A stretch of DNA of 64,000 bases from Afifella aestuarii (lineage in GTDB: Bacteria; Pseudomonadota; Alphaproteobacteria; Rhizobiales; Afifellaceae), in contig NZ_SAUF01000001.1 in the NCBI RefSeq assembly GCF_004023665.1, positions 1,598,501 through 1,662,500 on the forward strand. Direction: 5' to 3'. Of this stretch, positions 1-64,000 are shown piece by piece (positions within the stretch are counted from its first letter, which is position 1; the number at the start of each line of letters is the position of its first letter). The notes below the pieces were generated by a model. It was not told where the DNA came from. It worked only from the letters and a program-made list of their open reading frames with translations, and did not search any database. The translations under genes were made by a program, and so were the position numbers.

Positions 1-1
1 A

Positions 2-1381
2 TTCGCCGGGACGGATCTCGACGGCTGGGGGTCGGAGGATGGAAAGCCGTTTTCGCTGATCGGTGTGCCGATCAAAAACGGCGAGGCGGTCGTCGGCACG
101 CTGACGATCGACCGCAGCTACGAATTCGCCGATCAGACACCGTTCGATCAGGATGTCCGTTTTCTGACACTTGTCGCCAATCTCCTCGGCCAGACGTTGC
201 GGTTGCACAAGGCGGTGGCGCGCGACCGCGAGCGACTGATGGCCGAACAACGGCGGCTCGAAAAGCAATTGTCGGCGGGGCGAGACGACGGCGTGGCCTC
301 CGGCAAGATCGAAGGCATCGTCGGCGAGAGCCCGGCCTTGCGTGCGGCCCTCGACAAGGTGCGGATCGTGGCGCGCAGTCGTTCGACCGTGCTGCTGCGT
401 GGGGAATCGGGCACCGGCAAAGAGCTCTTCGCCTCGGCGATCCACGATCTGTCGCCGCGCAGTTCCGGCCCTTTCGTCAAACTCAATTGTGCGGCACTGC
501 CGGAAAGCGTGCTCGAATCGGAGCTCTTCGGCCATGAGAAGGGGGCCTTCACCGGGGCCATCCAGCAGCGCAAGGGGCGCTTCGAACTCGCCCATGGCGG
601 CACGCTCTTTCTCGACGAAATCGGCGAGATTTCCGCCGCCTTTCAAGCGAAGCTCTTGCGGGTGCTGCAGGAGGGCGAGTTTGAACGTGTCGGTGGCACG
701 CGCTCGCTCAAGGTCGATGTGCGGCTCGTATGTGCTACCAACCGGGATCTGGAGGCCGCCGTCAGCAAGGGCGAATTTCGTGCGGATCTCTACTACCGGA
801 TCAGCGTGGTACCGATTTTCCTGCCGCCATTGCGCGAGCGGACCGGCGATATCCCGCTTCTCGCGCAGGAGATCCTGCAGCGCTTCAACAAGGAGCACAG
901 CACCGATCTCACCCTGACGAGCGAAGCGCTTCGCGCGCTCTCCGGCTGCTTCTTCCCCGGCAATGTGCGGGAATTGGAAAACTGCATCCGGCGCACGGCG
1001 ACGCTGGCGCGCGACCAGCAGATCGTGGCGCATGATCTTGCCTGTCAGAATGACGGATGCCTTTCCTCCGTTCTCTGGCAGGGAAGCCAGAGGGCTGCCC
1101 CTTCGCCCGGATTCCAGCCGCTGCCGGTCATCCAACCGCAGCCGCAGATGGGCGGGACGGTTTTTGCCGAGGGGGAAAGCCCTGCTTCGCCGCAAGCCTG
1201 CCCGTCGCCCGGCGCCTGCCCGGTGCCCGGAGGAGATACGCGCTCGGAGCGTGACCGGCTGGTCGAGGCGATGGAGACGGCGGGCTGGGTGCAGGCGAAG
1301 GCGGCGCGCATTCTCGGCATGACGCCGCGCCAGATCGGCTACGCCCTTCGCAAGCATTCGATTCCGATCAAGCGCTTCTGA
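2..1381 (+). CDS. nifA: Nif-specific sigma-54 activator NifA (5' end outside window)
   Basis: NifA is the enhancer-binding activator that opens RpoN promoters of the nif genes. The frame is open to the left edge, so the start and most of the N-terminal GAF domain are missing. Seen: the end of the GAF domain, then an AAA+ domain with Walker A GESGTGKE and the sigma-54 contact loop GAFTGA, a Pro-rich linker, and a Fis-type helix-turn-helix at the C-terminus. Four cysteines at the end of the AAA+ domain and start of the linker (codons at 947, 983, 1043, 1058) have spacing C-X11-C-X19-C-X4-C, the signature of oxygen-sensitive NifA proteins of rhizobia and relatives. The four sigma-54 promoters downstream are its expected targets. 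Confidence 0.96.
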   Translation, partial: FAGTDLDGWGSEDGKPFSLIGVPIKNGEAVVGTLTIDRSYEFADQTPFDQDVRFLTLVANLLGQTLRLHKAVARDRERLMAEQRRLEKQLSAGRDDGVASGKIEGIVGESPALRAALDKVRIVARSRSTVLLRGESGTGKELFASAIHDLSPRSSGPFVKLNCAALPESVLESELFGHEKGAFTGAIQQRKGRFELAHGGTLFLDEIGEISAAFQAKLLRVLQEGEFERVGGTRSLKVDVRLVCATNRDLEAAVSKGEFRADLYYRISVVPIFLPPLRERTGDIPLLAQEILQRFNKEHSTDLTLTSEALRALSGCFFPGNVRELENCIRRTATLARDQQIVAHDLACQNDGCLSSVLWQGSQRAAPSPGFQPLPVIQPQPQMGGTVFAEGESPASPQACPSPGACPVPGGDTRSERDRLVEAMETAGWVQAKAARILGMTPRQIGYALRKHSIPIKRF

Positions 1382-1402
1382 GTAGGACGGCAGGCCCGCC
1401 AA

Positions 1403-1437
1403 TGTCGGAGACCCGACACGATGTCGGAGCCGCGACA
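1403..1437 (+). promoter_or_regulatory. Two NifA upstream activator sites before nifB
   Basis: Two exact TGT-N10-ACA sites lie at 1403-1418 and 1422-1437, starting 19 bases apart, so NifA dimers would sit about two helical turns apart. Both begin TGTCGGAG and end CGACA. They lie roughly 60-90 bases upstream of the -24 element, the usual range for NifA looping activation. Confidence 0.85.
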
Positions 1438-1493
1438 GGGTTTTGTCTCTGGCTGGGTGATGCCAACCCCTTGTAAATACGCCATTTTCGTTT

Positions 1494-1509
1494 TGGCATG
1501 GGGCTTGCT
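1494..1509 (+). promoter_or_regulatory. Sigma-54 (-24/-12) promoter of the nifB operon
   Basis: TGGCAT-N5-TTGCT fits the RpoN consensus TGGCAC-N5-TTGCW with one change. GG is at 1495-1496 and GC at 1507-1508, so transcription would start near 1520, just ahead of the nifB start region. Confidence 0.85.
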
Positions 1510-1538
1510 GCACGGTTCCTGAAAGACGCTTTGGATGT

Positions 1539-3035
1539 GTGTCGCGGAGGGATCGATTGGCTCAGCTCATCTCGCTTGGCAGCCTGAAGGCGCCGACATC
1601 TGCCGCCAAAATGCGGGCCTCGCTGGCCAAGTCCGGCTGCGCCTCATCGAGCTGCGGCTCTTCTGACGGACCCGCCGATATGTCTCCGGAATTGTGGGAG
1701 CGGGTGAAGGATCACCCCTGCTATTCGGAAGAGGCGCATCATTATTTCGCGCGCATGCATGTCGCCGTCGCGCCCGCCTGCAACATCCAGTGCAATTACT
1801 GCAATCGGAAGTACGATTGCGCCAATGAAAGCCGGCCGGGCGTCGTCTCCGAGCGGCTCGACCCCGATCAGGCGGTCAAGAAAGTCATCGCGGTCGCCAA
1901 CGAGGTGCCGCAGCTTTCCGTCCTCGGCATCGCCGGCCCCGGCGACGCCTGCTACGATTGGCGCAAGACGAAAGAGACGTTTGAGCGGGTTTCCAAGGAA
2001 ATCCCGGACCTCAAGCTCTGTCTGTCGACCAACGGTCTGGCGCTGCCGGATTACGTCGACGAGATCGCCGAGATGGCGATCGACCATGTGACGATCACCA
2101 TCAATGCGATCGATCCGGAGATCGGCGCGAAGATCTATCCCTGGGTCTTCTACGATCACCGGCGCTGGACGGGCGTGGAGGCCTCTCGGATCCTGCTGGA
2201 GCGGCAGATGCTCGGCCTGGAGATGCTCGTGGCCCGCGACATCCTGGTGAAGGTCAATTCCGTCATGATCCCCGGGATCAACGACGAGCATTTGATCGAG
2301 GTGAATAAGGCGGTGAAGGCGAAGGGCGCCTTCCTCCACAACATCATGCCGCTCATTTCCGACCCCGCCCACGGCACGCATTTCGGGCTGACGGGGCAGC
2401 GCGGGCCCACGCCGATGGAGGTGAAGGCGCTGCAGGACAAGGTGGAGGGCGGAACCAAGCTGATGCGACATTGCCGCCAGTGCCGCGCCGATGCGGTCGG
2501 TATCCTCGGCGAAGATCGCGGCCAGGAATTCACCATGGATCAGCTGCCCGAGACGGTGTCCTACGATCCGGCGCGACGCGAGGAATATCGCTCGGTGGTC
2601 GCGACGGTGCGCGGCGAGCACGCGGCGACCAAAGAGGCGGCCAAAGCAGATCTTGCCGAAGTTCGGGATGCGCCGGCGCTTCTTGTCGCGGTGGCAACAA
2701 GAGGTGGCGGGCGTATCAATCTACACTTCGGTCATGCACAGGAATTCCAGGTCTTCGAAGTTTCACCTGGTGGCGTGACCTTCGTGGGGCATCGCAAAGT
2801 CGAGCAATATTGCCATGGTGGACACGGCGAGGAGAGGGCCTTCGACGGCATTGTCGAAACGCTGCAAGGCGTCTCCACGGTTTTGTGCGCGAAGATTGGC
2901 GAAGCCCCAAAAGATCGACTGGAGAAGGTCGGCATCAAGGCGAGCGACGCCCATGCTTTTGACTGGATCGAGGCAGGGATTGCTGCCTGGTACGCCGCCG
3001 AATACGGCACCCAGCCTGCAATGCTGACAGCCTAA
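1539..3035 (+). CDS. nifB: FeMo-cofactor biosynthesis radical SAM protein NifB
   Basis: NifB fuses [4Fe-4S] units with a carbide and sulfur to make NifB-co, the core of FeMo-co. Seen: the radical SAM motif C-X3-C-X2-C at residues 81-88 (CNIQCNYC), a SAM-binding barrel to about residue 330, and a C-terminal NifX/NafY-like domain (about 385-498), as in long NifB proteins. The start is uncertain. GTG at 1539 has no clear ribosome site, whereas GGAGG at 1546-1550 is 6 bases before an in-frame TTG at 1557, which may be the true start and would remove six residues. It is first in the operon nifB-fdxN-nifZ-nifT-SIR2. Confidence 0.97.
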
Positions 3036-3052
3036 CCGAGAGGAGAAATCAA

Positions 3053-3247
3053 ATGGCTTACAAGATCATCAAGTCCCAGTGCACCGTTTGCGGCGCCTGT
3101 GAATTCGAGTGCCCGAACGCGGCGATCAAGTTCAAAGGCGACACCTACATCATCGATCAGGACAAGTGCACGGAATGCGAGGGACATTTCGATGCCCCGC
3201 AATGCGTCGCCGTCTGCCCGGTCCCGGACACCTGCGTCCCGGCCTGA
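3053..3247 (+). CDS. fdxN: Nif-associated 2[4Fe-4S] ferredoxin FdxN
   Basis: A 64-residue ferredoxin. The first cluster motif is [11 protein letters not shown]. The second is expanded, CTEC followed by eight residues and then CVAVCP, the form typical of FdxN-type ferredoxins beside nifB. In other diazotrophs FdxN supplies electrons to nitrogenase or to NifB-co synthesis; its place right after nifB fits the second role. A strong ribosome site (GAGGAG) precedes the ATG. The gap to nifB is 17 bases, so the two are co-transcribed. Confidence 0.93.
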
Positions 3248-3258
3248 GTTGAATTGGC

Positions 3259-3288
3259 CGCCGGCGGGTCGGGTTCGGCCCGCCGGCG
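3259..3288 (+). terminator. Strong GC hairpin after fdxN (attenuator or RNA-stabilising stem)
   Basis: A perfect 10-bp stem (CGCCGGCGGG paired with CCCGCCGGCG) encloses a 10-base loop and is followed by CTGTCTTTT. It lies inside the nifB operon, before nifZ, with no new promoter visible. It could be a partial terminator that lowers nifZ-nifT-SIR2 expression, or a 3' stem that stabilises the nifB-fdxN message. Confidence 0.55.
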
Positions 3289-3354
3289 CTGTCTTTTGCG
3301 CCCCGGACGGATCACCCCCGACCTGACATTCGCCATGTCGTGAAGGAGACTGCG

Positions 3355-3672
3355 ATGGGACTTGCCCGCGAAGAAGAGGTGGAGATCTACGATCAGCCTC
3401 TCTTCATGCCCGGCGCCAAGGTGCGTGCCCGCAAGGCCGTCAAGAACGACGGGACGATGCCTGGCTGCGAGATCGGCGAGATCGTCGTGCGCAAAGGTGA
3501 CGAAGGATATGTGCGCGACGTCGGCACCTATCTGCAGCGGTTTTACATCTACGCGGTCGAGTTTCTCGACTGCGGCAGGATCGTCGGCATGCGCGGGCGC
3601 GAGCTGATCGCCGTCGATGCGGGCGACGGAGCGGCGAGCGACATTTCGGACGAGCAGGAGACAGCAGCATGA
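3355..3672 (+). CDS. nifZ: Nitrogenase maturation protein NifZ
   Basis: NifZ helps form the second P-cluster of the MoFe protein. The 105-residue product matches the short NifZ family by its N-terminal core (a run of Gly, Val and Arg around PGAKVRARK, then GEIVVRKGDEGYVRDVG) and a variable acidic tail. ATG at 3355 is chosen because AAGGAG lies 6 bases ahead; an upstream in-frame GTG at 3340 would overlap that ribosome site. The gene ends in an ATGA overlap with nifT, which implies translational coupling. Confidence 0.92.
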   Translation: MGLAREEEVEIYDQPLFMPGAKVRARKAVKNDGTMPGCEIGEIVVRKGDEGYVRDVGTYLQRFYIYAVEFLDCGRIVGMRGRELIAVDAGDGAASDISDEQETAA

Positions 3673-3884
3673 AAGTGATGATCCGCAGCACGCCCAAGGG
3701 GCTTTCCGCCTATGTCGCGAAGAAGGATCTCGAAGAGCCGATCGTCGAATGCGAGCACGAGGCGCTGTGGGGCGGCTGGGTGAAGCTGAAGAACGGCTGG
3801 ATTCTCGAGCTGCCGGAGATGGACGTCGACACCAAGCTCCCGATCACGGTCGAAGCGCGGCGCCGCCCGGAAAGCGTTTCATGA
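3669..3884 (+). CDS. nifT: NifT/FixU family protein
   Basis: A 71-residue product of the NifT/FixU family, with the typical core KKDLEEPIV and the tryptophan-rich stretch WGGWVKLKNGW. Its biochemical function is unknown; mutants in other diazotrophs have mild or no phenotype. It is tied by ATGA overlaps both to nifZ upstream and to the SIR2-like gene downstream, so the three products are likely made in step. Confidence 0.93.
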   Translation: MKVMIRSTPKGLSAYVAKKDLEEPIVECEHEALWGGWVKLKNGWILELPEMDVDTKLPITVEARRRPESVS

Positions 3885-4756
3885 GTGCTGCTGCGGCTTT
3901 GGACGAGGTGGTTGTCCGCAACGCCGAGCCGATTCTTGACGATATCGTCCGTCGCCTGAAGGGCGGCGGCATCATTCCTTATCTCGGTCCCGGTGTGTTG
4001 CCCGCCGATGCGGGCGTCCCGACAAGCTATGCGGCATTGGCCGAATTCTTCTCCGCAAAAGTCGCCCTGCCGAGACGGGCCCGGGGCAATCCCTGGGCCT
4101 CCGCGCAGTTCATCGAGGGGCGCAAGCATCGCAAGACGCTCGACGCCCTGATGGCAGCGGCGTTTGCCGAACCGGTGGCACCGACGCCGCTTCACGAGGC
4201 GCTCGCCTCATGTTCGGAAATCCCGATGATCGTCGACAGCTGGTACGATGGGGCGATGCGGTCCGCGCTCGCTCAATGCACCAGCCGGGGCGCCGATTGG
4301 GGCGAAGTGCAGGGGATCACCCGCGCCGGCATCGGCGAATTTCTCTGGTTCCGCTTTTACGATGCCGAAGGCGGGGAGGTGAGCGCGCCGCAAGATGAAT
4401 GGCGGACGCTCCTCTATAAGCCGCATGGCGGCGTGGCGCCGGCCCACAATTATCTCATCGCCGATTCCGACTATGTTGAAGTGCTGACGGAAATCGACAT
4501 CCAGACGCCGATCCCTGAGATCGTGCGCGCGCGACGGACGAGTTGCGGGTTTCTCTTCATCGGCTGTCGCTTCGACGATCAGATGCTCCGGCTCTATGCC
4601 CGGCAGATCATGAAGCGTTCCAAGGGGCCTTATTTCGCGCTGGTGGAGCCCGAAGGGCTCACGCGCAACGAGCTGCGCTTCTTCGAGACGGAAACGATCA
4701 CGCCGCTTGCCGTTTCCCCGGCAAGACTGGCCGAACGCCTCGCAGAGCTCGCCTGA
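3881..4756 (+). CDS. SIR2-like domain protein of the nif operon
   Basis: A 291-residue protein with the layout of the SIR2-like (SIR2_2) fold. It has a glycine-rich nucleotide loop near the N-terminus (GGGIIPYLGPG), a segment KPHGG then IADSDYVEV in the place of the usual K-HG...T-x-DY, and FIGCRFDDQML near the C-terminus. Where active SIR2 NADases have T-N-Y-D, this protein reads DSWYD, so the key Asn seems replaced (eye alignment). Start ATG 3881 overlaps the nifT stop (ATGA). SIR2-like genes are known beside nifZ-nifT in some alphaproteobacteria, but their role in nitrogen fixation is not established. It could sense NAD(H) or ADP-ribose, or modify a nif protein; both are inference. Confidence 0.8.
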   Translation: MSAAAALDEVVVRNAEPILDDIVRRLKGGGIIPYLGPGVLPADAGVPTSYAALAEFFSAKVALPRRARGNPWASAQFIEGRKHRKTLDALMAAAFAEPVAPTPLHEALASCSEIPMIVDSWYDGAMRSALAQCTSRGADWGEVQGITRAGIGEFLWFRFYDAEGGEVSAPQDEWRTLLYKPHGGVAPAHNYLIADSDYVEVLTEIDIQTPIPEIVRARRTSCGFLFIGCRFDDQMLRLYARQIMKRSKGPYFALVEPEGLTRNELRFFETETITPLAVSPARLAERLAELA

Positions 4757-4919
4757 GCCTCTTCTTTTCCTCACATGACTTTTATGCGGCCGACAGCTTT
4801 TGCGGCCGATCGCTCGCGGCGCTTTGGCCTGTCGCTGCGCCAGGTCACGACGAAACGCGACATCCGCGATGTCGTGTCGGTTTTGTCGGTTGTTCGGCTC
4901 GCGTCCCACTGTCGTCTTT

Positions 4920-4935
4920 TGTCGGAGATCGGACA
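4920..4935 (+). promoter_or_regulatory. NifA upstream activator site of nifH
   Basis: An exact TGT-N10-ACA (TGTCGGAGATCGGACA), 77 bases upstream of the -24 element. It shares the TGTCGGAG start with both nifB sites. Confidence 0.85.
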
Positions 4936-4985
4936 GCGACTGTCGGACGCTCGGCTCTCTCAAAAATCTCACCACCACTTAATAA

Positions 4986-5996
<1,011 letters not shown>

Positions 5997-6065
5997 TTGT
6001 CCCGCCCGGCCGCCGCGGGGCGGTGGCCGGGCTCATCTTCAACATTGTTCGATGAGGAGAGCGCT

Positions 6066-7565
6066 ATGAGCCTCGACCACAAGAACGACGCCGAGTTCCA
6101 CGCCAGCCTCATTGAGGAGGTGTTGAAGGCCTATCCGGACAAGGCCCAAAAGAAGCGGAGCCGGCATCTGAGTGTCGCCAAGCCTGCGGAGGCCCCTGAA
6201 GAGGGTGGCGAACAGAATCTGTCGGAATGTGCCGTCAAATCCAACATCAAGTCGATCCCGGGCGTCATGACGATCCGCGGCTGCGCCTACGCCGGATCCA
6301 AGGGCGTGGTGTGGGGCCCGGTGAAGGACATGGTCCATATCAGCCATGGCCCTGTCGGCTGCGGCCAGTATTCCTGGGCCCAGCGCCGCAACTATTACAC
6401 CGGCACGACCGGCGTCGACACCTTCGTGACGATGCAGTTCACCACCGACTTCCAAGAGCGCGACATCGTCTTCGGCGGTGACAAGAAGCTCGAAAAGGTG
6501 ATCGACGAGATCAACGAGCTGTTCCCGCTCGCCAACGGCATCTCCGTGCAGTCGGAATGCCCGATCGGTCTGATCGGTGACGATATCGAGGCCGTGGCGC
6601 GCAAGAAGAAGAGCGAAACCGGCAAGACTGTCGTGCCGGTGCGCTGCGAGGGCTTCCGTGGCGTGTCGCAGTCGCTCGGCCACCACATCGCCAACGACAC
6701 GATCCGCGACTGGGTGCTCGACAAGAGCGAACGCGAGTTCGAGGCGACGGATTACGACGTCACCATCATCGGCGACTACAATATCGGCGGCGATGCCTGG
6801 GCCTCGCGCCGGCTCCTGGAAGAGATGGGCCTCCGCGTCATCGGCAGCTGGTCCGGTGACGGCACGCTTGCCGAACTCGAGCAGGCGCCGAAGGCGAAGC
6901 TCAACCTCATCCATTGCTACCGGTCGATGAACTACATCTGCCGCCACATGGAAGAGAAGCACGGCGTGCCGTGGACGGAGTACAATCTCTTCGGCCCGAC
7001 GCAGATCGCCCAATCGCTGCGCCATATCGCCAGCTACTTTGATGACACCATCAAGGAAGGTGCCGAGCGCGTCATCGCCAAGTACCAGCCGCTCGTCGAT
7101 GCCGTCATCTCAAAGTACAAGCCGCGCCTCGAAGGCAAGACGGTGATGCTCTATGTCGGCGGCCTGCGTCCGCGCCACATCGTCAATGCTTATGACGATC
7201 TCGGCATGGAAATCGTCGGAACGGGTTATGAATTCGCCCATAACGACGATTATCAGCGTACCGGCCATTACGTGAAAGAAGGCACGCTCATCTACGATGA
7301 CGTGACCGGCTACGAGCTGGAGAAGTTCATCGAGCAGATCCGGCCCAATCTCGTCGGCTCGGGCATCAAGGAAAAGTACCCGGTGCAGAAGATGGGCATC
7401 CCGTTCCGTCAGATGCATTCCTGGGACTATTCCGGCCCCTATCACGGCTACGACGGTTTCGCGGTTTTCGCCCGCGACATGGACCTCGCCATCAACAACC
7501 CCGTCTGGGATCTGTTCGACGCTCCCTGGACCAAGACCGAGCCGCTGGCGGTCGCCGCCGAATAG
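6066..7565 (+). CDS. nifD: Nitrogenase MoFe protein alpha chain NifD
   Basis: The alpha subunit carries the FeMo-cofactor where N2 is reduced. It has 499 residues. P-cluster ligands are visible as Cys73 (RGCAYAG) and Cys99 (GPVGCGQYS), and a third in [11 protein letters not shown]. The FeMo-co ligand Cys sits in [11 protein letters not shown], and the ligand His in the stretch [18 protein letters not shown] 6066 is chosen, with GAGGAG ahead, rather than reading on from the nifH stop. The spacer to nifH is 69 bases. Confidence 0.99.
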
Positions 7566-7596
7566 CGCGCGCCGAGCCTCAAGAAGGAATGGACCC

Positions 7597-9132
7597 ATGC
7601 CACAATCTGCAGAGAAAGTCCTCGACCACAGCCTTCTGTTCCGGGAGCCGGAATACAAGGAGATGTTCGCCAAGAAGCGCGCGGACATGGAAAACATGCC
7701 TGCCGCCGAAAAGGTACAGGAAACCGCCGACTGGACGAAGAGCTGGGAATATCGCGAGAAGAATTTTGCCCGCGAATCTCTCTCCATCAACCCGGCAAAG
7801 GCCTGCCAGCCGCTCGGCGCCGTCTTCGCGGCGGCGGGCTTTGAGAAGACGCTGAGCTTCGTGCACGGCAGCCAGGGTTGCGTCGCCTATTACCGCTCGC
7901 ATCTCTCCCGCCACTTCAAGGAGCCGTGCTCGGCGGTCTCCTCGTCGATGACGGAAGATGCGGCCGTGTTCGGCGGCCTCAACAACATGGTCGAAGGCCT
8001 GAAGAACGCCTATGCGCTCTACTCGCCGAAGATGATCGCGGTGTCGACGACCTGCATGGCCGAGGTGATCGGTGACGATCTGCAGTCGTTCATCATCGGC
8101 GCCAAAGAAAAGGAATCGGTGCCGCAGGATTTCCCGGTGCCTTTTGCCCACACTCCGGCATTTGTCGGCAGCCACACGACCGGCTACGACAACATGCTGC
8201 GCGGCATTCTCGAGGGCTTCTGGGCCAATGCGGAGGTCACGAAGAACGAGACGATCAACATCGTGCCGGGCTTCGATGGGTTCGCGGTCGGCAACAACCG
8301 CGAGCTGAAGCGCATCCTCGACCTGATGGGCGTGGAGTATACGATCCTCTCCGACGTCTCCGATCAGTTCGACACGCCTTCAGATGGCGAGTTCCGCATG
8401 TATGACGGCGGTACAACGCTGGAAGCTGCGAAGAACGCGGTCAATGCCAAGGCGACGATCAGCCTGCAGCAATACTGCTCCACGAAGACGCTGCAATACG
8501 CGAAGTCCTTCGATCAGGAGACGGCGAGCTTCCACTACCCGATGGGTGTGGCGGCGACCGACGAGTTCCTGATGAAGGTGTCGGATATCACCGGCAAGGA
8601 GATCCCGGAAGAGCTCAGGATGGAGCGGGGCCGTCTCGTCGATGCGATGGCCGACAGCCAGGCCACCCTGCACGGCAAGACCTACGCCATCTACGGCGAT
8701 CCGGACTTCGTCTATGCGATGGCCCGCTTCGTGCTGGAATTCGGCGGCGAGCCGCGCCACTGCCTGGCGACCAACGGCACCAAGCCGTGGGCGAAAAAGA
8801 TGCAGGCGCTCTTCGATTCCTCGCCCTTCGGTGCGGAATGCAAGGCCTATCCGGGCAACGATCTGTGGCATATGCGGTCGCTTCTCGCCACCGAGCCGAC
8901 GGATTTCCTGATCGGCAATTCGCATGGCAAGTTCCTGGAGCGCGACACGGGCGTGCCGCTCATCCGGCTGACCTTCCCGATCTTCGACAGGCACCACCAC
9001 CACCGCTTCCCCGTCTGGGGCTATCAGGGCGGATTGCGGGTTCTGGTGACGTTGCTCGACAAGGCGTTCGACACGCTCGACGCGGCCGGTCTCGAGCCGG
9101 GCGGTGACATTTCCTTCGATTTGACCCGCTAA
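7597..9132 (+). CDS. nifK: Nitrogenase MoFe protein beta chain NifK
   Basis: The beta subunit completes the P-clusters and forms the docking face for NifH. It has 511 residues, a normal length. P-cluster cysteines are visible in [19 protein letters not shown] and [12 protein letters not shown], with the conserved serine region [16 protein letters not shown] after them. An N-terminal extension of the usual NifK kind precedes the core. It follows nifD after 31 bases with ribosome site AGAAGGA. Confidence 0.99.
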
Positions 9133-9158
9133 AAGGCGGGCGGCGCCGGGAGGCGATC

Positions 9159-10604
9159 ATGGGCGAAGTCTTGAGGTCGAAAACAGCCGAACTCTTCAAC
9201 GAGCCGGGCTGTGCGAAAAACCAGGCCAAGAGCGAAAAGGAGCGCAAAAAGGGTTGCTCCAAGCCTTTGGTGCCGGGCGCCGCCGCAGGCGGTTGCGCCT
9301 TCGACGGTGCCAAGATCGCGCTGGAGCCGATCGTCGACGTCGTGCATCTGACGCACGGGCCGTCGGCGTGCGAGGGCAACAGCTGGGACAACCGCCACGC
9401 CGCCACCTCGGGGCCGAGCACTTACCGGCTCGGTCTCACCACCGATCTCTCCGAGCTCGACATCGTCATGGGCAACGGAGAAAAGCGACTGTATCGGGCG
9501 ATCAAGGACGCGATCGCCCGATACGACCCGCCGGCCGTCTTCGTCTATCAGACCTGCGTGCCGGCGATGATCGGCGACGATATCGAGGCCGTCTGCCGCC
9601 ACGCGGCCGAGAAGACCGGCACGCCCTGCATTCCGGTCCTGTCGGCCGGCTTTTCAGGCAAGAAGAATTTCGGCAACAAGCTCGCCGGTGAGGCGCTCTT
9701 CAAGCACGTCATCGGCACCATCGAGCCTGAATATACGACGCCGACGGACGTCAATATTCTCGGCGAATACAACATCGTCGGCGAGATCTGGCAGATCAAA
9801 CCGCTTCTGGAAAAACTCGGTATCCGGCTTCTCGCCAACATCACCGGCGATGCGCGCTACCGCGATCTCGCCGGGGCGCACCGCGCCCGCGTCAACATGA
9901 TGATGTGCTCGGCGGCCCTCATCAATCTGGCGCGTCAGATGGAAGAGCGCTGGGGCATCCCGTACTTCGAAGGGTCTTTCTATGGCATCGCCGATACGTC
10001 GGCGGCGCTGCGCACGCTTGCCCGGATGCTGGTCGAGCGCGGAGCTCCCGAAGATCTTTTGCAGCGTACGGAAGTGCTCATCGCGGCGGAGGAGGCGCGG
10101 GCCTGGGCGCGCATCGAACCTTACCGCGAGATCCTCAAGGGCAAGCGCGTCATCCTCTATACGGGCGGGGTCAAATCCTGGTCGATCGTCTCCGCGCTTC
10201 AGGAAATCGGCATGAAGATCGTCGCAACGTCGGTGCGCAAGTCGACGGAAGGCGACAAGGAGCGGATCAAGGAGATCATGGACGATCCGCATATGGTCGG
10301 CTCCGTGCCGGCCCGCGAGATGTATGCGAGGCTCGCCAATGACGAGGCGGACATTCTCCTGTCGGGCGGCAAGACGCAGTATGTCGGCCTGAAGGCGCGC
10401 AGGCCGTGGCTCGATATCAACCAGGAGCGCAATTACGCCTATGCCGGCTATGACGGCACCGTGGCGCTCGTCGCCGAGCTCGCGAAATCCTTGTCCAATC
10501 CTGTTTGGGAAGAAATCCGCCGGCCTGCACCCTGGGAAATCTCCGCTGATATCGTGCCGCTCGATTGCGGACCGCAATCGCGTTCCGGCCTTGGGGAGGC
10601 TTGA
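9159..10604 (+). CDS. nifE: FeMo-cofactor scaffold protein NifE
   Basis: NifE, with NifN, forms the NifD/K-like scaffold on which NifB-co is matured to FeMo-co. It has 481 residues. The conserved cysteines are in AGGCAFDGAK, GPSACEGNSW and YQTCVPAMIGDD, mirroring the NifD P-cluster ligands. The C-terminal half carries the second Rossmann-like repeat. It starts 26 bases after nifK with GGGAGG ahead, and its stop codon directly abuts the nifN start. Confidence 0.98.
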   Translation: MGEVLRSKTAELFNEPGCAKNQAKSEKERKKGCSKPLVPGAAAGGCAFDGAKIALEPIVDVVHLTHGPSACEGNSWDNRHAATSGPSTYRLGLTTDLSELDIVMGNGEKRLYRAIKDAIARYDPPAVFVYQTCVPAMIGDDIEAVCRHAAEKTGTPCIPVLSAGFSGKKNFGNKLAGEALFKHVIGTIEPEYTTPTDVNILGEYNIVGEIWQIKPLLEKLGIRLLANITGDARYRDLAGAHRARVNMMMCSAALINLARQMEERWGIPYFEGSFYGIADTSAALRTLARMLVERGAPEDLLQRTEVLIAAEEARAWARIEPYREILKGKRVILYTGGVKSWSIVSALQEIGMKIVATSVRKSTEGDKERIKEIMDDPHMVGSVPAREMYARLANDEADILLSGGKTQYVGLKARRPWLDINQERNYAYAGYDGTVALVAELAKSLSNPVWEEIRRPAPWEISADIVPLDCGPQSRSGLGEA

Positions 10605-12002
10605 ATGGCCACGCTTCTGCAGCCGAAAAAAAGCGGCTCGATCAATCCTTTGAAATCCTCCGCGCCGCTCGGGGCGGCGCTTGCCTATCTCGGCGTCGAT
10701 GGCGCCGTCCCGCTCTTTCATGGTGCGCAAGGGTGCACCTCCTTCGCTCTGACGCTCGCCGTCCGTCATTTCCGCGAAGACATGCCGATGCAGACGACGG
10801 CGATCGCTGAGGTCGAGACGATTTTGGGTGGGGCCGACAATCTGGAGGAGGCACTCGTCAATCTGCAGTCGCGGATGAACCCGAAGTTCATCGGCATCGC
10901 ATCGACGGCACTCATCGAGACGCGCGGCGAGGATATCACCGGCGATCTCCTGTCCATCATGCAGCGCCGCCACGAACTGGCACGTACGGCCATCGTCTAC
11001 GCCTCGACGCCGGATTATGTCGGGGCGCTCGAAGACGGCTGGGCGAAGGCGGTGACGGCGATCATCGAAGGACTCGTCGTTCCGGGGGAACGCCGGCAGA
11101 AAAGCCTACGGCAGATCAACATCCTGCCTGGCGTGCATCAGACGGCGGCCGATATCGACCAGTTGCGTGATATGGCGGCGGCCTTCGGTCTCGATGCTGT
11201 CGTCCTGCCGGACCTTTCCGGTTCTCTCGATGGGCATGTGAACGCCGAGTTCACGCCGATCACATCAGGCGGCACGAAACTCGAAGATATCGCCGACATG
11301 GGCGAGGGGCTCGCCACCATTGCGATCGGCCAGCATATGACCCCGGCGGCAGAGGCCCTCGAAGGGCTGACTGGCGTGCCGAGCACGGTTCTTTCGAGCC
11401 TGACGGGCCTTGCGGCGAGCGATGAACTCGTGGCGCTGTTGTCGCGCATCTCGGGCGTTGCGGTCCCCGAAAACCTCAAGAGGCGCCGCAGCCAACTCGT
11501 CGACGCGATGCTCGACTGCCACTTCTATCTAGGCGGCAAGCGGATCGCGATCGCGGACGATCCGGACCTCCTTTATCAGCTCGCCGTCTTCTTCAAGAGC
11601 CTTGGCGCGGAGATCGTCACGGCGGTGACGACCACCAATCATTCGCCGCTTCTCGAAAAGGTGCCGGCGAAAGAGGTCGTCGTTGGCGATCTCATGGATT
11701 TCGAAGAACGGGCGGCCGCGGCAAAGGCCGATCTCCTCGTCACGCACAGCCACGGACGACAGGCTGCGGAACGGCTCGGCCTGCCGCATCTGCGCGTCGG
11801 GTTCCCGATCTTCGACCGGCTCGGCGTCCAGCACCGCGCGATGGTCGGCTATGCGGGAAGCCGTGACTTTCTCTACGAGGTCGGAAACATCTTCCTCAGC
11901 CTCATCAAAGAGAAAACGCCCGAGGATTTCGCCTCGGCCGAAGTGCCTCCCTTCAAGGTTCAGGAGAAGCGCGATGTCGGTCAGACACTTGCAATTGGTT
12001 GA
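10605..12002 (+). CDS. nifN: FeMo-cofactor scaffold protein NifN
   Basis: The beta-like partner of NifE. It has 465 residues. Conserved points are LKSSAPLGAALAYLG and HGAQGCTSFA with one cysteine. The position matching the third NifK cysteine is occupied by Ala (IASTALIETRGED), as is normal for NifN. It abuts nifE with no spacer, so translation is probably coupled. Its last codons overlap the likely nifX start. Confidence 0.98.
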   Translation: MATLLQPKKSGSINPLKSSAPLGAALAYLGVDGAVPLFHGAQGCTSFALTLAVRHFREDMPMQTTAIAEVETILGGADNLEEALVNLQSRMNPKFIGIASTALIETRGEDITGDLLSIMQRRHELARTAIVYASTPDYVGALEDGWAKAVTAIIEGLVVPGERRQKSLRQINILPGVHQTAADIDQLRDMAAAFGLDAVVLPDLSGSLDGHVNAEFTPITSGGTKLEDIADMGEGLATIAIGQHMTPAAEALEGLTGVPSTVLSSLTGLAASDELVALLSRISGVAVPENLKRRRSQLVDAMLDCHFYLGGKRIAIADDPDLLYQLAVFFKSLGAEIVTAVTTTNHSPLLEKVPAKEVVVGDLMDFEERAAAAKADLLVTHSHGRQAAERLGLPHLRVGFPIFDRLGVQHRAMVGYAGSRDFLYEVGNIFLSLIKEKTPEDFASAEVPPFKVQEKRDVGQTLAIG

Positions 12003-12468
12003 ACGGGAGGAAGTCATGTCGGTGACCGCTGAGAGCGACGAGCCGAAGCTGCGCGTGGCGATCGCAACGCAGGATATGAAGGGGCTCAACGCGCATTTCG
12101 GCTCGGCCCGCAAATTCGCGATCTACGATGTGACGCCGACGGCCTCGCGCTTCGTCTCTGCTGCCGCCTTCGACGATGTGTCCGATGAAAGCGGCAAACA
12201 TCGCCAGGAGGGCGACGACCGCATCGGACCGAAGATCGAGGCCTTGAATGGCTGCCATCTTCTCTTCTGCCTGGCGATCGGCGGGCCTTCGGCTGCGAAA
12301 GTCATCAATGCGCGCATCCATCCCGTCAAATTGCCGGCGCCGGAGCCGATCGACGGCCTCATCGGGCGCGTGCAGACGATGATGTCGACCAATCCGCCGC
12401 CCTGGCTGCGAAAGGTCATGGGGACCGCGCAGCCGCGGTCGATGGATTTTCTCGACGAGGAGGATTGA
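11974..12468 (+). CDS. nifX: Nitrogenase cofactor carrier NifX
   Basis: NifX binds NifB-co and FeMo-co precursors and passes them to NifEN. The core is the NifX/NafY/NifB-C fold (LRVAIATQDM, NAHFGSARKFAIYDV, LLFCLAIGGPSAAKV). Two starts are possible. ATG 11974 has GGAGAAG ahead and gives an N-terminus MSVRHLQLVE resembling many alphaproteobacterial NifX proteins; it overlaps nifN by 29 bases. ATG 12016 has GGAGG ahead and gives 150 residues. The longer form (164 residues) is preferred on family resemblance. Confidence 0.93.
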   Translation: MSVRHLQLVEREEVMSVTAESDEPKLRVAIATQDMKGLNAHFGSARKFAIYDVTPTASRFVSAAAFDDVSDESGKHRQEGDDRIGPKIEALNGCHLLFCLAIGGPSAAKVINARIHPVKLPAPEPIDGLIGRVQTMMSTNPPPWLRKVMGTAQPRSMDFLDEED

Positions 12469-12470
12469 GC

Positions 12471-12947
12471 ATGGCGGAAGCGTTGATGTCTGCGGGCGAC
12501 GCGAACGATAAGGCCATGGGCTCGCCCTTCCTCAAATCGCTCGTCGCGCTCTACCGGGCGGAGGATTCCTACGGCGCCTGGGAAAGCAAGAGCGATGCCG
12601 AGCTTCTCGAGGAGTTCATCGTCACCGCCGAAGAGCGGCGGGCAAAGCCGATCATCGACGATCCCGACCCCGACCTTCTCGACCGGGTGGACAAATTCTA
12701 TCGCGCCGTCGGTCTGACGGTGGAGCGCGAGACGGGGCTCATGGCCTCGCCGATGATGAGCATGCATTGGGAAGGGTTCGGGCGCGTCATCCTGACGGCC
12801 GGCAAGCTCGTGATCTTCGCGAAGTCGCTGCGCGACGTGCACCGCTTTGGTTTCGAAAGCCTCAGTGACCTCGCCGAGGCCGGCATGAAGGTGGTGCGCC
12901 AGGCGCGCGAGACGATCGATACCTATCCAGACGTGGCCCGCGCCTGA
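12471..12947 (+). CDS. NifX-associated nitrogen fixation protein (DUF269)
   Basis: A 158-residue protein of the family that nearly always follows nifX. Typical features are SPFLKSLVALYRAEDSYG near the start, a conserved DPDPDLLDRVDKFYRAVG stretch, and a C-terminal helix-rich part with FGRVILTAGKLVI. Its role in cofactor assembly or Fe-S handling is not defined. ATG 12471 follows a strong GAGGAGG; the nifX stop lies 2 bases before it. Confidence 0.93.
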   Translation: MAEALMSAGDANDKAMGSPFLKSLVALYRAEDSYGAWESKSDAELLEEFIVTAEERRAKPIIDDPDPDLLDRVDKFYRAVGLTVERETGLMASPMMSMHWEGFGRVILTAGKLVIFAKSLRDVHRFGFESLSDLAEAGMKVVRQARETIDTYPDVARA

Positions 12948-12991
12948 GGCGTGGCCGATGAGAGGGGCTTGGGCGAGCCCAGGGGGACAAG

Positions 12992-13288
12992 ATGAGCTTC
13001 GTGACACGTGACGGCCGGGACTGGACGCCGGAATATCTTCTTTCGATCGATCCGAAGAAATGCATCGGTTGCGGTCGCTGCTACAAAGTCTGTGCGCGCA
13101 ACGTGATGACGCTTCGCGGCGTCACCGAGGACGGTGAGTTCGTCGATCTCGAGGACGAGGATGACGACGAGCTGGAGCGCAAGGTCATGGTGCTCGGCGA
13201 CGCCGGAAATTGCATCGGCTGCGGCGCCTGCGCCAGGGTCTGCCCGACGGGCAGCCAGACGCACGGGGCTGAGGCACTTGCGGCCTGA
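12992..13288 (+). CDS. fdxB: Nif-specific ferredoxin III (FdxB)
   Basis: A 98-residue 2[4Fe-4S] ferredoxin. The cluster motifs are CIGCGRCYKVC near residue 25 and CIGCGACARVCP near residue 75, separated by a very acidic stretch (EDEDDDELE). This spacing is that of the nif-specific ferredoxin III family found between the nifX region and nifQ. It probably donates electrons in cofactor assembly or to nitrogenase. The small helical protein often encoded between the DUF269 gene and fdxB in other species is missing. Confidence 0.92.
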   Translation: MSFVTRDGRDWTPEYLLSIDPKKCIGCGRCYKVCARNVMTLRGVTEDGEFVDLEDEDDDELERKVMVLGDAGNCIGCGACARVCPTGSQTHGAEALAA

Positions 13289-13292
13289 GACG

Positions 13293-13913
13293 ATGGACGC
13301 GGCGGAGGTCTACGATTTTCTGATGGAGGGCGGCGAGCGGCCGCTCTGCAATGCGTTCGACGCGCATGTCATTGCCTCCGTGCTGGCGCTCGCCATTTCG
13401 GAAAGCCGCAAGGAGGAGGTGTCTGTCGTCGAGACACTGGGCCTCGACAGCGACAATCTCAAAGACCTCGTCGACGCGCTCTTTCCGCACGCGGCGGCGG
13501 TTTTCGAGGGTCTGCCGGCCAACGTCGCGCCGGCGAGAAGCGAAGACGAGGCCTGCCTTCTCGACCTCTTGATGAGCGGCACGACCGAGGACAGCTCTCT
13601 CGAAATGCGGTTTGCGGAGATCATCGCCCGGCGCTGTCAGCGGCCGAACCATCTCTGGCAGGATCTCGGTCTCCGCAACCGACGCGAACTCGGCTGGCTG
13701 ATGGAGCGGCACTTCGAGATGCTGTCGGAGGCCAACAGCCAGGACATGAAGTGGAAGAAGTTCTTCTACCGCATGATCTGCCGCGATACGGGCTATCAGA
13801 TCTGCACGGTGCCGACCTGTAACGAATGCGACGACTTCGAGACTTGCTTCGGCGATGAGAGCGGCGAAAGCCTGCTTGCCCGCGTCAAGCGCGATGCCGA
13901 GAAGGCGTCCTGA
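13293..13913 (+). CDS. nifQ: Molybdenum delivery protein NifQ
   Basis: NifQ carries a Mo-Fe-S cluster and supplies molybdenum for FeMo-co on NifEN. It has 206 residues. The diagnostic C-terminal motif C-X4-C-X2-C-X5-C is present (CTVPTCNECDDFETC). The upstream conserved stretch RPNHLWQDLGL and RRELGWLMERHF also fits NifQ. ATG 13293 lies 4 bases after the fdxB stop. It is the last gene of the nifH operon; a new promoter follows. Confidence 0.95.
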   Translation: MDAAEVYDFLMEGGERPLCNAFDAHVIASVLALAISESRKEEVSVVETLGLDSDNLKDLVDALFPHAAAVFEGLPANVAPARSEDEACLLDLLMSGTTEDSSLEMRFAEIIARRCQRPNHLWQDLGLRNRRELGWLMERHFEMLSEANSQDMKWKKFFYRMICRDTGYQICTVPTCNECDDFETCFGDESGESLLARVKRDAEKAS

Positions 13914-13949
13914 GGGCGCATCGTTCCTTCCCGCTGTTGCGAAGACACC

Positions 13950-13965
13950 TGTCGGTTTTGTGACA
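13950..13965 (+). promoter_or_regulatory. NifA upstream activator site of the iscA-nifUSVW operon
   Basis: An exact TGT-N10-ACA (TGTCGGTTTTGTGACA), 63 bases upstream of the -24 element at 14029. Confidence 0.82.
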
Positions 13966-14028
13966 TTGGTGCGGAATGCGACATTCCGTCAAGTTCTGAA
14001 TATCCTTTAAAAACAATACTTTATGGTT

Positions 14029-14044
14029 TGGCATGCGGCTTGCT
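14029..14044 (+). promoter_or_regulatory. Sigma-54 promoter of the iscA-nifUSVW operon
   Basis: TGGCAT-N5-TTGCT, the same variant as at nifB. An in-frame ATG at 14033 lies inside this element and so cannot be the start of the downstream gene. Confidence 0.87.
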
Positions 14045-14071
14045 GCGCTCCTTGCAACGAAGGAGCAAGGC

Positions 14072-14392
14072 ATGATCCAGCTGACCGAGGCCGCCGTGGA
14101 TGCGCTGCGCACAGCGATCGCCGGGTCTGAAGAACCGGTCGAGGGCCTGCGCCTGATGGTCGAGAGCGGCGGCTGTGCCGGCCTCAAATACATGATGGGC
14201 CTCGTCGGGGAGGCCGAGCCGAGCGATGTGCTGGTGGAGCAGGCGGGCATCAAGGTCTTCGTCGACCCGATGAGCATCGCCTATCTCGAAGGCACCACCG
14301 TCGATTTCGTCACAAGCCTGGAGGGCGCCGGGTTCACCTTCGACAATCCGAAGGCGACTTGGAGCTGCTCCTGCGGCAAGTCCTTCGGATGA
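14072..14392 (+). CDS. Nif-linked A-type Fe-S carrier (IscA/HesB family)
   Basis: A 106-residue A-type Fe-S carrier. The three conserved cysteines are present: one in ESGGCAGLKY and two in CSCGKSF at the C-terminus. Nif-linked IscA proteins help load [4Fe-4S] clusters into NifB and nitrogenase. ATG 14072 with AAGGAG ahead is the start. It is first in the operon, before a short nifU and nifS, forming a dedicated Fe-S module. Confidence 0.92.
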   Translation: MIQLTEAAVDALRTAIAGSEEPVEGLRLMVESGGCAGLKYMMGLVGEAEPSDVLVEQAGIKVFVDPMSIAYLEGTTVDFVTSLEGAGFTFDNPKATWSCSCGKSFG

Positions 14393-14403
14393 TGGAGAGC
14401 CCC

Positions 14404-14874
14404 ATGACTGATTTTACCCCCCTTTATCAGGATGAGCTTCTGGAGACGGCTGCCGAAGAGCGAGAGGAGCGCTGCGAAGGTGCTGCCGGTCCGGGCGAGA
14501 AGCCGATGGTGCGGCTGACGCTTCTCAACCGCACGCAGATGCCGAAGAGGCCTGCGTCGTCGCCCGAGGCGCGCGTTGGGAGCGCCGAGGGCGAGACCGG
14601 CTCGCGCAAGGCGGCGACTTTCGGGCTCGGTCTCAGCCGCGAGGAGAAATTCGCTCTCGTCGAGGACGCGCTGGAGGATATCCGCCGCTACATTGCGGGC
14701 GATGGCGGCGACTGCCAGCTCGTCGATATCGAAGACAACAAGATCATGGTGCGGCTGACCGGTGCCTGCGTCGGCTGCCAGCTTGCCGGCGTGACCATCG
14801 GCGGCATCCAGATGCGGCTGATGGCGAAGCTTGGCGCGCCCGTCCGCGTCATCCCGGTTCACCCGAGACATTGA
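14404..14874 (+). CDS. nifU: Short NifU (Nfu-type C-terminal domain only)
   Basis: A 156-residue protein with one recognisable domain, the C-terminal NifU/Nfu domain (about 75-156), holding the cluster motif CVGC within TGACVGCQLAG. The N-terminal IscU-like scaffold and the central [2Fe-2S] domain of classical NifU are missing; residues 1-70 are low-complexity with no Cys cluster. The downstream gene is nifS and the upstream one iscA, so it likely takes the scaffold or carrier role together with IscA. ATGs at 14389 and 14392 are also in frame; 14404 has the best ribosome site (GGAGAG). Confidence 0.88.
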   Translation: MTDFTPLYQDELLETAAEEREERCEGAAGPGEKPMVRLTLLNRTQMPKRPASSPEARVGSAEGETGSRKAATFGLGLSREEKFALVEDALEDIRRYIAGDGGDCQLVDIEDNKIMVRLTGACVGCQLAGVTIGGIQMRLMAKLGAPVRVIPVHPRH

Positions 14875-14884
14875 GGAGGCGGTG

Positions 14885-16087
14885 ATGCGGCCCGTCTATC
14901 TCGATGCCAACGCAACCACACCCGTCGATCCCGACGTGCTGGCGGCGATGCTGCCGTTCTTCACGGAGCATTTCGGCAATCCCTCTTCACCGCACGGCTT
15001 CGGCTCGGTGGTTGCCGCGGCCGTGAAGCGGGCGCGCGGGCAGCTTCAGTCGCTGCTGGGCGCCGAATCGGACCAGGAAATCACGTTCACCTCCGGCGGA
15101 ACGGAATCCGATACGACCGCCATCCTGTCGGCACTCGCCACGCAGGAGGCCCGCAATGAGCTGATCGTCTCGGCGGTGGAACACCCGGCGGTCCTCGCGC
15201 TCGCTCAGGATCTGGCGAAACGGGCCGGTGTGGTCGTCCATGTCATACCGGTCGACGGGCGGGGCCGGCTCGACATCGATGCCTATGAGAAGGTGCTCGG
15301 CCGTCAGACGGCTCTCGTCTCCATCATGTGGGCGAACAACGAGACCGGCACGATCTTTCCAGTCGAACGGTTGGCTGCGATGGCGCACGAGGCCGGCGCG
15401 CTCTTCCATACCGATGCGGTGCAGGCGGTCGGCAAGATCGCGATGGATCTCCAATCCGGCGCGATCGATATGCTGTCGCTTTCGGGGCACAAGCTGCACG
15501 GACCGAAGGGGATCGGTGCGCTCTATGTCCGTCAGGGCGTGCCGTTTAAGCCGCTCATCCGCGGCGGGCGGCAGGAGCGGGCACGCCGCGCCGGCACGGA
15601 AAACGTGCCGGCCATCGTCGGGCTCGGCAAGGCCGCGGAGCTTGCCGCCTTCCATCTCTATGACGAACAGACGCGCGTGCGGGAGCTGCGCGACCATCTG
15701 GAAGCCGGCGTGCTGGCTGTGATCGACAAATGCATCGTGACCGGTGACGTGGACAATCGCCTGCCGAATACGAGCAATATCGCTTTCGATGGCGTCGAAG
15801 GTGAGGCGATCGTGCATCTTCTGTCGCGCGATGGCGTCGCCGTTTCGTCCGGCTCGGCATGCAGCTCCGGCGGCATGGACGCCTCGCATGTGATCCGCGC
15901 GATGCGTCTTCCCTTTACGGCGGCGCATGGTGCCGTGCGTTTCTCCCTGTCGCGCGACAATGAGAAAGCCGATGTCGATCGGCTGATCGAGATCCTTCCC
16001 GACATCATCGAAGAGCTGCGCGCCGTGTCGCCGTTCTGGCGAAAGGCACGGGAGCCCGCAAAGCCACAGGAGCGTCTCTATGCTTGA
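14885..16087 (+). CDS. nifS: Cysteine desulfurase NifS
   Basis: A PLP enzyme that takes sulfur from L-cysteine for nitrogenase Fe-S clusters. It has 400 residues. The N-terminal YLDANATTPVDP, the PLP lysine in SLSGHKLHGPKG, and the active-site cysteine loop SSGSACSSGG are all present; the short loop is typical of NifS/IscS group I. Ribosome site GAGGAGG precedes the ATG. It overlaps nifV by 8 bases. Confidence 0.97.
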   Translation: MRPVYLDANATTPVDPDVLAAMLPFFTEHFGNPSSPHGFGSVVAAAVKRARGQLQSLLGAESDQEITFTSGGTESDTTAILSALATQEARNELIVSAVEHPAVLALAQDLAKRAGVVVHVIPVDGRGRLDIDAYEKVLGRQTALVSIMWANNETGTIFPVERLAAMAHEAGALFHTDAVQAVGKIAMDLQSGAIDMLSLSGHKLHGPKGIGALYVRQGVPFKPLIRGGRQERARRAGTENVPAIVGLGKAAELAAFHLYDEQTRVRELRDHLEAGVLAVIDKCIVTGDVDNRLPNTSNIAFDGVEGEAIVHLLSRDGVAVSSGSACSSGGMDASHVIRAMRLPFTAAHGAVRFSLSRDNEKADVDRLIEILPDIIEELRAVSPFWRKAREPAKPQERLYA

Positions 16088-17234
16088 GGAGCGCATCGTC
16101 CCCCGTCACATCGCCTTCAACGATTCCACGCTTCGCGATGGTGAACAGGCGCCGGGCGTCGCCTTCTCGATCGACGAGAAGGTGGCAATTGCGCGGGCCC
16201 TCGATGCGGCCGGTGTCGACGAGATCGAGGCGGGCACCCCGGCGATGGGGGAGGGCGAGATCGAGAGCCTTGCGGCGATCGGCGAAGCGGTGACGGGTTC
16301 GCGCGTCATCGCCTGGTGCCGGATGACCAAGGGCGATGTCGATGCCGCGCTGAAGACCGGTCTCAAAGAGGTCAATCTCTCCGTGCCGATGTCCGATCGG
16401 CAGATCAAGGCGAAGTTCGGCACTGATCGTGCGGACGTTCTCGACCGCATTCGCAGAGTCATCCCTTATGCCCGCGCGCATGGGCTCCGGGTCGCGCTCG
16501 GCGGCGAGGATTCAAGCCGGGCCGATCTCGATTTCATTCGTCGGGCCATTGCGGTCGCGCAGGAGGCGGGCGCCGTCAAATTCCGCTTCGCCGATACGGT
16601 CGGTATCCTCGACCCGTTCACGACCTTTGCCGTCTTTCAGCGGCTGCGGGCGATGAGCGATCTCGATCTGGAATTTCATGGCCACGACGATCTCGGCCTT
16701 GCAACGGCCAACACGCTGGCCGCGATCCGCGGGGGAGCCACGCATGCCTCCGTCTGCGTTCTCGGCATCGGCGAGCGTGCCGGCAATGCGGCGCTCGAAG
16801 AGGTGGCGACCGCGCTCGATCATATCAGTGCGCATAAGAGCCGGGTCGACCTTACGCATCTGACGGGGCTCGCGGAGCTCGTTGCGGCGGCGGCAGGCCG
16901 TCCGATCCCGGAATCGAAGCCGATCGTCGGGGCTGCCGCCTTCATGCACGAATCCGGCATCCACGTTTCCGGCCTTCTGCGCGATCCGGCAACCTATGAG
17001 GGTCTCAATCCGGAGCGGCTCGGGCGCGCGCGCACCATCGTTCTCGGCAAGCATTCCGGCATCTCCTCGATGCGCCATGCGCTCGAGACTCTTGGACTTG
17101 CCGCCGACGACACGCAGACGCGCACGCTTCTCGACCTGGTCCGCGCAGAGGCCGCCAAGGCCAAGCGCGCGGTCGGCCTTCACGAAGTTGCCGCTCTTCA
17201 TGCGGCGCTGACGGCACGCGAACTCGCGGCCTGA
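16080..17234 (+). CDS. nifV: Homocitrate synthase NifV
   Basis: NifV condenses acetyl-CoA and 2-oxoglutarate to homocitrate, the organic ligand of FeMo-co. It has 384 residues. The alpha-IPM/homocitrate synthase signature NDSTLRDGEQAPG is at the N-terminus, the metal site HGHDDLGLATANTLAA is near residue 200, and the second signature with HESGIHVSG is near residue 280. It overlaps the nifS 3' end by 8 bases, with ACAGGAG as ribosome site. Confidence 0.96.
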   Translation: MLEERIVPRHIAFNDSTLRDGEQAPGVAFSIDEKVAIARALDAAGVDEIEAGTPAMGEGEIESLAAIGEAVTGSRVIAWCRMTKGDVDAALKTGLKEVNLSVPMSDRQIKAKFGTDRADVLDRIRRVIPYARAHGLRVALGGEDSSRADLDFIRRAIAVAQEAGAVKFRFADTVGILDPFTTFAVFQRLRAMSDLDLEFHGHDDLGLATANTLAAIRGGATHASVCVLGIGERAGNAALEEVATALDHISAHKSRVDLTHLTGLAELVAAAAGRPIPESKPIVGAAAFMHESGIHVSGLLRDPATYEGLNPERLGRARTIVLGKHSGISSMRHALETLGLAADDTQTRTLLDLVRAEAAKAKRAVGLHEVAALHAALTARELAA

Positions 17235-17285
17235 CCGGATCTCAAGGGAAAGCGCGGCCCTGAGGCCGCCGCTGCGGAGGATATC

Positions 17286-17624
17286 ATGGGCGTTCTGGAC
17301 GAATTGCGGGAGCTGTCGGCCGCGGAAGAGTTTTTCGCGTGTCTCGACGTGCCGTACGATCCGAAGGTGGTGCATGTTGCACGCCTGCACATTCTGCGGC
17401 GCATGGGCGAATATCTCGCCGCCGACCATCTCGACGATCTTGATGATGAGGTCGCGCGCGAAGCGTGCCGCACGCATCTGGCGCAGGCCTATGAGGACTT
17501 CACACGGTCGTCGCCCCTCGAACAGCGCGTCTTCAAGGTGCTGAAGCAGGCCGCGGGTGGACCGAAGCCGAAATCAAAGCCCTTCGTGGCGCTCAACACC
17601 CTGACGGGGCGCGCCAGCCAGTGA
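17286..17624 (+). CDS. nifW: Nitrogenase stabilising/protective protein NifW
   Basis: A 112-residue member of the NifW family. The core is LRELSAAEEFFACLDVPYDP followed by VARLHILRRMGEY. NifW interacts with the MoFe protein and affects its maturation or oxygen tolerance in other diazotrophs; the exact action is unsettled. A 6-bp hairpin (17254-17269) lies in the 51-base gap after nifV. It is the last gene of the iscA operon. Confidence 0.93.
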   Translation: MGVLDELRELSAAEEFFACLDVPYDPKVVHVARLHILRRMGEYLAADHLDDLDDEVAREACRTHLAQAYEDFTRSSPLEQRVFKVLKQAAGGPKPKSKPFVALNTLTGRASQ

Positions 17625-17630
17625 CACTTC

Positions 17631-17685
17631 TGTCGGGTTTGCGACAGCTACCGTCCGCTTTTGGCCGTGTCGCGCAAACCCGACA
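17631..17685 (+). promoter_or_regulatory. NifA site(s) of fixABCX
   Basis: One exact TGT-N10-ACA lies at 17631-17646 (TGTCGGGTTTGCGACA). A second element at 17668-17685 is its near-exact inverse complement with two extra bases, giving TGT-N12-ACA. The first is a good NifA site. The second is non-canonical and may be a weak or degenerate site. Confidence 0.75.
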
Positions 17686-17732
17686 ATCCGAAAAAGAACA
17701 TTAATATCATATAGTTACGAGATTTTCGAGAT

Positions 17733-17748
17733 TGGCACGCTGCTTGCG
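17733..17748 (+). promoter_or_regulatory. Sigma-54 promoter of fixABCX
   Basis: TGGCAC-N5-TTGCG, matching the RpoN consensus and nearly identical to the nifH element. Transcription would start near 17759, leaving a leader of about 70 bases before fixA. Confidence 0.9.
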
Positions 17749-17828
17749 AAAGAGCTGATGAGGTCTTGAATTCGGCACCGGCCACCAGACGCAAGCTGGC
17801 TCCGGTGCGCATGAGGAAGGCAGGAACG

Positions 17829-18683
17829 ATGCAGATCGTCGTGTGTATCAAGCAGGTTCCGGACAGCGCCCAGATCCGCGTTCATCCGGTCACCAACACC
17901 ATCATGCGCCAGGGTGTGCCGACCATCATCAACCCTTACGATCTTTTCGCGCTCGAAGAGGCTTTGCGGCTGCGCGACAAGTCCGGCGGGGAGGTGACCG
18001 TTCTCTCTATGGGTCCGCCGATGGCCGAGGATTCGCTGCGCAAGGCGCTGACTTTCGGGGCCGATCGCGCGGTGCTCCTGACGGATCGCTTCTTTGCGGG
18101 CTCCGACACTTTGGCGACGAGTTTTTCCCTGTCGCAGGCGATCAAGAAGATCGGCGAGGTCTGGGGCGCGCCCTCGATCGTGTTCACCGGCAAGCAGACG
18201 ATCGATGGGGATACGGCTCAGGTGGGGCCGGGAATTGCGACGCGCCTCAACCTCAATCAGCTCACCTATGTCGCGAAGATCGGGCCGATCGACCGCGAGG
18301 GCGGCACGATCGAGGTCGAGCGGCGCGCGGAAGGGGGTGTGCAGGTTCTGCAGACCAAGCTCCCCGTTCTCATCACCATGCTCGAAGGCACCAATGAGAT
18401 GCGGCGCGGCTCGCTTTCGGCCGCGCTCTCGGCGGCCAAAGCCGATGTGACGGTGTGGAACGCCGCGGATATCGGCATCGAGGACGTCACCAAATGCGGC
18501 CTGCGCGGATCGCCGACGGTCGTCAAGCGCGTCTTCGCGCCGACGCCGCGCGAAGAGAAAGCCGAGCAGCTTCCCGTCAGCGGCAAGGGCCCTGACGAGA
18601 TCGCGGACACGCTCATGAACGAGATTTTCAGCCGGCATCAGACGATCGAAGACGATCTGATGAATTTCGCGGCCGGGCAGTAG
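17829..18683 (+). CDS. fixA: Electron transfer flavoprotein beta subunit FixA
   Basis: The FixAB flavoprotein takes electrons from NADH and bifurcates them to FixCX and quinone, and to ferredoxin or flavodoxin for nitrogenase. FixA has 284 residues, with the ETF-beta N-terminus MQIVVCIKQVPDSAQIRVHP and the nucleotide-binding segment TGKQTIDGDTAQVGP. ATG 17829 is chosen because the family starts directly with this strand; ATG 17811 is also in frame. Confidence 0.97.
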   Translation: MQIVVCIKQVPDSAQIRVHPVTNTIMRQGVPTIINPYDLFALEEALRLRDKSGGEVTVLSMGPPMAEDSLRKALTFGADRAVLLTDRFFAGSDTLATSFSLSQAIKKIGEVWGAPSIVFTGKQTIDGDTAQVGPGIATRLNLNQLTYVAKIGPIDREGGTIEVERRAEGGVQVLQTKLPVLITMLEGTNEMRRGSLSAALSAAKADVTVWNAADIGIEDVTKCGLRGSPTVVKRVFAPTPREEKAEQLPVSGKGPDEIADTLMNEIFSRHQTIEDDLMNFAAGQ

Positions 18684-18695
18684 GAGGCAAAGCCG

Positions 18696-19796
18696 ATGGC
18701 AAACGCGCCAAAGCAGCAAGCCCGCCCCGCAGGCGGTCGGGCCGGCATGAAGAAGGAACTGCCGGAGCATTTCAAAGCCTACCGGCATGTCTGGGTCTTC
18801 ATCGAATACGAGCACGGGCACGTGCATCCCGTGTCGCTGGAGCTTCTGGGAGAGGGCCGAAAGCTCGCCGAGAAGCTCGACGTGGAGGTCGTGGGCGTCC
18901 TTTTGGGTGGCGACAAGAGCGAACTCGAGGCGGCCGCGAGGGAAGTCTACGAGCACGGTGCCGACGTCCTCTATCAGGTCGCCGATCCGATGCTCGCGCA
19001 TTACCGCAACGAGACCTACACGAAGTGCCTCACGGATCTCGTCAACACCTACAAGCCGGAGATCTTGCTGCTCGGTGCGACGACGCTCGGTCGCGACCTC
19101 GCGGGCTCTGTGGCGACGACGCTGGCAACGGGGCTGACGGCCGATTGCACGGAGCTCGCGATCGACGACGATCGTTCGCTTGCAGCGACGCGGCCGACCT
19201 TCGGCGGGTCGTTGCTGTGCACGATCTACACGCTGAATTTCCGCCCGCAGATGGCGACAGTGCGCCCGCGCGTCATGGCTATGCCGAAACGCGAGCCGGG
19301 ACGCACGGGACGCCTGATCGAGCATCCGCTCAACATGGCGGAGGAGGATGTCGTCACCAAGGTTCTGCGTTTCGTCGCGGACCGTGATTCCAACAAGGTG
19401 CAGCTTGCCTTCGCCGACATCGTCGTGGCCGGCGGGCTCGGGCTTCGCTCGGCTGAGAATTTTCAGCTGGTGAAGGATCTCGCCGAAGTCCTCGGCGCCG
19501 AATACGGCTGCTCACGGCCGCTCGTGCAGAAGGGGTGGGTGCCGGCCGAGCGCCAGATCGGCCAGACCGGCAAGACCATCCGGCCGAAGCTTTACATCGC
19601 CGCCGGCATTTCGGGCGCGATCCAGCACCGTGTCGGTGTGGAGGGAGCGGATCTCATCGTCGCCATCAACAGCGACCCGAACGCTCCCATTTTCGATTTT
19701 GCTCATCTCGGCGTGGTGGCCGATGCCCTGGAAGTGCTTCCGGCGCTGACGCGGGCATTCGCAAAGCACCTCTCCGTCAACCGCCTGGCAGGCTAA
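18696..19796 (+). CDS. fixB: Electron transfer flavoprotein alpha subunit FixB
   Basis: The alpha subunit of the Fix flavoprotein, 366 residues. The C-terminal FAD-binding domain is clear: [14 protein letters not shown], then [21 protein letters not shown] and [16 protein letters not shown]. An N-terminal extension of about 30 residues rich in Ala, Gln and Lys precedes the Rossmann-like domain. Ribosome site TAGGAGG; 12 bases after fixA. Confidence 0.97.
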
Positions 19797-19806
19797 GGAG
19801 GCAGCC

Positions 19807-21114
19807 ATGGTCGAACAGCGTTTCGATGCGATCGTTGTTGGTGCAGGGCCCTCGGGCAACGCCGCCGCCTACACCCTGGCGAAGGAGGGCTTGAACGTCC
19901 TGCAGCTGGAGCGCGGGGAATATGCCGGCTCCAAGAATGTTCAGGGCGCGATCCTCTATTCCGACGCGCTCGAAAAGCTCATCCCGAATTTTCGTGAGGA
20001 TGCGCCGCTCGAGCGGCATGTCATCGAGCAGCGTCTGTGGATGCTCGATGACGCGTCTTACACCGGCATGCATTACCGCTCGGAAGAGTTCAACGAAGAG
20101 AAGCCGAACCGCTACACGATCATCCGCGCGCAGTTCGACAAATGGTTCAGCCAGAAGGTTCGCGATGCCGGCGCGACCGTCCTTTATGAGACGACGGTCA
20201 AGGAGCTCATTCGCAACACGTCGGGCAAGGTGATCGGCGTGCAGACCGACCGCGAGGATGGCGCGGTGATGGCCGATGTCGTCATCCTTGCGGAAGGCGT
20301 CAACGGCCTCGTTGGCCAGCGTTCGGGGCTGCGCGATGAGCTGAAGCCGGACACCGTGGCGCTTGCGGTCAAAGAAATGCACTTCCTGCCGCGCGACGTC
20401 ATCGAAAGCCGGTTCAACCTCAAGGGCGACGAAGGCGTCGTCATCGAGGCGATGGGCAGCGTGACGCTCGGCATGACCGGGACCGCCTTTCTCTACACCA
20501 ACGAGGAATCGATCTCCGTGGGCATCGGCTGCCTCGTCTCCGACTTCACGGAGAAGCGCGAGGCGCCTTACGAACTCCTGGAGAGGTTCAAGTCGCATCC
20601 GGCGATCGCGCCGCTTCTGGCGGGCTCGGAGGTGAAGGAATATGCCGCTCATCTCATCCCGGAAGGCGGCTACAACGCCATCCCTTCGCTCTTCGGCGAT
20701 GGTTGGCTGATGGTGGGCGATGCCGGGCATTTCGTGAATGCCGTCCACCGCGAGGGTTCCAACCTTGCGATGACGACGGGCCGCGTTGCCGCGGAAACCG
20801 TCGTGCGGCTGCACCGCATGCGCAAGGAGATGACGAAAACCAATCTCGCCGAATATCAGGAGCGGCTGGAGAAGACCTTCGTCCTCAAGGACATGCGCAA
20901 ATACCGCAAGATCCCGGCCTTCCTGCACGGCAACAAGGAAACACTCTTCGGCCTCTATCCGCGTCTCTTGAGCAAGGCGGCGCAGACATGGTTCCGCGTC
21001 GACGGGCTGGACAAGAAGGCGAAGGAGAAAGCGATCGTCTCCTCGTTCCGCCAGGCGCGGACGTTGAGGGGCATGATTGGTGACGCGTTCAAACTGGCGA
21101 GGGCCTGGCGATGA
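19807..21114 (+). CDS. fixC: Flavoprotein-quinone oxidoreductase FixC
   Basis: The ETF-QO-like flavoprotein that, with FixX, passes the high-potential electrons from FixAB to quinone at the membrane. It has 435 residues. The N-terminal FAD fold is [23 protein letters not shown] (first GXGXXG), and a second FAD contact [13 protein letters not shown] lies near residue 300. It overlaps fixX by 4 bases (ATGA). Confidence 0.97.
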
Positions 21115-21410
21115 GCACGGAAACAGATGCCGTGAAGGTTGAAGAGAAGCTTTACTACAACCGTTACGTGGTGGATGCGGGCCGTCCGCACGTCAAGATC
21201 CGCCCGCATGAGGTGCCGTCTCAGGCGCTTCTGGCGCTGACGAAGATCTGCCCGGCGGGCTGCTATGCCCTCAACGACAAGGGGCAGGTCGAGGTGACGC
21301 CCGACGGCTGCATGGAATGCGGCACCTGCCGCATCGTGTGCGCCGATACGCACGACATCGAGTGGAATTATCCGCGCGGCGGTTTCGGCGTCCTGTTCAA
21401 GTTCGGCTGA
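21111..21410 (+). CDS. fixX: Ferredoxin-like protein FixX
   Basis: A 99-residue ferredoxin-like partner of FixC. Conserved cysteines are in [10 protein letters not shown] and [11 protein letters not shown], which match the [4Fe-4S] domain of ETF-QO. The start overlaps the fixC stop. It is the last gene of the nitrogen-fixation island; the next gene (21566) is unrelated. No clear terminator was recognised in the 155-base gap that follows. Confidence 0.96.
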
Positions 21411-21565
21411 GGCTCGCCTCGGCCGGGCAGGCTGTCATGGACGGTGCCAGGGGGCTTTGGCCGGACATGCAGCCTGCCTATCTTTTCTGCGCGCGGCGCT
21501 GACACGAGCGGAGCCCGAGAGGGTGGGGCGGCTGATTTTGCTGACCCTCACCCTATATCGCGGGC

Positions 21566-22348
21566 ATGGCCTTTTTCTCCGCAGCACGCACTGACCCGCA
21601 ACACGCCGTCCCAGACGGATGCCGCGTCTATGCGATCGGCGACATTCACGGGCGGTTTGATCTGCTTCTCGATCTTCAAGAGCAGATCAAAGCCGATCTC
21701 GCGGCGTCCCCACCGGAAGAGAGCGTCGAGATCTTTCTCGGCGATTACATCGATCGCGGACCCAATTCCCGCGCGGTCCTGGAATATCTGTTCGCGAGCG
21801 AAAAGCTCTGCGACCGCCGCGTCTGCCTCAAGGGCAACCATGAGGCGGTGCTTCTCGAGGTCCTCTCCGATCCGAGCATGCTTCCTTATTGGTGCGGGCA
21901 GGGCGGATCGGCGACGTTGCGCTCGTTCGGCGTTGCGCCTCCTTCGGGCGGAGATCAGCGCTCGCTCGTCACCTGCCATCAGGCTTTGCTGCAGGCGCTG
22001 AGCGGTGGCTTCGAGCAGTTCTTGCGTTCGCTCGCTCTCAGCGAGAGCGTCGGCGACTATTTCTTCGTTCACGCCGGGATCGATCCCAGACGCCCCATGC
22101 GGGCGCAGCGGGAGGAGGATCTCGTGTGGATCCGCGAGCCGTTTCTCTCAAGCGGACGGGATTTCGGCTTCTGTGTCGTGCACGGGCACACGCCTCTCGA
22201 CGAGGTCGACATTCGCCCCAACCGCATCGATATCGACACGCGCGCCTTTGCCTCCGGCCGCCTGACCTGCCTCGTTCTGGAACGGGACGAGCGGCGCTTT
22301 CTGCAGACGCAGGATGTGGCAGAGCCCGAGGCCGTCAGGCGGCGGTGA
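21566..22348 (+). CDS. PPP-family serine/threonine protein phosphatase
   Basis: A calcineurin-like metallophosphatase of 260 residues. The three metal-site motifs are in order: GDIHGR near residue 29, GDYIDRG near 61, and GNHEA near 91, followed by histidines in FFVHAGID and VHGHTP. This is the bacterial PPP type (PrpA/PrpB-like), able to remove phosphate from proteins; the substrate is unknown. Its 3' end overlaps the convergent prenyltransferase gene by 14 bases. Confidence 0.9.
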   Translation: MAFFSAARTDPQHAVPDGCRVYAIGDIHGRFDLLLDLQEQIKADLAASPPEESVEIFLGDYIDRGPNSRAVLEYLFASEKLCDRRVCLKGNHEAVLLEVLSDPSMLPYWCGQGGSATLRSFGVAPPSGGDQRSLVTCHQALLQALSGGFEQFLRSLALSESVGDYFFVHAGIDPRRPMRAQREEDLVWIREPFLSSGRDFGFCVVHGHTPLDEVDIRPNRIDIDTRAFASGRLTCLVLERDERRFLQTQDVAEPEAVRRR

Positions 22349-23261
22349 AGATCAGACCAAGGCTGACGGTGAGACAGAGCGCGGCCTGAACCGACGCGGT
22401 CTGTCCGAGACAGCCGTTGAAATCGGCGGGTGTCGTGGCATTGCGGAAAGCCATGTGAGCCTTCCAGGCAAGCGGAATGCAGATGAGGCCGAGGAGAGCG
22501 CCGGTGAGGTGTTCGCCGACGAGGGCGAGCAGGGTGATCATCACAAAGCTCGCGGCGAGCAGACGGCCGTAAAGGCGTCCGGCGCCGAGAGGCCCGACGC
22601 GGATCGCGAGCGTCTGGCGGCCGGCGAGCGTATCGCTTTCGCGATCGCGCGTGTTGTTGACGAGGAGAACGGCGGCTGCCGGCAACCCGATCGCCACGCC
22701 GAGAAGGATGGCCGGGAAGTCGATGAAACCCGTCTGCAGATAGAACGTCCCGTCGACAGCGACGAGACCGAAAAAGGTGATGACGAAGGCCTCGCCCCAA
22801 GTGCTGCGTGAGATCGGCCAGGGCCCCGACGAATAGGCGTAGCCTGCGATCAGCGACAGGATGCCGACGATGAGGATCGGGATACCGCCGGCCTGGATGA
22901 GATAAAGGCCGCCGAGGGCTGCGATGAAGAAGGCGAGATGCGTGGCGTGGAAGACCTCGCGCGCCGTCGCCCAGCCCTTTTGCGTGACCCGAGGAGGGCC
23001 GATGCGGCCGGAATCGTCTGTCCCGTTCAAAGCGTCGACGGCGTCGTTGTTGAGATTGGTGCCGATCTGGATGGCCACGGCCGAAATCAGGGTCACCAGC
23101 GCCAGAAGCAGGTGAAAATCGCCGTTCTCGGCCCATGCCAGCGTCAGGCCAGCGACGACCGGCGAGACGGAGAGCGCCAGCGTGCGCGGACGGATGGCGT
23201 ACCACCAAATGGCGAAAGGAGACGGTTTTTCCGGGGTCATCGCATCGACCATAACCATCAT
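22335..23261 (-). CDS. menA: UbiA-family prenyltransferase, probably MenA
   Basis: A polytopic membrane prenyltransferase of about 308 residues. The first Asp-rich motif is NLNNDAVDALNGTDD, where Mg-diphosphate binds; the second is NNTRDRESDTLAG. Overall form (WWYAIRPRTLALSVSPV at the N-terminus, GYAYSSGPWPIS) is that of 1,4-dihydroxy-2-naphthoate polyprenyltransferase, which makes demethylmenaquinone. Other men genes are not in the window, so the quinone role is inference. The frame is open upstream to 23345; ATG 23261 is taken as the start because translation before it looks non-family. Confidence 0.8.
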   Translation of the reverse strand: MMVMVDAMTPEKPSPFAIWWYAIRPRTLALSVSPVVAGLTLAWAENGDFHLLLALVTLISAVAIQIGTNLNNDAVDALNGTDDSGRIGPPRVTQKGWATAREVFHATHLAFFIAALGGLYLIQAGGIPILIVGILSLIAGYAYSSGPWPISRSTWGEAFVITFFGLVAVDGTFYLQTGFIDFPAILLGVAIGLPAAAVLLVNNTRDRESDTLAGRQTLAIRVGPLGAGRLYGRLLAASFVMITLLALVGEHLTGALLGLICIPLAWKAHMAFRNATTPADFNGCLGQTASVQAALCLTVSLGLIFTAA

Positions 23262-23400
23262 GCTGTCGCCGAGCTGTGGGCGGCACCGATGGTATTTGTA
23301 TTGCAAGATTGGCCCGGTGTAACGAGCCGTTGACACTTGGGTCAACGGCTCTTTCTGTCCTTCAGGGTGCGGCCCTTTGGAGCGCCGCGACAGTCTCCGC

Positions 23401-25299
23401 TCAGCTCAATCGGCCTTTCTGGCGCAGGTAAGCGATGATCTCGTCGGCCAGTTCTTCCGGGGAAGCCGAGGTCGTGTCGACGGTGATTTCGGCGTTTTCC
23501 GGCACCTGGTAGGGCGAATCGATGCCCGTGAAATTTTTCAGCTGCCCGGCCCGCGCCTTTGCGTAGAGCCCCTTCGGGTCGCGCTTTTCGGCGATGTCGA
23601 GAGGCGTGTCGACGAAGACTTCGACGAATTCCCCCTCCATCATCAGCTGACGCGCCATCTGCCGTTCGGAGCGGAAGGGCGAGATGAAGGAGACGAGGAC
23701 GATGAGGCCTGCGTCCGTCATCAGTTTCGCCGTCTCGGCGACGCGGCGGATGTTTTCCACCCGGTCGGCGTCGGTGAAACCGAGATCGCGGTTGAGACCA
23801 TGGCGAACGTTGTCGCCGTCGAGCGTGATCGTGTGCCGGCCGGCCGCATAGAGTTTCTTTTCGACCCAATTGGCGACGGTCGACTTGCCGGCGCCGGAGA
23901 GGCCAGTGAACCACAACACCGTGGGCTTCTGGTTCTTCAGACGCGCACGGGCATTGCGGTCGACGTCGAGCGACTGCCAATGAATGTTGGCGGCACGTCT
24001 CAGCGAGAAATCGACCATGCCAGCGGCGACAGTCGAATGGGTGAACCGGTCGATCAGGATGAAGCCGCCGGTTTCGCGGTTCTCGCCGTAAGGATCGAAT
24101 GCAATCGGATGCGCCAGCGACAGGTTGGCAAACCCGATCTCGTTCAATTCCAGGACCTTGCCGGCCGTCTCTTCAAGCGTGTCGACGGAAAGGTGATGCT
24201 TCAGTTCGCTTACCTGCGCCGAGACCATGCGGTTGGCGGCTTTCAGCCAATAAGGCCGGCCGGGCAGAAGCGGCTCTTCCGCCATCCAGACGAGATGGGC
24301 GGCGATTTGATCCGTCACTTCCGGCCGGTTTTCCGCCGGCACCAGAACGTCGCCGCGGGCGATATCGACCTCGTCGGCAAGCCGCAGCATGATCGACTGG
24401 CCGGCGACGGCCTCCTCAAGTGAATTCTCGCCGATGTCGATTGCTGTCACGCGGCTCTTTTTGCCGGAGGCCGCCACCACGACTTCATCGCCAACGGCGA
24501 TGCGCCCGGATGAGATCGTGCCCGCATAGCCGCGGAAGGTATGATCGGGCCGGCACACCCATTGCACCGGAAAGCGCAACGGCGTTTCGACGAGGCCCGG
24601 AGCGGATGGCGCTTCCTCCAGGAACGGCAGGAGGGCCGGACCCTTCCACCAGGAGAGGCGCGGGCTCGGGCCCGTGACGTTGTCGCCTTCGCGCGCCGAG
24701 AGCGGGATCGGCGTGACGCTTTCGATGCGCGTGCGCTCGGCAAAAGCTGCGAAATCTGCCGCGATCTTCTCGAAAACGGCCTCATCGTAGCCGACGAGAT
24801 CCATCTTGTTGACGGCCAGCACGACCTGCTTGATGCCCATCAGCGAGCAGATCAGGGCATGGCGGCGCGTCTGTCGCGACAGGCCTTTTTCGGCGTCGAC
24901 CAGGAGAATGGCGAGCTCGGCGGTCGACGCTCCGGTCGCCATGTTGCGGGTGTACTGCTCGTGGCCCGGCGTGTCGGCGATGATGAAGCGCCGGCGGGGC
25001 GTCGCAAAAAAGCGCCAGGCGACGTCGATCGTGATGCCTTGCTCGCGCTCGGCCTCGAGCCCATCGACGAGGAGCGCAAAGTCGATGTCGCCACCGGTGG
25101 TGCCGTGGCGGCGGCTGTCTCGCTCCAGATCGGCGATCTGGTCCTGCAAGAGCAGCTTGGAATCGTAAAGGAGGCGTCCGATCAGGGTCGACTTGCCGTC
25201 ATCGACGGAGCCGCAGGTCAAAACGCGCAGGGTGTCGGGCGCGGCAAGCGTGCCGGCGAGCGTCTGCATGCTCGCGGGGTTGGTGCTGGCGGTATCCAT
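23401..25299 (-). CDS. cysNC: Bifunctional sulfate adenylyltransferase subunit 1 / APS kinase CysNC
   Basis: A fusion of 632 residues. The N-terminal GTPase (CysN) has [15 protein letters not shown] as P-loop and drives ATP sulfurylase. The C-terminal APS kinase (CysC), from about residue 445, has [17 protein letters not shown]. With CysD it makes APS and then PAPS from sulfate. The same architecture is found in NodQ, but no nod genes are present. Its start shares one base with the cysD stop (TGATG on the minus strand). No PAPS reductase is near, so PAPS could feed assimilation elsewhere or sulfation. Confidence 0.95.
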
Positions 25300-26201
25300 C
25301 AGAAATAGCCTTCCCGCTTCTTGCGCTCCATGGAAGCCGAGGCTTCCCGGTCGATGGCGCGGCCGCCGCGCTCCGACTGGGTCGCACCCATCGTCTCCAT
25401 GACCACTTCGGCAAGTGTGGTTGCCGACGATTCCACAGCGCCGGTCAGCGGATAGCAGCCGAGCGTGCGGAAACGGATGAGCCGCTGTTGCGGGACTTCG
25501 CCCGGCATAAGCCGCATGCGGTCGTCATCGACCATGATCCATTGGTCGTCGCGCTTCACGACCGGCCGTTCGGCCGCGAAGTAAAGCGGCACCAGCGGAA
25601 TGTTCTCGCGCTCGATATAGGTCCAGATATCGAGCTCGGTCCAATTGGAGAGCGGGAAAACGCGCATCGATTCGCCCTCATGGATGAGGGTGTTGTAGAG
25701 GCGCCATATCTCCGGGCGCTGGTTGCGCGGATCCCAGCCATGGCTCTTGGAGCGGAAGGAGAAGATCCGCTCCTTGGCACGTGACTTCTCCTCATCGCGG
25801 CGGGCGCCGCCGAAGGCTGCATCGAAATGATGCCTGTCGAGCGCCTGCTTCAGACCCTCCGTCTTCATGACGCGCGTGTAATTGGCGCCGTGGTCGAACG
25901 GGTTTAGGCCGGCGGCGACGCCTTCCTGATTGACATGGACGATGAGCTCCATGCCCGCCTCGGCGGCCATCCGGTTGCGGAAGGCGTACATGTCACGAAA
26001 CTTCCAGGTTGTATCGACATGCAGAAGCGGGAAGGGAGGCGGAGCCGGATGGAAGGCCTTGCGCGCGAGATGCAGCATGACCGACGAATCCTTGCCGATC
26101 GAATACAGCATCACCGGGTTGCGGCATTCGGCTGCCACTTCCCTGAAGATGTGCAGGCTTTCTGCTTCCAACCGGTCAAGGTGGGACAGATTTGCGGACA
26201 T
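25299..26201 (-). CDS. cysD: Sulfate adenylyltransferase subunit 2 CysD
   Basis: The catalytic subunit of ATP sulfurylase, about 300 residues. The PP-loop is [18 protein letters not shown], and the C-terminal half holds the family run [25 protein letters not shown]. The start is set at the ATG at 26201 ([21 protein letters not shown]), the usual CysD N-terminus; the frame is open upstream but unlike the family. It lies 22 bases downstream of ugd and is coupled to cysNC, so the three form one operon. Confidence 0.96.
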
Positions 26202-26223
26202 GTGTTTTACGCTTTGAGAGATT

Positions 26224-27573
26224 TCAGGAGGACACAAGGCGCGGGCGCGCCGGGCTCTGAGGCTCGGCAGGGCGCGGTTTGCGGCCAACGCTGTGATAGT
26301 TGAAGGCGTGGGGTGCCACTTCTTCAGGCGGATAGATGTTGCGCAGATCGACTAGGACATTGCCGCGCATCGTCCGCGAAAGCGTGGCGAGATTAAGGGC
26401 ACGGTACTCGTTCCACTCCGTCATAATGACGAGGCCGTCGGCGCTTTCGGCCGCGGCATAGGGCGACGCGCACCAGGTCACGCCCGGAAGCAGCGGTTTT
26501 GCCGCTTCGGCCGCCTGGGGGTCGTGGGCGCGAATGGTGGCTCCCGCGGACTGTAGCGCGGGAATGGCGGTCAGGCTCGGGGCCTCGCGGATGTCATCGG
26601 TGTTGGGCTTGAAGGCGATGCCGAGCACGGCGATCGTCTTGCCCTCGACGCTGCCGCCATGTGCGGCGATCACCCGTTCGGGGATCGAGCGCATGCGCTC
26701 CTCGTTGACGGCGATCGTGGTTTCGACAAGCCGGATCGGACTGCCAAGACGGCGCGCGGTGGCAGCCAGCGCCCGCGTGTCCTTGGGAAAGCAGGAGCCG
26801 CCATAGCCCGGCCCCGGATGCAGGAATTTCGGTCCGATACGATTGTCGAGACCAATGCCTCGGGCGATGTCCTGGACGTTGCCGCCGACGATCTCGCAGA
26901 GGTCGGCGATCTCGTTGATGAAGCTGATCTTCATCGCGAGGAAAGCGTTCGCCGCGTATTTCGTGATTTCCGCGTTCTCGAGCGAGGTGAAGACGATCGG
27001 CGTCTGACGCAGATTGAGCGGGCGATAAAGCGCCTTCAGGGTCTGTTCGCCGTGCGCATCTTCAACGCCCACGACGACGCGGTCAGGGCGGAGAAAATCT
27101 TCGATCGCCGCACCTTCGCGGAGGAATTCCGGATTGGAGGCGACGGAGAATTCTTTGTCCGGGGCCGTCTCCTCGATGATGCGGCGCACTTCGCGGCAGG
27201 TGCCGACGACGACCGTCGATTTGATGACCACGACAGAGCCAGAGCGCATGGCTTCGCCGACTTCGCGGGCTGCGGCGTAGACATAGGAAAGGTCCGCTTC
27301 GCCGTCGCCGCGTCGCGTTGGTGTGCCAACCGCGATGAAGATGACGTCGGCGTTCTCGACGGCCCCCGCGAGGTCCGTGGTGAAGGTCAGGCGGCCGGCG
27401 TTTTTGACCATCAGCTCCGCGAGACCGGGTTCGTAGATCGGCACTTCGCCCCGTTGCAGGGCTTCGATCTTCGCCTGGTCTTTGTCGACGCACGTGACGT
27501 CGAAGCCGAACTCGGAAAAGCAGACACCAGAGACCAAGCCTACATAGCCGGTCCCAATCATCGTGATGCGCAT
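26224..27573 (-). CDS. ugd: UDP-glucose 6-dehydrogenase
   Basis: Oxidises UDP-glucose to UDP-glucuronate. It has 449 residues. The NAD-binding N-terminus is [16 protein letters not shown]; the catalytic cysteine is in [12 protein letters not shown] near residue 260; and the C-terminal domain has [16 protein letters not shown]. The product supplies uronic acids for surface polysaccharide or glucuronolipids (note the Agt-like glycosyltransferase at 49754). The C-terminus is about 10 residues longer than usual and basic. It is the first gene of ugd-cysD-cysNC. Confidence 0.95.
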
Positions 27574-27642
27574 GGCGGTCTTCCTCGCGAACGCGGCTCT
27601 TAAGCCACGTCGAGGCGGTTATTGCAATTGCGAGAAAGACAC

Positions 27643-27668
27643 AAAAAGGGCCGGCACGAAGCCGGCCC
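27643..27668 (-). terminator. Rho-independent terminator of the CsbD-like gene
   Basis: On the minus strand a perfect 8-bp stem (GGGCCGGC paired with GCCGGCCC, 5-base loop) is followed by TTTTT. It lies 30 bases after the CsbD-like stop codon and separates that gene from ugd. Confidence 0.85.
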
Positions 27669-27698
27669 TGAACTTGTTTATCCTACACCTCGACCGTC

Positions 27699-27896
27699 TT
27701 AGTGACGGGCGAGCCAGTCGTCGATTTCACGCTCGGCCTCGTCCTTGGCCACGCCGTAGCGTTCCTGGATCTTGCCGGCGAGTGCCTCGCGGTTGCCCTC
27801 GACCTGGTCGAGCTCGTCGTCGGTGAGCTTGCCCCACTGGGCCTGAGCGTTGCCCTTGAACTGTTTCCAGTTGCCTTGAACACGATCCCAATTCAT
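27699..27896 (-). CDS. CsbD-like general stress protein
   Basis: A 65-residue acidic and basic helical protein. The start MNWDRVQGNWKQFKG and the core WGKLTDDELDQVEGNREALAGKIQERYG are the CsbD family signature. CsbD-like proteins are strongly induced by general stress sigma factors; their molecular role is unknown. An exact GGAAC-N17-CGTT promoter lies just upstream and a terminator just downstream, so it is a one-gene unit. Confidence 0.95.
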   Translation of the reverse strand: MNWDRVQGNWKQFKGNAQAQWGKLTDDELDQVEGNREALAGKIQERYGVAKDEAEREIDDWLARH

Positions 27897-27927
27897 CTCG
27901 TTCTCCTGTTAATTACGATGTCAGGAA

Positions 27928-27953
27928 AACGAGGATCGCCGTCACGCGGTTCC
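27928..27953 (-). promoter_or_regulatory. EcfG-type promoter of the CsbD-like gene
   Basis: On the minus strand GGAAC (27953-27949), 17 bases, then CGTT (27931-27928), the exact consensus of alphaproteobacterial general stress sigma factors. Transcription would begin near 27921, about 25 bases before the start codon at 27896. Confidence 0.85.
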
Positions 27954-28006
27954 ACGCCGAGGTCGCCGGTCAAGGAAAACCTCTTACCCCGGCTAATAGA
28001 TTTCGG

Positions 28007-28900
28007 CTATTTGATTTCTTCCTTTACCTGCGCGTAAGCGAGCAGCGCGAAGAGTGCCGTACCGCCCAGGACGTTGCCTATTAATACAGGCACAGTGAAG
28101 TGCCATAACATTGTGAAGATGCTGATATCGCCATGCGCAACGAGCAGGAATGCCTCGACGCTGCCGGCAATAATGTGGGTGAATTCGGCGATCGCGATGA
28201 TGTAGGTGAAAAGCACGATCACGAGGAACTCGCTGCCGGAAGCGCTCGGCAAAATCCACACGATCGCAGCGATGAGAAAGCCGGCACCGACGGCGCGCAC
28301 GAACATTGTGAACCAACTCTTGTCCATCATCTCCCGGCTGATATCCAGCATCGCCTGGAAGACCTCCGGGTGGGTGCCGGGAAGAGCTGCATTGAAGAGC
28401 GCGACACCGAGCGTGCCGACCATATTGGCGACGAAGACCACGCTCCATAAGCGCATGACACAGAGGACATTTTTGCGCGTAAATTCCGCTGCGAGCGGCA
28501 GGATCGGGGCGATGGTATTTTCGGTGAAGAGCTGCTGGCGGGCGAGAATGACGAGCAGGAATCCGACGCAATAGCCAAAATTATCGACCAGCGGTCGCCA
28601 TGGAGCATCGGGCAGGTGTTCGCGCAAGGCTGCTTCGGCCACGAGCGAGAAACCGATCGACAATCCCGCGGCGATGCCCGACCACCACAGGGAGGAGGTG
28701 GGGCGCTCCATTTCCTCCTCGCCCTCCTGCCGCACCACTTCGTAAATCGCCGGCACGGACAGGCGCAGTCTTTTCTCGACGGTCTTGGCTTCACGCTGGG
28801 TGAGGCCGCGAGAATCCTGGGCGCGCTCGGCCCCTCGGCTCGCGCGCTCCTCGTTTCGCTTTGTCGGCTTTTCGTTTTGTTCGCTCTGAGTGTCGCTCAT
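28007..28900 (-). CDS. Formate/nitrite transporter family protein (YfdC-like)
   Basis: A 297-residue membrane protein of the FNT channel family. A charged cytoplasmic N-terminus of about 65 residues (rich in Glu, Arg and Gln) precedes six predicted membrane segments. FNT hallmarks include LFTENTIAPILPL and the re-entrant AEFTHIIAGSVEAFLLV. The long N-terminus and the FTH/AGS residues point to the YfdC branch, whose substrate is unknown, rather than FocA or NirC. It lies between the CsbD-like gene and the stress gene at 29068, but no EcfG-type promoter was found for it. Confidence 0.87.
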   Translation of the reverse strand: MSDTQSEQNEKPTKRNEERASRGAERAQDSRGLTQREAKTVEKRLRLSVPAIYEVVRQEGEEEMERPTSSLWWSGIAAGLSIGFSLVAEAALREHLPDAPWRPLVDNFGYCVGFLLVILARQQLFTENTIAPILPLAAEFTRKNVLCVMRLWSVVFVANMVGTLGVALFNAALPGTHPEVFQAMLDISREMMDKSWFTMFVRAVGAGFLIAAIVWILPSASGSEFLVIVLFTYIIAIAEFTHIIAGSVEAFLLVAHGDISIFTMLWHFTVPVLIGNVLGGTALFALLAYAQVKEEIK

Positions 28901-29022
28901 CTTCGCTCGATTCCGCTTCTCGCCATAATCCCGTCACCGGTGGATCAAGATTGCGCTGCAAGAGCGCGCTTCAAGGTGGCATGGCCAATCCGCCACGAGG
29001 GAAGGGCCGCGTTATCCGAGTG

Positions 29023-29047
29023 GGAACTCACCAGCCTTCGGCACATT
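29023..29047 (+). promoter_or_regulatory. Possible EcfG-type promoter (GGAAC-N16-CATT)
   Basis: GGAAC at 29023, then 16 bases and CATT at 29044; it fits the looser rule GGAAC-N18-TT but has A in place of G in the -10. The resulting leader to ATG 29068 would be about 14 bases, with AAGGAGG right at its start, so this call is weak. Confidence 0.4.
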
Positions 29048-29067
29048 CACTGCTCAAGGAGGACGAT

Positions 29068-29472
29068 ATGACAAACCGTCTCGATGGGCCCGGAGTGCCT
29101 TTCTCGTCGGACTATGCCGTTGGCGGCGATGCGGATGAGCCGGGCCTAGCCCAGCCGATCACCACAGACGATCTCGATGCGCTTGCGCATTCCGCGCGTG
29201 GAACGGTCGAGGAGCGTCGCGAAGCGCTTCGCGGGGCGCTCGATGAGCTAGAGGCGCGCCGTTCCATGGATGTTTCCCACGATGTCGACGGCGTCATCGC
29301 CTACGGCCGAGATCTGCTTCAGTCTCTTTCGGGAACCTCTCCGGTCTCGTCTGTCGAAACTGGAGATCCTGAGGGTTTCGGTTTTGCTCCGGAAGACCGG
29401 CTAGATCAGCCGGATGAAATTTTGGAGCGGGCGCAAGACTCGGTCAAGGAAGAAGACGCAGAACGCGAGTGA
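29068..29472 (+). CDS. Conserved-looking acidic protein of unknown function
   Basis: A 134-residue protein that I do not recognise. It is acidic (pI clearly low), with a middle helical part (LAHSARGTVEERREALRGAL then LEARRSMDVSHDVDGVIAYG) and an Asp/Glu-rich tail (ERAQDSVKEEDAERE). There is no signal peptide or membrane segment. ATG 29068 has an excellent ribosome site (AAGGAGG). It leads a likely operon with the next two genes and sits in the stress island, with a weak EcfG-like promoter upstream. Confidence 0.75.
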   Translation: MTNRLDGPGVPFSSDYAVGGDADEPGLAQPITTDDLDALAHSARGTVEERREALRGALDELEARRSMDVSHDVDGVIAYGRDLLQSLSGTSPVSSVETGDPEGFGFAPEDRLDQPDEILERAQDSVKEEDAERE

Positions 29473-29474
29473 AG

Positions 29475-29741
29475 ATGACCGCCATGCCGGCGGAGACGAA
29501 AGAGGTTTTGAAGAAGAAAATGGCGCAAACCTATCGCAAGGGTGAGAGCGTTGAGTGGCGGTTCGGTGGCTGGACCAGCCGAGGCCGGATCGTGGAAGTG
29601 TTCACGCGTCCTGTCGTGCGCAGCCTGGAAGGCCATGAAATCGTGCGCAATGCGGATGCCGAGAACCCGGCCTACCTGATCGAGCAGGACGACGAGAGCC
29701 GGGTGATGAAGTCGCATTGCGAACTGAGCGGCCTTCGCTGA
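29475..29741 (+). CDS. DUF2945 / TUDOR-like small protein
   Basis: An 88-residue protein. The core KGESVEWRFGGWTSRGRIVEV, then NPAYLIEQDD and KSHCEL, matches the DUF2945 family, annotated as hypervirulence-associated TUDOR-like. It is a small beta-barrel of unknown function, often found beside stress genes. The first in-frame ATG is 29475; a GTG at 29469 overlaps the previous stop. It almost touches the upstream gene, so the two are co-transcribed. Confidence 0.82.
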   Translation: MTAMPAETKEVLKKKMAQTYRKGESVEWRFGGWTSRGRIVEVFTRPVVRSLEGHEIVRNADAENPAYLIEQDDESRVMKSHCELSGLR

Positions 29742-29752
29742 GAGACAATTTG

Positions 29753-29770
29753 AGCGTCTCAGCAGACGCT
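29753..29770 (+). other. Hairpin between the DUF2945 and lipid kinase genes
   Basis: A perfect 7-bp stem (AGCGTCT paired with AGACGCT) with a 4-base loop and no T-run. It may tune expression or RNA stability between the two genes; it is not a classical terminator. Confidence 0.35.
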
Positions 29771-29792
29771 GGCGTTGGGGGCGAGCGTCGCA

Positions 29793-30773
29793 ATGACCGG
29801 GAATGAAAGAGATTCTGCCGAGGCGTCCGAACAGCCCGGACCCTCACGCGCTGCTATGCGTCTGGCGCTTGTTCTCAACAGCGATTCCGGCACCTTGCGC
29901 ACGTGCGAGCCGTCTGCAGGCGAAGAGATCGCGGATATTTTCCGGCAGGCCGGGCACGACGTGACCCTTCACTGGAAGGCGGGCAAGGAGGCGATCGCCG
30001 CCATCGAGGCGGCCTTCGCGGACGATGCTTATGACGCGGTGATCATCGGCGGTGGGGACGGCAGCGTGTCGTTTGCCGCCTCGCAAGCATACCAGAGCGG
30101 CAAAGTGCTTGGCATCCTGCCGCTTGGCACTATGAACCTTTTCGCCCGCGCTTTGGGCGTTCCGCTCGACATGTATGAGGCGGCGAGGGTGCTCGCTGCG
30201 GGTGAAGTCTCTCGCGTCGATATCGCGGATGTGAACGGGCGGCTCTTCGTCCACCATGTCACTCTCGGGCTGCATCCGAAGATGATCAGGCTGCGCCAGG
30301 AACTCGATTACGGATCGCGTTTCGGCAAGCTCATGGCGAGCGCCAAGGCTCTCCGCCTTGCGTTGCGGCGGCCGCCGATCATTCGCGCACGTCTCGCCCT
30401 CGCCGATGAGGAGATCGACGTTGAAACTGCGGCCCTCGTGGTCAGCAACGGGCCTCTTGGGGATGGGCATCTGCCTTATGCCGATGATCCTTGCGCCGAG
30501 ACGCTCGGCATCTATTTCGCCACGTCGCGCAAATGGACCGACCTTCTGGAACTTGCGGCGGCCTTCGCGCTCGGGCGCATGAGCGACAATCCGATTCTGT
30601 CGATGCGACGGTCTCAGGCCGTCACGATTTCCATGCAGCGCTCCGAAGCGCGAGCCTCGGTCGACGGGGAAGTGGTGACGCTCAGACCGCCGCTCAAGAT
30701 CCAGCAATATCCCCGCGGGCTGACCGTGCTGGCGCCCGCGGGACATATCGCGAAGGACGCCTCAGGTCAGTAG
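29793..30773 (+). CDS. Diacylglycerol/lipid kinase family protein (YegS-like)
   Basis: A 326-residue member of the diacylglycerol kinase catalytic-domain family. The ATP-site motif IIGGGDGSVSFAA is near residue 90, followed by LGILPLGTMNLFARALGVP, both hallmarks of YegS/DgkB-like soluble lipid kinases. The C-terminal beta domain ends with the usual SVDGEVV stretch. The substrate could be diacylglycerol, phosphatidylglycerol or a sphingoid base. The start could also be the ATG at 29856, where homology begins. It overlaps the convergent baeRF gene by 7 bases at the 3' end. Confidence 0.87.
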   Translation: MTGNERDSAEASEQPGPSRAAMRLALVLNSDSGTLRTCEPSAGEEIADIFRQAGHDVTLHWKAGKEAIAAIEAAFADDAYDAVIIGGGDGSVSFAASQAYQSGKVLGILPLGTMNLFARALGVPLDMYEAARVLAAGEVSRVDIADVNGRLFVHHVTLGLHPKMIRLRQELDYGSRFGKLMASAKALRLALRRPPIIRARLALADEEIDVETAALVVSNGPLGDGHLPYADDPCAETLGIYFATSRKWTDLLELAAAFALGRMSDNPILSMRRSQAVTISMQRSEARASVDGEVVTLRPPLKIQQYPRGLTVLAPAGHIAKDASGQ

Positions 30774-31927
30774 CGGGTCAGCGCTGCGACAGGGCCAAGG
30801 TTTTCGGCCGTCTCGCCTTCCATGCTGTAGATCGAGCCGCCTGCCTGGAGCGCTCTCACCGCCACGAAATCAATGAGGTCGAACTGTTCGGGACCCGGTT
30901 CATCGACCACATGCACGGCGTGTTCGTCGGAATTGTAGGTTCCCCAAAGATGGGCCGAGCGGGCGATGAAGACGGCTTCCAGCCGCCCCTCGATCGATGC
31001 GCGAGCGATCTCGTCGATGTCGCGTAGCGCGCCGTTGGAGCTTTCGTCCTTGAGGCGTGCCTTGAGACGCTCCAGCGCATCACGCCGATCACCCTCGACT
31101 TCCGGCTGCATCACCGACCAGGAGGCCTGGTGCAATTCCGCCTCGCTCTTGGAGGCTGGATCGACCTTCAGGTTCTCCTCCGAAACGCCCTTATAGTGCA
31201 GCTTGTTCTGCAGGTGGCCTAAGGTGCGCGGCTCGGCTGCGATCACCAGAGGCGCGCCTGCACCTCCCAGCTTGTGATCGACGGCCTTGGCGATCTGCCC
31301 CAGATATTCGTCGAGCTCGACCTCGTTGTAATCGTCCGGGCTCGGCCCGAGCGAATGGTATTGCGGTACGCCTGCGGATCCGCCTTGCTGGCCGCCGGAC
31401 GCGTTCGAATGGAAGCCGACATTGCCGTCAAACTCCGTCATGCCGCGGAATTTCGCGAGGCTTTTTGGCATGTTCGGAACGTCGACAGGGCGAAGGTCGT
31501 GCTTGCGCACCTTATAGAGCTGTACGTCGTCACGCGTGACGCACAGAAGGTAGCCGTGGCCCGCGGATGAGAAGATGCGGATCAGCGGGCGTAGATAAAA
31601 GCGCTCGCCGACCAGCGAAAGCTCTTCGACTTCGCCCGGCAGCTTGATCCATTGCACGCCGTTTTCGTCGATGAGGACGGCCAGCGATTGGTCCTGGTGC
31701 TGCCAGAAGTCGAAATCGTCCAGCCGTTCTTCCGCCGGCTGCAAGAGTGCGTCGACGTCTCGTCCTGCGTCTGCCGCCTGAAGATTGCGCCGTGCCTCTG
31801 CGAGAGCGTTTTTGAGGCGCGTCGGATTTTGCAGGGTTTCGGCGCTGCGCATCTCCATCGGCAGGTAGATGCTGATCTTGGGAAAGCCTGTGCGCTCCGC
31901 CAGGTCGCGTATCCAGTCGCGTTTCAT
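30767..31927 (-). CDS. Bacterial archaeo-eukaryotic release factor-like protein (baeRF family 3)
   Basis: A 386-residue protein. The N-terminal PKISIYLPMEMR with NPTRLKNALAEAR and a following W...SLAVLID strand match the baeRF group, named for similarity to archaeal and eukaryotic peptide release factors. A GGQ tripeptide is present at residues 178-180 in a flexible Gly/Ser/Gln-rich loop, the motif that cuts peptidyl-tRNA in aRF1/eRF1. The C-terminal part (LGGAGAPLVIAAEPRTLGHL onward) has the L7Ae-like layout. Ribosome site AGGGAGA. A possible EcfG promoter precedes it. It is likely a stress-linked ribosome rescue or tRNA-acting factor (inference). Confidence 0.8.
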   Translation of the reverse strand: MKRDWIRDLAERTGFPKISIYLPMEMRSAETLQNPTRLKNALAEARRNLQAADAGRDVDALLQPAEERLDDFDFWQHQDQSLAVLIDENGVQWIKLPGEVEELSLVGERFYLRPLIRIFSSAGHGYLLCVTRDDVQLYKVRKHDLRPVDVPNMPKSLAKFRGMTEFDGNVGFHSNASGGQQGGSAGVPQYHSLGPSPDDYNEVELDEYLGQIAKAVDHKLGGAGAPLVIAAEPRTLGHLQNKLHYKGVSEENLKVDPASKSEAELHQASWSVMQPEVEGDRRDALERLKARLKDESSNGALRDIDEIARASIEGRLEAVFIARSAHLWGTYNSDEHAVHVVDEPGPEQFDLIDFVAVRALQAGGSIYSMEGETAENLGPVAALTRY

Positions 31928-31960
31928 TGTTATCTCCCTGTGGGTTGCAGCTTTCTGGGG

Positions 31961-31986
31961 AATGGTCGCCGCCCATCACGAGTTCC
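31961..31986 (-). promoter_or_regulatory. Possible EcfG-type promoter of the baeRF gene
   Basis: On the minus strand GGAAC (31986-31982), 17 bases, CATT (31964-31961); one change from the CGTT consensus. Transcription would start about 27 bases before the start codon. Confidence 0.55.
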
Positions 31987-32075
31987 TTGGAGGACCGGCC
32001 CAGGTTGTCACATTTCTTTCGCAACGCATGGGCGCCTTCGCCGTTGTGTCCTCAAACGGCAACGTGAGCAGAGCG

Positions 32076-32339
32076 ATGGCGAAGAATCACGGAAACCAGG
32101 TCAAAGACGACAAGCTTTATGAGGATCTGCGCGAGCGCGGCGAATCCAAGGAGAAAGCCGCAAGGATCGCCAATGCGCGCGCCAATCCGTCCATGCATCC
32201 TTCCAAGAAGGGCGGAACGAATCCCGCCTACGAGGAGTGGAGCAAGGACGACCTTTACGATCGGGCGCAAGAGCTCGGCATCGATGGGCGCTCGAAGATG
32301 GACAAATCCGATCTCATCGACGCCCTCCGCAATCACTAG
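32076..32339 (+). CDS. Small basic protein with Rho N-terminal (SAP-like) motif
   Basis: An 87-residue protein. The first half is charged and basic (LRERGESKEKAARIANARAN). The C-terminal DDLYDRAQELGIDGRSKMDK then LIDALR is the helix-extended-helix of the Rho N-terminal/SAP-like family, which binds nucleic acids. Similar small proteins in alphaproteobacteria are annotated as DUF7218 or Rho-N domain proteins. ATG 32076 is the probable start; a GTG at 32064 is also in frame. No exact EcfG site was found upstream. Confidence 0.8.
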   Translation: MAKNHGNQVKDDKLYEDLRERGESKEKAARIANARANPSMHPSKKGGTNPAYEEWSKDDLYDRAQELGIDGRSKMDKSDLIDALRNH

Positions 32340-32414
32340 TTTCGCACCGTACGAAAGGGCGCAGACGGAGAGAGCTCGACCCTTTGCAACCCACGGCACT
32401 TTTCAGGAGCGCGT

Positions 32415-32549
32415 ATGCCCCGGGATGACATGAATGAAGTCGAAGTGACGCAGGCGGAGGAGAGAAACACCAACCGCCATGTCCTTGTCTGGGGGACGGT
32501 GTTGGCGATCGTTGCTCTAGGCGCGATTGCGCTGTGGTTCGGGCTTTAG
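32415..32549 (+). CDS. 44-residue single-pass membrane protein
   Basis: A short gene. The first 20 residues are polar and acidic (MPRDDMNEVEVTQAEERNTN), and residues 22-43 form one hydrophobic segment (VLVWGTVLAIVALGAIALWF) that runs to the C-terminus. This is a tail-anchored or N-in membrane peptide. A good ribosome site, CAGGAG, is 5 bases before the ATG. It lies 75 bases after the Rho-N gene and is likely co-transcribed with it. The function is not recognised. Confidence 0.65.
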   Translation: MPRDDMNEVEVTQAEERNTNRHVLVWGTVLAIVALGAIALWFGL

Positions 32550-32871
32550 GCCTTCCCTTTTCTCAAAGCTGCGGGTTCCATTCTCTGGCCAGACGCCTTT
32601 GCTGCAACGCCAAATTCGGCCGCATTTGTGTTTGACAAGCGGCGTGAAGTCGTGGAAGCCGAGGCGATAAACGGCCTGCTAACCTTGATCATGGTAAATG
32701 CCTTACAGGTTCAAGACTGTGGTTGATGTCGCTTTCCGACGGGATGCGACGCGGCCGTCCGGCACCCTTGCATCCGGCCCGAGCGTCGGCTGCGGCGTTT
32801 CGCACCAGAAATTGCTTTGCCGGAACAAAACCCGAGCATCCGAATTAACCTCGTGACGGAGTTGAAGTGAC
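32550..32871 (+). other. Gene-free region upstream of nepR
   Basis: These 322 bases show no credible gene. The only signal recognised is the EcfG-like element at 32822-32846. A phyR gene, often divergent from nepR-ecfG in relatives, is not here. Confidence 0.5.
32822..32846 (+). promoter_or_regulatory. Probable autoregulatory EcfG promoter of nepR-ecfG
   Basis: GGAAC at 32822-32826, 18 bases, then TT at 32845-32846, fitting the reduced consensus GGAAC-N18/19-TT although the full CGTT is AATT here. It would give a leader of about 20 bases before nepR, and sigma genes of this class usually control themselves. Confidence 0.5.
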
Positions 32872-33093
32872 ATGGATCAATCTGACCGGGAGGGCAGCGG
32901 TCGCTCGCAGGAGGATATTATGTTGGCGGACAGCAACGGCCGCGAAAATGGAATGCACCCTCTGGTTCAGTCTCAGATCGGGAAGCATTTGCGCGCCGTT
33001 TACGACGATGTGGTGAACGAGCCAGTTCCTCAGCGCTTCCTCGATCTCCTGGAGCAGCTGGAAGAATCCACAACCAAAAACCGTCGCAGTTAG
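32872..33093 (+). CDS. nepR: Anti-sigma factor NepR
   Basis: NepR binds EcfG and keeps it silent until phosphorylated PhyR pulls it away. It has 73 residues. The family core, IGKHLRAVYDDVVNEPVPQR followed by FLDLLEQLEE, is unmistakable: two amphipathic helices with the conserved basic-PVP-(Q/D)R-F bridge. It lies 11 bases before ecfG in the standard gene order. The matching PhyR and its histidine kinases must be elsewhere in the genome. Confidence 0.94.
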   Translation: MDQSDREGSGRSQEDIMLADSNGRENGMHPLVQSQIGKHLRAVYDDVVNEPVPQRFLDLLEQLEESTTKNRRS

Positions 33094-33104
33094 GCCGAGC
33101 CCAT

Positions 33105-33653
33105 ATGGCCGTATCCGAGGCTCTTCGACAGGAGCTCCTGTCAGCAATTCCCAATCTTCGTGCTTTTGCCGTCTCGCTTTGCGGCAATGGCGAGCGTGCG
33201 GACGATCTCGTCCAAGAGACGCTCATGAAGGCATGGGCCAAGTTTCACACCTTCCAGGAAGGCACCAATCTGCGGGCCTGGCTTTTCACCATCTTGCGCA
33301 ACGAATTCTATTCGCAGGTGCGCAAGAAGGGCCGAGAGGTCGAGGACGCCGAAGGCGCCTATGCCGCCAAGCTCGCATCGCAGCCGGCCCAGAACGGGCA
33401 TATGGATCTGCGCGACTTCAACGAGGCGCTATCGCAGCTGCCGGACGACCAGCGTGAAGCCCTGGTGCTCGTGGGCGCGTCCGGTTTCTCCTACGAGGAA
33501 GCTTCCGAGATCTGCGATTGTGCGGTCGGCACGATCAAAAGCCGGGTCAGTCGTGCACGTACGAGGCTCTCCGAACTCCTCGCTCTGGAGGAGGGGGAGA
33601 CCTACGGCTCTGATCCGATGGCGACAACGGTGATCACGCGCAGTTTCAGCTGA
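33105..33653 (+). CDS. ecfG: General stress ECF sigma factor EcfG
   Basis: A 182-residue ECF sigma factor. Region 2 is ERADDLVQETLMKAWAKFHT with GTNLRAWLFTILRNEFYSQ, and region 4 is LSQLPDDQREALVLVGASG with the helix-turn-helix EASEICDCAVGTIKSRVSRA. Pairing with NepR identifies it as the EcfG (ECF15) group that directs the alphaproteobacterial general stress response at GGAAC-N16/17-CGTT promoters. Several such sites lie nearby. A strong terminator follows at 33674. Confidence 0.95.
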   Translation: MAVSEALRQELLSAIPNLRAFAVSLCGNGERADDLVQETLMKAWAKFHTFQEGTNLRAWLFTILRNEFYSQVRKKGREVEDAEGAYAAKLASQPAQNGHMDLRDFNEALSQLPDDQREALVLVGASGFSYEEASEICDCAVGTIKSRVSRARTRLSELLALEEGETYGSDPMATTVITRSFS

Positions 33654-33673
33654 TCTTAAACGAGACATGTAAG

Positions 33674-33704
33674 AAGGGCCGCTCGGATCGAGCGGCCCTT
33701 TTTT
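33674..33704 (+). terminator. Rho-independent terminator after ecfG
   Basis: A perfect 12-bp stem (AAGGGCCGCTCG paired with CGAGCGGCCCTT) with a 3-base loop and a run of six T, 21 bases after the ecfG stop. The convergent PPOX gene ends at 33740, and the stem may serve both directions, although the T-run favours the plus strand. Confidence 0.93.
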
Positions 33705-33739
33705 GTTTGCGGTCCGGCTGTAGGGCCGTCTGAGGCCGC

Positions 33740-34219
33740 CTAAAGAGCGACCTTACGGTTTTCGCCGAGATTGGGCTCCTCGCCCGACTGCTTCGCCTTG
33801 ATCAGGTTCCAGCGCCTCTGCAAGGCGTTGAAGCCCTCCCAGTATTCGCCGCTCGACGGCACCACTCGGATGACGGCGACGTCGGGGTCTTCTTTGCCGC
33901 CGGGAAACCAGCTTTCGGCATCGTCGAACCAGACAGCATCAATGAGCCGCTGGTCGGTGGTGAGGTACGCCTGTCCCGAAACCGAGACATATTCTTTCCG
34001 TCCAGGCCGCGCGAAAGAGAGATTAACCTCCGGATGCGCGGCAAGCTCATCCGCCTTGTGAGATGATTTCCGCGTCAAGAGATGAAACTCGTGCGTGGAT
34101 TTGTCGACGTCGAAGCCCATCGGGCGAGAGCGCAGCTCGCCACCGTCCCGGCTTGTCAGCATGCAGACGGTCACGTCTTCGATAAGATCGAAGAACTCCT
34201 CGATCGGCGCATCTGTCAT
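33740..34219 (-). CDS. General stress protein of the pyridoxamine 5'-phosphate oxidase fold
   Basis: A 159-residue split-barrel flavin-type protein. Features are FFDLIEDVTVCMLTSRD, GELRSRPMGF, then LLTRKSSHKADELAAHPEVNLSF and a C-terminal GKEDPDVAVIRVVPSSGEYW, matching the general stress protein 26 group (PPOX-like). Such proteins bind FMN, FAD or F420; the substrate is unknown. ATG 34219 has AAGGAGA ahead. An exact EcfG promoter (34250-34275) lies 31 bases upstream, inside the 3' end of the topoisomerase gene. Confidence 0.88.
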   Translation of the reverse strand: MTDAPIEEFFDLIEDVTVCMLTSRDGGELRSRPMGFDVDKSTHEFHLLTRKSSHKADELAAHPEVNLSFARPGRKEYVSVSGQAYLTTDQRLIDAVWFDDAESWFPGGKEDPDVAVIRVVPSSGEYWEGFNALQRRWNLIKAKQSGEEPNLGENRKVAL

Positions 34220-34247
34220 CAGCGTATCTCCTTGTTTCTCGGACGAT

Positions 34248-35312
34248 TCAACGCCCGGCGGCCGGCTCATGTTCCGCCTTCATGCTTGCCTCTTCGGCCT
34301 CCAAAAATCGCATGAGAGCAGTCTCCGCCGCCGAGAGATGTGTGCGGTGCGGTCCGCGCAGAAGATCGGCGCGCAAGCGTTCCTCCTGGAACGCCTGGAC
34401 AACCAGCGGATGCACGTAACTGGAACGGCATACGGCCATTGTATTGGCGAGCTTGTCGCTGACCTCGCGCATCACGGATGCGATGGCTCGTTTCCGGGCC
34501 ACCTCGCTTTCCGGTTTCTCGCTTGTCACGAAGAGTTCAAGGGCTGCCGCGCTCGCGGCAAAGGTGCGGAAATCTTTCGACGTCACCTGCGCTCCGGCCG
34601 CGTTCTTCAGATATTGATTCAAGTCCCGGGCGTTCAGGTAAGCCCGGCTTCCATCGCTCTCGCGATAGGCGAACAGGCGGCGTTTGCCGATTGCCTTAAG
34701 CTTACGAAGTCGCGACGGGAGGTAGGTGTCTGGGATCACCTTGTGGATTTTCTTCCCCGATTTGCCTGTGAAATCGAGCGTCACGGTGCGGCCGTTCAGC
34801 CGCACATCCTTTTTAAGAAGGGTGGTTGCACCGCGGGCGCCTTCTCCGTCACTCGGCTCGCCGCGATGACCCGACCGCAACAAGGCTCGGTCGACGAGGC
34901 GCGCCGCGACAGCTGCAGAAAAACGCCGGTCGGTGCGACGGCGGTCGAGATCTCGCGCGATACGCTCGCGGATTTTCGGGAGCGCCCGGCCGAACCGTAA
35001 AAGGCGCTCGGCCTTGATGGCGTTGCGGACCTCCGTCCAATCCTCGTGATAGCGGTATTGCAGGCGACCTTCCTGGTCGCGTCCGACGGCCTGCAGATGC
35101 GCATGCGGGTCCTCGGCGATGCAGACCGAGGTCCAGGCTGGCGGGATAACGAGGTCTTCCAGGCGCCGGCGCAGGCGGCGATCGCGGATGGTCTTGCCAT
35201 CACATCTATAGGTGAAGCCACGCCCGCTGCGGCGGCGCTCGATCTTGAGGTTCTCCGCGCAGATGTAGTTGAGCCCGCACAATTCGGCTCGTTCCTGAAG
35301 CGTGTCGGCCAT
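34248..35312 (-). CDS. DNA topoisomerase IB (poxvirus-like bacterial type)
   Basis: A type IB topoisomerase of 354 residues that relaxes supercoils through a 3'-phosphotyrosine. Features are the N-terminal domain with IPPAWTSVCIAEDPHAHLQA and GRLQYRYHEDW, the catalytic basic residues around RTVTLDFTGKSGKK and TSKDFRTFAAS, and the nucleophile tyrosine in CRSSYVHPLV near residue 305. Bacterial homologues often lie next to stress genes. An exact EcfG promoter lies just upstream. The ribosome site is GGAGG. Confidence 0.93.
   Translation of the reverse strand: MADTLQERAELCGLNYICAENLKIERRRSGRGFTYRCDGKTIRDRRLRRRLEDLVIPPAWTSVCIAEDPHAHLQAVGRDQEGRLQYRYHEDWTEVRNAIKAERLLRFGRALPKIRERIARDLDRRRTDRRFSAAVAARLVDRALLRSGHRGEPSDGEGARGATTLLKKDVRLNGRTVTLDFTGKSGKKIHKVIPDTYLPSRLRKLKAIGKRRLFAYRESDGSRAYLNARDLNQYLKNAAGAQVTSKDFRTFAASAAALELFVTSEKPESEVARKRAIASVMREVSDKLANTMAVCRSSYVHPLVVQAFQEERLRADLLRGPHRTHLSAAETALMRFLEAEEASMKAEHEPAAGR
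34250..34275 (-). promoter_or_regulatory. EcfG-type promoter of the PPOX-fold gene (inside the topoisomerase 3' end)
   Basis: On the minus strand GGAAC (34275-34271), 17 bases, CGTT (34253-34250): exact consensus. It overlaps the last codons of the topoisomerase IB gene, so the PPOX gene can be transcribed both from its own promoter and by read-through. Confidence 0.82.
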
Positions 35313-35336
35313 CGTGCCTCCAAAGGACGGGCACGA

Positions 35337-35362
35337 AACGGGCAGGAGAGAGCCCTGGTTCC
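35337..35362 (-). promoter_or_regulatory. EcfG-type promoter of the topoisomerase IB gene
   Basis: On the minus strand GGAAC (35362-35358), 17 bases, CGTT (35340-35337): exact consensus. Transcription would start near 35330, 18 bases before the start codon. Confidence 0.85.
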
Positions 35363-35440
35363 GCGGCTGAGCGCAGAGCTTCCTAAGCCGGCAACCCTAT
35401 GTTTCTCAGAGGCTTGCGAAGGTTGGAGCGCTCTTGTCGC

Positions 35441-36394
35441 TCAGTTCGTATAGCCGCGGCCAGCCGGTGAACGCGCCAGCCTCTGGCCGCGTCTCGCTTC
35501 GCGATGGATCGTGTAAAGCGCGGCCGCGATGACGATGCCGGCGCCGATGAAGGTGCGTATGGCGGGAATCTCGCTGAAGATCAGGATGCCGAGGATCGTC
35601 GCCCAAAGGAGGCGAGCGTAATCGAGCGCCGCCAGAACGGTCGCTTCGCCGGCGCGAAATGCCTGTATGTTGCAGCTTTGTGCCGTGACCGAGACGAGCC
35701 CTATGGCGACGAGCAGGCCGAATTCCGTCCAGGTCGGCCACACCCATTGCCAGATCGCGAGAGGTGTCAGCAAAACACCCACGAAGACCGTCTGATAGGC
35801 GAGGATGGTGATCGCGAGGTCTGAGCGCGACAGGAGCCGAATGATCACCATGACGAGGGCCGCCGAGGCGGCGCCCGCTACGGCGAGAAGGCCATAGCCG
35901 TCGATGCCTGCGCCGGTCGGGTTGAGCATCACCATGACGCCGATGAAGCCGCAGATGATCGCGCCCCAGCGGCGAGGACCGACCGCCTCTTTGAGGATGA
36001 CGATGGCAAAGAGCGGGATGAAAAAGCTCTTGGCGAAAGCGATCGCGGTTGCATCAGCGAGCGGCAGATGAACAACCGCTGTGAAGCCGCAGAACATCGC
36101 AATGACGGCGAAGAGGATGCGTCCCGCGTGAAGGAGAGGGCGCCGCGTCGTCAGCGAACCCGGAAACCCCCGGATGATCAGCGGCAGAGCGGCGAGAAAC
36201 ATCACCGACTGACGCACGACCAGGATTTCAGCGACCGGCAGCCTCGTGCCGATGAGCTTGATCAGCGTCATCATGATGGTGAAGAGAATAGTGGCGACGA
36301 TGATCCAGGCGGCACCACGGAGATTGCCGGGCAGAGCCTGAAACCGTTTCGTCAGTCCGGCAGATGTTTCGCCGAACCGGCCCGTTCCATCCAT
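35441..36394 (-). CDS. EamA/DMT-family transporter
   Basis: A 317-residue membrane protein with about ten membrane segments in two EamA repeats, the second starting near residue 165. Conserved points include an early LIKLIGTRLPVAEILVVRQ and LALLDYARLLWATILG-like segments in each half. The substrate is unknown; family members export amino acids, metabolites or drugs. It is divergent from the molybdenum hydroxylase gene at 36513, and a second EamA gene follows that one. Confidence 0.87.
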   Translation of the reverse strand: MDGTGRFGETSAGLTKRFQALPGNLRGAAWIIVATILFTIMMTLIKLIGTRLPVAEILVVRQSVMFLAALPLIIRGFPGSLTTRRPLLHAGRILFAVIAMFCGFTAVVHLPLADATAIAFAKSFFIPLFAIVILKEAVGPRRWGAIICGFIGVMVMLNPTGAGIDGYGLLAVAGAASAALVMVIIRLLSRSDLAITILAYQTVFVGVLLTPLAIWQWVWPTWTEFGLLVAIGLVSVTAQSCNIQAFRAGEATVLAALDYARLLWATILGILIFSEIPAIRTFIGAGIVIAAALYTIHREARRGQRLARSPAGRGYTN

Positions 36395-36512
36395 GGCTGT
36401 CTATTGACGCTTCGTCGCATTCTCCGTCAAGCTGTGGGCGGTCTTTCGTTCGTCGGTGCAGGCTCCCCGCTTGCGCCTGTCTCTCCTGCTTTCACGACGG
36501 ATAATTGCGCTG

Positions 36513-38834
36513 ATGACCGATCTGGCACCGCCAAAGTTTGGCATGGGGGCGCGGGTGCGCCGTGTCGAGGATGAGGCTCTCATTCGCGGTGAGGGCCGCT
36601 ATACGACCGACGTGAAGCCGGCCGGCACGCTGGTCGCCTTTGTCTTGCGTTCGCCGCTTGCGCATGCGCGCTTCGACCCGCCGCGCCTTGAGGCGGCGCG
36701 AAAGGCAGAGGGCGTGAAGCTCGTGTGGACGGCAGCCGATGTCGCCGACATGGCCGCCATGCCCTGTCTCGGATCGGGGCCGGCCAAGGGCGAAATGCGC
36801 AAGGCCGAGGTGCCCGTTCTCTGCGAAGGCGTGGTTCGGCATGTGGGGGATGCAGTCGCTTTCGTCGTCGCCGATACAATCGAGAATGCGCGCGCAGCGG
36901 CGGAATTGATCGAGATCGATTACGAACCTCTGCCGGTTGCGGTCGGCACCGATCGGCTGCTCGAGGCGGACACGCCGCTCGTATGGCCGGAGCACGGGAC
37001 CAACCTTGCCTTCGAGTATGAGGTGGGAGACGCGGCCGCGACGGATGACGCGTTCGCTAAGGCCGACAAGGTCGCCCGGCTCAGCCTCGTCAACAACCGC
37101 CTCGTCTGCAACTATATCGAGCCGCGCGCGATCGTTGCCGAATACGATCCGGGGCAAGAACGCTGGACGCTGACGGTCGGCTCGCAGGGGGTGCACGGCA
37201 TGCGCAAGGCGGTCGCCAAAGCGATGCAGGTGGACCCGTCGCGCCTTCGTGTCGTCACGCCGGAGGTCGGCGGCGGCTTCGGCCCCAAAATCTTCGCCTA
37301 CCGGGAATATCCACTCGCGGCCAAAGCGGCCGCAGTGCTCGGTCAGCCTGTGCGCTGGGTTTGCGATCGCAACGAGCATTTTCAGTCGGATGCGCAAGGC
37401 CGCGACAACATCGCGGAGGCGGCGATGGCGCTCGATCAAGACGGCCGCATCCTCGCCATGAAGGTCGATCTCACGGCCAATATGGGTGCCTATCTCTCGC
37501 AGTTCGGGCCGTATATTCCTTGGGTCGGGGTCTCGATGACGACTGGGCTTTATGACATCGACATCGCCCATGTGAGCGTCAAAGGCGTCTATTCGAATAC
37601 CGTGCCGGTCGACGCCTATCGTGGTGCCGGGCGTCCCGAAGCGGCGTTCCTGTTGGAGCGGCTGATCGACGAGGCCGCCCGCGTGGTGGGTCTGGCTCCA
37701 GACGAAATCCGGCGACGCAACTTTATCCGGCCGGAGCAATTGCCGTACGAGACCGTCACCGGACGACTGTATGATACAGGCGAATTTGCTGGGCACCTGG
37801 ATCGGGCGCTGGAGGTCTCGGACCACGCCGGTTTCGAGACGCGCGCCGCAGAGAGCAAGGCGCGCGGACGGCTCAGAGGCATCGGGATGGCGAGCTATGT
37901 GGAGGCTTGCGCTTTTGCCGGCTCCGAACCGGCGAAAATCGTGCTCGAAGACGACGGCCATGTCGCGCTTTTCATCGGCACGCAGGCGACCGGACAGGGA
38001 CACCGCACGGCCTATGCCCAGTTCGTGGCCGAGCGGCTCGGCCTCGATCTCGATCAGATCCGGGTGCATCAGGGCGATACCGATGCGCTGGAAACGGGCG
38101 GCGGCACGGGCGGCTCACGCTCCATCCCGCTCGGTGGTCCGTCCGTGCGGATCGCATCGGACAATCTTGCGGAAAAGCTCAAGGATCTGGCTGCCGATGC
38201 GCTGGAAGCGGCTGCGGGCGATATCGAGCTTGCCGCCGGAGAGGCGCGGATCGTCGGGACCGACCGGGCGATTTCTTTCGCCGATCTCGCGGCCAGAGCG
38301 GGCGACCGCGCCGAGGTGACGGCGATCGGAGAGTTCAAACAGGCGGAAGCGACCTATCCGAACGGCACGCATGTCTGCGAATTGGAGATCGATCCGGAGA
38401 CGGGCAGCACACGTATCGAACGCTACACCATCGTCGATGATTTCGGGGTGAGCGTGAATCCGCTGCTGCTCGAGGGCCAGGTGCATGGCGGTGTGGCGCA
38501 GAGCATCGGCCAGGTGCTTCTGGAGAACACGGTCTATGACGAAGACGGGCAGCTTCTGACCGCAAGCTTCAGCGATTATGCCATGCCGCGCGCATGGGAC
38601 ACGGTTTCCTTCCATTTCGAGACGCGCAACGTGCCTTCGACGCACAATGCCCTCGGCATCAAAGGTGCGGGTGAGGCGGGAACGATCGGCGCGACGCCCG
38701 CGGTCATGAATGCCGTTGTCGATGCGCTTTATCGAGAGTACGGGATCCGCCATCTCGACCTGCCGGCGACACCGCTGCGGGTATGGAATGCCATTCAAGC
38801 CGCAAAGGCGGCGCTCCCCGGACAACGAGGCTAG
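36513..38834 (+). CDS. CoxL-like molybdenum hydroxylase large subunit (form II)
   Basis: A xanthine dehydrogenase-family subunit of 773 residues that binds the Mo-pyranopterin cofactor. The N-terminal domain starts MGARVRRVEDEALIRGEGRY; Mo-binding loops include PEVGGGFGPKIFAYREYPL and GTGGSRSIPLGGP; the C-terminal end has GIKGAGEAGTIGATPAV, with the catalytic Glu. The active-site loop is AYRGAGR, the form II sequence, not the AYXCSFR of true CO dehydrogenase. No medium (FAD) or small (2Fe-2S) subunit gene is adjacent, so the subunit is an orphan. ATG 36513 is chosen over a frame opening at 36456. Confidence 0.9.
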   Translation: MTDLAPPKFGMGARVRRVEDEALIRGEGRYTTDVKPAGTLVAFVLRSPLAHARFDPPRLEAARKAEGVKLVWTAADVADMAAMPCLGSGPAKGEMRKAEVPVLCEGVVRHVGDAVAFVVADTIENARAAAELIEIDYEPLPVAVGTDRLLEADTPLVWPEHGTNLAFEYEVGDAAATDDAFAKADKVARLSLVNNRLVCNYIEPRAIVAEYDPGQERWTLTVGSQGVHGMRKAVAKAMQVDPSRLRVVTPEVGGGFGPKIFAYREYPLAAKAAAVLGQPVRWVCDRNEHFQSDAQGRDNIAEAAMALDQDGRILAMKVDLTANMGAYLSQFGPYIPWVGVSMTTGLYDIDIAHVSVKGVYSNTVPVDAYRGAGRPEAAFLLERLIDEAARVVGLAPDEIRRRNFIRPEQLPYETVTGRLYDTGEFAGHLDRALEVSDHAGFETRAAESKARGRLRGIGMASYVEACAFAGSEPAKIVLEDDGHVALFIGTQATGQGHRTAYAQFVAERLGLDLDQIRVHQGDTDALETGGGTGGSRSIPLGGPSVRIASDNLAEKLKDLAADALEAAAGDIELAAGEARIVGTDRAISFADLAARAGDRAEVTAIGEFKQAEATYPNGTHVCELEIDPETGSTRIERYTIVDDFGVSVNPLLLEGQVHGGVAQSIGQVLLENTVYDEDGQLLTASFSDYAMPRAWDTVSFHFETRNVPSTHNALGIKGAGEAGTIGATPAVMNAVVDALYREYGIRHLDLPATPLRVWNAIQAAKAALPGQRG

Positions 38835-38897
38835 GGTGACCAAAGACGTAGCGGACTGCCGGCGTAACGCGCGGCAGAGCCGAGGCGGTGGGCAATC

Positions 38898-39824
38898 GTG
38901 ACCACAGCGACCCGCGCCATCATTCTCAAGGTCAGCTCGACCATTGCCTTTGCGCTGATGCTTTCCTGCATCAAGCTCGTCGGCGAGCGCGTGCCGACCG
39001 GCGAGATCGTTTTCTTTCGCTCCGCATTTGCGCTCGTTCCGCTCCTCGGCATGCTCGCCTGGCAGAACAAGCTCAAGGAGGCCGTGCGCACCAAAGATCC
39101 CTGGAGCCATGCCCGTCGCGGCCTCGTCGGGGTGACCACGATGATGCTGTGGTTCGCCGGCGTCCAGCGCCTGCCTCTGCCCGAATCCATGGCGATCAGC
39201 TACGGTGCGCCTTTGATGATCGTCGTGTTGGGCGCCCTGATCCTGCACGAAACGGTGCGCATCTATCGTTCGACCGCCGTTGCTGTCGGTTTCGTCGGCA
39301 TCATGATCGTGCTGTGGCCGCGCTTCGATCTCCTCTCAAGCGGTGAACTCGGCGGGCGGGAATTCGTCGGCTCGCTCTGCGCGCTCGGCTCCATGGTGCT
39401 GACGGCGGTGGTCGCGATCCTCATCCGCAAGATGACGGCGACGGAATCGACCTCCGCCATCGTCTTCTATTTTTCCGTCACGTGCACGGTCGTGGCGCTT
39501 TTCACCATCCCGTTCGGGTGGGTCATGCCCGATACGGAAGAGATGATCCTTCTCATCCTGTGCGGGCTTTTCGGTGGCCTCGGGCAGATCACCCTGACGG
39601 CCGCCTATCGTTATGCCGAGACGTCAACGATCGCGCCTTTCGAGTATGCCTCGATGATCTGGGGCACGATCGCCGGCTATCTGCTCTTCAATGAAATTCC
39701 CGGAATCAACGTCGCCGTGGGCGGAGCGGTCGTCATCGCTGCCGGCATCTTCATCATCTACCGCGAGCATCAATTGGGGCTGGAGCGGCGAAAGATGCGC
39801 AAATTGTCGACGCCGCAGGGGTGA
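38898..39824 (+). CDS. EamA/DMT-family transporter (second copy)
   Basis: A 308-residue ten-helix membrane protein with two EamA repeats; the second starts near residue 150. It shares the layout of the EamA gene at 35441 (ML-CIKLVGERVPTGEIVFFRS near the N-terminus, TLTAAYRYAETSTIAPFEY, then a GxxLFNEIPG motif in the last third). A GTG start at 38898 is most likely. It lies 63 bases after the CoxL-like gene and may be co-transcribed with it. The substrate is unknown. Confidence 0.86.
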   Translation: MTTATRAIILKVSSTIAFALMLSCIKLVGERVPTGEIVFFRSAFALVPLLGMLAWQNKLKEAVRTKDPWSHARRGLVGVTTMMLWFAGVQRLPLPESMAISYGAPLMIVVLGALILHETVRIYRSTAVAVGFVGIMIVLWPRFDLLSSGELGGREFVGSLCALGSMVLTAVVAILIRKMTATESTSAIVFYFSVTCTVVALFTIPFGWVMPDTEEMILLILCGLFGGLGQITLTAAYRYAETSTIAPFEYASMIWGTIAGYLLFNEIPGINVAVGGAVVIAAGIFIIYREHQLGLERRKMRKLSTPQG

Positions 39825-39836
39825 GGCGGATGAGCC

Positions 39837-40073
39837 TCAGAACGCCTTGAAGGTGGGAATCGTTTTGGTGTCCTGGATGCCTTCGATGACGTGCACCTTT
39901 TCCTGTACGAAGCGGCCGATGTCGTCGTCTGCGCTCAGATAGAACTTTGCGAGAAGGTCGTAATCGCCTGCTGTGGAATAGATTTCTGACGCGATCTCGG
40001 CGTCGGCCAGGGCGGTGGCGACCTGGTAGGCCTGGCCGAGCTGGCATTTGATGAGTACGAAAAACGGGGTCAT
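39837..40073 (-). CDS. Stand-alone Lrp/AsnC ligand-binding domain protein
   Basis: A 78-residue protein equal to the C-terminal RAM (ligand-binding) domain of Lrp/AsnC regulators, without the DNA-binding half. The start MTPFFVLIKCQLGQAYQVA and the end VHVIEGIQDTKTIPTFKAF are typical of these short alphaproteobacterial proteins. RAM domains bind amino acids and oligomerise; without a helix-turn-helix it may modulate a partner regulator. ATG 40073 is chosen; the frame extends upstream without family resemblance. Confidence 0.87.
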   Translation of the reverse strand: MTPFFVLIKCQLGQAYQVATALADAEIASEIYSTAGDYDLLAKFYLSADDDIGRFVQEKVHVIEGIQDTKTIPTFKAF

Positions 40074-40175
40074 GGCTGTCTCCTTGGCGCGGAGAAAACC
40101 GCAACTGTCCGGTCGCGGCAAGGGCCAAGCGGCCGATGCTTGCAAAGCGGTTCTGAGACCACTAGATCGGAAGAC

Positions 40176-40272
40176 GTCTCAGGGGGTGCCGCTGCAATCT
40201 GTAGGCGGCTGAGAGGCGATCCGGCCAACCCCTCGAACCTGATCCGGTTAACACCGGCGGAGGGATGGGATG
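40176..40272 (+). ncRNA. TPP riboswitch (THI element)
   Basis: The conserved parts are all present in order: GGGGTGCC (40183), GGCTGAGA (40206), ACCCCTCGAACCTGATCCGG (40228) and the closing ACACCGGCGGAGGGA (40251). This is the thiamine pyrophosphate aptamer. It precedes thiM by about 65 bases and should lower expression of the thiMED operon when TPP is plentiful. Confidence 0.95.
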
Positions 40273-40303
40273 ATGCCGAGAAATCCTCGTCGTTCATTTG
40301 CTT

Positions 40304-40332
40304 CCGCTTCGGGCCGGGTCCGAAGTGGGAGA
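40304..40332 (+). promoter_or_regulatory. Ribosome-site hairpin of the TPP riboswitch
   Basis: A 9-bp stem (CCGCTTCGG, 40304-40312, with CCGAAGTGG, 40320-40328, one G-U pair) whose right arm runs into the thiM ribosome site GGGAGA (40327-40332). This is a plausible expression platform that hides the ribosome site when TPP is bound. There is no T-run, so translational control is favoured over termination. Confidence 0.55.
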
Positions 40333-40337
40333 ATTTC

Positions 40338-41159
40338 ATGCCTATGACGATCGACGAGGTCTTTGCGGCGCTGACGGATCTGCGGGCGCGCCGGCCTCTC
40401 GTCCAAAACATCACCAACTTCGTTTCGATGAGCGTCTCCGCGAATGCGCTTCTCGCACTCGGCGCATCGCCTGCGATGGTGCATGCCGAGGAAGAAGTCG
40501 GTGATTTCGCCAAGCTTGCGGATGCGCTCGTCGTCAATATCGGCACGTTGTCGCCCGCCTGGCTGCGCGCCATGAAAAAAGCCGCCGAGGCCATGGGGGA
40601 GCAGCAGAAGCCCTGGGTGCTTGACCCGGTGGCGACGGGCGCGACGCCATTTCGAAGCGAAGCCGCGAACACACTTCTGTCCCTGCGACCCGCGATCGTG
40701 CGCGGCAATGCGAGCGAGATCATGAGCCTCGCAGGCGAGGCTGGGGCACTCGGCAGGGGGGTCGATTCTCTTGCCGCCTCCGATCAGGCCGTTGCGGCGG
40801 CGAAGGCGCTGGCGCGGACATCGGGAAGTGTCGTTGCCGTGACTGGCGCCACGGATTACGCGACAGATGGCGATGAGGTCGTTTCGATCACCGGCGGGCA
40901 TGATCTCATGCCGCGCTCGACCGCCCTCGGCTGTGCGCTTTCCGCCTGTGTGGCCGCTTTCTCGGCCGTGCGGCCGCCGCTCGAAGCGGCGACCGCCGGG
41001 CTTGCCGTTTATGCCGCTGCCGGCCGGATCGCTGGTGAGCGATGCGGCAACGGGCCTGGTCATCTTCCGGCCGAGCTTTGTGACGCGCTTTTCCGCATGG
41101 ACAAGGATCTTCTTGCCGCTCATTCCGGTATTGGCGCTGGAAGCGGGGAGGCGAAATGA
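40338..41159 (+). CDS. thiM: Hydroxyethylthiazole kinase ThiM
   Basis: Phosphorylates the thiazole alcohol in thiamin salvage. It has 273 residues of the ribokinase-like fold. The signature is RPLVQNITNFVSMSVSANALLALGASPAM, followed by WVLDPVATGATPFR and the ATP/anion hole region GHDLMPRSTALGCALSA with the conserved Gly and Cys. ATG 40338 is chosen; the next codons include ATG 40344. It overlaps thiE by 4 bases (ATGA). Confidence 0.95.
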   Translation: MPMTIDEVFAALTDLRARRPLVQNITNFVSMSVSANALLALGASPAMVHAEEEVGDFAKLADALVVNIGTLSPAWLRAMKKAAEAMGEQQKPWVLDPVATGATPFRSEAANTLLSLRPAIVRGNASEIMSLAGEAGALGRGVDSLAASDQAVAAAKALARTSGSVVAVTGATDYATDGDEVVSITGGHDLMPRSTALGCALSACVAAFSAVRPPLEAATAGLAVYAAAGRIAGERCGNGPGHLPAELCDALFRMDKDLLAAHSGIGAGSGEAK

Positions 41160-41809
41160 TGCGTCATCCCTTCGATCTTTCGCTTTATCTCGTCACCGAT
41201 CCGAAGCTCTGTGGTCCGCGCGATTTTTTCGAGACGGTCGCTGCGGCCGTCAAAGGCGGTGTGACGCTGGTGCAGCTGCGCGATCCCGACGCCGGCACGC
41301 GTGAACTCGTTGCCATTGCGCGTCGCCTGAAGGCGCTGTTGGAGCCGATGAGCGTGCCGCTCATCGTCAATGACCGCATCGATGTCGCGCTCGCGGCCAG
41401 GGCTGACGGCGTGCATCTCGGTCAGAGCGACATGGACGGCGCGGATGCACGGCGGCTGATCGGCGAAGAACGCATCCTCGGGATTTCCGTGGGCAATGCG
41501 GCGGAACATGAGGCGTCCCGAGAGGCTCTTTCCGGCGCCGATTATATCGGGGTCGGACCGGTCTATACGACGGCCACCAAGCCCAATGCCGGAGCGGCCA
41601 TCGGCTTGGAGGGGCTTGCTGCGGTCACAAGAGCGGTCGGGCTTCGCTCCGTTGCTATCGGTGGGATCGGCGCTTCCAATGCCGCCGAATGCATCGCTGC
41701 CGGGGCCGAGGGCGTTGCCGTCGTGTCCGCCATCATGGGGGCCGACGATCCACAAGCCGCCGCCCAGGCGCTTCTTGAAGAAATTCGTACAGCGAAGGAC
41801 ACACAATGA
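41156..41809 (+). CDS. thiE: Thiamin phosphate synthase ThiE
   Basis: Joins HMP-PP and thiazole-phosphate to thiamin phosphate. It has 217 residues and a TIM barrel. Family motifs are LYLVTDPKLCG, GGVTLVQLRDPDAGTREL, IVNDRIDVALAARADGVHLGQ and GVGPVYTTATKPNAG. It is linked by ATGA overlaps to both thiM and thiD, so the three salvage steps are made together. Confidence 0.95.
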   Translation: MMRHPFDLSLYLVTDPKLCGPRDFFETVAAAVKGGVTLVQLRDPDAGTRELVAIARRLKALLEPMSVPLIVNDRIDVALAARADGVHLGQSDMDGADARRLIGEERILGISVGNAAEHEASREALSGADYIGVGPVYTTATKPNAGAAIGLEGLAAVTRAVGLRSVAIGGIGASNAAECIAAGAEGVAVVSAIMGADDPQAAAQALLEEIRTAKDTQ

Positions 41810-42612
41810 CGGCCATCGCACTTTCGATTGCAGGCACAGACCCGACCAGCGGCGCCGGCATCCAGGCCGACCTCAAGACTTTCTCCGCCCTTGGCGTCTA
41901 TGGCGCGACGGTGATCACGGCGCTGGTCGCCCAGAACACATGCGGTGTGAGGGCCATTCACGACGTGCCCGCGGATTTCGTGGCGGCCGAGATGGATGCG
42001 GTCTTCTCCGACCTTGCCGTCGGCGCGACCAAAATCGGCATGCTCTCGAAGCCGGCGGTCATCGAGACGGTGGCCGAGGGGCTGACGCGGTGGGAGCCCG
42101 GTCCCGTCGTGCTCGATCCGGTGATGGTGGCCGCTTCCGGCGATCCGCTCATTGCCGATGAGGCCGTGACGAGCCTGCGCGAGAGGCTTTTCCCGCTTTC
42201 CGCCGTGATCACGCCCAATCTGATGGAAGCGGCCCGCCTGCTCGACGAGGAGCCTGCGGACGATTCCGACACCATGCTGCGCCAGGCGCAGGCGCTTGCC
42301 GATTTCGGCGCCGGGGCGGTCCTTCTCAAAGGCGGGCATGGCAATGGCGATGAAGCCGCGGACCTGTTGTGGTTCGAAGGCGAGGCCCATTGGTTCAGCG
42401 CGCCGCGCATCGACACCAAGAATACACACGGTACCGGCTGCACGCTGTCCTCGGCGATTGCGGCGGGGCTTGCCAACGGGCTCGGCCTGCCGGAGGCGGT
42501 CGATGCCGCCAAGGCCTATGTCCACAACGCCATCGTCAATGCGGACCTTTTGGAGGTCGGCAAGGGGCATGGACCGGTTCACCATTTCTACCGGCAATGG
42601 AGGAATGGGTGA
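41806..42612 (+). CDS. thiD: HMP/HMP-P kinase ThiD
   Basis: Phosphorylates hydroxymethylpyrimidine twice to HMP-PP. It has 268 residues of the ribokinase-like fold. Motifs are SIAGTDPTSGAGIQADLKTF at the N-terminus, VVLDPVMVAASGDPL, and the anion-hole catalytic region TKNTHGTGCTLSSAIA with the base aspartate replaced in the usual ThiD manner by Cys/Gly-rich TGCT. It overlaps thiE (ATGA) and the binding-protein gene (GTGA). Confidence 0.95.
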   Translation: MTAIALSIAGTDPTSGAGIQADLKTFSALGVYGATVITALVAQNTCGVRAIHDVPADFVAAEMDAVFSDLAVGATKIGMLSKPAVIETVAEGLTRWEPGPVVLDPVMVAASGDPLIADEAVTSLRERLFPLSAVITPNLMEAARLLDEEPADDSDTMLRQAQALADFGAGAVLLKGGHGNGDEAADLLWFEGEAHWFSAPRIDTKNTHGTGCTLSSAIAAGLANGLGLPEAVDAAKAYVHNAIVNADLLEVGKGHGPVHHFYRQWRNG

Positions 42613-43694
42613 GCTCTGGCCACGGCCTCAGCCGGCGCGGCCTTCTCGCCGGAGGGGCGGCGACTGCAGGCGCTGGCGCACTTGCCCGACCGGCAGTCGC
42701 CCAAAGCCGCATCGAATGGTCGATGGTCACGTCGTGGCCGAAGAACCTGCCGGGCCCCGGCGTTTCGGCGGAACGGATCGCACGTGATATCGAGCTCGCG
42801 TCCGGCGGACGCATGATCGTGCAGGTGCATGCTGCGGGCGAGATCGTCCCGGCCCTTGCCGTGTTCGATGCGGTGTCGGAAGGGACAGCCGAGATGGCGC
42901 ATACCGCCTCTCTGTTCTGGGCCGGCAAGGCGAAGGTCGCTCCAGTCTTCACCGCGGCGCCTTTCGGCCTGACCCCTCTGGAGCATATCACCTGGATCGA
43001 CCATGGCGGCGGTCAGGAGCTGTGGGACGAGCTTTATCGCCCGTTCGGGGTGAAGCCGTTCATGGCCGGAAACACCGGCTTTCAGATGGGCGGCTGGTAT
43101 CGCGGCGAGATCAACTCGCTCGACGATTTCAAAGGCCTCAAAATTCGCATGCCAGGCCTCGGTGGTGAGGTCGCGCGCCGGCTCGGGGCAACGCCCGTGT
43201 CGCTGCCAGCATCGGAGATTTTGCCGGCGCTCCAGTCGGGGACGATCGACGCGACGGAGTTTTTGGGGCCCTGGTCCGATCTTGCCATGGGATTCTGGCA
43301 GGTTGCGAAGAACTATTACTGGCCGGGCTTTCACGAGCCGAACGGAACCGGCGAGGGCCTCGTCTCGATCTCCGCCTGGGAGAAGCTGCCGGGCGATCTC
43401 AAGGCGATCGTGCGCCATGTCCTTGCGGTGGAGAACATTCGCGGCCTGGGCGAGGCCGAATGGGAAAATGCGAGGGCTCTGGAACAGCTCACGCAGGACA
43501 AGGGTGTGGTGCTCAGACGGTTTCCCGACGATTTCCTGGCTGCAGCGCGCCAGGCGTCCGACGAGGTCTTCGACGAGCTTGCAGACGCCGGCGGCGTGCA
43601 GGCCGAGATCGTTGAAAGCTACCGCTCGGCGCGGGCGCGGATGCAGCCCTGGTCGGAAGTGAGCGAGGCGGCGCTTCTCGCCGCCCGCCGTTGA
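42609..43694 (+). CDS. TRAP-type periplasmic substrate-binding protein (DctP/TakP-like)
   Basis: A 361-residue exported binding protein. It has a twin-arginine signal peptide (SRRGLLAGGAATAGAGALA) ending near AVAQS. The mature part, WSMVTSWPKNLPGPG, TGFQMGGWYRGEI, LKIRMPGLGGEV and ILPALQSGTIDATEFLGPW, is that of the DctP family closest to TakP-like 2-oxo-acid binders. GTG 42609 overlaps the thiD stop (GTGA) and has TGGAGGA ahead, so it is translationally coupled to the TPP-controlled thi genes. No TRAP membrane (Q/M) genes are adjacent. A thiamin-precursor ligand is possible but unproved. Confidence 0.87.
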   Translation: MSSGHGLSRRGLLAGGAATAGAGALARPAVAQSRIEWSMVTSWPKNLPGPGVSAERIARDIELASGGRMIVQVHAAGEIVPALAVFDAVSEGTAEMAHTASLFWAGKAKVAPVFTAAPFGLTPLEHITWIDHGGGQELWDELYRPFGVKPFMAGNTGFQMGGWYRGEINSLDDFKGLKIRMPGLGGEVARRLGATPVSLPASEILPALQSGTIDATEFLGPWSDLAMGFWQVAKNYYWPGFHEPNGTGEGLVSISAWEKLPGDLKAIVRHVLAVENIRGLGEAEWENARALEQLTQDKGVVLRRFPDDFLAAARQASDEVFDELADAGGVQAEIVESYRSARARMQPWSEVSEAALLAARR

Positions 43695-43701
43695 TCAAGT
43701 T

Positions 43702-43851
43702 TTATCGCGTCGACGGACAGGGCGCGCCGCAGGGGGCGCAGGCGACGACGTCGCTCGTTCCCGTCTGATGCAGAGGCGGTGACAGGAGATGGTCGGCAAG
43801 AACGAGCAGGAGCCCGAGTGTCACGAAGCCGAAAAGAAGATAACGCGCCAT
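43702..43851 (-). CDS. 49-residue membrane peptide with Cys-rich tail
   Basis: A short gene. One hydrophobic segment (about residues 4-23: YLLFGFVTLGLLLVLADHLL) is followed by a polar tail ending in the motif CAPCGAPC with three close cysteines. The ATG has GAGGCGG just ahead and lies 7 bases after the stop of the YeeE/YedE gene, so they share a transcript. The paired cysteines facing the periplasm (inferred topology) suggest sulfur relay or redox binding in partnership with the transporter. I do not recognise a named family. Confidence 0.6.
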   Translation of the reverse strand: MARYLLFGFVTLGLLLVLADHLLSPPLHQTGTSDVVACAPCGAPCPSTR

Positions 43852-43858
43852 CACCGCC

Positions 43859-45061
43859 TCAATTCGCCAGACCGAAGGCAGGCCGCAGCCGGATGCCGAT
43901 CAGAGTGCCGAGAAAGGCCGAGGCGAACCAGATCCACCCGTGCAGGGAACCCGAGGCGATGCCGCCGAGGAAGGCCCCGATGTTGCAGCCGAAGCCGAGG
44001 CGGGCGCCGTAGCCCATCAAAAGGCCGCCGATGACGGCGGCAAGCGCGGATTTCGCACTCGGCAGAGGCGCCTTGGCGAAAGATCCCGCAAGTGCGGCGG
44101 TCGCCATCGCGCCCAGCACCAGGCCGATATTCATCACCGAGGTGACGTCTGCGAGAAGCGAGGTGTGCAGCGCCTGATCGCCTTTCGGCCATTGCCAGAA
44201 CTCATAAGCCGACATGTCGATGCCGATCGCCTGTGCCGCCTTCGCGCCCCACAGAGCGAAACCATAGGTGATCGTCCAGGGATGGCCGGCGATGAGGAGC
44301 GTCAACAGGTTGAGCACGACGAGTGCGCCACCGGCCCACAGAAGCGGCCAGGGTCCGCGCCAGAAATGCCCGGGCTTCCTGGCCGGGGCCATAAAGTTCG
44401 CCCGCTTTTCCATGGCGAAGGTAAGGGCGCCGACGAGCGCAAGGCCGACAAAGATCGCGATCAGCGCACCCGGCACGGTCAGGAACTCGGCGAGGTTGAC
44501 CGGATCGAAGCCCGGCTGGTCGAGCCACCAGGGGAGCTGAACGGAACCGACGACCGAGCCGATGATGAAGGCGACCAGCGTGATCAGCATCCGGCCTGAG
44601 CCCCCACCGAGGGTGAAAAGCGTGCCAGAGCCGCAGCCATTGGCGAGCTGCATGCCGAGGCCGAAGAGGAACGAGCCGACAATGAGCGAGGTGCCGACCG
44701 GCGCGATTGCACCCTGGACGGTCAAGCCGGGCACCATCCCGTTGATCAACGGGATGAAAAAGAGTGCCGTGAAGGCGATGACCCAGAGCTGAGCCCGGAG
44801 CCCGCGCCCATCGCTTTTCGTGACGCAATTGCGCCATCCGGCGGTGAACCCGAAGGCGCCATGAAGGAGTGCGGCGCCAAGCCCGGCTCCGATCAAAAAC
44901 AGCGAGGCCATCTTTGGCGAGACCTCGTAGCCGATGATCAGGGTGCCGAGGAGAAGGGCGGCCGCCGCGAAGGCGAGGGCGGAGCGGTCGATCGCGGCGA
45001 CGATTTCGGCAGCGGATGCGGGAGCACCGCTCCCCCGCGCCGTTTCAGCTGAGACGGACAT
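43859..45061 (-). CDS. YeeE/YedE family sulfur-compound transporter
   Basis: A 400-residue membrane protein of the YeeE/YedE group, which includes the thiosulfate importer TsuA. Two homologous halves are seen; the hallmark cysteine loops are LANGCGSGTLFTLGGGSGR near residue 160 and RLGFGCNIGAFLGGIASGS near residue 360, and NCVTKSDG carries another Cys. About 11 membrane segments. It lies between a periplasmic rhodanese gene upstream and a Cys-rich peptide downstream, a likely thiosulfate or sulfane-sulfur uptake set. Confidence 0.9.
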   Translation of the reverse strand: MSVSAETARGSGAPASAAEIVAAIDRSALAFAAAALLLGTLIIGYEVSPKMASLFLIGAGLGAALLHGAFGFTAGWRNCVTKSDGRGLRAQLWVIAFTALFFIPLINGMVPGLTVQGAIAPVGTSLIVGSFLFGLGMQLANGCGSGTLFTLGGGSGRMLITLVAFIIGSVVGSVQLPWWLDQPGFDPVNLAEFLTVPGALIAIFVGLALVGALTFAMEKRANFMAPARKPGHFWRGPWPLLWAGGALVVLNLLTLLIAGHPWTITYGFALWGAKAAQAIGIDMSAYEFWQWPKGDQALHTSLLADVTSVMNIGLVLGAMATAALAGSFAKAPLPSAKSALAAVIGGLLMGYGARLGFGCNIGAFLGGIASGSLHGWIWFASAFLGTLIGIRLRPAFGLAN

Positions 45062-45101
45062 TCAATCTCTCAAGTTATGACAGGGACAGGAAACGGCAGG
45101 C

Positions 45102-46103
45102 TTAGCCGTTGCCGTTCCACCAGGCCTTGATGTCGTCGAGGCGGCTGCGCTCGCTCTCGACCGGATTGTCGGGATTTTCCGTCCAACCCACCATGGAATC
45201 GTCGTAGAGCGTCACGTTCTTGTGTCCGAGAACTTCCGACAGGACGAACCAGTTCATCGAGGCCCAGTGCCCGGTGTTGCAGTAGCTCACCACCTCGGCC
45301 TTCGACTGCGCCGCAGCCTCCGGCAGGAGCGATGCGGCGACCGTCTGCGGCACGAGCTTTCCCGTCGCCGGATCGAAGAAGACCGACTGGTCGAGATTGA
45401 CGGCGCCCGGAAGATGACCGAAGCGCTTCGCGGCCGGATGCTTTTCCTTGCCCTTGAACTGTTCGGCCGGACGTCCATCGAGGAGAACGGTGGAGCCGTC
45501 ATCGAGATGCGAACGGACGTCATCGCTCGAGACGAGCAGTTCCGGCCGCAGTTGCGCCTTGAAGTCGGCGGCAACGATTTCGGGCGTATCCGTCGCAAGC
45601 GTCGTGCTCGGATCGGCATTCCAGGCGCGGTAGCCGCCATTCAAAATGGCGAGGTGATCGAGGCCCGCGAGCTTGAGCGTCCAATAGATGCGCGTCGCGC
45701 CGCCGAACTCGCTGGAGCTCGACGCGGCCGGGACAATGACGATGGTCTCGTCGCCGGAAATCCCCAGGCTGCCGATATGTTTCTCAAGAGCTGAAAGCTC
45801 CGGAAGCTGACCGGGAACGCCGTCACGCGTCGCGCGCCAGCCGCCCGGATAGGGTGCGTGGACGGCGCCCGGAATGTGGCCTTCCGCATAGGGATCGGAT
45901 CCGTCCGCCTCGCCCCTCGTATCGAGAACGACGAGATCTGGCTGGTCGAGATTGGTCTTGAGCCAGTCGACGTCCACGAGAGGCCCGGGAACGTCGGCGG
46001 CGTGGGCGTGCCCGACAAAGCTGAAGCAGGCTGCGGCCGTGAGAATGATGGCGGCTGCCAGTTCCACGGGAACCAGCCGGCCGAAAAGACGATGATGGGT
46101 CAT
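45102..46103 (-). CDS. Periplasmic two-domain sulfurtransferase (rhodanese)
   Basis: A 333-residue exported protein with a Sec signal peptide (AAAIILTAAACFSFVGHAHA) and two rhodanese domains. The first (about 40-170) lacks an active Cys (IVPAASSSSEFGG region) and is structural; the second (about 195-330) carries the catalytic loop CNTGHWAS near residue 277. It would move sulfane sulfur from thiosulfate in the periplasm. Forty bases separate it from the YeeE/YedE gene, so the cluster rhodanese-yedE-peptide reads as one operon. Confidence 0.93.
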   Translation of the reverse strand: MTHHRLFGRLVPVELAAAIILTAAACFSFVGHAHAADVPGPLVDVDWLKTNLDQPDLVVLDTRGEADGSDPYAEGHIPGAVHAPYPGGWRATRDGVPGQLPELSALEKHIGSLGISGDETIVIVPAASSSSEFGGATRIYWTLKLAGLDHLAILNGGYRAWNADPSTTLATDTPEIVAADFKAQLRPELLVSSDDVRSHLDDGSTVLLDGRPAEQFKGKEKHPAAKRFGHLPGAVNLDQSVFFDPATGKLVPQTVAASLLPEAAAQSKAEVVSYCNTGHWASMNWFVLSEVLGHKNVTLYDDSMVGWTENPDNPVESERSRLDDIKAWWNGNG

Positions 46104-46598
46104 GCGACCTCCGAAATGTGACGTGGCGCCGACCCGGGGGGAAGAGTGGCGCCACCAGCGTCATCCGTGATGACGGAAACTGAGAACGGTTCTCAATGTA
46201 GGGCGGAGACAGGCTGCTCCCAAAGCATGCCGATGCGCCTTGCGGCGACAGAGCGCATCTCTGTCCTGCCGAGTGGACGATCGGGAGAATGTTATTCGCT
46301 CGCGTCTGGCGAGGCATTCCGAGCGGAGCTTCGTCGGCGCACTTCTGGCTTTTCGGAGCCCGGCTGTATGTGTGGGAAGTTTCCGGCCGCGATCTAGAGA
46401 TCTGCGGAGCTCAAGGCGGAGATATCCAAGAAATACTGTTTCACTACACTTCCGCAACGGCAATCGTGGCGGTTTTGTCACAATCGCTTACCGAAGACGC
46501 GGAGCACGTCCGGTGTCGGCGTTCCGCGATTGCTTGTCCTAAAGACGCATGGCTTAGTGCTGCCACATGTGAGCCAAACGAATCGGGGGAGGGAGCGA
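46104..46598. other. Gene-free region between the rhodanese and FadL-like genes
   Basis: These 495 bases separate divergent genes. Apart from the perfect palindrome at 46181-46195 and two GTGGCGCC boxes near 46124 and 46146, I see no credible gene, RNA or repeat. It likely holds promoters for both directions. Confidence 0.5.
46181..46195. promoter_or_regulatory. Perfect palindrome TGAGAACGGTTCTCA (operator candidate)
   Basis: A 15-bp inverted repeat with 7-base arms round a central G. It fits the loose form TGA-N9-TCA used by RirA-type iron regulators, but other repressors have similar palindromes. It lies about 80 bases upstream of the rhodanese start, so it more likely controls the sulfur operon than the FadL gene, 400 bases away. 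Confidence 0.5.
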
Positions 46599-47864
46599 AT
46601 GCACAAACTGAAGAGGCATCTCGGCCATAGCGTGGCCGCCGCCGCACTCATCGCGGTGACAGCGAGCAGCATGGCGCATGCAGGCGCATTCGCGCTGCGC
46701 GAGCAGAGTGCTTATGGTCAGGGTATGGCCTTTGCCGGCATGGCAGCGGGCGGCAGCCTGTCGTCGATGTTCTGGAACCCGGCGACACTGAGCGCCGTCA
46801 TGGGCTTCCAGAGTGAGAGCGTGATTTCCTATATCGCGCCGCGCTCGGATGTCGATATTCTCTCGCCCTTCCCGCAGAACGAAGGGGATATCGCCGAGAA
46901 CGCGCCCGTGCCCGCTTCTTATTACGGCTACCGGGTGAACGACAACATCATCCTCGGCCTCGGCATCAACGCGCCGTTCGGGCTTGCGACGAAATACGAT
47001 TACAATTCGCTCGTGCGCACCAGCGGTATTGCGGGAACGACGGAAGTCTTCACGATGGCGGCCAACCCGGTCGTCGCCTATCAGTTCAATGATTACCTCA
47101 CCATCGCCGTTGGCGCGGTCGTGGAATACGCCAATGTTCGCCTGACCGGCCAAACGCTTCCGGTATTCGGTGTCTCGGCCCTCGACGATGCGGACGACGT
47201 CGGGTTCGGCATGACCGCCGGTATTCAGTTGAAGCCGATGGACGGCACGGAAATCGGTATTGGTTATCGCTCCCGCATCGACCACGATCTCGAAGGCCCG
47301 CTCGTGACCCAGATCGGGCGGTTCGATGTCGACGCAGACGGTTTCGACATGCCGGACAAGGTGAGCGTCGGCTTGCGTCAGCGCATCATGGATGGTTTCC
47401 GGCTGACGGCCGGCCTCGAATGGGCGAATTGGAGCCGCTTCCAGACGGTGACGCTGAGCGGCGCGCCGGCACCGATCCCCCTGGGCTTCGAGTATGAAGA
47501 CAGCTGGTATTTCGCTCTCGGTGGCGAATACGACGTCAATCCGGACCTCACGGTGCGTGCCGGTGTGGCGCGTGAATTGTCGCCGAACGACAATGCCAAC
47601 CGCTCCTTCCGCCTGCCGGACAACGATCGCTGGTGGTTCTCCGCTGGTGCGAGCTATCAGGCGACCGAGCGTTTCTCCTTCGACGTCGGCTATTCCTACA
47701 TCACGGCCGATGACACCGATCTCATTCCGGCGGCTGCCGGAGGCCCGCTCTCCAACGGTCCTTTTGACGGCACCTCGGATGGCTCCGTGCACATCCTGTC
47801 TGCGGCTTTGAAGATGAAGTTCGGCGGCCCGCGCACGGAAGAGCCGATCGTCGCCAAATACTGA
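46599..47864 (+). CDS. FadL/OmpP1-family outer membrane transporter
   Basis: A 421-residue outer membrane protein. It has a signal peptide (VAAAALIAVTASSMAHA), then GAFALREQSAYGQGMAFAGMA, the N-terminal plug of the FadL family that takes up hydrophobic molecules. Beta-strand repeats follow, with the typical terminal aromatic pattern SAALKMKFG near the C-terminus. The substrate could be long-chain fatty acid or an aromatic hydrocarbon. ATG 46599 has GGGGGAGGGA ahead. A terminator follows directly. Confidence 0.9.
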   Translation: MHKLKRHLGHSVAAAALIAVTASSMAHAGAFALREQSAYGQGMAFAGMAAGGSLSSMFWNPATLSAVMGFQSESVISYIAPRSDVDILSPFPQNEGDIAENAPVPASYYGYRVNDNIILGLGINAPFGLATKYDYNSLVRTSGIAGTTEVFTMAANPVVAYQFNDYLTIAVGAVVEYANVRLTGQTLPVFGVSALDDADDVGFGMTAGIQLKPMDGTEIGIGYRSRIDHDLEGPLVTQIGRFDVDADGFDMPDKVSVGLRQRIMDGFRLTAGLEWANWSRFQTVTLSGAPAPIPLGFEYEDSWYFALGGEYDVNPDLTVRAGVARELSPNDNANRSFRLPDNDRWWFSAGASYQATERFSFDVGYSYITADDTDLIPAAAGGPLSNGPFDGTSDGSVHILSAALKMKFGGPRTEEPIVAKY

Positions 47865-47890
47865 GGCTTCGTCGAAGTCCTGGAATTCGA

Positions 47891-47918
47891 AAGGGGCCGG
47901 CTGACCGGCCCCTTTTTT
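47891..47918 (+). terminator. Rho-independent terminator of the FadL-like gene
   Basis: A 10-bp perfect stem (AAGGGGCCGG with CCGGCCCCTT), CTGA loop, and a run of six T, 27 bases after the stop codon. Confidence 0.93.
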
Positions 47919-48015
47919 GTGCCTTCTGCTTTTGTGATGGCCTTGGTTCAGAGCACGGCCGTTGCGAGCATCCTTCCTCACCAAAACTGCCTTGAGGCAG
48001 GCCGTGTGGTCGCGC

Positions 48016-48792
48016 TCAAAAAGCGACCGGAAGCAGGCCTCCGTCGACCCGGAAATTCTGTCCCGTGATGTAGCCGGCCTGCGCCGAGCAGAGGAAGGCG
48101 GCGAGCTCGCCGAATTCTTCCGGCGTTCCGAAGCGCCCGGCGGGAATTGCAGCCGCCTCGCGCTTCGCCGCCTCGTCCTCGCTGATCCCGGTCTTTTCGG
48201 CCTGCCAGGAGATCCCCGCACGTAGGCGGTCCGTGTCCATCTTGCCGGGCAGGATGTTGTTGATGGTGACGTTGTGGGGCACGAATTCGCGGCACACTCC
48301 GGCGAGGAAGGCCGTCAAACCAGCCCGGGCACCAGAGGAAAGGTCGAGGCCCGGGATCGGCATCAGCACCGACAGGGAGGTGATGTTGACGATCCGCCCG
48401 AAGCCGCGGTCGACCATGCCGTCGGCGACGGCCTGAATGAGTTCGATCGGTGTCACCATGTTCTGGGTGACGCCCTCCAACATGTCCTCGCGCGTCAGTT
48501 CGCGGAAGCCGCGGCGGGGCGGACCGCCATTATTGTTGATCAAAATATCGACCGCCTTTGCCGCGGTGAGAACGCGCTCTTGTCCCTCACGGCTGCCGAT
48601 ATCGGCGGCGACCGCGGTGACGTCGGCGCCCAGAAGTCGGAGATCGCTTGCCGTTGTCTCCAGGCTCTCCGCGTTGCGGCCATTGATGATGAGCCGGCAG
48701 CCGGCTTTGGCGAGCGCTTCCGCGCAGCCTTTCCCCAGCCCGCGGCTTGAGGCGCATACGACGGCTGTCCGTCCTTCGATGCCGAGATCCAT
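48016..48792 (-). CDS. Atypical SDR-family oxidoreductase
   Basis: A 258-residue Rossmann-fold SDR. The cofactor motif is GRTAVVCASSRGLGKGCAEA; the structural NNNGGPPRRGF replaces NNAG; the catalytic Ser is in NITSLSV. The usual YxxxK is replaced by LSSGARAGL, so the classical Tyr and Lys are not at their normal place. This is known for a subgroup of SDR proteins whose substrates are unknown. The C-terminus GYITGQNFRVDGGLLP is the normal SDR end. Confidence 0.88.
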   Translation of the reverse strand: MDLGIEGRTAVVCASSRGLGKGCAEALAKAGCRLIINGRNAESLETTASDLRLLGADVTAVAADIGSREGQERVLTAAKAVDILINNNGGPPRRGFRELTREDMLEGVTQNMVTPIELIQAVADGMVDRGFGRIVNITSLSVLMPIPGLDLSSGARAGLTAFLAGVCREFVPHNVTINNILPGKMDTDRLRAGISWQAEKTGISEDEAAKREAAAIPAGRFGTPEEFGELAAFLCSAQAGYITGQNFRVDGGLLPVAF

Positions 48793-48880
48793 GGCGTTCT
48801 CCTATGTTTGTTGACGTTTTCTAGGGGAGGCGGCTTTTCATTCCAGCGCGGGACGCCCTGCCGCAGCTTTGCGTCGGCCG

Positions 48881-48898
48881 ATGTCACACAACTGATAC
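48881..48898 (+). promoter_or_regulatory. Possible Pho box upstream of plcP
   Basis: ATGTCAC-ACAA-CTGATAC resembles the PhoB direct repeat CTGTCAT-N4-CTGTCAT, with 5 of 7 and 4 of 7 matches. It lies 30 bases upstream of the plcP start. The match is weak; it is noted because plcP genes in relatives are PhoB-controlled. Confidence 0.3.
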
Positions 48899-48927
48899 CT
48901 GAATCGGGTTTTTCATGCTTGAAAGAC

Positions 48928-49743
48928 ATGGGAAGCACGGCGATGGCTCCGCCAAATCATTTCCGGACATTGTTTCTATCTGACATTCATCTCGGCACGC
49001 GCGGGTGCCAGGCCGAGCTGTTGTTGGAGTTTCTGAAGGTGCATGACGCCGAGACGATTTATCTCGTCGGAGATATCGTCGACGGCTGGCGCCTGCGCCG
49101 GGGCTGGTACTGGCCTCAGTACCACAACGACGTGGTGCAGAAGCTTCTGCGCAAGGGCCGCAAGGGCGCCAAGCTCGTCTATATCCCGGGCAACCACGAC
49201 GAATTCTTGCGCGGCTATCTCGGCAGCCATTTCGGCGGCATCGAAGTGTGTGACAGCGTCATCCATGAGACGGCCGACGGACGCCGCTTCCTGATCATCC
49301 ACGGCGACCAGTTCGACGTCGTCGTGCGCCATGCCAGATGGCTCGCCTTCCTGGGCGACTGGGCCTATGTCACGGCTCTCGGCGTCAACACCTACGTCAA
49401 TCAGCTGCGGCGCGCTCTCGGCTTTTCTTACTGGTCGCTGTCGGCCTGGGCGAAGCTAAAGGTCAAGAACGCCGTGAATTTCATCGGTGCGTTCGAAGAA
49501 GCGCTCTCGGCGGAGGCGCAGCGCCAGGGCGCCGACGGGGTCGTGTGCGGGCATATCCACCATGCGGCCATTCGCGACGACAGCAATGGCATCAAATACG
49601 TCAATTGCGGTGACTGGGTCGAAAGCTGTACCGCGGTGGCCGAGCATCACGACGGGCGGATGGAGATTATCCGCTGGTCGGAGATCATGCGGGCCGCCCC
49701 TTTGAGTGAGCCGCATCACGCTCCGACACCGGTTGCTGCCTGA
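48928..49743 (+). CDS. plcP: PlcP-type phospholipase C (UDP-2,3-diacylglucosamine hydrolase-like metallophosphoesterase)
   Basis: A 271-residue metallophosphoesterase. The metal motifs are SDIHLGTRGC, GDIVDGW, GNHDE, IIHGDQFD and CGHIHHA. Despite resemblance to LpxH, the stretch YLVGDIVDGW, WYWPQ, and NDVVQKLLRKGRKG is close to Sinorhizobium PlcP, which breaks down phosphatidylcholine to diacylglycerol when phosphate is scarce. The next gene is an Agt-like glycosyltransferase, as in the plcP-agt pairs of marine alphaproteobacteria. The start could also be ATG 48943. Confidence 0.85.
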   Translation: MGSTAMAPPNHFRTLFLSDIHLGTRGCQAELLLEFLKVHDAETIYLVGDIVDGWRLRRGWYWPQYHNDVVQKLLRKGRKGAKLVYIPGNHDEFLRGYLGSHFGGIEVCDSVIHETADGRRFLIIHGDQFDVVVRHARWLAFLGDWAYVTALGVNTYVNQLRRALGFSYWSLSAWAKLKVKNAVNFIGAFEEALSAEAQRQGADGVVCGHIHHAAIRDDSNGIKYVNCGDWVESCTAVAEHHDGRMEIIRWSEIMRAAPLSEPHHAPTPVAA

Positions 49744-49753
49744 GCATGACCCG

Positions 49754-50776
49754 ATGAGGCTCGTCATTGTCACCGACGCCTGGTTCCCCCAGGTCAACGG
49801 GGTTGTGCGCTCGCTCAAGCGGGTTGTCGATATTCTGACCGAGGGCGGCGACGAGGTCACGGTGATCGCGCCGGAGCGCTTTTCCACGCTGCCGATGCCG
49901 ACCTATCCGGACATCCGCCTTTCCGTGACGACGAAGACGCGTGTCGGCCGCATGATCGAGGCGGCGCGCCCCGATTGCATTCACATCGCGACCGAGGGTC
50001 CGCTCGGTTTTCTGGCGCGGCGCCATTGCCTGAAGACGGGGCAGCGCTTCACCACGAGCTACCACACTAAGTTTCCCGAATATGTGCGTGCGCGGGCGCC
50101 GGTGCCGCTTGGGGCGCTCTACGGGATGATGCGCTGGTTCCACAACGCCGCCGCCGGCTGCATGGTCGCGACGCCTTCTCTGGAGGCCGAGCTCACGGAA
50201 CGCGGCTTCCGCAATCTGATGCGCTGGTCGCGCGGGGTCGATTCCCATCTCTTCCATCCGCGTGCCGGGGCCGACCTCGGATTGCCGCGCCCGGTATTCT
50301 TGAATGTCGGCCGTGTCGCCGTGGAAAAGAACCTCGCGGCGTTCACGTCGCTCGACCTGCCCGGTTCCAAGGTCGTCGTAGGCGACGGGCCGGCCCTTGC
50401 CGATCTGAAAGCGCGTCATCCGGATGTGCATTTCCTTGGAGCCATGGAAGGCGAGGAGCTTGCCCATGCCTACGCGGCTGCGGATGTTTTCGTCTTTCCG
50501 AGCCTGACGGACACGTTTGGCAACGTTCTCCTGGAGGCGCTCGCCTCCGGCCTGCCGGTTGCCGCATATCCCGTCACCGGCCCGAGCGATGTGATCGTGG
50601 AACCGGAGATCGGGGTTTTGAGCCAGGATCTGCGGGCTGCGGCGCTTCAGTGCCTCGATCTTTCGGGAGAGGCGGCGCGGGCCTATGCGACGCGCTTCAG
50701 CTGGGATGCGAGCGTGCAGGAATTTCGCGAGAATCTCGTCAAGGCACAGGGGCCGGACTGCCAGCTCGCCGCATGA
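49754..50776 (+). CDS. agt: Glycolipid glycosyltransferase (Agt-like, GT4)
   Basis: A 340-residue GT4 glycosyltransferase. The N-terminal sugar-acceptor side begins RLVIVTDAWFPQVNGVVRSL; the C-terminal nucleotide side has GRVAVEKNLAAF and the EX7E motif in FPSLTDTFGNVLLEALASG. Agt enzymes glycosylate diacylglycerol, made by PlcP, with glucose, mannose or glucuronate to give phosphate-free membrane lipids. The ATG lies 10 bases after plcP; an in-frame ATG at 49706 would overlap it. UDP-glucuronate would come from Ugd (26224). Confidence 0.83.
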   Translation: MRLVIVTDAWFPQVNGVVRSLKRVVDILTEGGDEVTVIAPERFSTLPMPTYPDIRLSVTTKTRVGRMIEAARPDCIHIATEGPLGFLARRHCLKTGQRFTTSYHTKFPEYVRARAPVPLGALYGMMRWFHNAAAGCMVATPSLEAELTERGFRNLMRWSRGVDSHLFHPRAGADLGLPRPVFLNVGRVAVEKNLAAFTSLDLPGSKVVVGDGPALADLKARHPDVHFLGAMEGEELAHAYAAADVFVFPSLTDTFGNVLLEALASGLPVAAYPVTGPSDVIVEPEIGVLSQDLRAAALQCLDLSGEAARAYATRFSWDASVQEFRENLVKAQGPDCQLAA

Positions 50777-50847
50777 CGTCGTAGAATAGCGGATACGATA
50801 CTTTTCTACCTCTTCAAAGCGGATGAAAAACGCCTTAAGGGCGATCC

Positions 50848-51837
50848 ATGACCCTGCCGGTTTCTCTCAACGATATCGAGGCTGCTGCGACCCGCCTGCA
50901 AGGGCGAGCCATGCGGACGCCTCTCATTGCTGCGCCAGCCTTGTCGGAGCAATTCGCCGCCCGCGTCTTCCTGAAGCCGGAATGCATGCAGCGGACCGGC
51001 TCGTTCAAGTTTCGCGGAGCCTACAATGCGCTGATGGCGGCGGGCGACGCCGCTGCGGGCGGCGTGGTCGCCTGTTCGTCTGGCAATCACGCCCAGGGCG
51101 TTGCGGAGGCGGCGCGTCTCGCAGGCGTGCCGGCGACGATCGTCATGCCGGAAGACGCGCCAGCGGTGAAGGTCAATCGAACGCGCGCGGCGGGCGCCCG
51201 CATCATCACCTATGATCGTGCGCGCGAAGACCGCGAGGAAGTGCTTGCGGACCTCATCCGCCGCGAGGGCGGCTTTCTGATCCATCCCTATAACGACACC
51301 AAGGTCATCGCCGGGCAGGGAACGATCGGGCTCGAGATCGCCTCTGAACTCGCCAATATGCGGCTTGTCCCGGACATCGTGATGATGCCCTGCAGCGGCG
51401 GCGGACTGGCTGCCGGCGTGTCGCTCGCGGTGACCGAGCGCGCGCCGAACTGCCGCGTCCTTGCGATGGAGCCTGAAGGCTTCGACGATTATGGGCGATC
51501 GCTCGCCGCCGACCAGATCGTCAGAAACGAGCGAACCAGCGGCTCCGTCTGTGACGCGTTGCTGGCGCCTGCACCTGGGGAGATCGGCTTCGCCATCAAT
51601 CGCGAGCGTCTGTCGGGAACACGCACGGTGAGCGACGATGCGGCGCTCAATGCCATCGCCTTTGCCTATGAGCGTTTTCGGCTGGTGCTGGAGCCGGGGG
51701 GCGCGCTCGCCCTTGCCGCCTTGCTGTCGGGTTCGGTCGATGTGCGCGGAACCGTCGTCGTTTTGGTTCTCTCCGGCGGCAATGTCGACGATTCCGTCCT
51801 GGCGCAGGCGCTCGCTCGTTATCGCTCGGCGGCTTAG
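50848..51837 (+). CDS. Threonine/serine dehydratase (fold-type II PLP enzyme)
   Basis: A 329-residue PLP enzyme. The PLP lysine is in RTGSFKFRGAYNAL; the phosphate-binding glycine loop is CSGGGLAAG; the entry loop is CSSGNHAQGVAEAARL. No ACT regulatory domain is present, so it resembles the catabolic threonine dehydratase / hydroxyectoine EutB group. The exact substrate is not fixed. Its 3' end overlaps the convergent gene at 51834 by 4 bases. Confidence 0.87.
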   Translation: MTLPVSLNDIEAAATRLQGRAMRTPLIAAPALSEQFAARVFLKPECMQRTGSFKFRGAYNALMAAGDAAAGGVVACSSGNHAQGVAEAARLAGVPATIVMPEDAPAVKVNRTRAAGARIITYDRAREDREEVLADLIRREGGFLIHPYNDTKVIAGQGTIGLEIASELANMRLVPDIVMMPCSGGGLAAGVSLAVTERAPNCRVLAMEPEGFDDYGRSLAADQIVRNERTSGSVCDALLAPAPGEIGFAINRERLSGTRTVSDDAALNAIAFAYERFRLVLEPGGALALAALLSGSVDVRGTVVVLVLSGGNVDDSVLAQALARYRSAA

Positions 51838-52262
51838 TGGTTTTCTTCCGACGCCCGGTCGCGGTCGTCCCGGCTTTCTTCCGACGCGGTGCCGAAGGGA
51901 CGGAATTGCTTCAGACGCTCCAGAATGTCAGCCGTCTGTCCTGCGGTTGCCGCGGCATCGGGTGCTGCGTCGTGCAAACCCGCGGCAAGCACCATCAGAT
52001 CCTGACGCGCCCGTCCCGGCGGCACATTGCCCGCAATTCGCGTCAATTCACGCGCGATCTGACTCGGCTTCAGCTGCGTGCGCAGTGTGCTGACATTCAT
52101 CGCAAGCCTCGTCATCGCCGTCATCAGCGAACGGGTCTCGGTGCGACGCGAACGGCGCACATATTCCTCGAGGAAAGCGCGTCCCTTCGACGTGCTGGTC
52201 AGCGCCGACAGCATCGTCTCGTACTCGATGTCCGTCAGGCCCTTTTCGATCAGGCGCGCCAT
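51834..52262 (-). CDS. Conserved-looking protein of unknown function
   Basis: A 142-residue soluble protein. The N-terminal half is LTDIEYETMLSALTSTSKGR then AFLEEYVRRSRRTETRSL, a helical block seen in many uncharacterised alphaproteobacterial proteins. The middle (LKPSQIARELTRIAGNVPPG) is also helical, and the C-terminus is charged (SEESRDDRDRASEEN). No catalytic motif is seen. ATG 52262 is taken as start. It is divergent from the MFS gene at 52307, so they may share a control region. Confidence 0.7.
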   Translation of the reverse strand: MARLIEKGLTDIEYETMLSALTSTSKGRAFLEEYVRRSRRTETRSLMTAMTRLAMNVSTLRTQLKPSQIARELTRIAGNVPPGRARQDLMVLAAGLHDAAPDAAATAGQTADILERLKQFRPFGTASEESRDDRDRASEENH

Positions 52263-52306
52263 GCCTTTTCCTCTTCCAGAACGCAATCGCGTTGACGGGT
52301 CCGAAG

Positions 52307-53488
52307 ATGGACCGGAAGAGCTTAGAAAGAGCTAATGGCGACGGCAAGCACCGTGCAAGACGCGTTTTCGGACTGAAGAGCGCGGGCTTCCTCGCCGCCG
52401 TCTTCTTTGCGCTCGGCGTTTATCTGCCCTTCTTCCCGGTGTGGCTCGAAGCGCAGGGGCTTTCCGACGGACAGATCGGTGTGGCTGTTGCTTTGCCGTT
52501 GCTGGTGCGTGCGGTCCTGAGCGGGACGCTCGCCGCGGCCGCCGATCGTCTCGGCGAATTGCGGGTCGCTGCGGCACTTTATGCCGGCATCGCGACCCTC
52601 GTTTTCTTTGCTCTCAATTTTGCCGGAGGTGCTGCGGCGCTGCTTCTGATTTCTTCTGCCGCACTGATCTTCTGGAATGCGCTCGTGCCTTTGGGGGATG
52701 CTGTGGCGCTCACGGGCGTGCGTCGGCATGGCAATGATTACGGGCGGATTCGGCTTTGGGGATCGGTCGCGTTCATCGTCGGGAATTTCGCTGCCGGCCA
52801 GATCATCTCAAGCGTCTCGGTCGATGCCGTATACGGGCTGCAGCTTGCGGCTTTCGCCTTCGGGATCATTGCCGCGCTATCGCTGCCGCTGGTCGGGCGG
52901 GCCGCAAAGCTGGCCAAGGGTGGCGGGATGATCGGTTTCCCGAGGGATCGGCGGCTCGTTCTGACCATCGCTGCCGCCAGCCTCGTGACGGGCAGCCACG
53001 GCGCTTACTACGCCTTCGGCAGCCTCTACTGGCGCTCGCTCGGTTTCTCCGACCTCGTCATCGCGGCTCTCTGGTCGCTCGGTGTGGTCATCGAAATCGC
53101 GCTGTTCTGGTTCGCGCGGCATTTCGTCGGCTGGGGCGCACGACGTTTCCTCATCGCGGGTGCCACGGGCGCGCTGCTGCGGTGGTCGCTCTTTGCCTTC
53201 GCAACCGACGTCTCATGGGCCTTCGTCTTGCAGGTCCTGCATGGCCTCACCTTCGCGGCGACGCATCTCGGGGCGATGATGGCGCTCGCCGCAGTCGCTG
53301 AAGCAGGGCATACGGCGCGGCTTCAGGCCGCCTACCAGCTGAGCGCCGGGCTGGTGATCGGCAGCGGCACCCTGGCGGCCGGGGCGCTTTACGGGATTGC
53401 ACCATCTCTGCCGTTCCTGCTCATGGCCGCGTTCGGCGCCTGCGCACTTGCGATTGCATGGCGCCTTCCGCGCGGCCTCAAAGCCTAG
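52307..53488 (+). CDS. MFS transporter (HcaT-like)
   Basis: A 393-residue, 12-helix major facilitator. It begins with a short charged N-terminus, then FLAAVFFALGVYLPFFPVWLEAQGLSDGQIGVAVALP, the MFS_1-like start of the 3-phenylpropionate/nucleoside group. Other marks are GNDYGRIRLWGSVAFIVGNF in helix 4-5 and LQAAYQLSAGLVIGSGTLAAG near the end. The substrate is unknown. The start could be TTG 52292. Confidence 0.86.
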   Translation: MDRKSLERANGDGKHRARRVFGLKSAGFLAAVFFALGVYLPFFPVWLEAQGLSDGQIGVAVALPLLVRAVLSGTLAAAADRLGELRVAAALYAGIATLVFFALNFAGGAAALLLISSAALIFWNALVPLGDAVALTGVRRHGNDYGRIRLWGSVAFIVGNFAAGQIISSVSVDAVYGLQLAAFAFGIIAALSLPLVGRAAKLAKGGGMIGFPRDRRLVLTIAAASLVTGSHGAYYAFGSLYWRSLGFSDLVIAALWSLGVVIEIALFWFARHFVGWGARRFLIAGATGALLRWSLFAFATDVSWAFVLQVLHGLTFAATHLGAMMALAAVAEAGHTARLQAAYQLSAGLVIGSGTLAAGALYGIAPSLPFLLMAAFGACALAIAWRLPRGLKA

Positions 53489-53516
53489 AGCAGTCTCTCA
53501 GAGCTTTTCTGAAGGC

Positions 53517-54491
53517 TCAGCCCCAGAGCTGCGGCGTCGGGGGTTCGACGAGCGAGCCCACATAAACAAGGCCGGGCTGGCGATCGCGCGCCAGGAGGAG
53601 AGGGCCGTCGAGATCGACGACATCGGCATCCTGGGCCAGGATGACGGCCGGCGCCATCGCAAGCGACGTGCCCACCATGCAGCCGATTATGATCAGATAG
53701 CCGCGCCGGCGTGCCTCGCGGACGAGCTCCAGCGCTTCGGTCAGGCCTCCGGCCTTGTCGAGCTTGACGTTGACGGCGTCGTACTTGCCGGTGAGGCCGT
53801 CGAGATCGGCGAGTGTGTGAAGGCTCTCGTCGGCGCAGATGGGCGCCACATGCGGCATCTCCCGCAGCATCTCGTCTTCACCGGCCGGCAATGGTTGCTC
53901 GATCAGCTGGACGTGAGATTCCGCGCAGGCGCGCATGTTTTCGAGGATGTTGTGCTCGCTCCACGATTCGTTGGCGTCGACGATGAGCGGCACATGCGGC
54001 ATGGCCGCCCGAACGGCGCGGACGCGTTCCGCATCGCCTTCTCCGCCGAGCTTCAGCTTGAGCACATGATTGTGACCCGCACGGTGAGCCGCGCTTGCCA
54101 TGTCGCTCGGGCTGCCGAGAGAGATGGTGTACGCGGTCTCGAGCGGGCGGGCGACCATGTGGCCGCAGCGATCCGCGGCGGACGTGCCGTCGCGCTTGGC
54201 CTCAAGGTCCCAGAGGGCACAATCGATTGCATTGCGCGCGGCACCGGCCGGCAGCCGCTTTCTCAGCGTTTCGCGGTCGAGCCCTTCAAGGTCGACGCCG
54301 CGAATCTGTTCTGCGACGCTTTCAACCGTCTCGCCATAACGCGGATAGGGGACGCATTCGCCCCGTCCGGTATGGGACCCGTCCTTCAGATGCGCGACGA
54401 TGACCTTCGCCTCGGTGCGCGAACCGCGGGAGATCGTGAAGCTGCCGGCGATCGGCCAGGATTCGACGGCGAGATCGAGCGACAGGCTCAT
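53517..54491 (-). CDS. dgcA: DgcA, enolase-superfamily enzyme of D-glutamate catabolism (dipeptide epimerase-like)
   Basis: A 324-residue enolase-superfamily enzyme. Catalytic points are the KxK motif (LKLKLGG), metal ligands in VDANESW, EQP and CADESLH, and the second Lys in VNVKLDKAGG. On its own it looks like an L-Ala-D/L-Glu epimerase. It is coupled by a 4-base overlap to a DUF1611 gene, and this pair is known as dgcN-dgcA: DgcN acetylates D-glutamate and DgcA acts on N-acetyl-D-glutamate. The pair call is from context and family knowledge. Confidence 0.86.
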   Translation of the reverse strand: MSLSLDLAVESWPIAGSFTISRGSRTEAKVIVAHLKDGSHTGRGECVPYPRYGETVESVAEQIRGVDLEGLDRETLRKRLPAGAARNAIDCALWDLEAKRDGTSAADRCGHMVARPLETAYTISLGSPSDMASAAHRAGHNHVLKLKLGGEGDAERVRAVRAAMPHVPLIVDANESWSEHNILENMRACAESHVQLIEQPLPAGEDEMLREMPHVAPICADESLHTLADLDGLTGKYDAVNVKLDKAGGLTEALELVREARRRGYLIIIGCMVGTSLAMAPAVILAQDADVVDLDGPLLLARDRQPGLVYVGSLVEPPTPQLWG

Positions 54492-55495
54492 GCCACGAAC
54501 TCTTTGAGAAGGCGGTCCACGAGTTTGGCGACACCGGTGCGGATCGGATCGCAGGCCGGCAGCCCATAGCGTTCTTCCGCCTCTGCGAGACAGGCTTTCG
54601 CCTCGTCGTCAGAGAGTGCCTGCGTGTTGATCGATATGCCGAGCGGGGCAATGTCCGGATTGGTGAGGCGCCCGAGCCGCATCGTTTCCTCGATCACCGC
54701 CTCGATCGTCGAAATCGGGGCTTCGACATTGCGCATCTTGGTGCGTGTCGGCTCGTGGCAGACGACGAAGACGTCCGGCTGGGCACCGTGCAGAAGGCCG
54801 AGGCTGACGCCGGCAAACGAGGGATGGAAGAGCGAGCCTTGGCCCTCGACGATCTGCCAGTGGTCCGGCTCGGTCGCAGGCGACAGCCACTCAGCCGCGC
54901 CGGAGATGAAGTCGGCGACAACGGCGTCGATCGCGACGCCTCGGCCGGAAATCATGACGCCGGTCTGGCCGGTGGCGCAAAAGGTCGAGTTGACGCCGCG
55001 TCCGTTGAGTTCGCGATCGATCGCGAGCGCCGCGTATTTCTTGCCGACCGAGCAGTCGGTGCCGACGGTCAAAAGCCGCTTGCCCGGGCGCTTTGTGCCC
55101 TTGCCCGTGGCAAAGCGACGATCGGCGTGGCGCGTGTCGTGGAGTTTGACGCCCTCGCGCTCGGCCGCCTCGCGGATCGCGTCGACGGAGGCAAGCCGCA
55201 CATGCAGGCCGCTTGCGATATCCATGCCGGCTTCGATCGCCTCCACGATCGTCGACGTCCAATGCTCAGGCAACACGCCGCCGGGATTGACGGCTCCGAT
55301 GATGAGGGTGCGGGCGCCAGCTTCGGTCGCCTCGGCAATCGTCATATCCTTCAGACCCGTATCGGCCTGGCAGCCGGGGAGACGCAGCTGACCGACACAC
55401 CATTCTCGGCTCCAGTCGACGACACCATAGGCCGTCTTGGCCGCGAGCTTGTCCGGAACGTCGCCGAGGAAAATAAGATAAGGACGCTCAATCAT
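54488..55495 (-). CDS. dgcN: DgcN, DUF1611 N-acetyltransferase of D-glutamate catabolism
   Basis: A 335-residue protein of the DUF1611 family with a P-loop-like C-terminal half: LTVGTDCSVGKKYAALAI (Walker A-like), then GQTGVMISGRGVAIDAVVADF and VEGQGSLFHPSFAG. The N-terminal half is a Rossmann-like domain ending at IIGAVNPGG. In marine bacteria DgcN acetylates D-glutamate. Its stop overlaps the dgcA start (ATGA). Confidence 0.86.
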   Translation of the reverse strand: MIERPYLIFLGDVPDKLAAKTAYGVVDWSREWCVGQLRLPGCQADTGLKDMTIAEATEAGARTLIIGAVNPGGVLPEHWTSTIVEAIEAGMDIASGLHVRLASVDAIREAAEREGVKLHDTRHADRRFATGKGTKRPGKRLLTVGTDCSVGKKYAALAIDRELNGRGVNSTFCATGQTGVMISGRGVAIDAVVADFISGAAEWLSPATEPDHWQIVEGQGSLFHPSFAGVSLGLLHGAQPDVFVVCHEPTRTKMRNVEAPISTIEAVIEETMRLGRLTNPDIAPLGISINTQALSDDEAKACLAEAEERYGLPACDPIRTGVAKLVDRLLKEFVA

Positions 55496-55619
55496 TTGAA
55501 ATGTGTGGCCTCGTTGCGCTTGTGATGCCTGGTCGGTGCGGGCAAAGTCCGCGCCATGAAGGCCGCACCGTTAGCACGCTGCAAGGGCAGCGTCAGCTGT
55601 TGTTACGTCACGTGAGGTT

Positions 55620-56747
55620 ATGACGTCCGATCTCTCCTACGAACTGGTCGGCGAGCGTTTTGTCCTGCGGCCCAAGGGGGTGTGGGCGATCGACCAGGCC
55701 GCCAATCTCGGCCGTTCGCTGCAGAAGGCGACGGGCGATCAGGAGAGCCGTGCGCACCGTCTGGAAATCGATCTGTCCGAACTTGAGACGCTCGACACAG
55801 CGGGCGCTTTTCTCCTCGTGCGGCTGGAGAAAGCCTGGCGGGAATCGGGCCGGGACGTCACCTATGTCGGCGCGGAGGACGGACGCGAGACCCTGATCGA
55901 GAGGGTGCGCGTGGCGCTCAAAGACGGCGAGACGCTACCGCACCCCAAGAAGTCGAACGTTTTTGCCGATGTCGGGCAGACTGTCCTGTCGATCATCGCG
56001 GATGCGAGACGCATCGTCACCATGCTCGGCTCGGTGATCCTGGAAATCCTGCACGTCATCCTGCATCCGGGTTCGGCGCGGTTTTATGCGATCATCAACC
56101 AGATGGAGATGATCGGGCTTCGCGCCGTGCCGATCGTGGTGCTGATGTCCTTCATCATCGGCGCCATCCTCGCCCAGCAATCGGCCTTCCAGCTGCGCTA
56201 TTTCGGCGCTGAAGTCTTCTCCGTCGATCTTCTCGGCATTCTCGCTTTGCGCGAAATCTCGCTCTTGTTGACCGCCATCATGGTTGCGGGCCGCTCGGGC
56301 AGCGCCATCACCGCGGAGCTTGGCTCCATGCAGATGCGCGAGGAAATCGACGCGTTGCGCGTGATGGGCATGGATCCGATCAATGTTCTCATCCTGCCGC
56401 GCATCCTGGCGCTGTTGATCGTTCTGCCGCTGCTGTCCTTCATCGCTGCGCTTGCCACTCTCGCAGGTGGCATGATGATGCTGTGGCTTTATTCGAGCAT
56501 CACGCCTGATGCTTTCATCGCTCGCCTGCACGACGCCATCGATATGTCGAGCTTCCTCTCAGGCCTTTATAAATCGCCTTTCATGGCGCTCATCATCGGT
56601 CTCATTGCCTGCACCGAGGGCATGGCGGTCGGGGGCAGCGCGGAATCGCTCGGTCGCCGGACGACCGCCTCCGTGGTGAAGGCGATTTTCATGGTGATCG
56701 TCGTCGACGGGTTGTTTGCCGTCTTCTACGCCGCGATCGGCTTTTGA
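55620..56747 (+). CDS. mlaE: MlaE-type lipid ABC permease with N-terminal STAS domain
   Basis: A 375-residue permease. Residues 1-100 are a STAS-like domain (LEIDLSELETLDTAGAFLLVRLE), which in E. coli is the separate protein MlaB. From about 130 follows the MlaE fold: helices with GLRAVPIVVLMSFIIGAILAQQ, AGRSGSAITAELGSMQMREEIDALRVMG and a C-terminal GGSAESLGRRTT. With MlaF, MlaD and the lipoprotein it moves lipids between the outer and inner membranes. The fused STAS explains the missing mlaB. Confidence 0.93.
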   Translation: MTSDLSYELVGERFVLRPKGVWAIDQAANLGRSLQKATGDQESRAHRLEIDLSELETLDTAGAFLLVRLEKAWRESGRDVTYVGAEDGRETLIERVRVALKDGETLPHPKKSNVFADVGQTVLSIIADARRIVTMLGSVILEILHVILHPGSARFYAIINQMEMIGLRAVPIVVLMSFIIGAILAQQSAFQLRYFGAEVFSVDLLGILALREISLLLTAIMVAGRSGSAITAELGSMQMREEIDALRVMGMDPINVLILPRILALLIVLPLLSFIAALATLAGGMMMLWLYSSITPDAFIARLHDAIDMSSFLSGLYKSPFMALIIGLIACTEGMAVGGSAESLGRRTTASVVKAIFMVIVVDGLFAVFYAAIGF

Positions 56748-56754
56748 GGTCTTG

Positions 56755-57576
56755 ATGGAGCAGACGACCAACAAAAGCGGGAACGGGTCCGACGGACGAA
56801 CCAGCGGCAAGGGCAAAGAGCCGATCATTTCGGTGCGCGGCCTGACCGTCGGCTTCGGCGACAAGCCGATCCTTCAAAATCTCGACCTCGATATCTATCG
56901 CGGCGAAGTGCTTGCGATCGTCGGTGCGTCGGGCGCCGGCAAATCGGTGCTGACGCGTGCCATTCTCGGTCTTCTGCCGCGCCGGGAAGGCCGCATCACG
57001 GCTTTCGGACACGACCTGACGAAGGGGGGTAACCCAGAGCTCGAGCGCCGTTGGGGTGTTCTCTTCCAGCAGGGCGCCTTGTTTTCGGGGCTGAGCGTCG
57101 CCGACAACATCATGGTGCCGATGCGCGAATACCTCGATCTTCCGGAAGCTTTGATGGAATCTCTGGCGACGATGAAGGTCGAACTCGTCGGATTGCGGGC
57201 CGCCGACGGCATCAAATATCCGTCAGAACTTTCCGGCGGCATGATCAAGCGCGCGGCCCTTGCCCGCGCGCTGGCACTTGACCCGGAGATCGTTTTTCTG
57301 GACGAGCCGACGTCGGGGCTCGATCCCATTTCGGCGGCGGCTTTCGATCAACTGATTGCCGATCTTCGCGAGACTTTGGGTTTGACCGTCGTCATGGTAA
57401 CCCACGATCTCGACACACTGCACGCCATCGTCGATCGCATTGCCGTGGTCGGTGAAAAACGCATTCTTGTCGAAGGTGACATCGCGACGATGGAGCGCTT
57501 CGACCATCCCTGGGTCCGTGATTACTTCAGCGGCGAGCGCGCGCGGGCGGCCGGTCTTTCGGAAGTGAGCCGATAA
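56755..57576 (+). CDS. mlaF: MlaF-type ABC ATPase
   Basis: A 273-residue ABC ATPase of the Mla/MCE type. Walker A is GASGAGKSVLT, the Q-loop is in LFQQGALFSGLSV, the signature is LSGGMIKRAALARALA, and Walker B is IVFLDEPTSGLDP. ATG 56755 is used; it lies 7 bases after the permease stop. A short Gly/Ser/Lys-rich N-terminus precedes the domain. Confidence 0.95.
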   Translation: MEQTTNKSGNGSDGRTSGKGKEPIISVRGLTVGFGDKPILQNLDLDIYRGEVLAIVGASGAGKSVLTRAILGLLPRREGRITAFGHDLTKGGNPELERRWGVLFQQGALFSGLSVADNIMVPMREYLDLPEALMESLATMKVELVGLRAADGIKYPSELSGGMIKRAALARALALDPEIVFLDEPTSGLDPISAAAFDQLIADLRETLGLTVVMVTHDLDTLHAIVDRIAVVGEKRILVEGDIATMERFDHPWVRDYFSGERARAAGLSEVSR

Positions 57577-57578
57577 AC

Positions 57579-59441
57579 ATGGAAAGCAAAGCCAATACAG
57601 CCGTCATCGGCGCCTTCACCCTTGCTGTCCTGGTTGCGGCCTTCGGCTTCATCTACTGGATGGCGGCCGGGGAGGGCTCGCAGGAGCAGCAGCCGCTGCG
57701 CATCGTCTTCTCCGGCTCCATCACCGGCCTCACCAAAGGGGCGCTGGTGCTCTTCAACGGCATCAAGGTGGGCGACGTGAAGTCTTTGGAGATCGATCCG
57801 TCGGATCCCTCACGCGTCTATGCGCGCGTCTCTGTCGGTGCCAACACGCCCATCAAGTCGGACACCGAGGTCTCGCTTGGCTTCCAGGGTGTGACTGGCG
57901 TCGGCTATATCGAGATGGTCGGGGGCTCCGCCAACGAGCCGGACGTGTGGGAGCAGACGGAGGATGACGTCCCCGTGCTCGTGGCCAAGCAGTCCAACAT
58001 GCAGGATCTCATGGCCTCGGCACGCGAGATTGCCGGACGGGCGGAATCCACCCTCGATGCCATCGACAAGATCGTTGCTGACAACCGCGACGGCATCAAT
58101 CGGATCATCTCCAATGTCGACACCTTTTCCGGGGCGCTTAGCGACAACTCGCAGCAGATCTCGAGGCTGATCGATTCCGTCTCCAGCGCGGCCGAGGGTA
58201 TGGCCGGGATGTCGGGAAAGCTCGATGGCATCATCGCCAAGGCGGATGCGATCGTTGCCTCGGTGCAGCCCGACAAAGTCTCGCAGACCGTCGACAATGT
58301 CGCCGAATTCAGCCAGTCGCTCGGAGATACGAGCGCGGAAGTGCGCAAGTTCGTCGAGAATCTCTCCGGCGTTTCCGACGATGTGCGCGAGTTCTCCGAT
58401 CGCATGCGCAATGTCGGCGAGAAAGCGGACCTCCTGGTGAGCGAAGTTCAGGCGAAGACCGGTCCCATTCTCGAAGCCGTCGATCCGGAAAAGCTCGCCC
58501 GCACGCTCGACAATATCGACCGGGTGAGTGGAGCGATCGATCCGGAAGAGGTACGCACGGCCGTCAAGGGCGCGTCCGATCTTGCGGCGACGCTGAGCGC
58601 CAGACAGGCCGATATCGACCAGTTCGTCACCCGGCTTTCTGCCGTCAGTACGCGCCTCGACGAGGTGCTGGCAGCGGTCGATCCGGAGCGCGTGCGCAGT
58701 GTCGTCGATCAGGCGGAAACGATCGTGGCGAGCGTCGATCCCGCGAAAATTTCCTCAACCGTCGACAATGTCGACCGGATCAGCGCGGCCATCGATCCTG
58801 AGCGCATTCGCACCACCGTCGAAGGCGTCTCCGATCTCGCCGCAACGCTCAAGGCGCGGCGCGAACAGATCGACGAGCTGGTGACGCGCCTCGCCTCCGT
58901 CAGCACTCAGGCCGACAAGGTACTTGCCGCCGTCGACCCGCAAAAGGTGCAGACGATGGTCAACGATGCGAGCGAGGTCGTCGCGAGCGTCGATCCGCAG
59001 AAGATCACCGACACGGTCGACAGCATCAACCGGGTCGCGACGACGGTCGACGAATCGCGAGAGGACATCCGCGTCATCCTCGCCAATGCGCGCCAGGTGT
59101 CGGACCGGCTCGGCATTCTGAGTGCGAAGGCCGAGGGGCTTCTCGGCACGCTCGACGACACCGCCTCGAGCGAGGAGGGGCAGGGGCTGATCGCCCAGGC
59201 GCGGGCAACGCTCGCCGAAATCCAGACGGCTGCGGCGACCTTCAACGAGCAGGCAAAGACGATCGGCTCCGGGGCTTCGGATTTTTCCAGCCGGGGGCTT
59301 GCCGATATCCGCCAGTTCGTGAACGAGGGTCGGCGAACCGTGTCACGGCTGGATTCGCTGATTTCCGATCTGGAACAGAACCCGGGCCGCTTGATCTTCG
59401 GCGGAGACAACGCGCCCACCTATCGCGGCCAAAGACGGTAA
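57579..59441 (+). CDS. mlaD: MlaD-type MCE protein with long repeated C-terminus
   Basis: A 620-residue MCE protein. An N-terminal membrane anchor (ALAVLVAAFGFIYWMA-like, residues 8-28) is followed by one MCE domain (about 40-115, FSGSITGLTKGALVLFNGIKVG and GFQGVTGVGYIEM). The rest is a long coiled-coil rod. Within it, residues 299-490 hold an 85-residue repeat (SDLAATL at 333 and at 418) studded with VDP/IDP turns about 18 residues apart. E. coli MlaD is only about 180 residues, so this is a much longer periplasmic rod. It overlaps the lipoprotein gene by 1 base. Confidence 0.9.
   Translation: MESKANTAVIGAFTLAVLVAAFGFIYWMAAGEGSQEQQPLRIVFSGSITGLTKGALVLFNGIKVGDVKSLEIDPSDPSRVYARVSVGANTPIKSDTEVSLGFQGVTGVGYIEMVGGSANEPDVWEQTEDDVPVLVAKQSNMQDLMASAREIAGRAESTLDAIDKIVADNRDGINRIISNVDTFSGALSDNSQQISRLIDSVSSAAEGMAGMSGKLDGIIAKADAIVASVQPDKVSQTVDNVAEFSQSLGDTSAEVRKFVENLSGVSDDVREFSDRMRNVGEKADLLVSEVQAKTGPILEAVDPEKLARTLDNIDRVSGAIDPEEVRTAVKGASDLAATLSARQADIDQFVTRLSAVSTRLDEVLAAVDPERVRSVVDQAETIVASVDPAKISSTVDNVDRISAAIDPERIRTTVEGVSDLAATLKARREQIDELVTRLASVSTQADKVLAAVDPQKVQTMVNDASEVVASVDPQKITDTVDSINRVATTVDESREDIRVILANARQVSDRLGILSAKAEGLLGTLDDTASSEEGQGLIAQARATLAEIQTAAATFNEQAKTIGSGASDFSSRGLADIRQFVNEGRRTVSRLDSLISDLEQNPGRLIFGGDNAPTYRGQRR
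58473..59048 (+). repeat. Tandem 85-residue protein repeat in mlaD
   Basis: The coding sequence repeats with a period of 255 bases (compare 58579 and 58834, both reading DLAATL). Each unit carries three VDP or IDP turns followed by about 15 residues of helix. Copies 2 and 3 are complete; copy 1 is partial. Confidence 0.85.
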
Positions 59442-60124
59442 TGGCGACGATGATGGCAAAGTCCGGTTGGGGCAGAGCTCGCAAGGGCGATTGGATGAAC
59501 ATGCGCAAGGATATCGGTAAGGCCAACTCTCGGCGCCGGCGCCGCTTCGGAGGCATGGCCGGGGCCGCGGCGCTCGTCTCTCTGTTGCTGCTCGGCGGCT
59601 GCGCCGTACTGCCGAAGACACCTGATTCCATCTATGATTTGACCGCGCCGCAGGATGTTTCTGTGCGCGCCGGGACATCCGCGCAAATCCTGGTTCCAGT
59701 GCCTGCCGCGCTCGCAAGCCTCGACACGACGCGCATTGCCGCGCGTCCGACGCCCGCCGAGCTCGCGTACCTGCCGGGAGCGGCCTGGCCCGACACGCTG
59801 CCGCGGCTGCTGCAGGCGCGGCTCATGGAGACGCTGCAGAATACCGGGCGTGTGAAAGCCGTCGGCCTGCCGGGGCAGGGGCTTTTGATCGACTATCAGA
59901 TCGTCCTCGACGTGCGCGCCTTCGAGCTCAGGAACGGCGTCGCCGTCGCGAACTTCAGCGTCAAGCTTCTCAACGACCGCAACGGCCGCGTCGTCGCCTC
60001 GCGCGTCGTCCACGCGGAAAGCCCGGTCGGAAGCAACGACAACGCCGCGATCGTCGCCGGCCTGAACCGGGCGATGGATCAGGCGTTCGCCGAGATCGCC
60101 AGCTGGACGCTGACGAGCGTGTAG
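59441..60124 (+). CDS. ABC-type transport auxiliary lipoprotein (PqiC/LptE-like)
   Basis: A lipoprotein of the ABC-transport auxiliary family. The lipobox is LLLLGGC near residue 52, after a basic N-terminus (RRRRRF), and the mature domain is beta-rich (YQIVLDVRAFEL, NFSVKLL). It completes the mlaE-mlaF-mlaD operon as the outer-membrane-side partner in intermembrane lipid transport. The ATG at 59441 shares a base with the mlaD stop; a start at 59495 (MNMRKD) would give a more normal signal length. Confidence 0.85.
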   Translation: MATMMAKSGWGRARKGDWMNMRKDIGKANSRRRRRFGGMAGAAALVSLLLLGGCAVLPKTPDSIYDLTAPQDVSVRAGTSAQILVPVPAALASLDTTRIAARPTPAELAYLPGAAWPDTLPRLLQARLMETLQNTGRVKAVGLPGQGLLIDYQIVLDVRAFELRNGVAVANFSVKLLNDRNGRVVASRVVHAESPVGSNDNAAIVAGLNRAMDQAFAEIASWTLTSV

Positions 60125-60210
60125 CTGATCGCCGCGGCTCTCACTCCTTCCGGCGGGAGATCGCTGGTGCTGCCGCCGTGTGATTTTTCCTGCCCCGCGA
60201 GATTCGAAGC

Positions 60211-60960
60211 GTGACGGTCACCAACCAAGACGAACTGGATGGGCTGAAGGAAATCGGGCGCATCGTCGCCAATGCCATGCGCTTGATGGCGAAAGCGATG
60301 GAGCCCGGGATGACGACCAGAGAACTGGACGACATCGGCCGGGCGTTTCTCGATCGGCAAGGCGCCGTCTCCGCACCGCAAAGCTGTTACGATTTTCCGG
60401 GCGCCACCTGCATCAGCGTGAATGAGGAAATCGCACACGGGATCCCCGGCGACCGGATGATCGCTCAAGGCGATCTGGTCAATATCGACGTTTCGGCTTC
60501 CAAGAACGGCTATTTTGCCGATACCGGGGCAACGTTTCGCGTCGGTCCCGTCGAGCCTTCGCTGGAGCGCCTGTGCAAAGATGGGGAGCGCGCCATGCAG
60601 ATCGGCATCGCACAGGTCGGCAGTGACCGGCCGCTCGCGGCCATCGGAGCTGCCATTGGGCGTTTCGCTTCGCAGCGCGGCTACACGCTCATCCGCAATC
60701 TTGCCAGCCACGGGGTGGGGCGTTCCCTGCACGAATATCCGGGAGAGATCGCGACCTGGCCCACGCTGAGCGACCGGCGGCGTATCAATAAGGGGCTCGT
60801 GCTCACCGTCGAGCCGTTCCTGTCGACAGGCGGTCTCTGGGCGGCCGAGGGTGACGACGGATGGACACTCTATAGCGAGCCCTCCGCCCCCGTGGTGCAG
60901 TACGAGCACACGATCGTCGCGACTGATCGAGATCCGATCATTGTGACGCTGCCGGGCTGA
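60211..60960 (+). CDS. Type I methionine aminopeptidase
   Basis: A 249-residue methionine aminopeptidase that removes the N-terminal Met. The five metal ligands are all in place: Asp in NIDVSASKNGYFADTG (two), His in SHGVGRSLHE, Glu in LTVEPFL and Glu in QYEHTI. The start is GTG 60211. Alphaproteobacteria often have more than one map gene, and whether this is the main one cannot be told here. Confidence 0.93.
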   Translation: MTVTNQDELDGLKEIGRIVANAMRLMAKAMEPGMTTRELDDIGRAFLDRQGAVSAPQSCYDFPGATCISVNEEIAHGIPGDRMIAQGDLVNIDVSASKNGYFADTGATFRVGPVEPSLERLCKDGERAMQIGIAQVGSDRPLAAIGAAIGRFASQRGYTLIRNLASHGVGRSLHEYPGEIATWPTLSDRRRINKGLVLTVEPFLSTGGLWAAEGDDGWTLYSEPSAPVVQYEHTIVATDRDPIIVTLPG

Positions 60961-61043
60961 CGGTCCTGCTGCGCCTCGGCGGTTCAAGCCCGGGCTGAGA
61001 CCTTTGAGACTCTCCTCAGCTTTCTCATGGCCATTTGGAGACA

Positions 61044-61080
61044 ACAAAAAAGGGCGGCTCGCGGCCGCCCTTTCTTTTGT
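61044..61080. terminator. Bidirectional terminator
   Basis: A perfect 10-bp stem (AAAGGGCGGC, 61049-61058, with GCCGCCCTTT, 61064-61073) has T-rich tails on both strands (CTTTTGT right, TTTTGTTGT on the minus strand). It ends the aminopeptidase gene on the plus strand and the giant coiled-coil gene, whose stop is at 61096, on the minus strand. Confidence 0.88.
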
Positions 61081-61095
61081 CCGTGATCGACTGGC

Positions 61096-64000
61096 TTAGC
61101 TCAGCCGGCCCGCCGCATGGGCCAGCATCGTGTAGACCTTGCCGGTGTCCGATGCGAGGTAGCTTTGCGCCATTGCCGGGTCCTTCTGGCGCTTCGCCAG
61201 CTGGTCGAGAAGTTTCTCGAAATCGGCGATGTAATGATCGACCGCACGGCGGAATTCGCCGTCGCGCTCGTATTTGCGCCGGATCTCGTCGAACGTCTTC
61301 TGACCCTGGATCGTGTAGAGGCGCCGCGTGAAGACGTTGCGCTCTCCCTTGCGGTAGCGCTCCCACAGCTCGAGCGCGGCCTGATGGTCGATCGCCCGGG
61401 CGATGTCAACGGACAGCGAGTTGAGGCTCTCCACCATCTGCGAGGGCGAACGGCCCGGCGTCGCATTCTGCGTCGTGGGAGCGGGCTGCGGGGTCGGGGC
61501 GGAGGTGGGCTCCGGTCCCGTGTCGTACTCGCTCTCGTCGCTCGAGGCGCGCCGCAAGAGATCCGCCACCCAACCGCGACGCTCGCCTTGCGGGCGCGCT
61601 TCCGGTTTCGGCTCAGGCTGCGCTGCGGGACGGGCAAAACGCTCGCTCCACTGCGTCTGCTGGGCTGCGGGCTGTTGGGCAGGGGGCTGTTGGACCGCCG
61701 GTTGCGGGGTCTGGGCAGGCACCGGCTCAGGCGCCGCTGCAGGTGCCGAAGGGGCGCTGGCCGGAGCTGGCCCCGTCGAGCGCGGTGCGATCGGGGCGCG
61801 GTCGGACGCGCTTTCCGTCTCCAGATTTGCCGCACGGGGCAGGCTGCGCGGCTGCGGTGCTGCTTCGACGGCTTCTTCCCGCCGCGGCGTCGCCGCTGCC
61901 GGCTGGGCGGGACGCTTTGCTGAACCTTCGCGGCGCGAGACGATGTCGGTCAGAGCCGAGATCGCCTCGATCTGCTCGGTGATGGCGCGGCGCATCGCTT
62001 CCGAAGCGTGACGGGCTTCTTCCGGCATGTCTTTGACGCCGCGACGGAGATCCTCGCGTGCCGATTCAAGCTCGCTCTTCATGTCGCGGGCGGCATGACG
62101 CATTTTCTCCGCGGTTTCGGCGAAGCGCTCCGTGGCGCTTTCGACGGCCTCGGAGATTTCCGACATAAGCCGCTCGCTCGCCGCGCGGACCTTTTCGTCG
62201 GACCCGGTCGTCACGTCGGCGAGGCGTTCCGTCAGTTCAGCGCGGGCCTGTTCCACGCTTTCCACCGTCCGCTGGCCTTCGGCGATGGCGGCAAGCCGCA
62301 TCGTCTCGAACTGGCTGATGGCGGCGCGTGCGGCTTCCTCGGCCCGACGACCAAGCGCCTGGGCGATCTGCGCCACACGCTGCTCGGCCGAGCTCAAGGT
62401 CTGCTCCAGCTCTTCCGAAGCGCCGGTGGCGGATTGTGCCGCGCGGGCGCTCAGGGCATCGGCCACCTCGTTGATCCGCTGCATGGCCGCGGTCAACGTG
62501 GTTTCCAGCTCCTGCGAGGTGGTCTGAACCGACATCGAGGTCTTGGCGCTCAACGATTCCGCGAGAGAGGCAACGCGCTCTTCGGCCGAACCGATAGCCC
62601 GATCCAGTTCCTCCGACGTGCTGCGGGCCGTATCGGAGGCCGCAGACGACAGGGAGCCGGTGAGGGCGGCAATGCGCTCTTCCGCCTGCGAAAGGTTCTC
62701 TGCGAGCTCCTCGACGGCCTGACGGGCCGACATGGCCGCGCGCGTGCTGAGCGAGCCGGAGATGGCGTTGATGCGCTCCTCCGCCTCCGCGAGGCTCGCG
62801 GCGAGTTCCTCTGCGGCCTGGCGAGCCGAATCCGACGCCGTGGAGGTGAGAGAGTTCGCGATGGCGCTCACCCGCTCTTCCGCCGCGCCGAGGCTCTGGG
62901 CCAGCTCTTCGGTTGCCCGCTGCGCGGACAGAGAGGCACGCGAGCTCAAGGAATCAGCGACCGAATTGATGCGCTCTTCGGCCGATCCAAGCGTATCGGA
63001 GAGCATCGCCGTGAGGCGCGTAAGCTGCTCTTCGACGGAAGAGGCCTGGCCGGTGAGGCCCTGCGCCATCGCTTCCAACGCCTCGGTGGAGCCGCTGATG
63101 CGGCCTTCCATCGTGCGGTTGGCCTCGTCGAGCATGCGTCCGGCTTCCGAAAGCGATTCAGACTGGCTGTCGAACTGCGAGGCGATGGCCGTGATGTCAC
63201 GCAGCACGTGGGTCGACACGTCGCGCAGCGTTTTGATCTGGTCGGAGAGGATCGAGGTCGAGGTGGAGGTGTCCTGCGCTGCCGCCGAGAGGGCGTTGCG
63301 CAAGCTCTCCGCCTGGCCGGCGAGGTTGCTCTCGATCGCGGAGAGCTGCTCTCCGCTCGATCCCAGAACTTCGCTCAGCTGTGCGTTGGTTTCTTCCATC
63401 CGCGTCAGCAGCGAATCGATATCGGTGCGGAAGCGGGCGTTGGTGCCGGTGACCGCATCGATGATGTTGTGGGAATGCGTGCTGAGGTTGGACAGAAGCG
63501 CGCGGGCACTGTCGTCCAGGCGGGCAAGCGATTCCTCGCTCGTCGCGCGGATGGCATCGGCCGTGTTGCGGCTGCGATCCTCCATACCCTCAAAGAGGCT
63601 GTCGCGCTGCCGTTCGAGATCCTCCATGAGGCCGGAGCGACGGCTGTCCAGCGCCTCGGTGAGGTCTCGGGTGCGTCCCTCGAGGCCTTCCACGAAGCTC
63701 TCCGCCTGCGTTCCGAAGGTGTCGGTGAGGATGCGGTTCTGGTTCTCCAGGCCGTCGATAACGAAGCGCCCGCGGTTCTCGATCGTCTCCACCAGGATCG
63801 ACGAGCGCGAATCGATGACCGAAGCGAGTTCGCTCTGACGCTGGGTCAGCATGTTGTTCAGCGTTTCGGTCTTCTCGTTGAGCGCGTCGCTGGTGCCGGT
63901 GAGCGTCGCCTGCAGCGAGTTCGCCCGGTCGGCAAAACTGTGTTCCACGGCCATCAGGCGCTCGCCGAAGCTCGCATTGACGTCGATCATGCGGCTGGCG
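61096..64000 (-). CDS. Giant apolipoprotein-like coiled-coil protein, GPR/RgsE-like (N-terminus outside window)
   Basis: At least 967 residues; the frame runs through the right edge, so it is the C-terminal part of a larger protein. Almost all is Glu/Ala/Ser-rich helix with heptad and 11/33-residue patterns like apolipoprotein A/E. Residues 337-534 (counted from the ATG at 63990) are six 33-residue repeats, each starting AEERI or similar. A Pro/Ala/Gln-rich linker (about 690-830) leads to a conserved C-terminal domain (about 850-964). In Agrobacterium, such a protein (GPR; RgsE in Sinorhizobium) forms a ring at the growing pole. This one is most likely the same. Confidence 0.75.
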   Translation of the reverse strand, partial: ASRMIDVNASFGERLMAVEHSFADRANSLQATLTGTSDALNEKTETLNNMLTQRQSELASVIDSRSSILVETIENRGRFVIDGLENQNRILTDTFGTQAESFVEGLEGRTRDLTEALDSRRSGLMEDLERQRDSLFEGMEDRSRNTADAIRATSEESLARLDDSARALLSNLSTHSHNIIDAVTGTNARFRTDIDSLLTRMEETNAQLSEVLGSSGEQLSAIESNLAGQAESLRNALSAAAQDTSTSTSILSDQIKTLRDVSTHVLRDITAIASQFDSQSESLSEAGRMLDEANRTMEGRISGSTEALEAMAQGLTGQASSVEEQLTRLTAMLSDTLGSAEERINSVADSLSSRASLSAQRATEELAQSLGAAEERVSAIANSLTSTASDSARQAAEELAASLAEAEERINAISGSLSTRAAMSARQAVEELAENLSQAEERIAALTGSLSSAASDTARSTSEELDRAIGSAEERVASLAESLSAKTSMSVQTTSQELETTLTAAMQRINEVADALSARAAQSATGASEELEQTLSSAEQRVAQIAQALGRRAEEAARAAISQFETMRLAAIAEGQRTVESVEQARAELTERLADVTTGSDEKVRAASERLMSEISEAVESATERFAETAEKMRHAARDMKSELESAREDLRRGVKDMPEEARHASEAMRRAITEQIEAISALTDIVSRREGSAKRPAQPAAATPRREEAVEAAPQPRSLPRAANLETESASDRAPIAPRSTGPAPASAPSAPAAAPEPVPAQTPQPAVQQPPAQQPAAQQTQWSERFARPAAQPEPKPEARPQGERRGWVADLLRRASSDESEYDTGPEPTSAPTPQPAPTTQNATPGRSPSQMVESLNSLSVDIARAIDHQAALELWERYRKGERNVFTRRLYTIQGQKTFDEIRRKYERDGEFRRAVDHYIADFEKLLDQLAKRQKDPAMAQSYLASDTGKVYTMLAHAAGRLS
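62389..62982 (-). repeat. Six 33-residue (99-bp) coding repeats
   Basis: Each unit begins A-E-E-R-(I/V), then SLS-type helix and EEL, with a strict 33-residue period (starts at residues 337, 370, 403, 436, 469, 502; a seventh partial at 535). At the DNA level GCGCTCTTC-like boxes recur every 99 bases. This is a protein repeat, not a CRISPR or mobile repeat. Confidence 0.9.

Follow-up and report, generated by a model that had tools for sequence, protein, structure and literature searches.

The general-stress sigma gene ecfG of Afifella aestuarii was predicted to sit inside its own regulon, which raises the question of whether the promoter-like elements around it are real and whether its neighbours can be assigned to the general stress response. 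In the window, the 64-kb stretch of DNA analysed here, three exact GGAAC-N17-CGTT elements had been predicted, all on the minus strand, and their coordinates and strand were confirmed (Table 1). No match was found beyond those before the CsbD, PPOX and topoisomerase IB genes (3 found vs 0.40 expected; three were reached in 1 of 100 shuffles). The gap between element and ATG is 31 nt for CsbD (ATG at 27896), 24 nt for topoisomerase IB (35312) and 30 nt for PPOX, measured from the conserved ATG at 34219 rather than from the longer ORF start at 34270; these genes stand as predicted targets, and the originally proposed distance of 18-31 bases becomes 24-31 nt. Three exact N16 or N17 sites lie less than 6 kb from ecfG (P about 4e-4 under uniform placement; 1e-5 for N17 only). 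A scan of positions 27600-35600 for sigma-70-type promoters returned 1 site vs 1.5 expected. The looser matches predicted before nepR, the baeRF gene and the gene at 29068 are also present and kept in relatives. A GCAAC site before the DUF7218/Rho_N gene, likewise kept in relatives, is an addition to that list.

Table 1. Genes and predicted promoter elements of the ecfG island (window coordinates; L009-L011, other Afifella loci; L012, Faunimonas)
Feature	Position	Strand	Remarks
CsbD-like stress protein, 65 aa	27699..27896	-	PF05532
EcfG-type promoter GGAAC-N17-CGTT, CsbD gene	27928..27953	-	exact (N16 or N17) in window, L009, L010, L011
EcfG-type promoter GGAAC-N16-CATT, 29068 operon	29023..29047	+	of 12 family loci, the 7 closest keep GGAAC (-45 to -52)
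29068 protein, 134 aa, predicted three helices and low-confidence tails	29068..29472	+	
Hva1_TUDOR small protein	29469..29741	+	PF11160
Lipid kinase, DAGK_cat, YegS/MamU type; start codon uncertain	29793..30773	+	
baeRF protein (386 aa), related over its full length to the ribosome hibernation factor Balon	30767..31927	-	
EcfG-type promoter GGAAC-N17-CATT, baeRF gene	31961..31986	-	kept in Afifella
Probable EcfG-type promoter GCAAC-N16-CGTT	32021..32045	+	in window, L009, L011
DUF7218 + Rho_N-like protein, 87 aa	32076..32339	+	
Small protein of 44 aa, by eye apparently with one membrane span	32415..32549	+	
EcfG-type promoter GGAAC-N16-AATT, nepR-ecfG	32822..32846	+	
nepR, anti-sigma factor	32872..33093	+	PF18557
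ecfG, general-stress ECF sigma factor	33105..33653	+	Pfam regions 2 and 4; NF009199
PPOX-type protein	33740..34219	-	PF16242
EcfG-type promoter GGAAC-N17-CGTT, PPOX; inside TopIB gene 3' end	34250..34275	-	exact (N16 or N17) in window, L009-L012
DNA topoisomerase IB (TopIB)	34248..35312	-	PF01028, PF21338
EcfG-type promoter GGAAC-N17-CGTT, TopIB	35337..35362	-	exact (N16 or N17) in window, L009, L010, L012

We compared the island with three other Afifella genomes and Faunimonas, using orthologues found near ecfG and counting the window in the tallies. The CsbD element is exact in 4/4 Afifella, the PPOX element in 5/5 genomes, Faunimonas included, and the topoisomerase IB element in 4/4 orthologues near ecfG. 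Among the looser elements, that of 29068 (CATT) occurs in 5/5 orthologues near ecfG, that of nepR (AATT or AGTT) in 4/4 Afifella, that of baeRF (CATT) in 3/3 orthologues near ecfG and that of DUF7218 (GCAAC..CGTT) in the 3/3 loci with the gene recognised. The orthologues' elements (N16 or N17) keep a near-constant distance to the gene and their spacers have diverged: over 13 compared pairs, the boxes are identical at 116/117 positions and the spacers at 84/213, a comparison that favours the boxes, the sites having been chosen by their match. Because position is kept while spacers diverge, conservation marks the three exact elements as real EcfG-type promoters, as judged from sequence, and this conservation, which outweighs the number of sites, is the strongest evidence for such an assignment. 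No conserved site was found in the same comparison for the flanking ugd, EamA, XDH and second EamA genes. The baeRF site lies at -100 in A. pfennigii (L011) vs -59, and none was seen in 6 distant baeRF relatives.

The conserved elements define the probable members of the island. The 29068 protein matched no Pfam or NCBIfam family, and its structure model (pLDDT 65) has three helices. Its reading frame overlaps that of the Hva1_TUDOR gene by 4 bases and the two are probably co-transcribed; the lipid kinase gene, a relative of which lies near ecfG in 12/80 loci, is probably the third gene of this operon. The DUF7218/Rho_N gene at 32076 probably also belongs to the predicted regulon. No site of its own was found within the window for the 44-aa gene at 32415; in Faunimonas (L012), a 44-aa protein at the corresponding place has an exact site. 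The formate/nitrite transporter gene at 28007 is at most a possible member, with no site in the window or in L009. L010 and L011 each carry an exact site on the minus strand that overlaps the opening codons of the 29068 gene; in L010 it lies 138 nt from the transporter's called start. Faunimonas has GGAAC-N17-GATT.

A genome-wide motif scan, suggested together with the original prediction, found 45 exact N16/N17 sites in 3.9 Mb, 14 of them N17. With gene starts taken from a home-made codon-usage caller, and PPOX entered by hand since the caller took the longer ORF, 24/45 of these lie 8-150 nt before a same-strand called start, compared with 2/14 sites with N18 spacing; the motif thus tends to precede genes. 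The genes behind these sites include those for Ku, HU, DJ-1/PfpI and an alpha-amylase-family enzyme, as well as DUF3309, entericidin, PRC-barrel and ExoD. An N18 site at 45118-45092, 31 nt before a called start, was not counted, because 11/14 N18 sites are intragenic by the same caller and N18 is unseen among the papers' CGTT sites. Outside the genus, an exact site precedes topoisomerase IB at 9/26 loci and PPOX at 8/26, and the neighbouring ugd at 0/27. Not even a loose site was present at 8/26 topoisomerase IB and 7/26 PPOX loci; on the opposite strand, loose sites occur at 6/26 and 5/26, respectively. All 30 ugd loci together yielded 3 sites, each of them the CsbD promoter of one of three Afifella loci, and the other 27 (114 kb) yielded none. 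A matrix trained on 76 loci, with Afifella and Faunimonas excluded, gave its five best scores in the window to the PPOX, 29068, nepR, CsbD and topoisomerase IB sites, although scores alone are not rare (14 or more is reached about 2.4 times per 64 kb of shuffled sequence); the baeRF and DUF7218 sites scored low (9.7 and 8.7).

The components of the sigma switch are recognisable. EcfG, which we label ECF15 following reviews, has Pfam sigma regions 2 and 4 and matches the alphaproteobacterial sigma subfamily NF009199 at 284.8 bits (cut-off 219), the next-ranked equivalog models falling below their cut-offs. NepR, encoded directly upstream, scores 66.4 bits against PF18557 (cut-off 25.7) and 40.8 bits against NCBIfam NF051865, below the cut-off of 100. 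phyR lies at C1:544336 (81 bits), and its product has PhyR_sigma2, a sigma-like domain and a receiver. From the genes, the promoter elements, their conservation and their genome-wide placement, we infer EcfG use of these elements, and hence its control of the island genes, together with operon structure, autoregulation of nepR-ecfG and the partner switch. Thus, the placement of ecfG within its own predicted regulon is upheld by the motif before gene starts genome-wide and by the island promoters. The locus is very probably a general-stress-response island of Afifella in which EcfG transcribes nepR-ecfG and six neighbouring units. According to the known scheme, HWE kinases sensing stress would phosphorylate PhyR, which would remove NepR from EcfG; EcfG with RNA polymerase would then transcribe its own nepR-ecfG operon and also CsbD, the 29068-Tudor-lipid kinase operon, the baeRF gene, DUF7218/Rho_N, PPOX and topoisomerase IB. 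The baeRF product, judged by homology, would probably park ribosomes under stress.

Balon carries neither NIKS nor GGQ and occupies the ribosomal A site together with EF-Tu; GGQ is a feature of true release factors. The identity of the baeRF gene is corrected to that of a Balon relative by full-length similarity. Residues 6-386 align to residues 5-369 of 8rd8_B, P. urativorans Balon (E 5e-15 with the single sequence, 7e-39 with a profile), which is the closest solved structure by sequence; the entry was deposited under another name and its code is given in the Balon paper. We call the protein Balon-like rather than Balon because its score against NCBIfam NF052287, 108 bits, is below the cut-off of 330. 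NIKS is absent from the baeRF frames examined, and a structure predicted by AlphaFold with 3 sequences as input reached pLDDT 49, too low for comparing folds.

Across 80 alphaproteobacterial ecfG loci, EcfG-type promoters crowd near ecfG and are sparse by 8-10 kb. That the island matches are chance occurrences in GC-rich DNA is scarcely conceivable: any 3 of the 45 genome sites do fall within 7.4 kb somewhere in 13% of random placements (P 0.13), and loose sites are frequent in shuffles, but positions hold across four to five genomes whose spacers have diverged, the control gene ugd has none in its 27 loci, and enrichment before called starts is spacing-specific in the 80 loci (177/256 exact sites vs 3/38 with wrong spacing). 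The genome encodes another EcfG-like sigma factor (C1:404319-404786), 45% identical to EcfG and adjoined by genes for an HWE kinase, a regulator resembling PhyR and a protein weakly resembling NepR; it could own some of the promoters or share them with EcfG. In a Sphingopyxis study, the -10 box is variable and its use may differ between two EcfG paralogues (PMC7083833). That the promoters are real but served mainly by this second factor we consider very unlikely, as the canonical nepR-ecfG lies within the island and EcfG is 85-99% identical among the genomes that keep the promoters.

That the baeRF product frees peptides or rescues ribosomes instead of resting them is improbable: GGQ occurs in its glycine-rich loop in the three Afifella genomes searched (window/L190, L191 and L192), but A. 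pfennigii (L011) and L193, a relative 39-40% identical, lack it at this position, and the nearest solved structure is Balon over the full length. GGQ was dropped as a telling feature, not being conserved. The clustering itself could lack regulatory meaning, reflecting inherited gene order or arrivals that kept old promoters, a doubtful reading but a serious contender. Gene order is largely shared by descent between Afifella and Faunimonas, and 11 of the 27 loci left after deduplication lack any exact target site outside the switch genes. Against this, site density declines with distance from ecfG after deduplication too, and the target genes near ecfG vary between loci; together these suggest repeated accumulation of targets beside ecfG. 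A bolder reading, put forward tentatively at somewhat under an even chance, is that across alphaproteobacterial genomes, mostly of the rhizobial order, ecfG attracts direct, lineage-specific targets within about 8-9 kb, and that the Afifella set includes a Balon-like factor, which would place ribosome hibernation under the direct control of the general stress response.

As ecfG sits among genes with its likely sites, the 29068 family, the Tudor protein and the DUF7218/Rho_N gene can provisionally be counted among general-stress genes, with a testable promoter, and topoisomerase IB and PPOX gain support as EcfG targets that are widespread in the order. Promoter crowding round ecfG may offer a cheap route to new stress genes in ecfG-bearing genomes, and the baeRF gene would provide a direct link from an alphaproteobacterial stress sigma factor to ribosome hibernation. 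Because topoisomerase IB, general stress protein 26 and Ku (excerpts of PMC6599016) and csbD, gsp and ku (excerpts of PMC7083833) are published EcfG-dependent genes, the island extends known biology to a new genus; the promoter crowding in 80 loci and the full-length Balon relative look newer. The baeRF protein shares full-length similarity with Balon (PDB 8rd8; MSMEG_1130, 8v9j) and differs in its GGQ-bearing loop and its score below the family cut-off. Its gene resembles Balon in lying among stress genes, as described in an excerpt of PMC10901736, but unlike in the Balon reports it is under predicted EcfG control, a link that did not appear among the papers listed in searches on Balon and EcfG. 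The PhyR-NepR-EcfG (ECF15) systems as studied in Sphingomonas, Sphingopyxis and Rhizobium have, as here, a nepR-ecfG pair with an EcfG-type promoter and GGAAC-N16/17-CGTT-like targets including CsbD, GSP26, topoisomerase IB and Ku. The primary ecfG typically lies beside nepR and phyR, whereas here phyR is 1.09 Mb from the island. Unlike the studied EcfG systems, the Afifella set holds a Balon-like gene and the 29068 operon.

Identity of the window's EcfG is 99% to that of A. marina DSM 2698, 92% to those of Afifella sp. IM 167 and A. pfennigii and 85% to that of Faunimonas pinastri; on these identities to Afifella genomes, the host of the window is an Afifella species. The region encodes CsbD (PF05532), a formate/nitrite-type transporter, a 134-aa protein (29068, named from its gene start), an Hva1_TUDOR protein, a DAGK_cat lipid kinase, a baeRF protein, DUF7218/Rho_N, a 44-aa protein without family, NepR, EcfG, a Pyrid_ox_like protein (PPOX) and topoisomerase IB (TopIB). 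A strong hairpin with a T-run 3′ of CsbD is a likely terminator. The PPOX promoter sits within the final TopIB codons, so that this sequence is common to promoter and protein end. Twelve of 80 loci have a lipid-kinase relative near ecfG; at L034, L036, L037, L039, L047, L052, L060 and L069 the match is on the same strand and begins 0.6-1.8 kb past the ecfG start.

Coordinates of the features discussed (w, window; C1, contig of the 3.9-Mb A. aestuarii genome; G068, a further genome)
Feature	Position	Strand
Window	C1:1598501-1662500	forward
Likely terminator	w 27647-27669	minus
Exact element, CsbD	w 27953-27928	minus
nepR-ecfG	w 32872-33653	
Exact element, PPOX	w 34275-34250	minus
Overlap of PPOX promoter and TopIB gene end	w 34248-34275	
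Exact element, TopIB	w 35362-35337	minus
Fourth match, N16-18 permitted	w 45118	
Second partner-switch-like module (L090, L094)	C1:404000-406500	
PhyR	C1:544336	
Dense site cluster	G068 C12:398490-411342	

The original prediction placed exact GGAAC-N17-CGTT elements ahead of the CsbD, PPOX and TopIB genes and took the sigma gene to lie inside its own predicted regulon. The three elements are present and are the only ones in 64 kb, where 0.40 are expected and at least three arose in 1 of 100 shuffles; with N16-18 permitted there is a fourth match, against 1.41 expected, and four were reached in 5 of 100 shuffles. Genome-wide, 24 of 45 N16/N17 sites (14 of these N17) lie 8-150 nt ahead of a same-strand called start, the PPOX site being added by hand using its conserved start, versus 2 of 14 N18 sites (Fisher P 0.01). 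The reversed motif pattern outnumbers the motif itself in this genome (47+29 vs 21+24), so raw counts say little. Three of the 45 sites lie within 6 kb of ecfG (P ~4e-4, uniform placement); for any three inside 7.4 kb P is 0.13, which makes the site count alone only fair evidence.

Placement and conservation carry more of the argument. Training on 245 sites, taken from 76 loci (L013-L088), gave a matrix whose five best sites in the whole window are, in order, those of PPOX, 29068, nepR, CsbD and TopIB (scores 16.3 to 13.8), with the baeRF and DUF7218 sites at 9.7 and 8.7. First-order shuffles gave 2.35 sites scoring ≥14 and 3.65 scoring ≥13 per 64 kb, so the scores by themselves are not rare; the telling point is that the top five all fall within the island, just ahead of gene starts. 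We also read the upstream stretches of orthologues in A. marina (L009), Afifella sp. IM 167 (L010), A. pfennigii (L011) and Faunimonas (L012). The exact PPOX element is present in 5/5 loci (-53 to -55), that of CsbD in the window and L009-L011 (-57 to -60; not found in the L012 stretch) and that of TopIB in the window, L009, L010 and L012 (-48 to -54; not found in the L011 stretch). GGAAC-N16/17-CATT precedes 29068 in 5/5; nepR carries GGAAC-N16-AATT in the window, L009 and L010, GGAAC-N17-AGTT in L011 and an exact N16 element, farther upstream, in L012. GCAAC-N16-CGTT precedes DUF7218 in the window, L009 and L011, and GGAAC-N17-CATT precedes baeRF in the window and L009 (-59) and L011 (-100), while the L010 and L012 stretches yielded no baeRF gene. 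In Acuticoccus loci, which are more distant, one-mismatch sites lie at about -100 of PPOX relatives (L013, L015) and at -57 of CsbD (L015). The flanking ugd, EamA, XDH and second EamA genes showed no conserved site across the compared loci, with lone one-mismatch matches ahead of ugd in L011 and of XDH in L012. Over 13 compared pairs identity was 116/117 positions in the boxes and 84/213 in the spacers; since sites were selected for matching, box agreement is inflated and weight is placed on presence and position. This footprint, the matrix placement and the enrichment of sites before starts support well the reading that nepR-ecfG lies inside its predicted regulon.

PhyR (81 bits) is encoded 1.09 Mb away beside an HWE kinase gene, with an exact N16 site between the two. 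Following the established partner-switch scheme, PhyR, once phosphorylated, would release EcfG from NepR, and the freed sigma factor would transcribe both its own operon and the rest of the island. The genome also has a second, divergent partner-switch-like module, comprising an EcfG-like sigma factor (45% identity), a PhyR-like regulator, a receiver-bearing HWE kinase and a 90-aa protein that matches NepR weakly, scoring 13.9 bits against a cut-off of 25.7.

Crowding of sites round ecfG extends well beyond Afifella. The best 80 of 89 EcfG-relative loci (1.37 Mb; mostly Hyphomicrobiales, with a few Sphingomonadales and others) contain 256 exact N16/N17 sites, 177 of them ahead of called starts, and wrong spacings (13/14, 19/20, 22/23) gave 38 sites, 3 ahead of starts. 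Counting all sites, density at these loci is 186 per Mb; across 81 whole genomes from the order it is 15.1 per Mb. Thirty ugd loci gave three sites, every one an Afifella CsbD promoter; the 27 non-Afifella ugd loci (114 kb) had no exact sites. With nepR, phyR and one kinase cluster removed, 124 target genes remain in 49/80 loci. Their density per Mb is 38 within 1 kb of ecfG (nepR-ecfG's own place), 246 between 1 and 2 kb and 165 between 2 and 3 kb; every 1-kb bin between 3 and 8 kb has 65-99, after which the figure drops to 25 (8-9 kb) and 0 (9-10 kb), in stretches that stop at 10 kb and include many metagenome assemblies and some short contigs. When each cluster at 80% EcfG identity was reduced to a single locus, 49 targets remained in 16/27 loci (168, 133, 104, 87 and 23 per Mb over consecutive 2-kb bins), and 11/27 had no such target. 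The identity of the targets varies from locus to locus; by sequence, we take them to include KGG-type, CsbD, PRC-barrel, DUF1328-like, DUF3309-like, AI-2E-like, ferritin-like and Ku-like proteins. Scanned irrespective of ecfG, genome G068 shows another dense cluster, with eight of its exact GGAAC-N16/17-CGTT sites within 13 kb. No description of crowding round ecfG was found in the literature searched, including passages of PMC8103513, subscription journals being mostly outside its scope.

Individual members also have sites outside the genus, in part of the loci. Among 150 genomes of the order TopIB occurs in 35 and PPOX in 37; 30 loci were fetched for each, 26 of each outside the genus, where exact sites precede TopIB in 9/26 and PPOX in 8/26, and loose sites (exact included) in 18/26 and 19/26; when these stretches are read on the other strand, loose sites occur in 6/26 and 5/26. 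The ugd control gave 0/27 exact, 2/27 loose and none on the opposite strand. The 29068 family occurs in 12/297 genomes; its seven closest members retain GGAAC at -45 to -52, six with CATT, four distant members have no site directly upstream and one further member was unplaceable. Directly upstream of one of these distant members (L185) is a gene that is Dps-like by its sequence and has an exact EcfG-type site in front, which again points to the stress response.

The baeRF protein is the sole baeRF_family3 match in the genome. It scores 108 bits, under the cut-off of 330, against the NCBIfam 'AOC03_06830 family ribosome hibernation factor', and resembles PDB 8rd8 chain B along its entire length, with E 5e-15 and, by profile, 7e-39, the profile search also reaching MSMEG_1130 Balon at 1e-5. 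According to PMC10901736, AOC03_06830 is Balon, and Balon genes are reported amid stress genes including alternative sigma-70 factors. EcfG may drive ribosome hibernation, a proposal and not a finding, because promoter evidence for baeRF is confined to Afifella and six distant relatives have no site.

In Sphingomonas melonis, topoisomerase IB (GGAAC-N17-CATT, 24 nt), general stress protein 26, Ku, PRC-barrel and 'protein required for attachment to host cells' are EcfG-dependent (PMC6599016); Sphingopyxis granuli targets include csbD, gsp, ku and ecnAB, the commonest two -35 boxes being GGAAC and GCAAC with a flexible -10 box (PMC7083833); and the Rhizobium etli motif is GGAAC-N16-CGTT (PMC3892343). 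A family scan of 20/25 Afifella genes behind exact sites (distance ≤240 nt; three without family) gave Ku, HU, DJ-1/PfpI, alpha-amylase family, ExoD, DUF2252, DUF4112, DUF3309, entericidin, AI-2E transporter, PRC-barrel, cytochrome c and outer-membrane beta-barrel proteins, which fit published EcfG targets and are, by their sites alone, candidate regulon members. A system of this kind is already known; what is added here is the genus, the set of genes round ecfG, a Balon-like member among them and a measure of the crowding.
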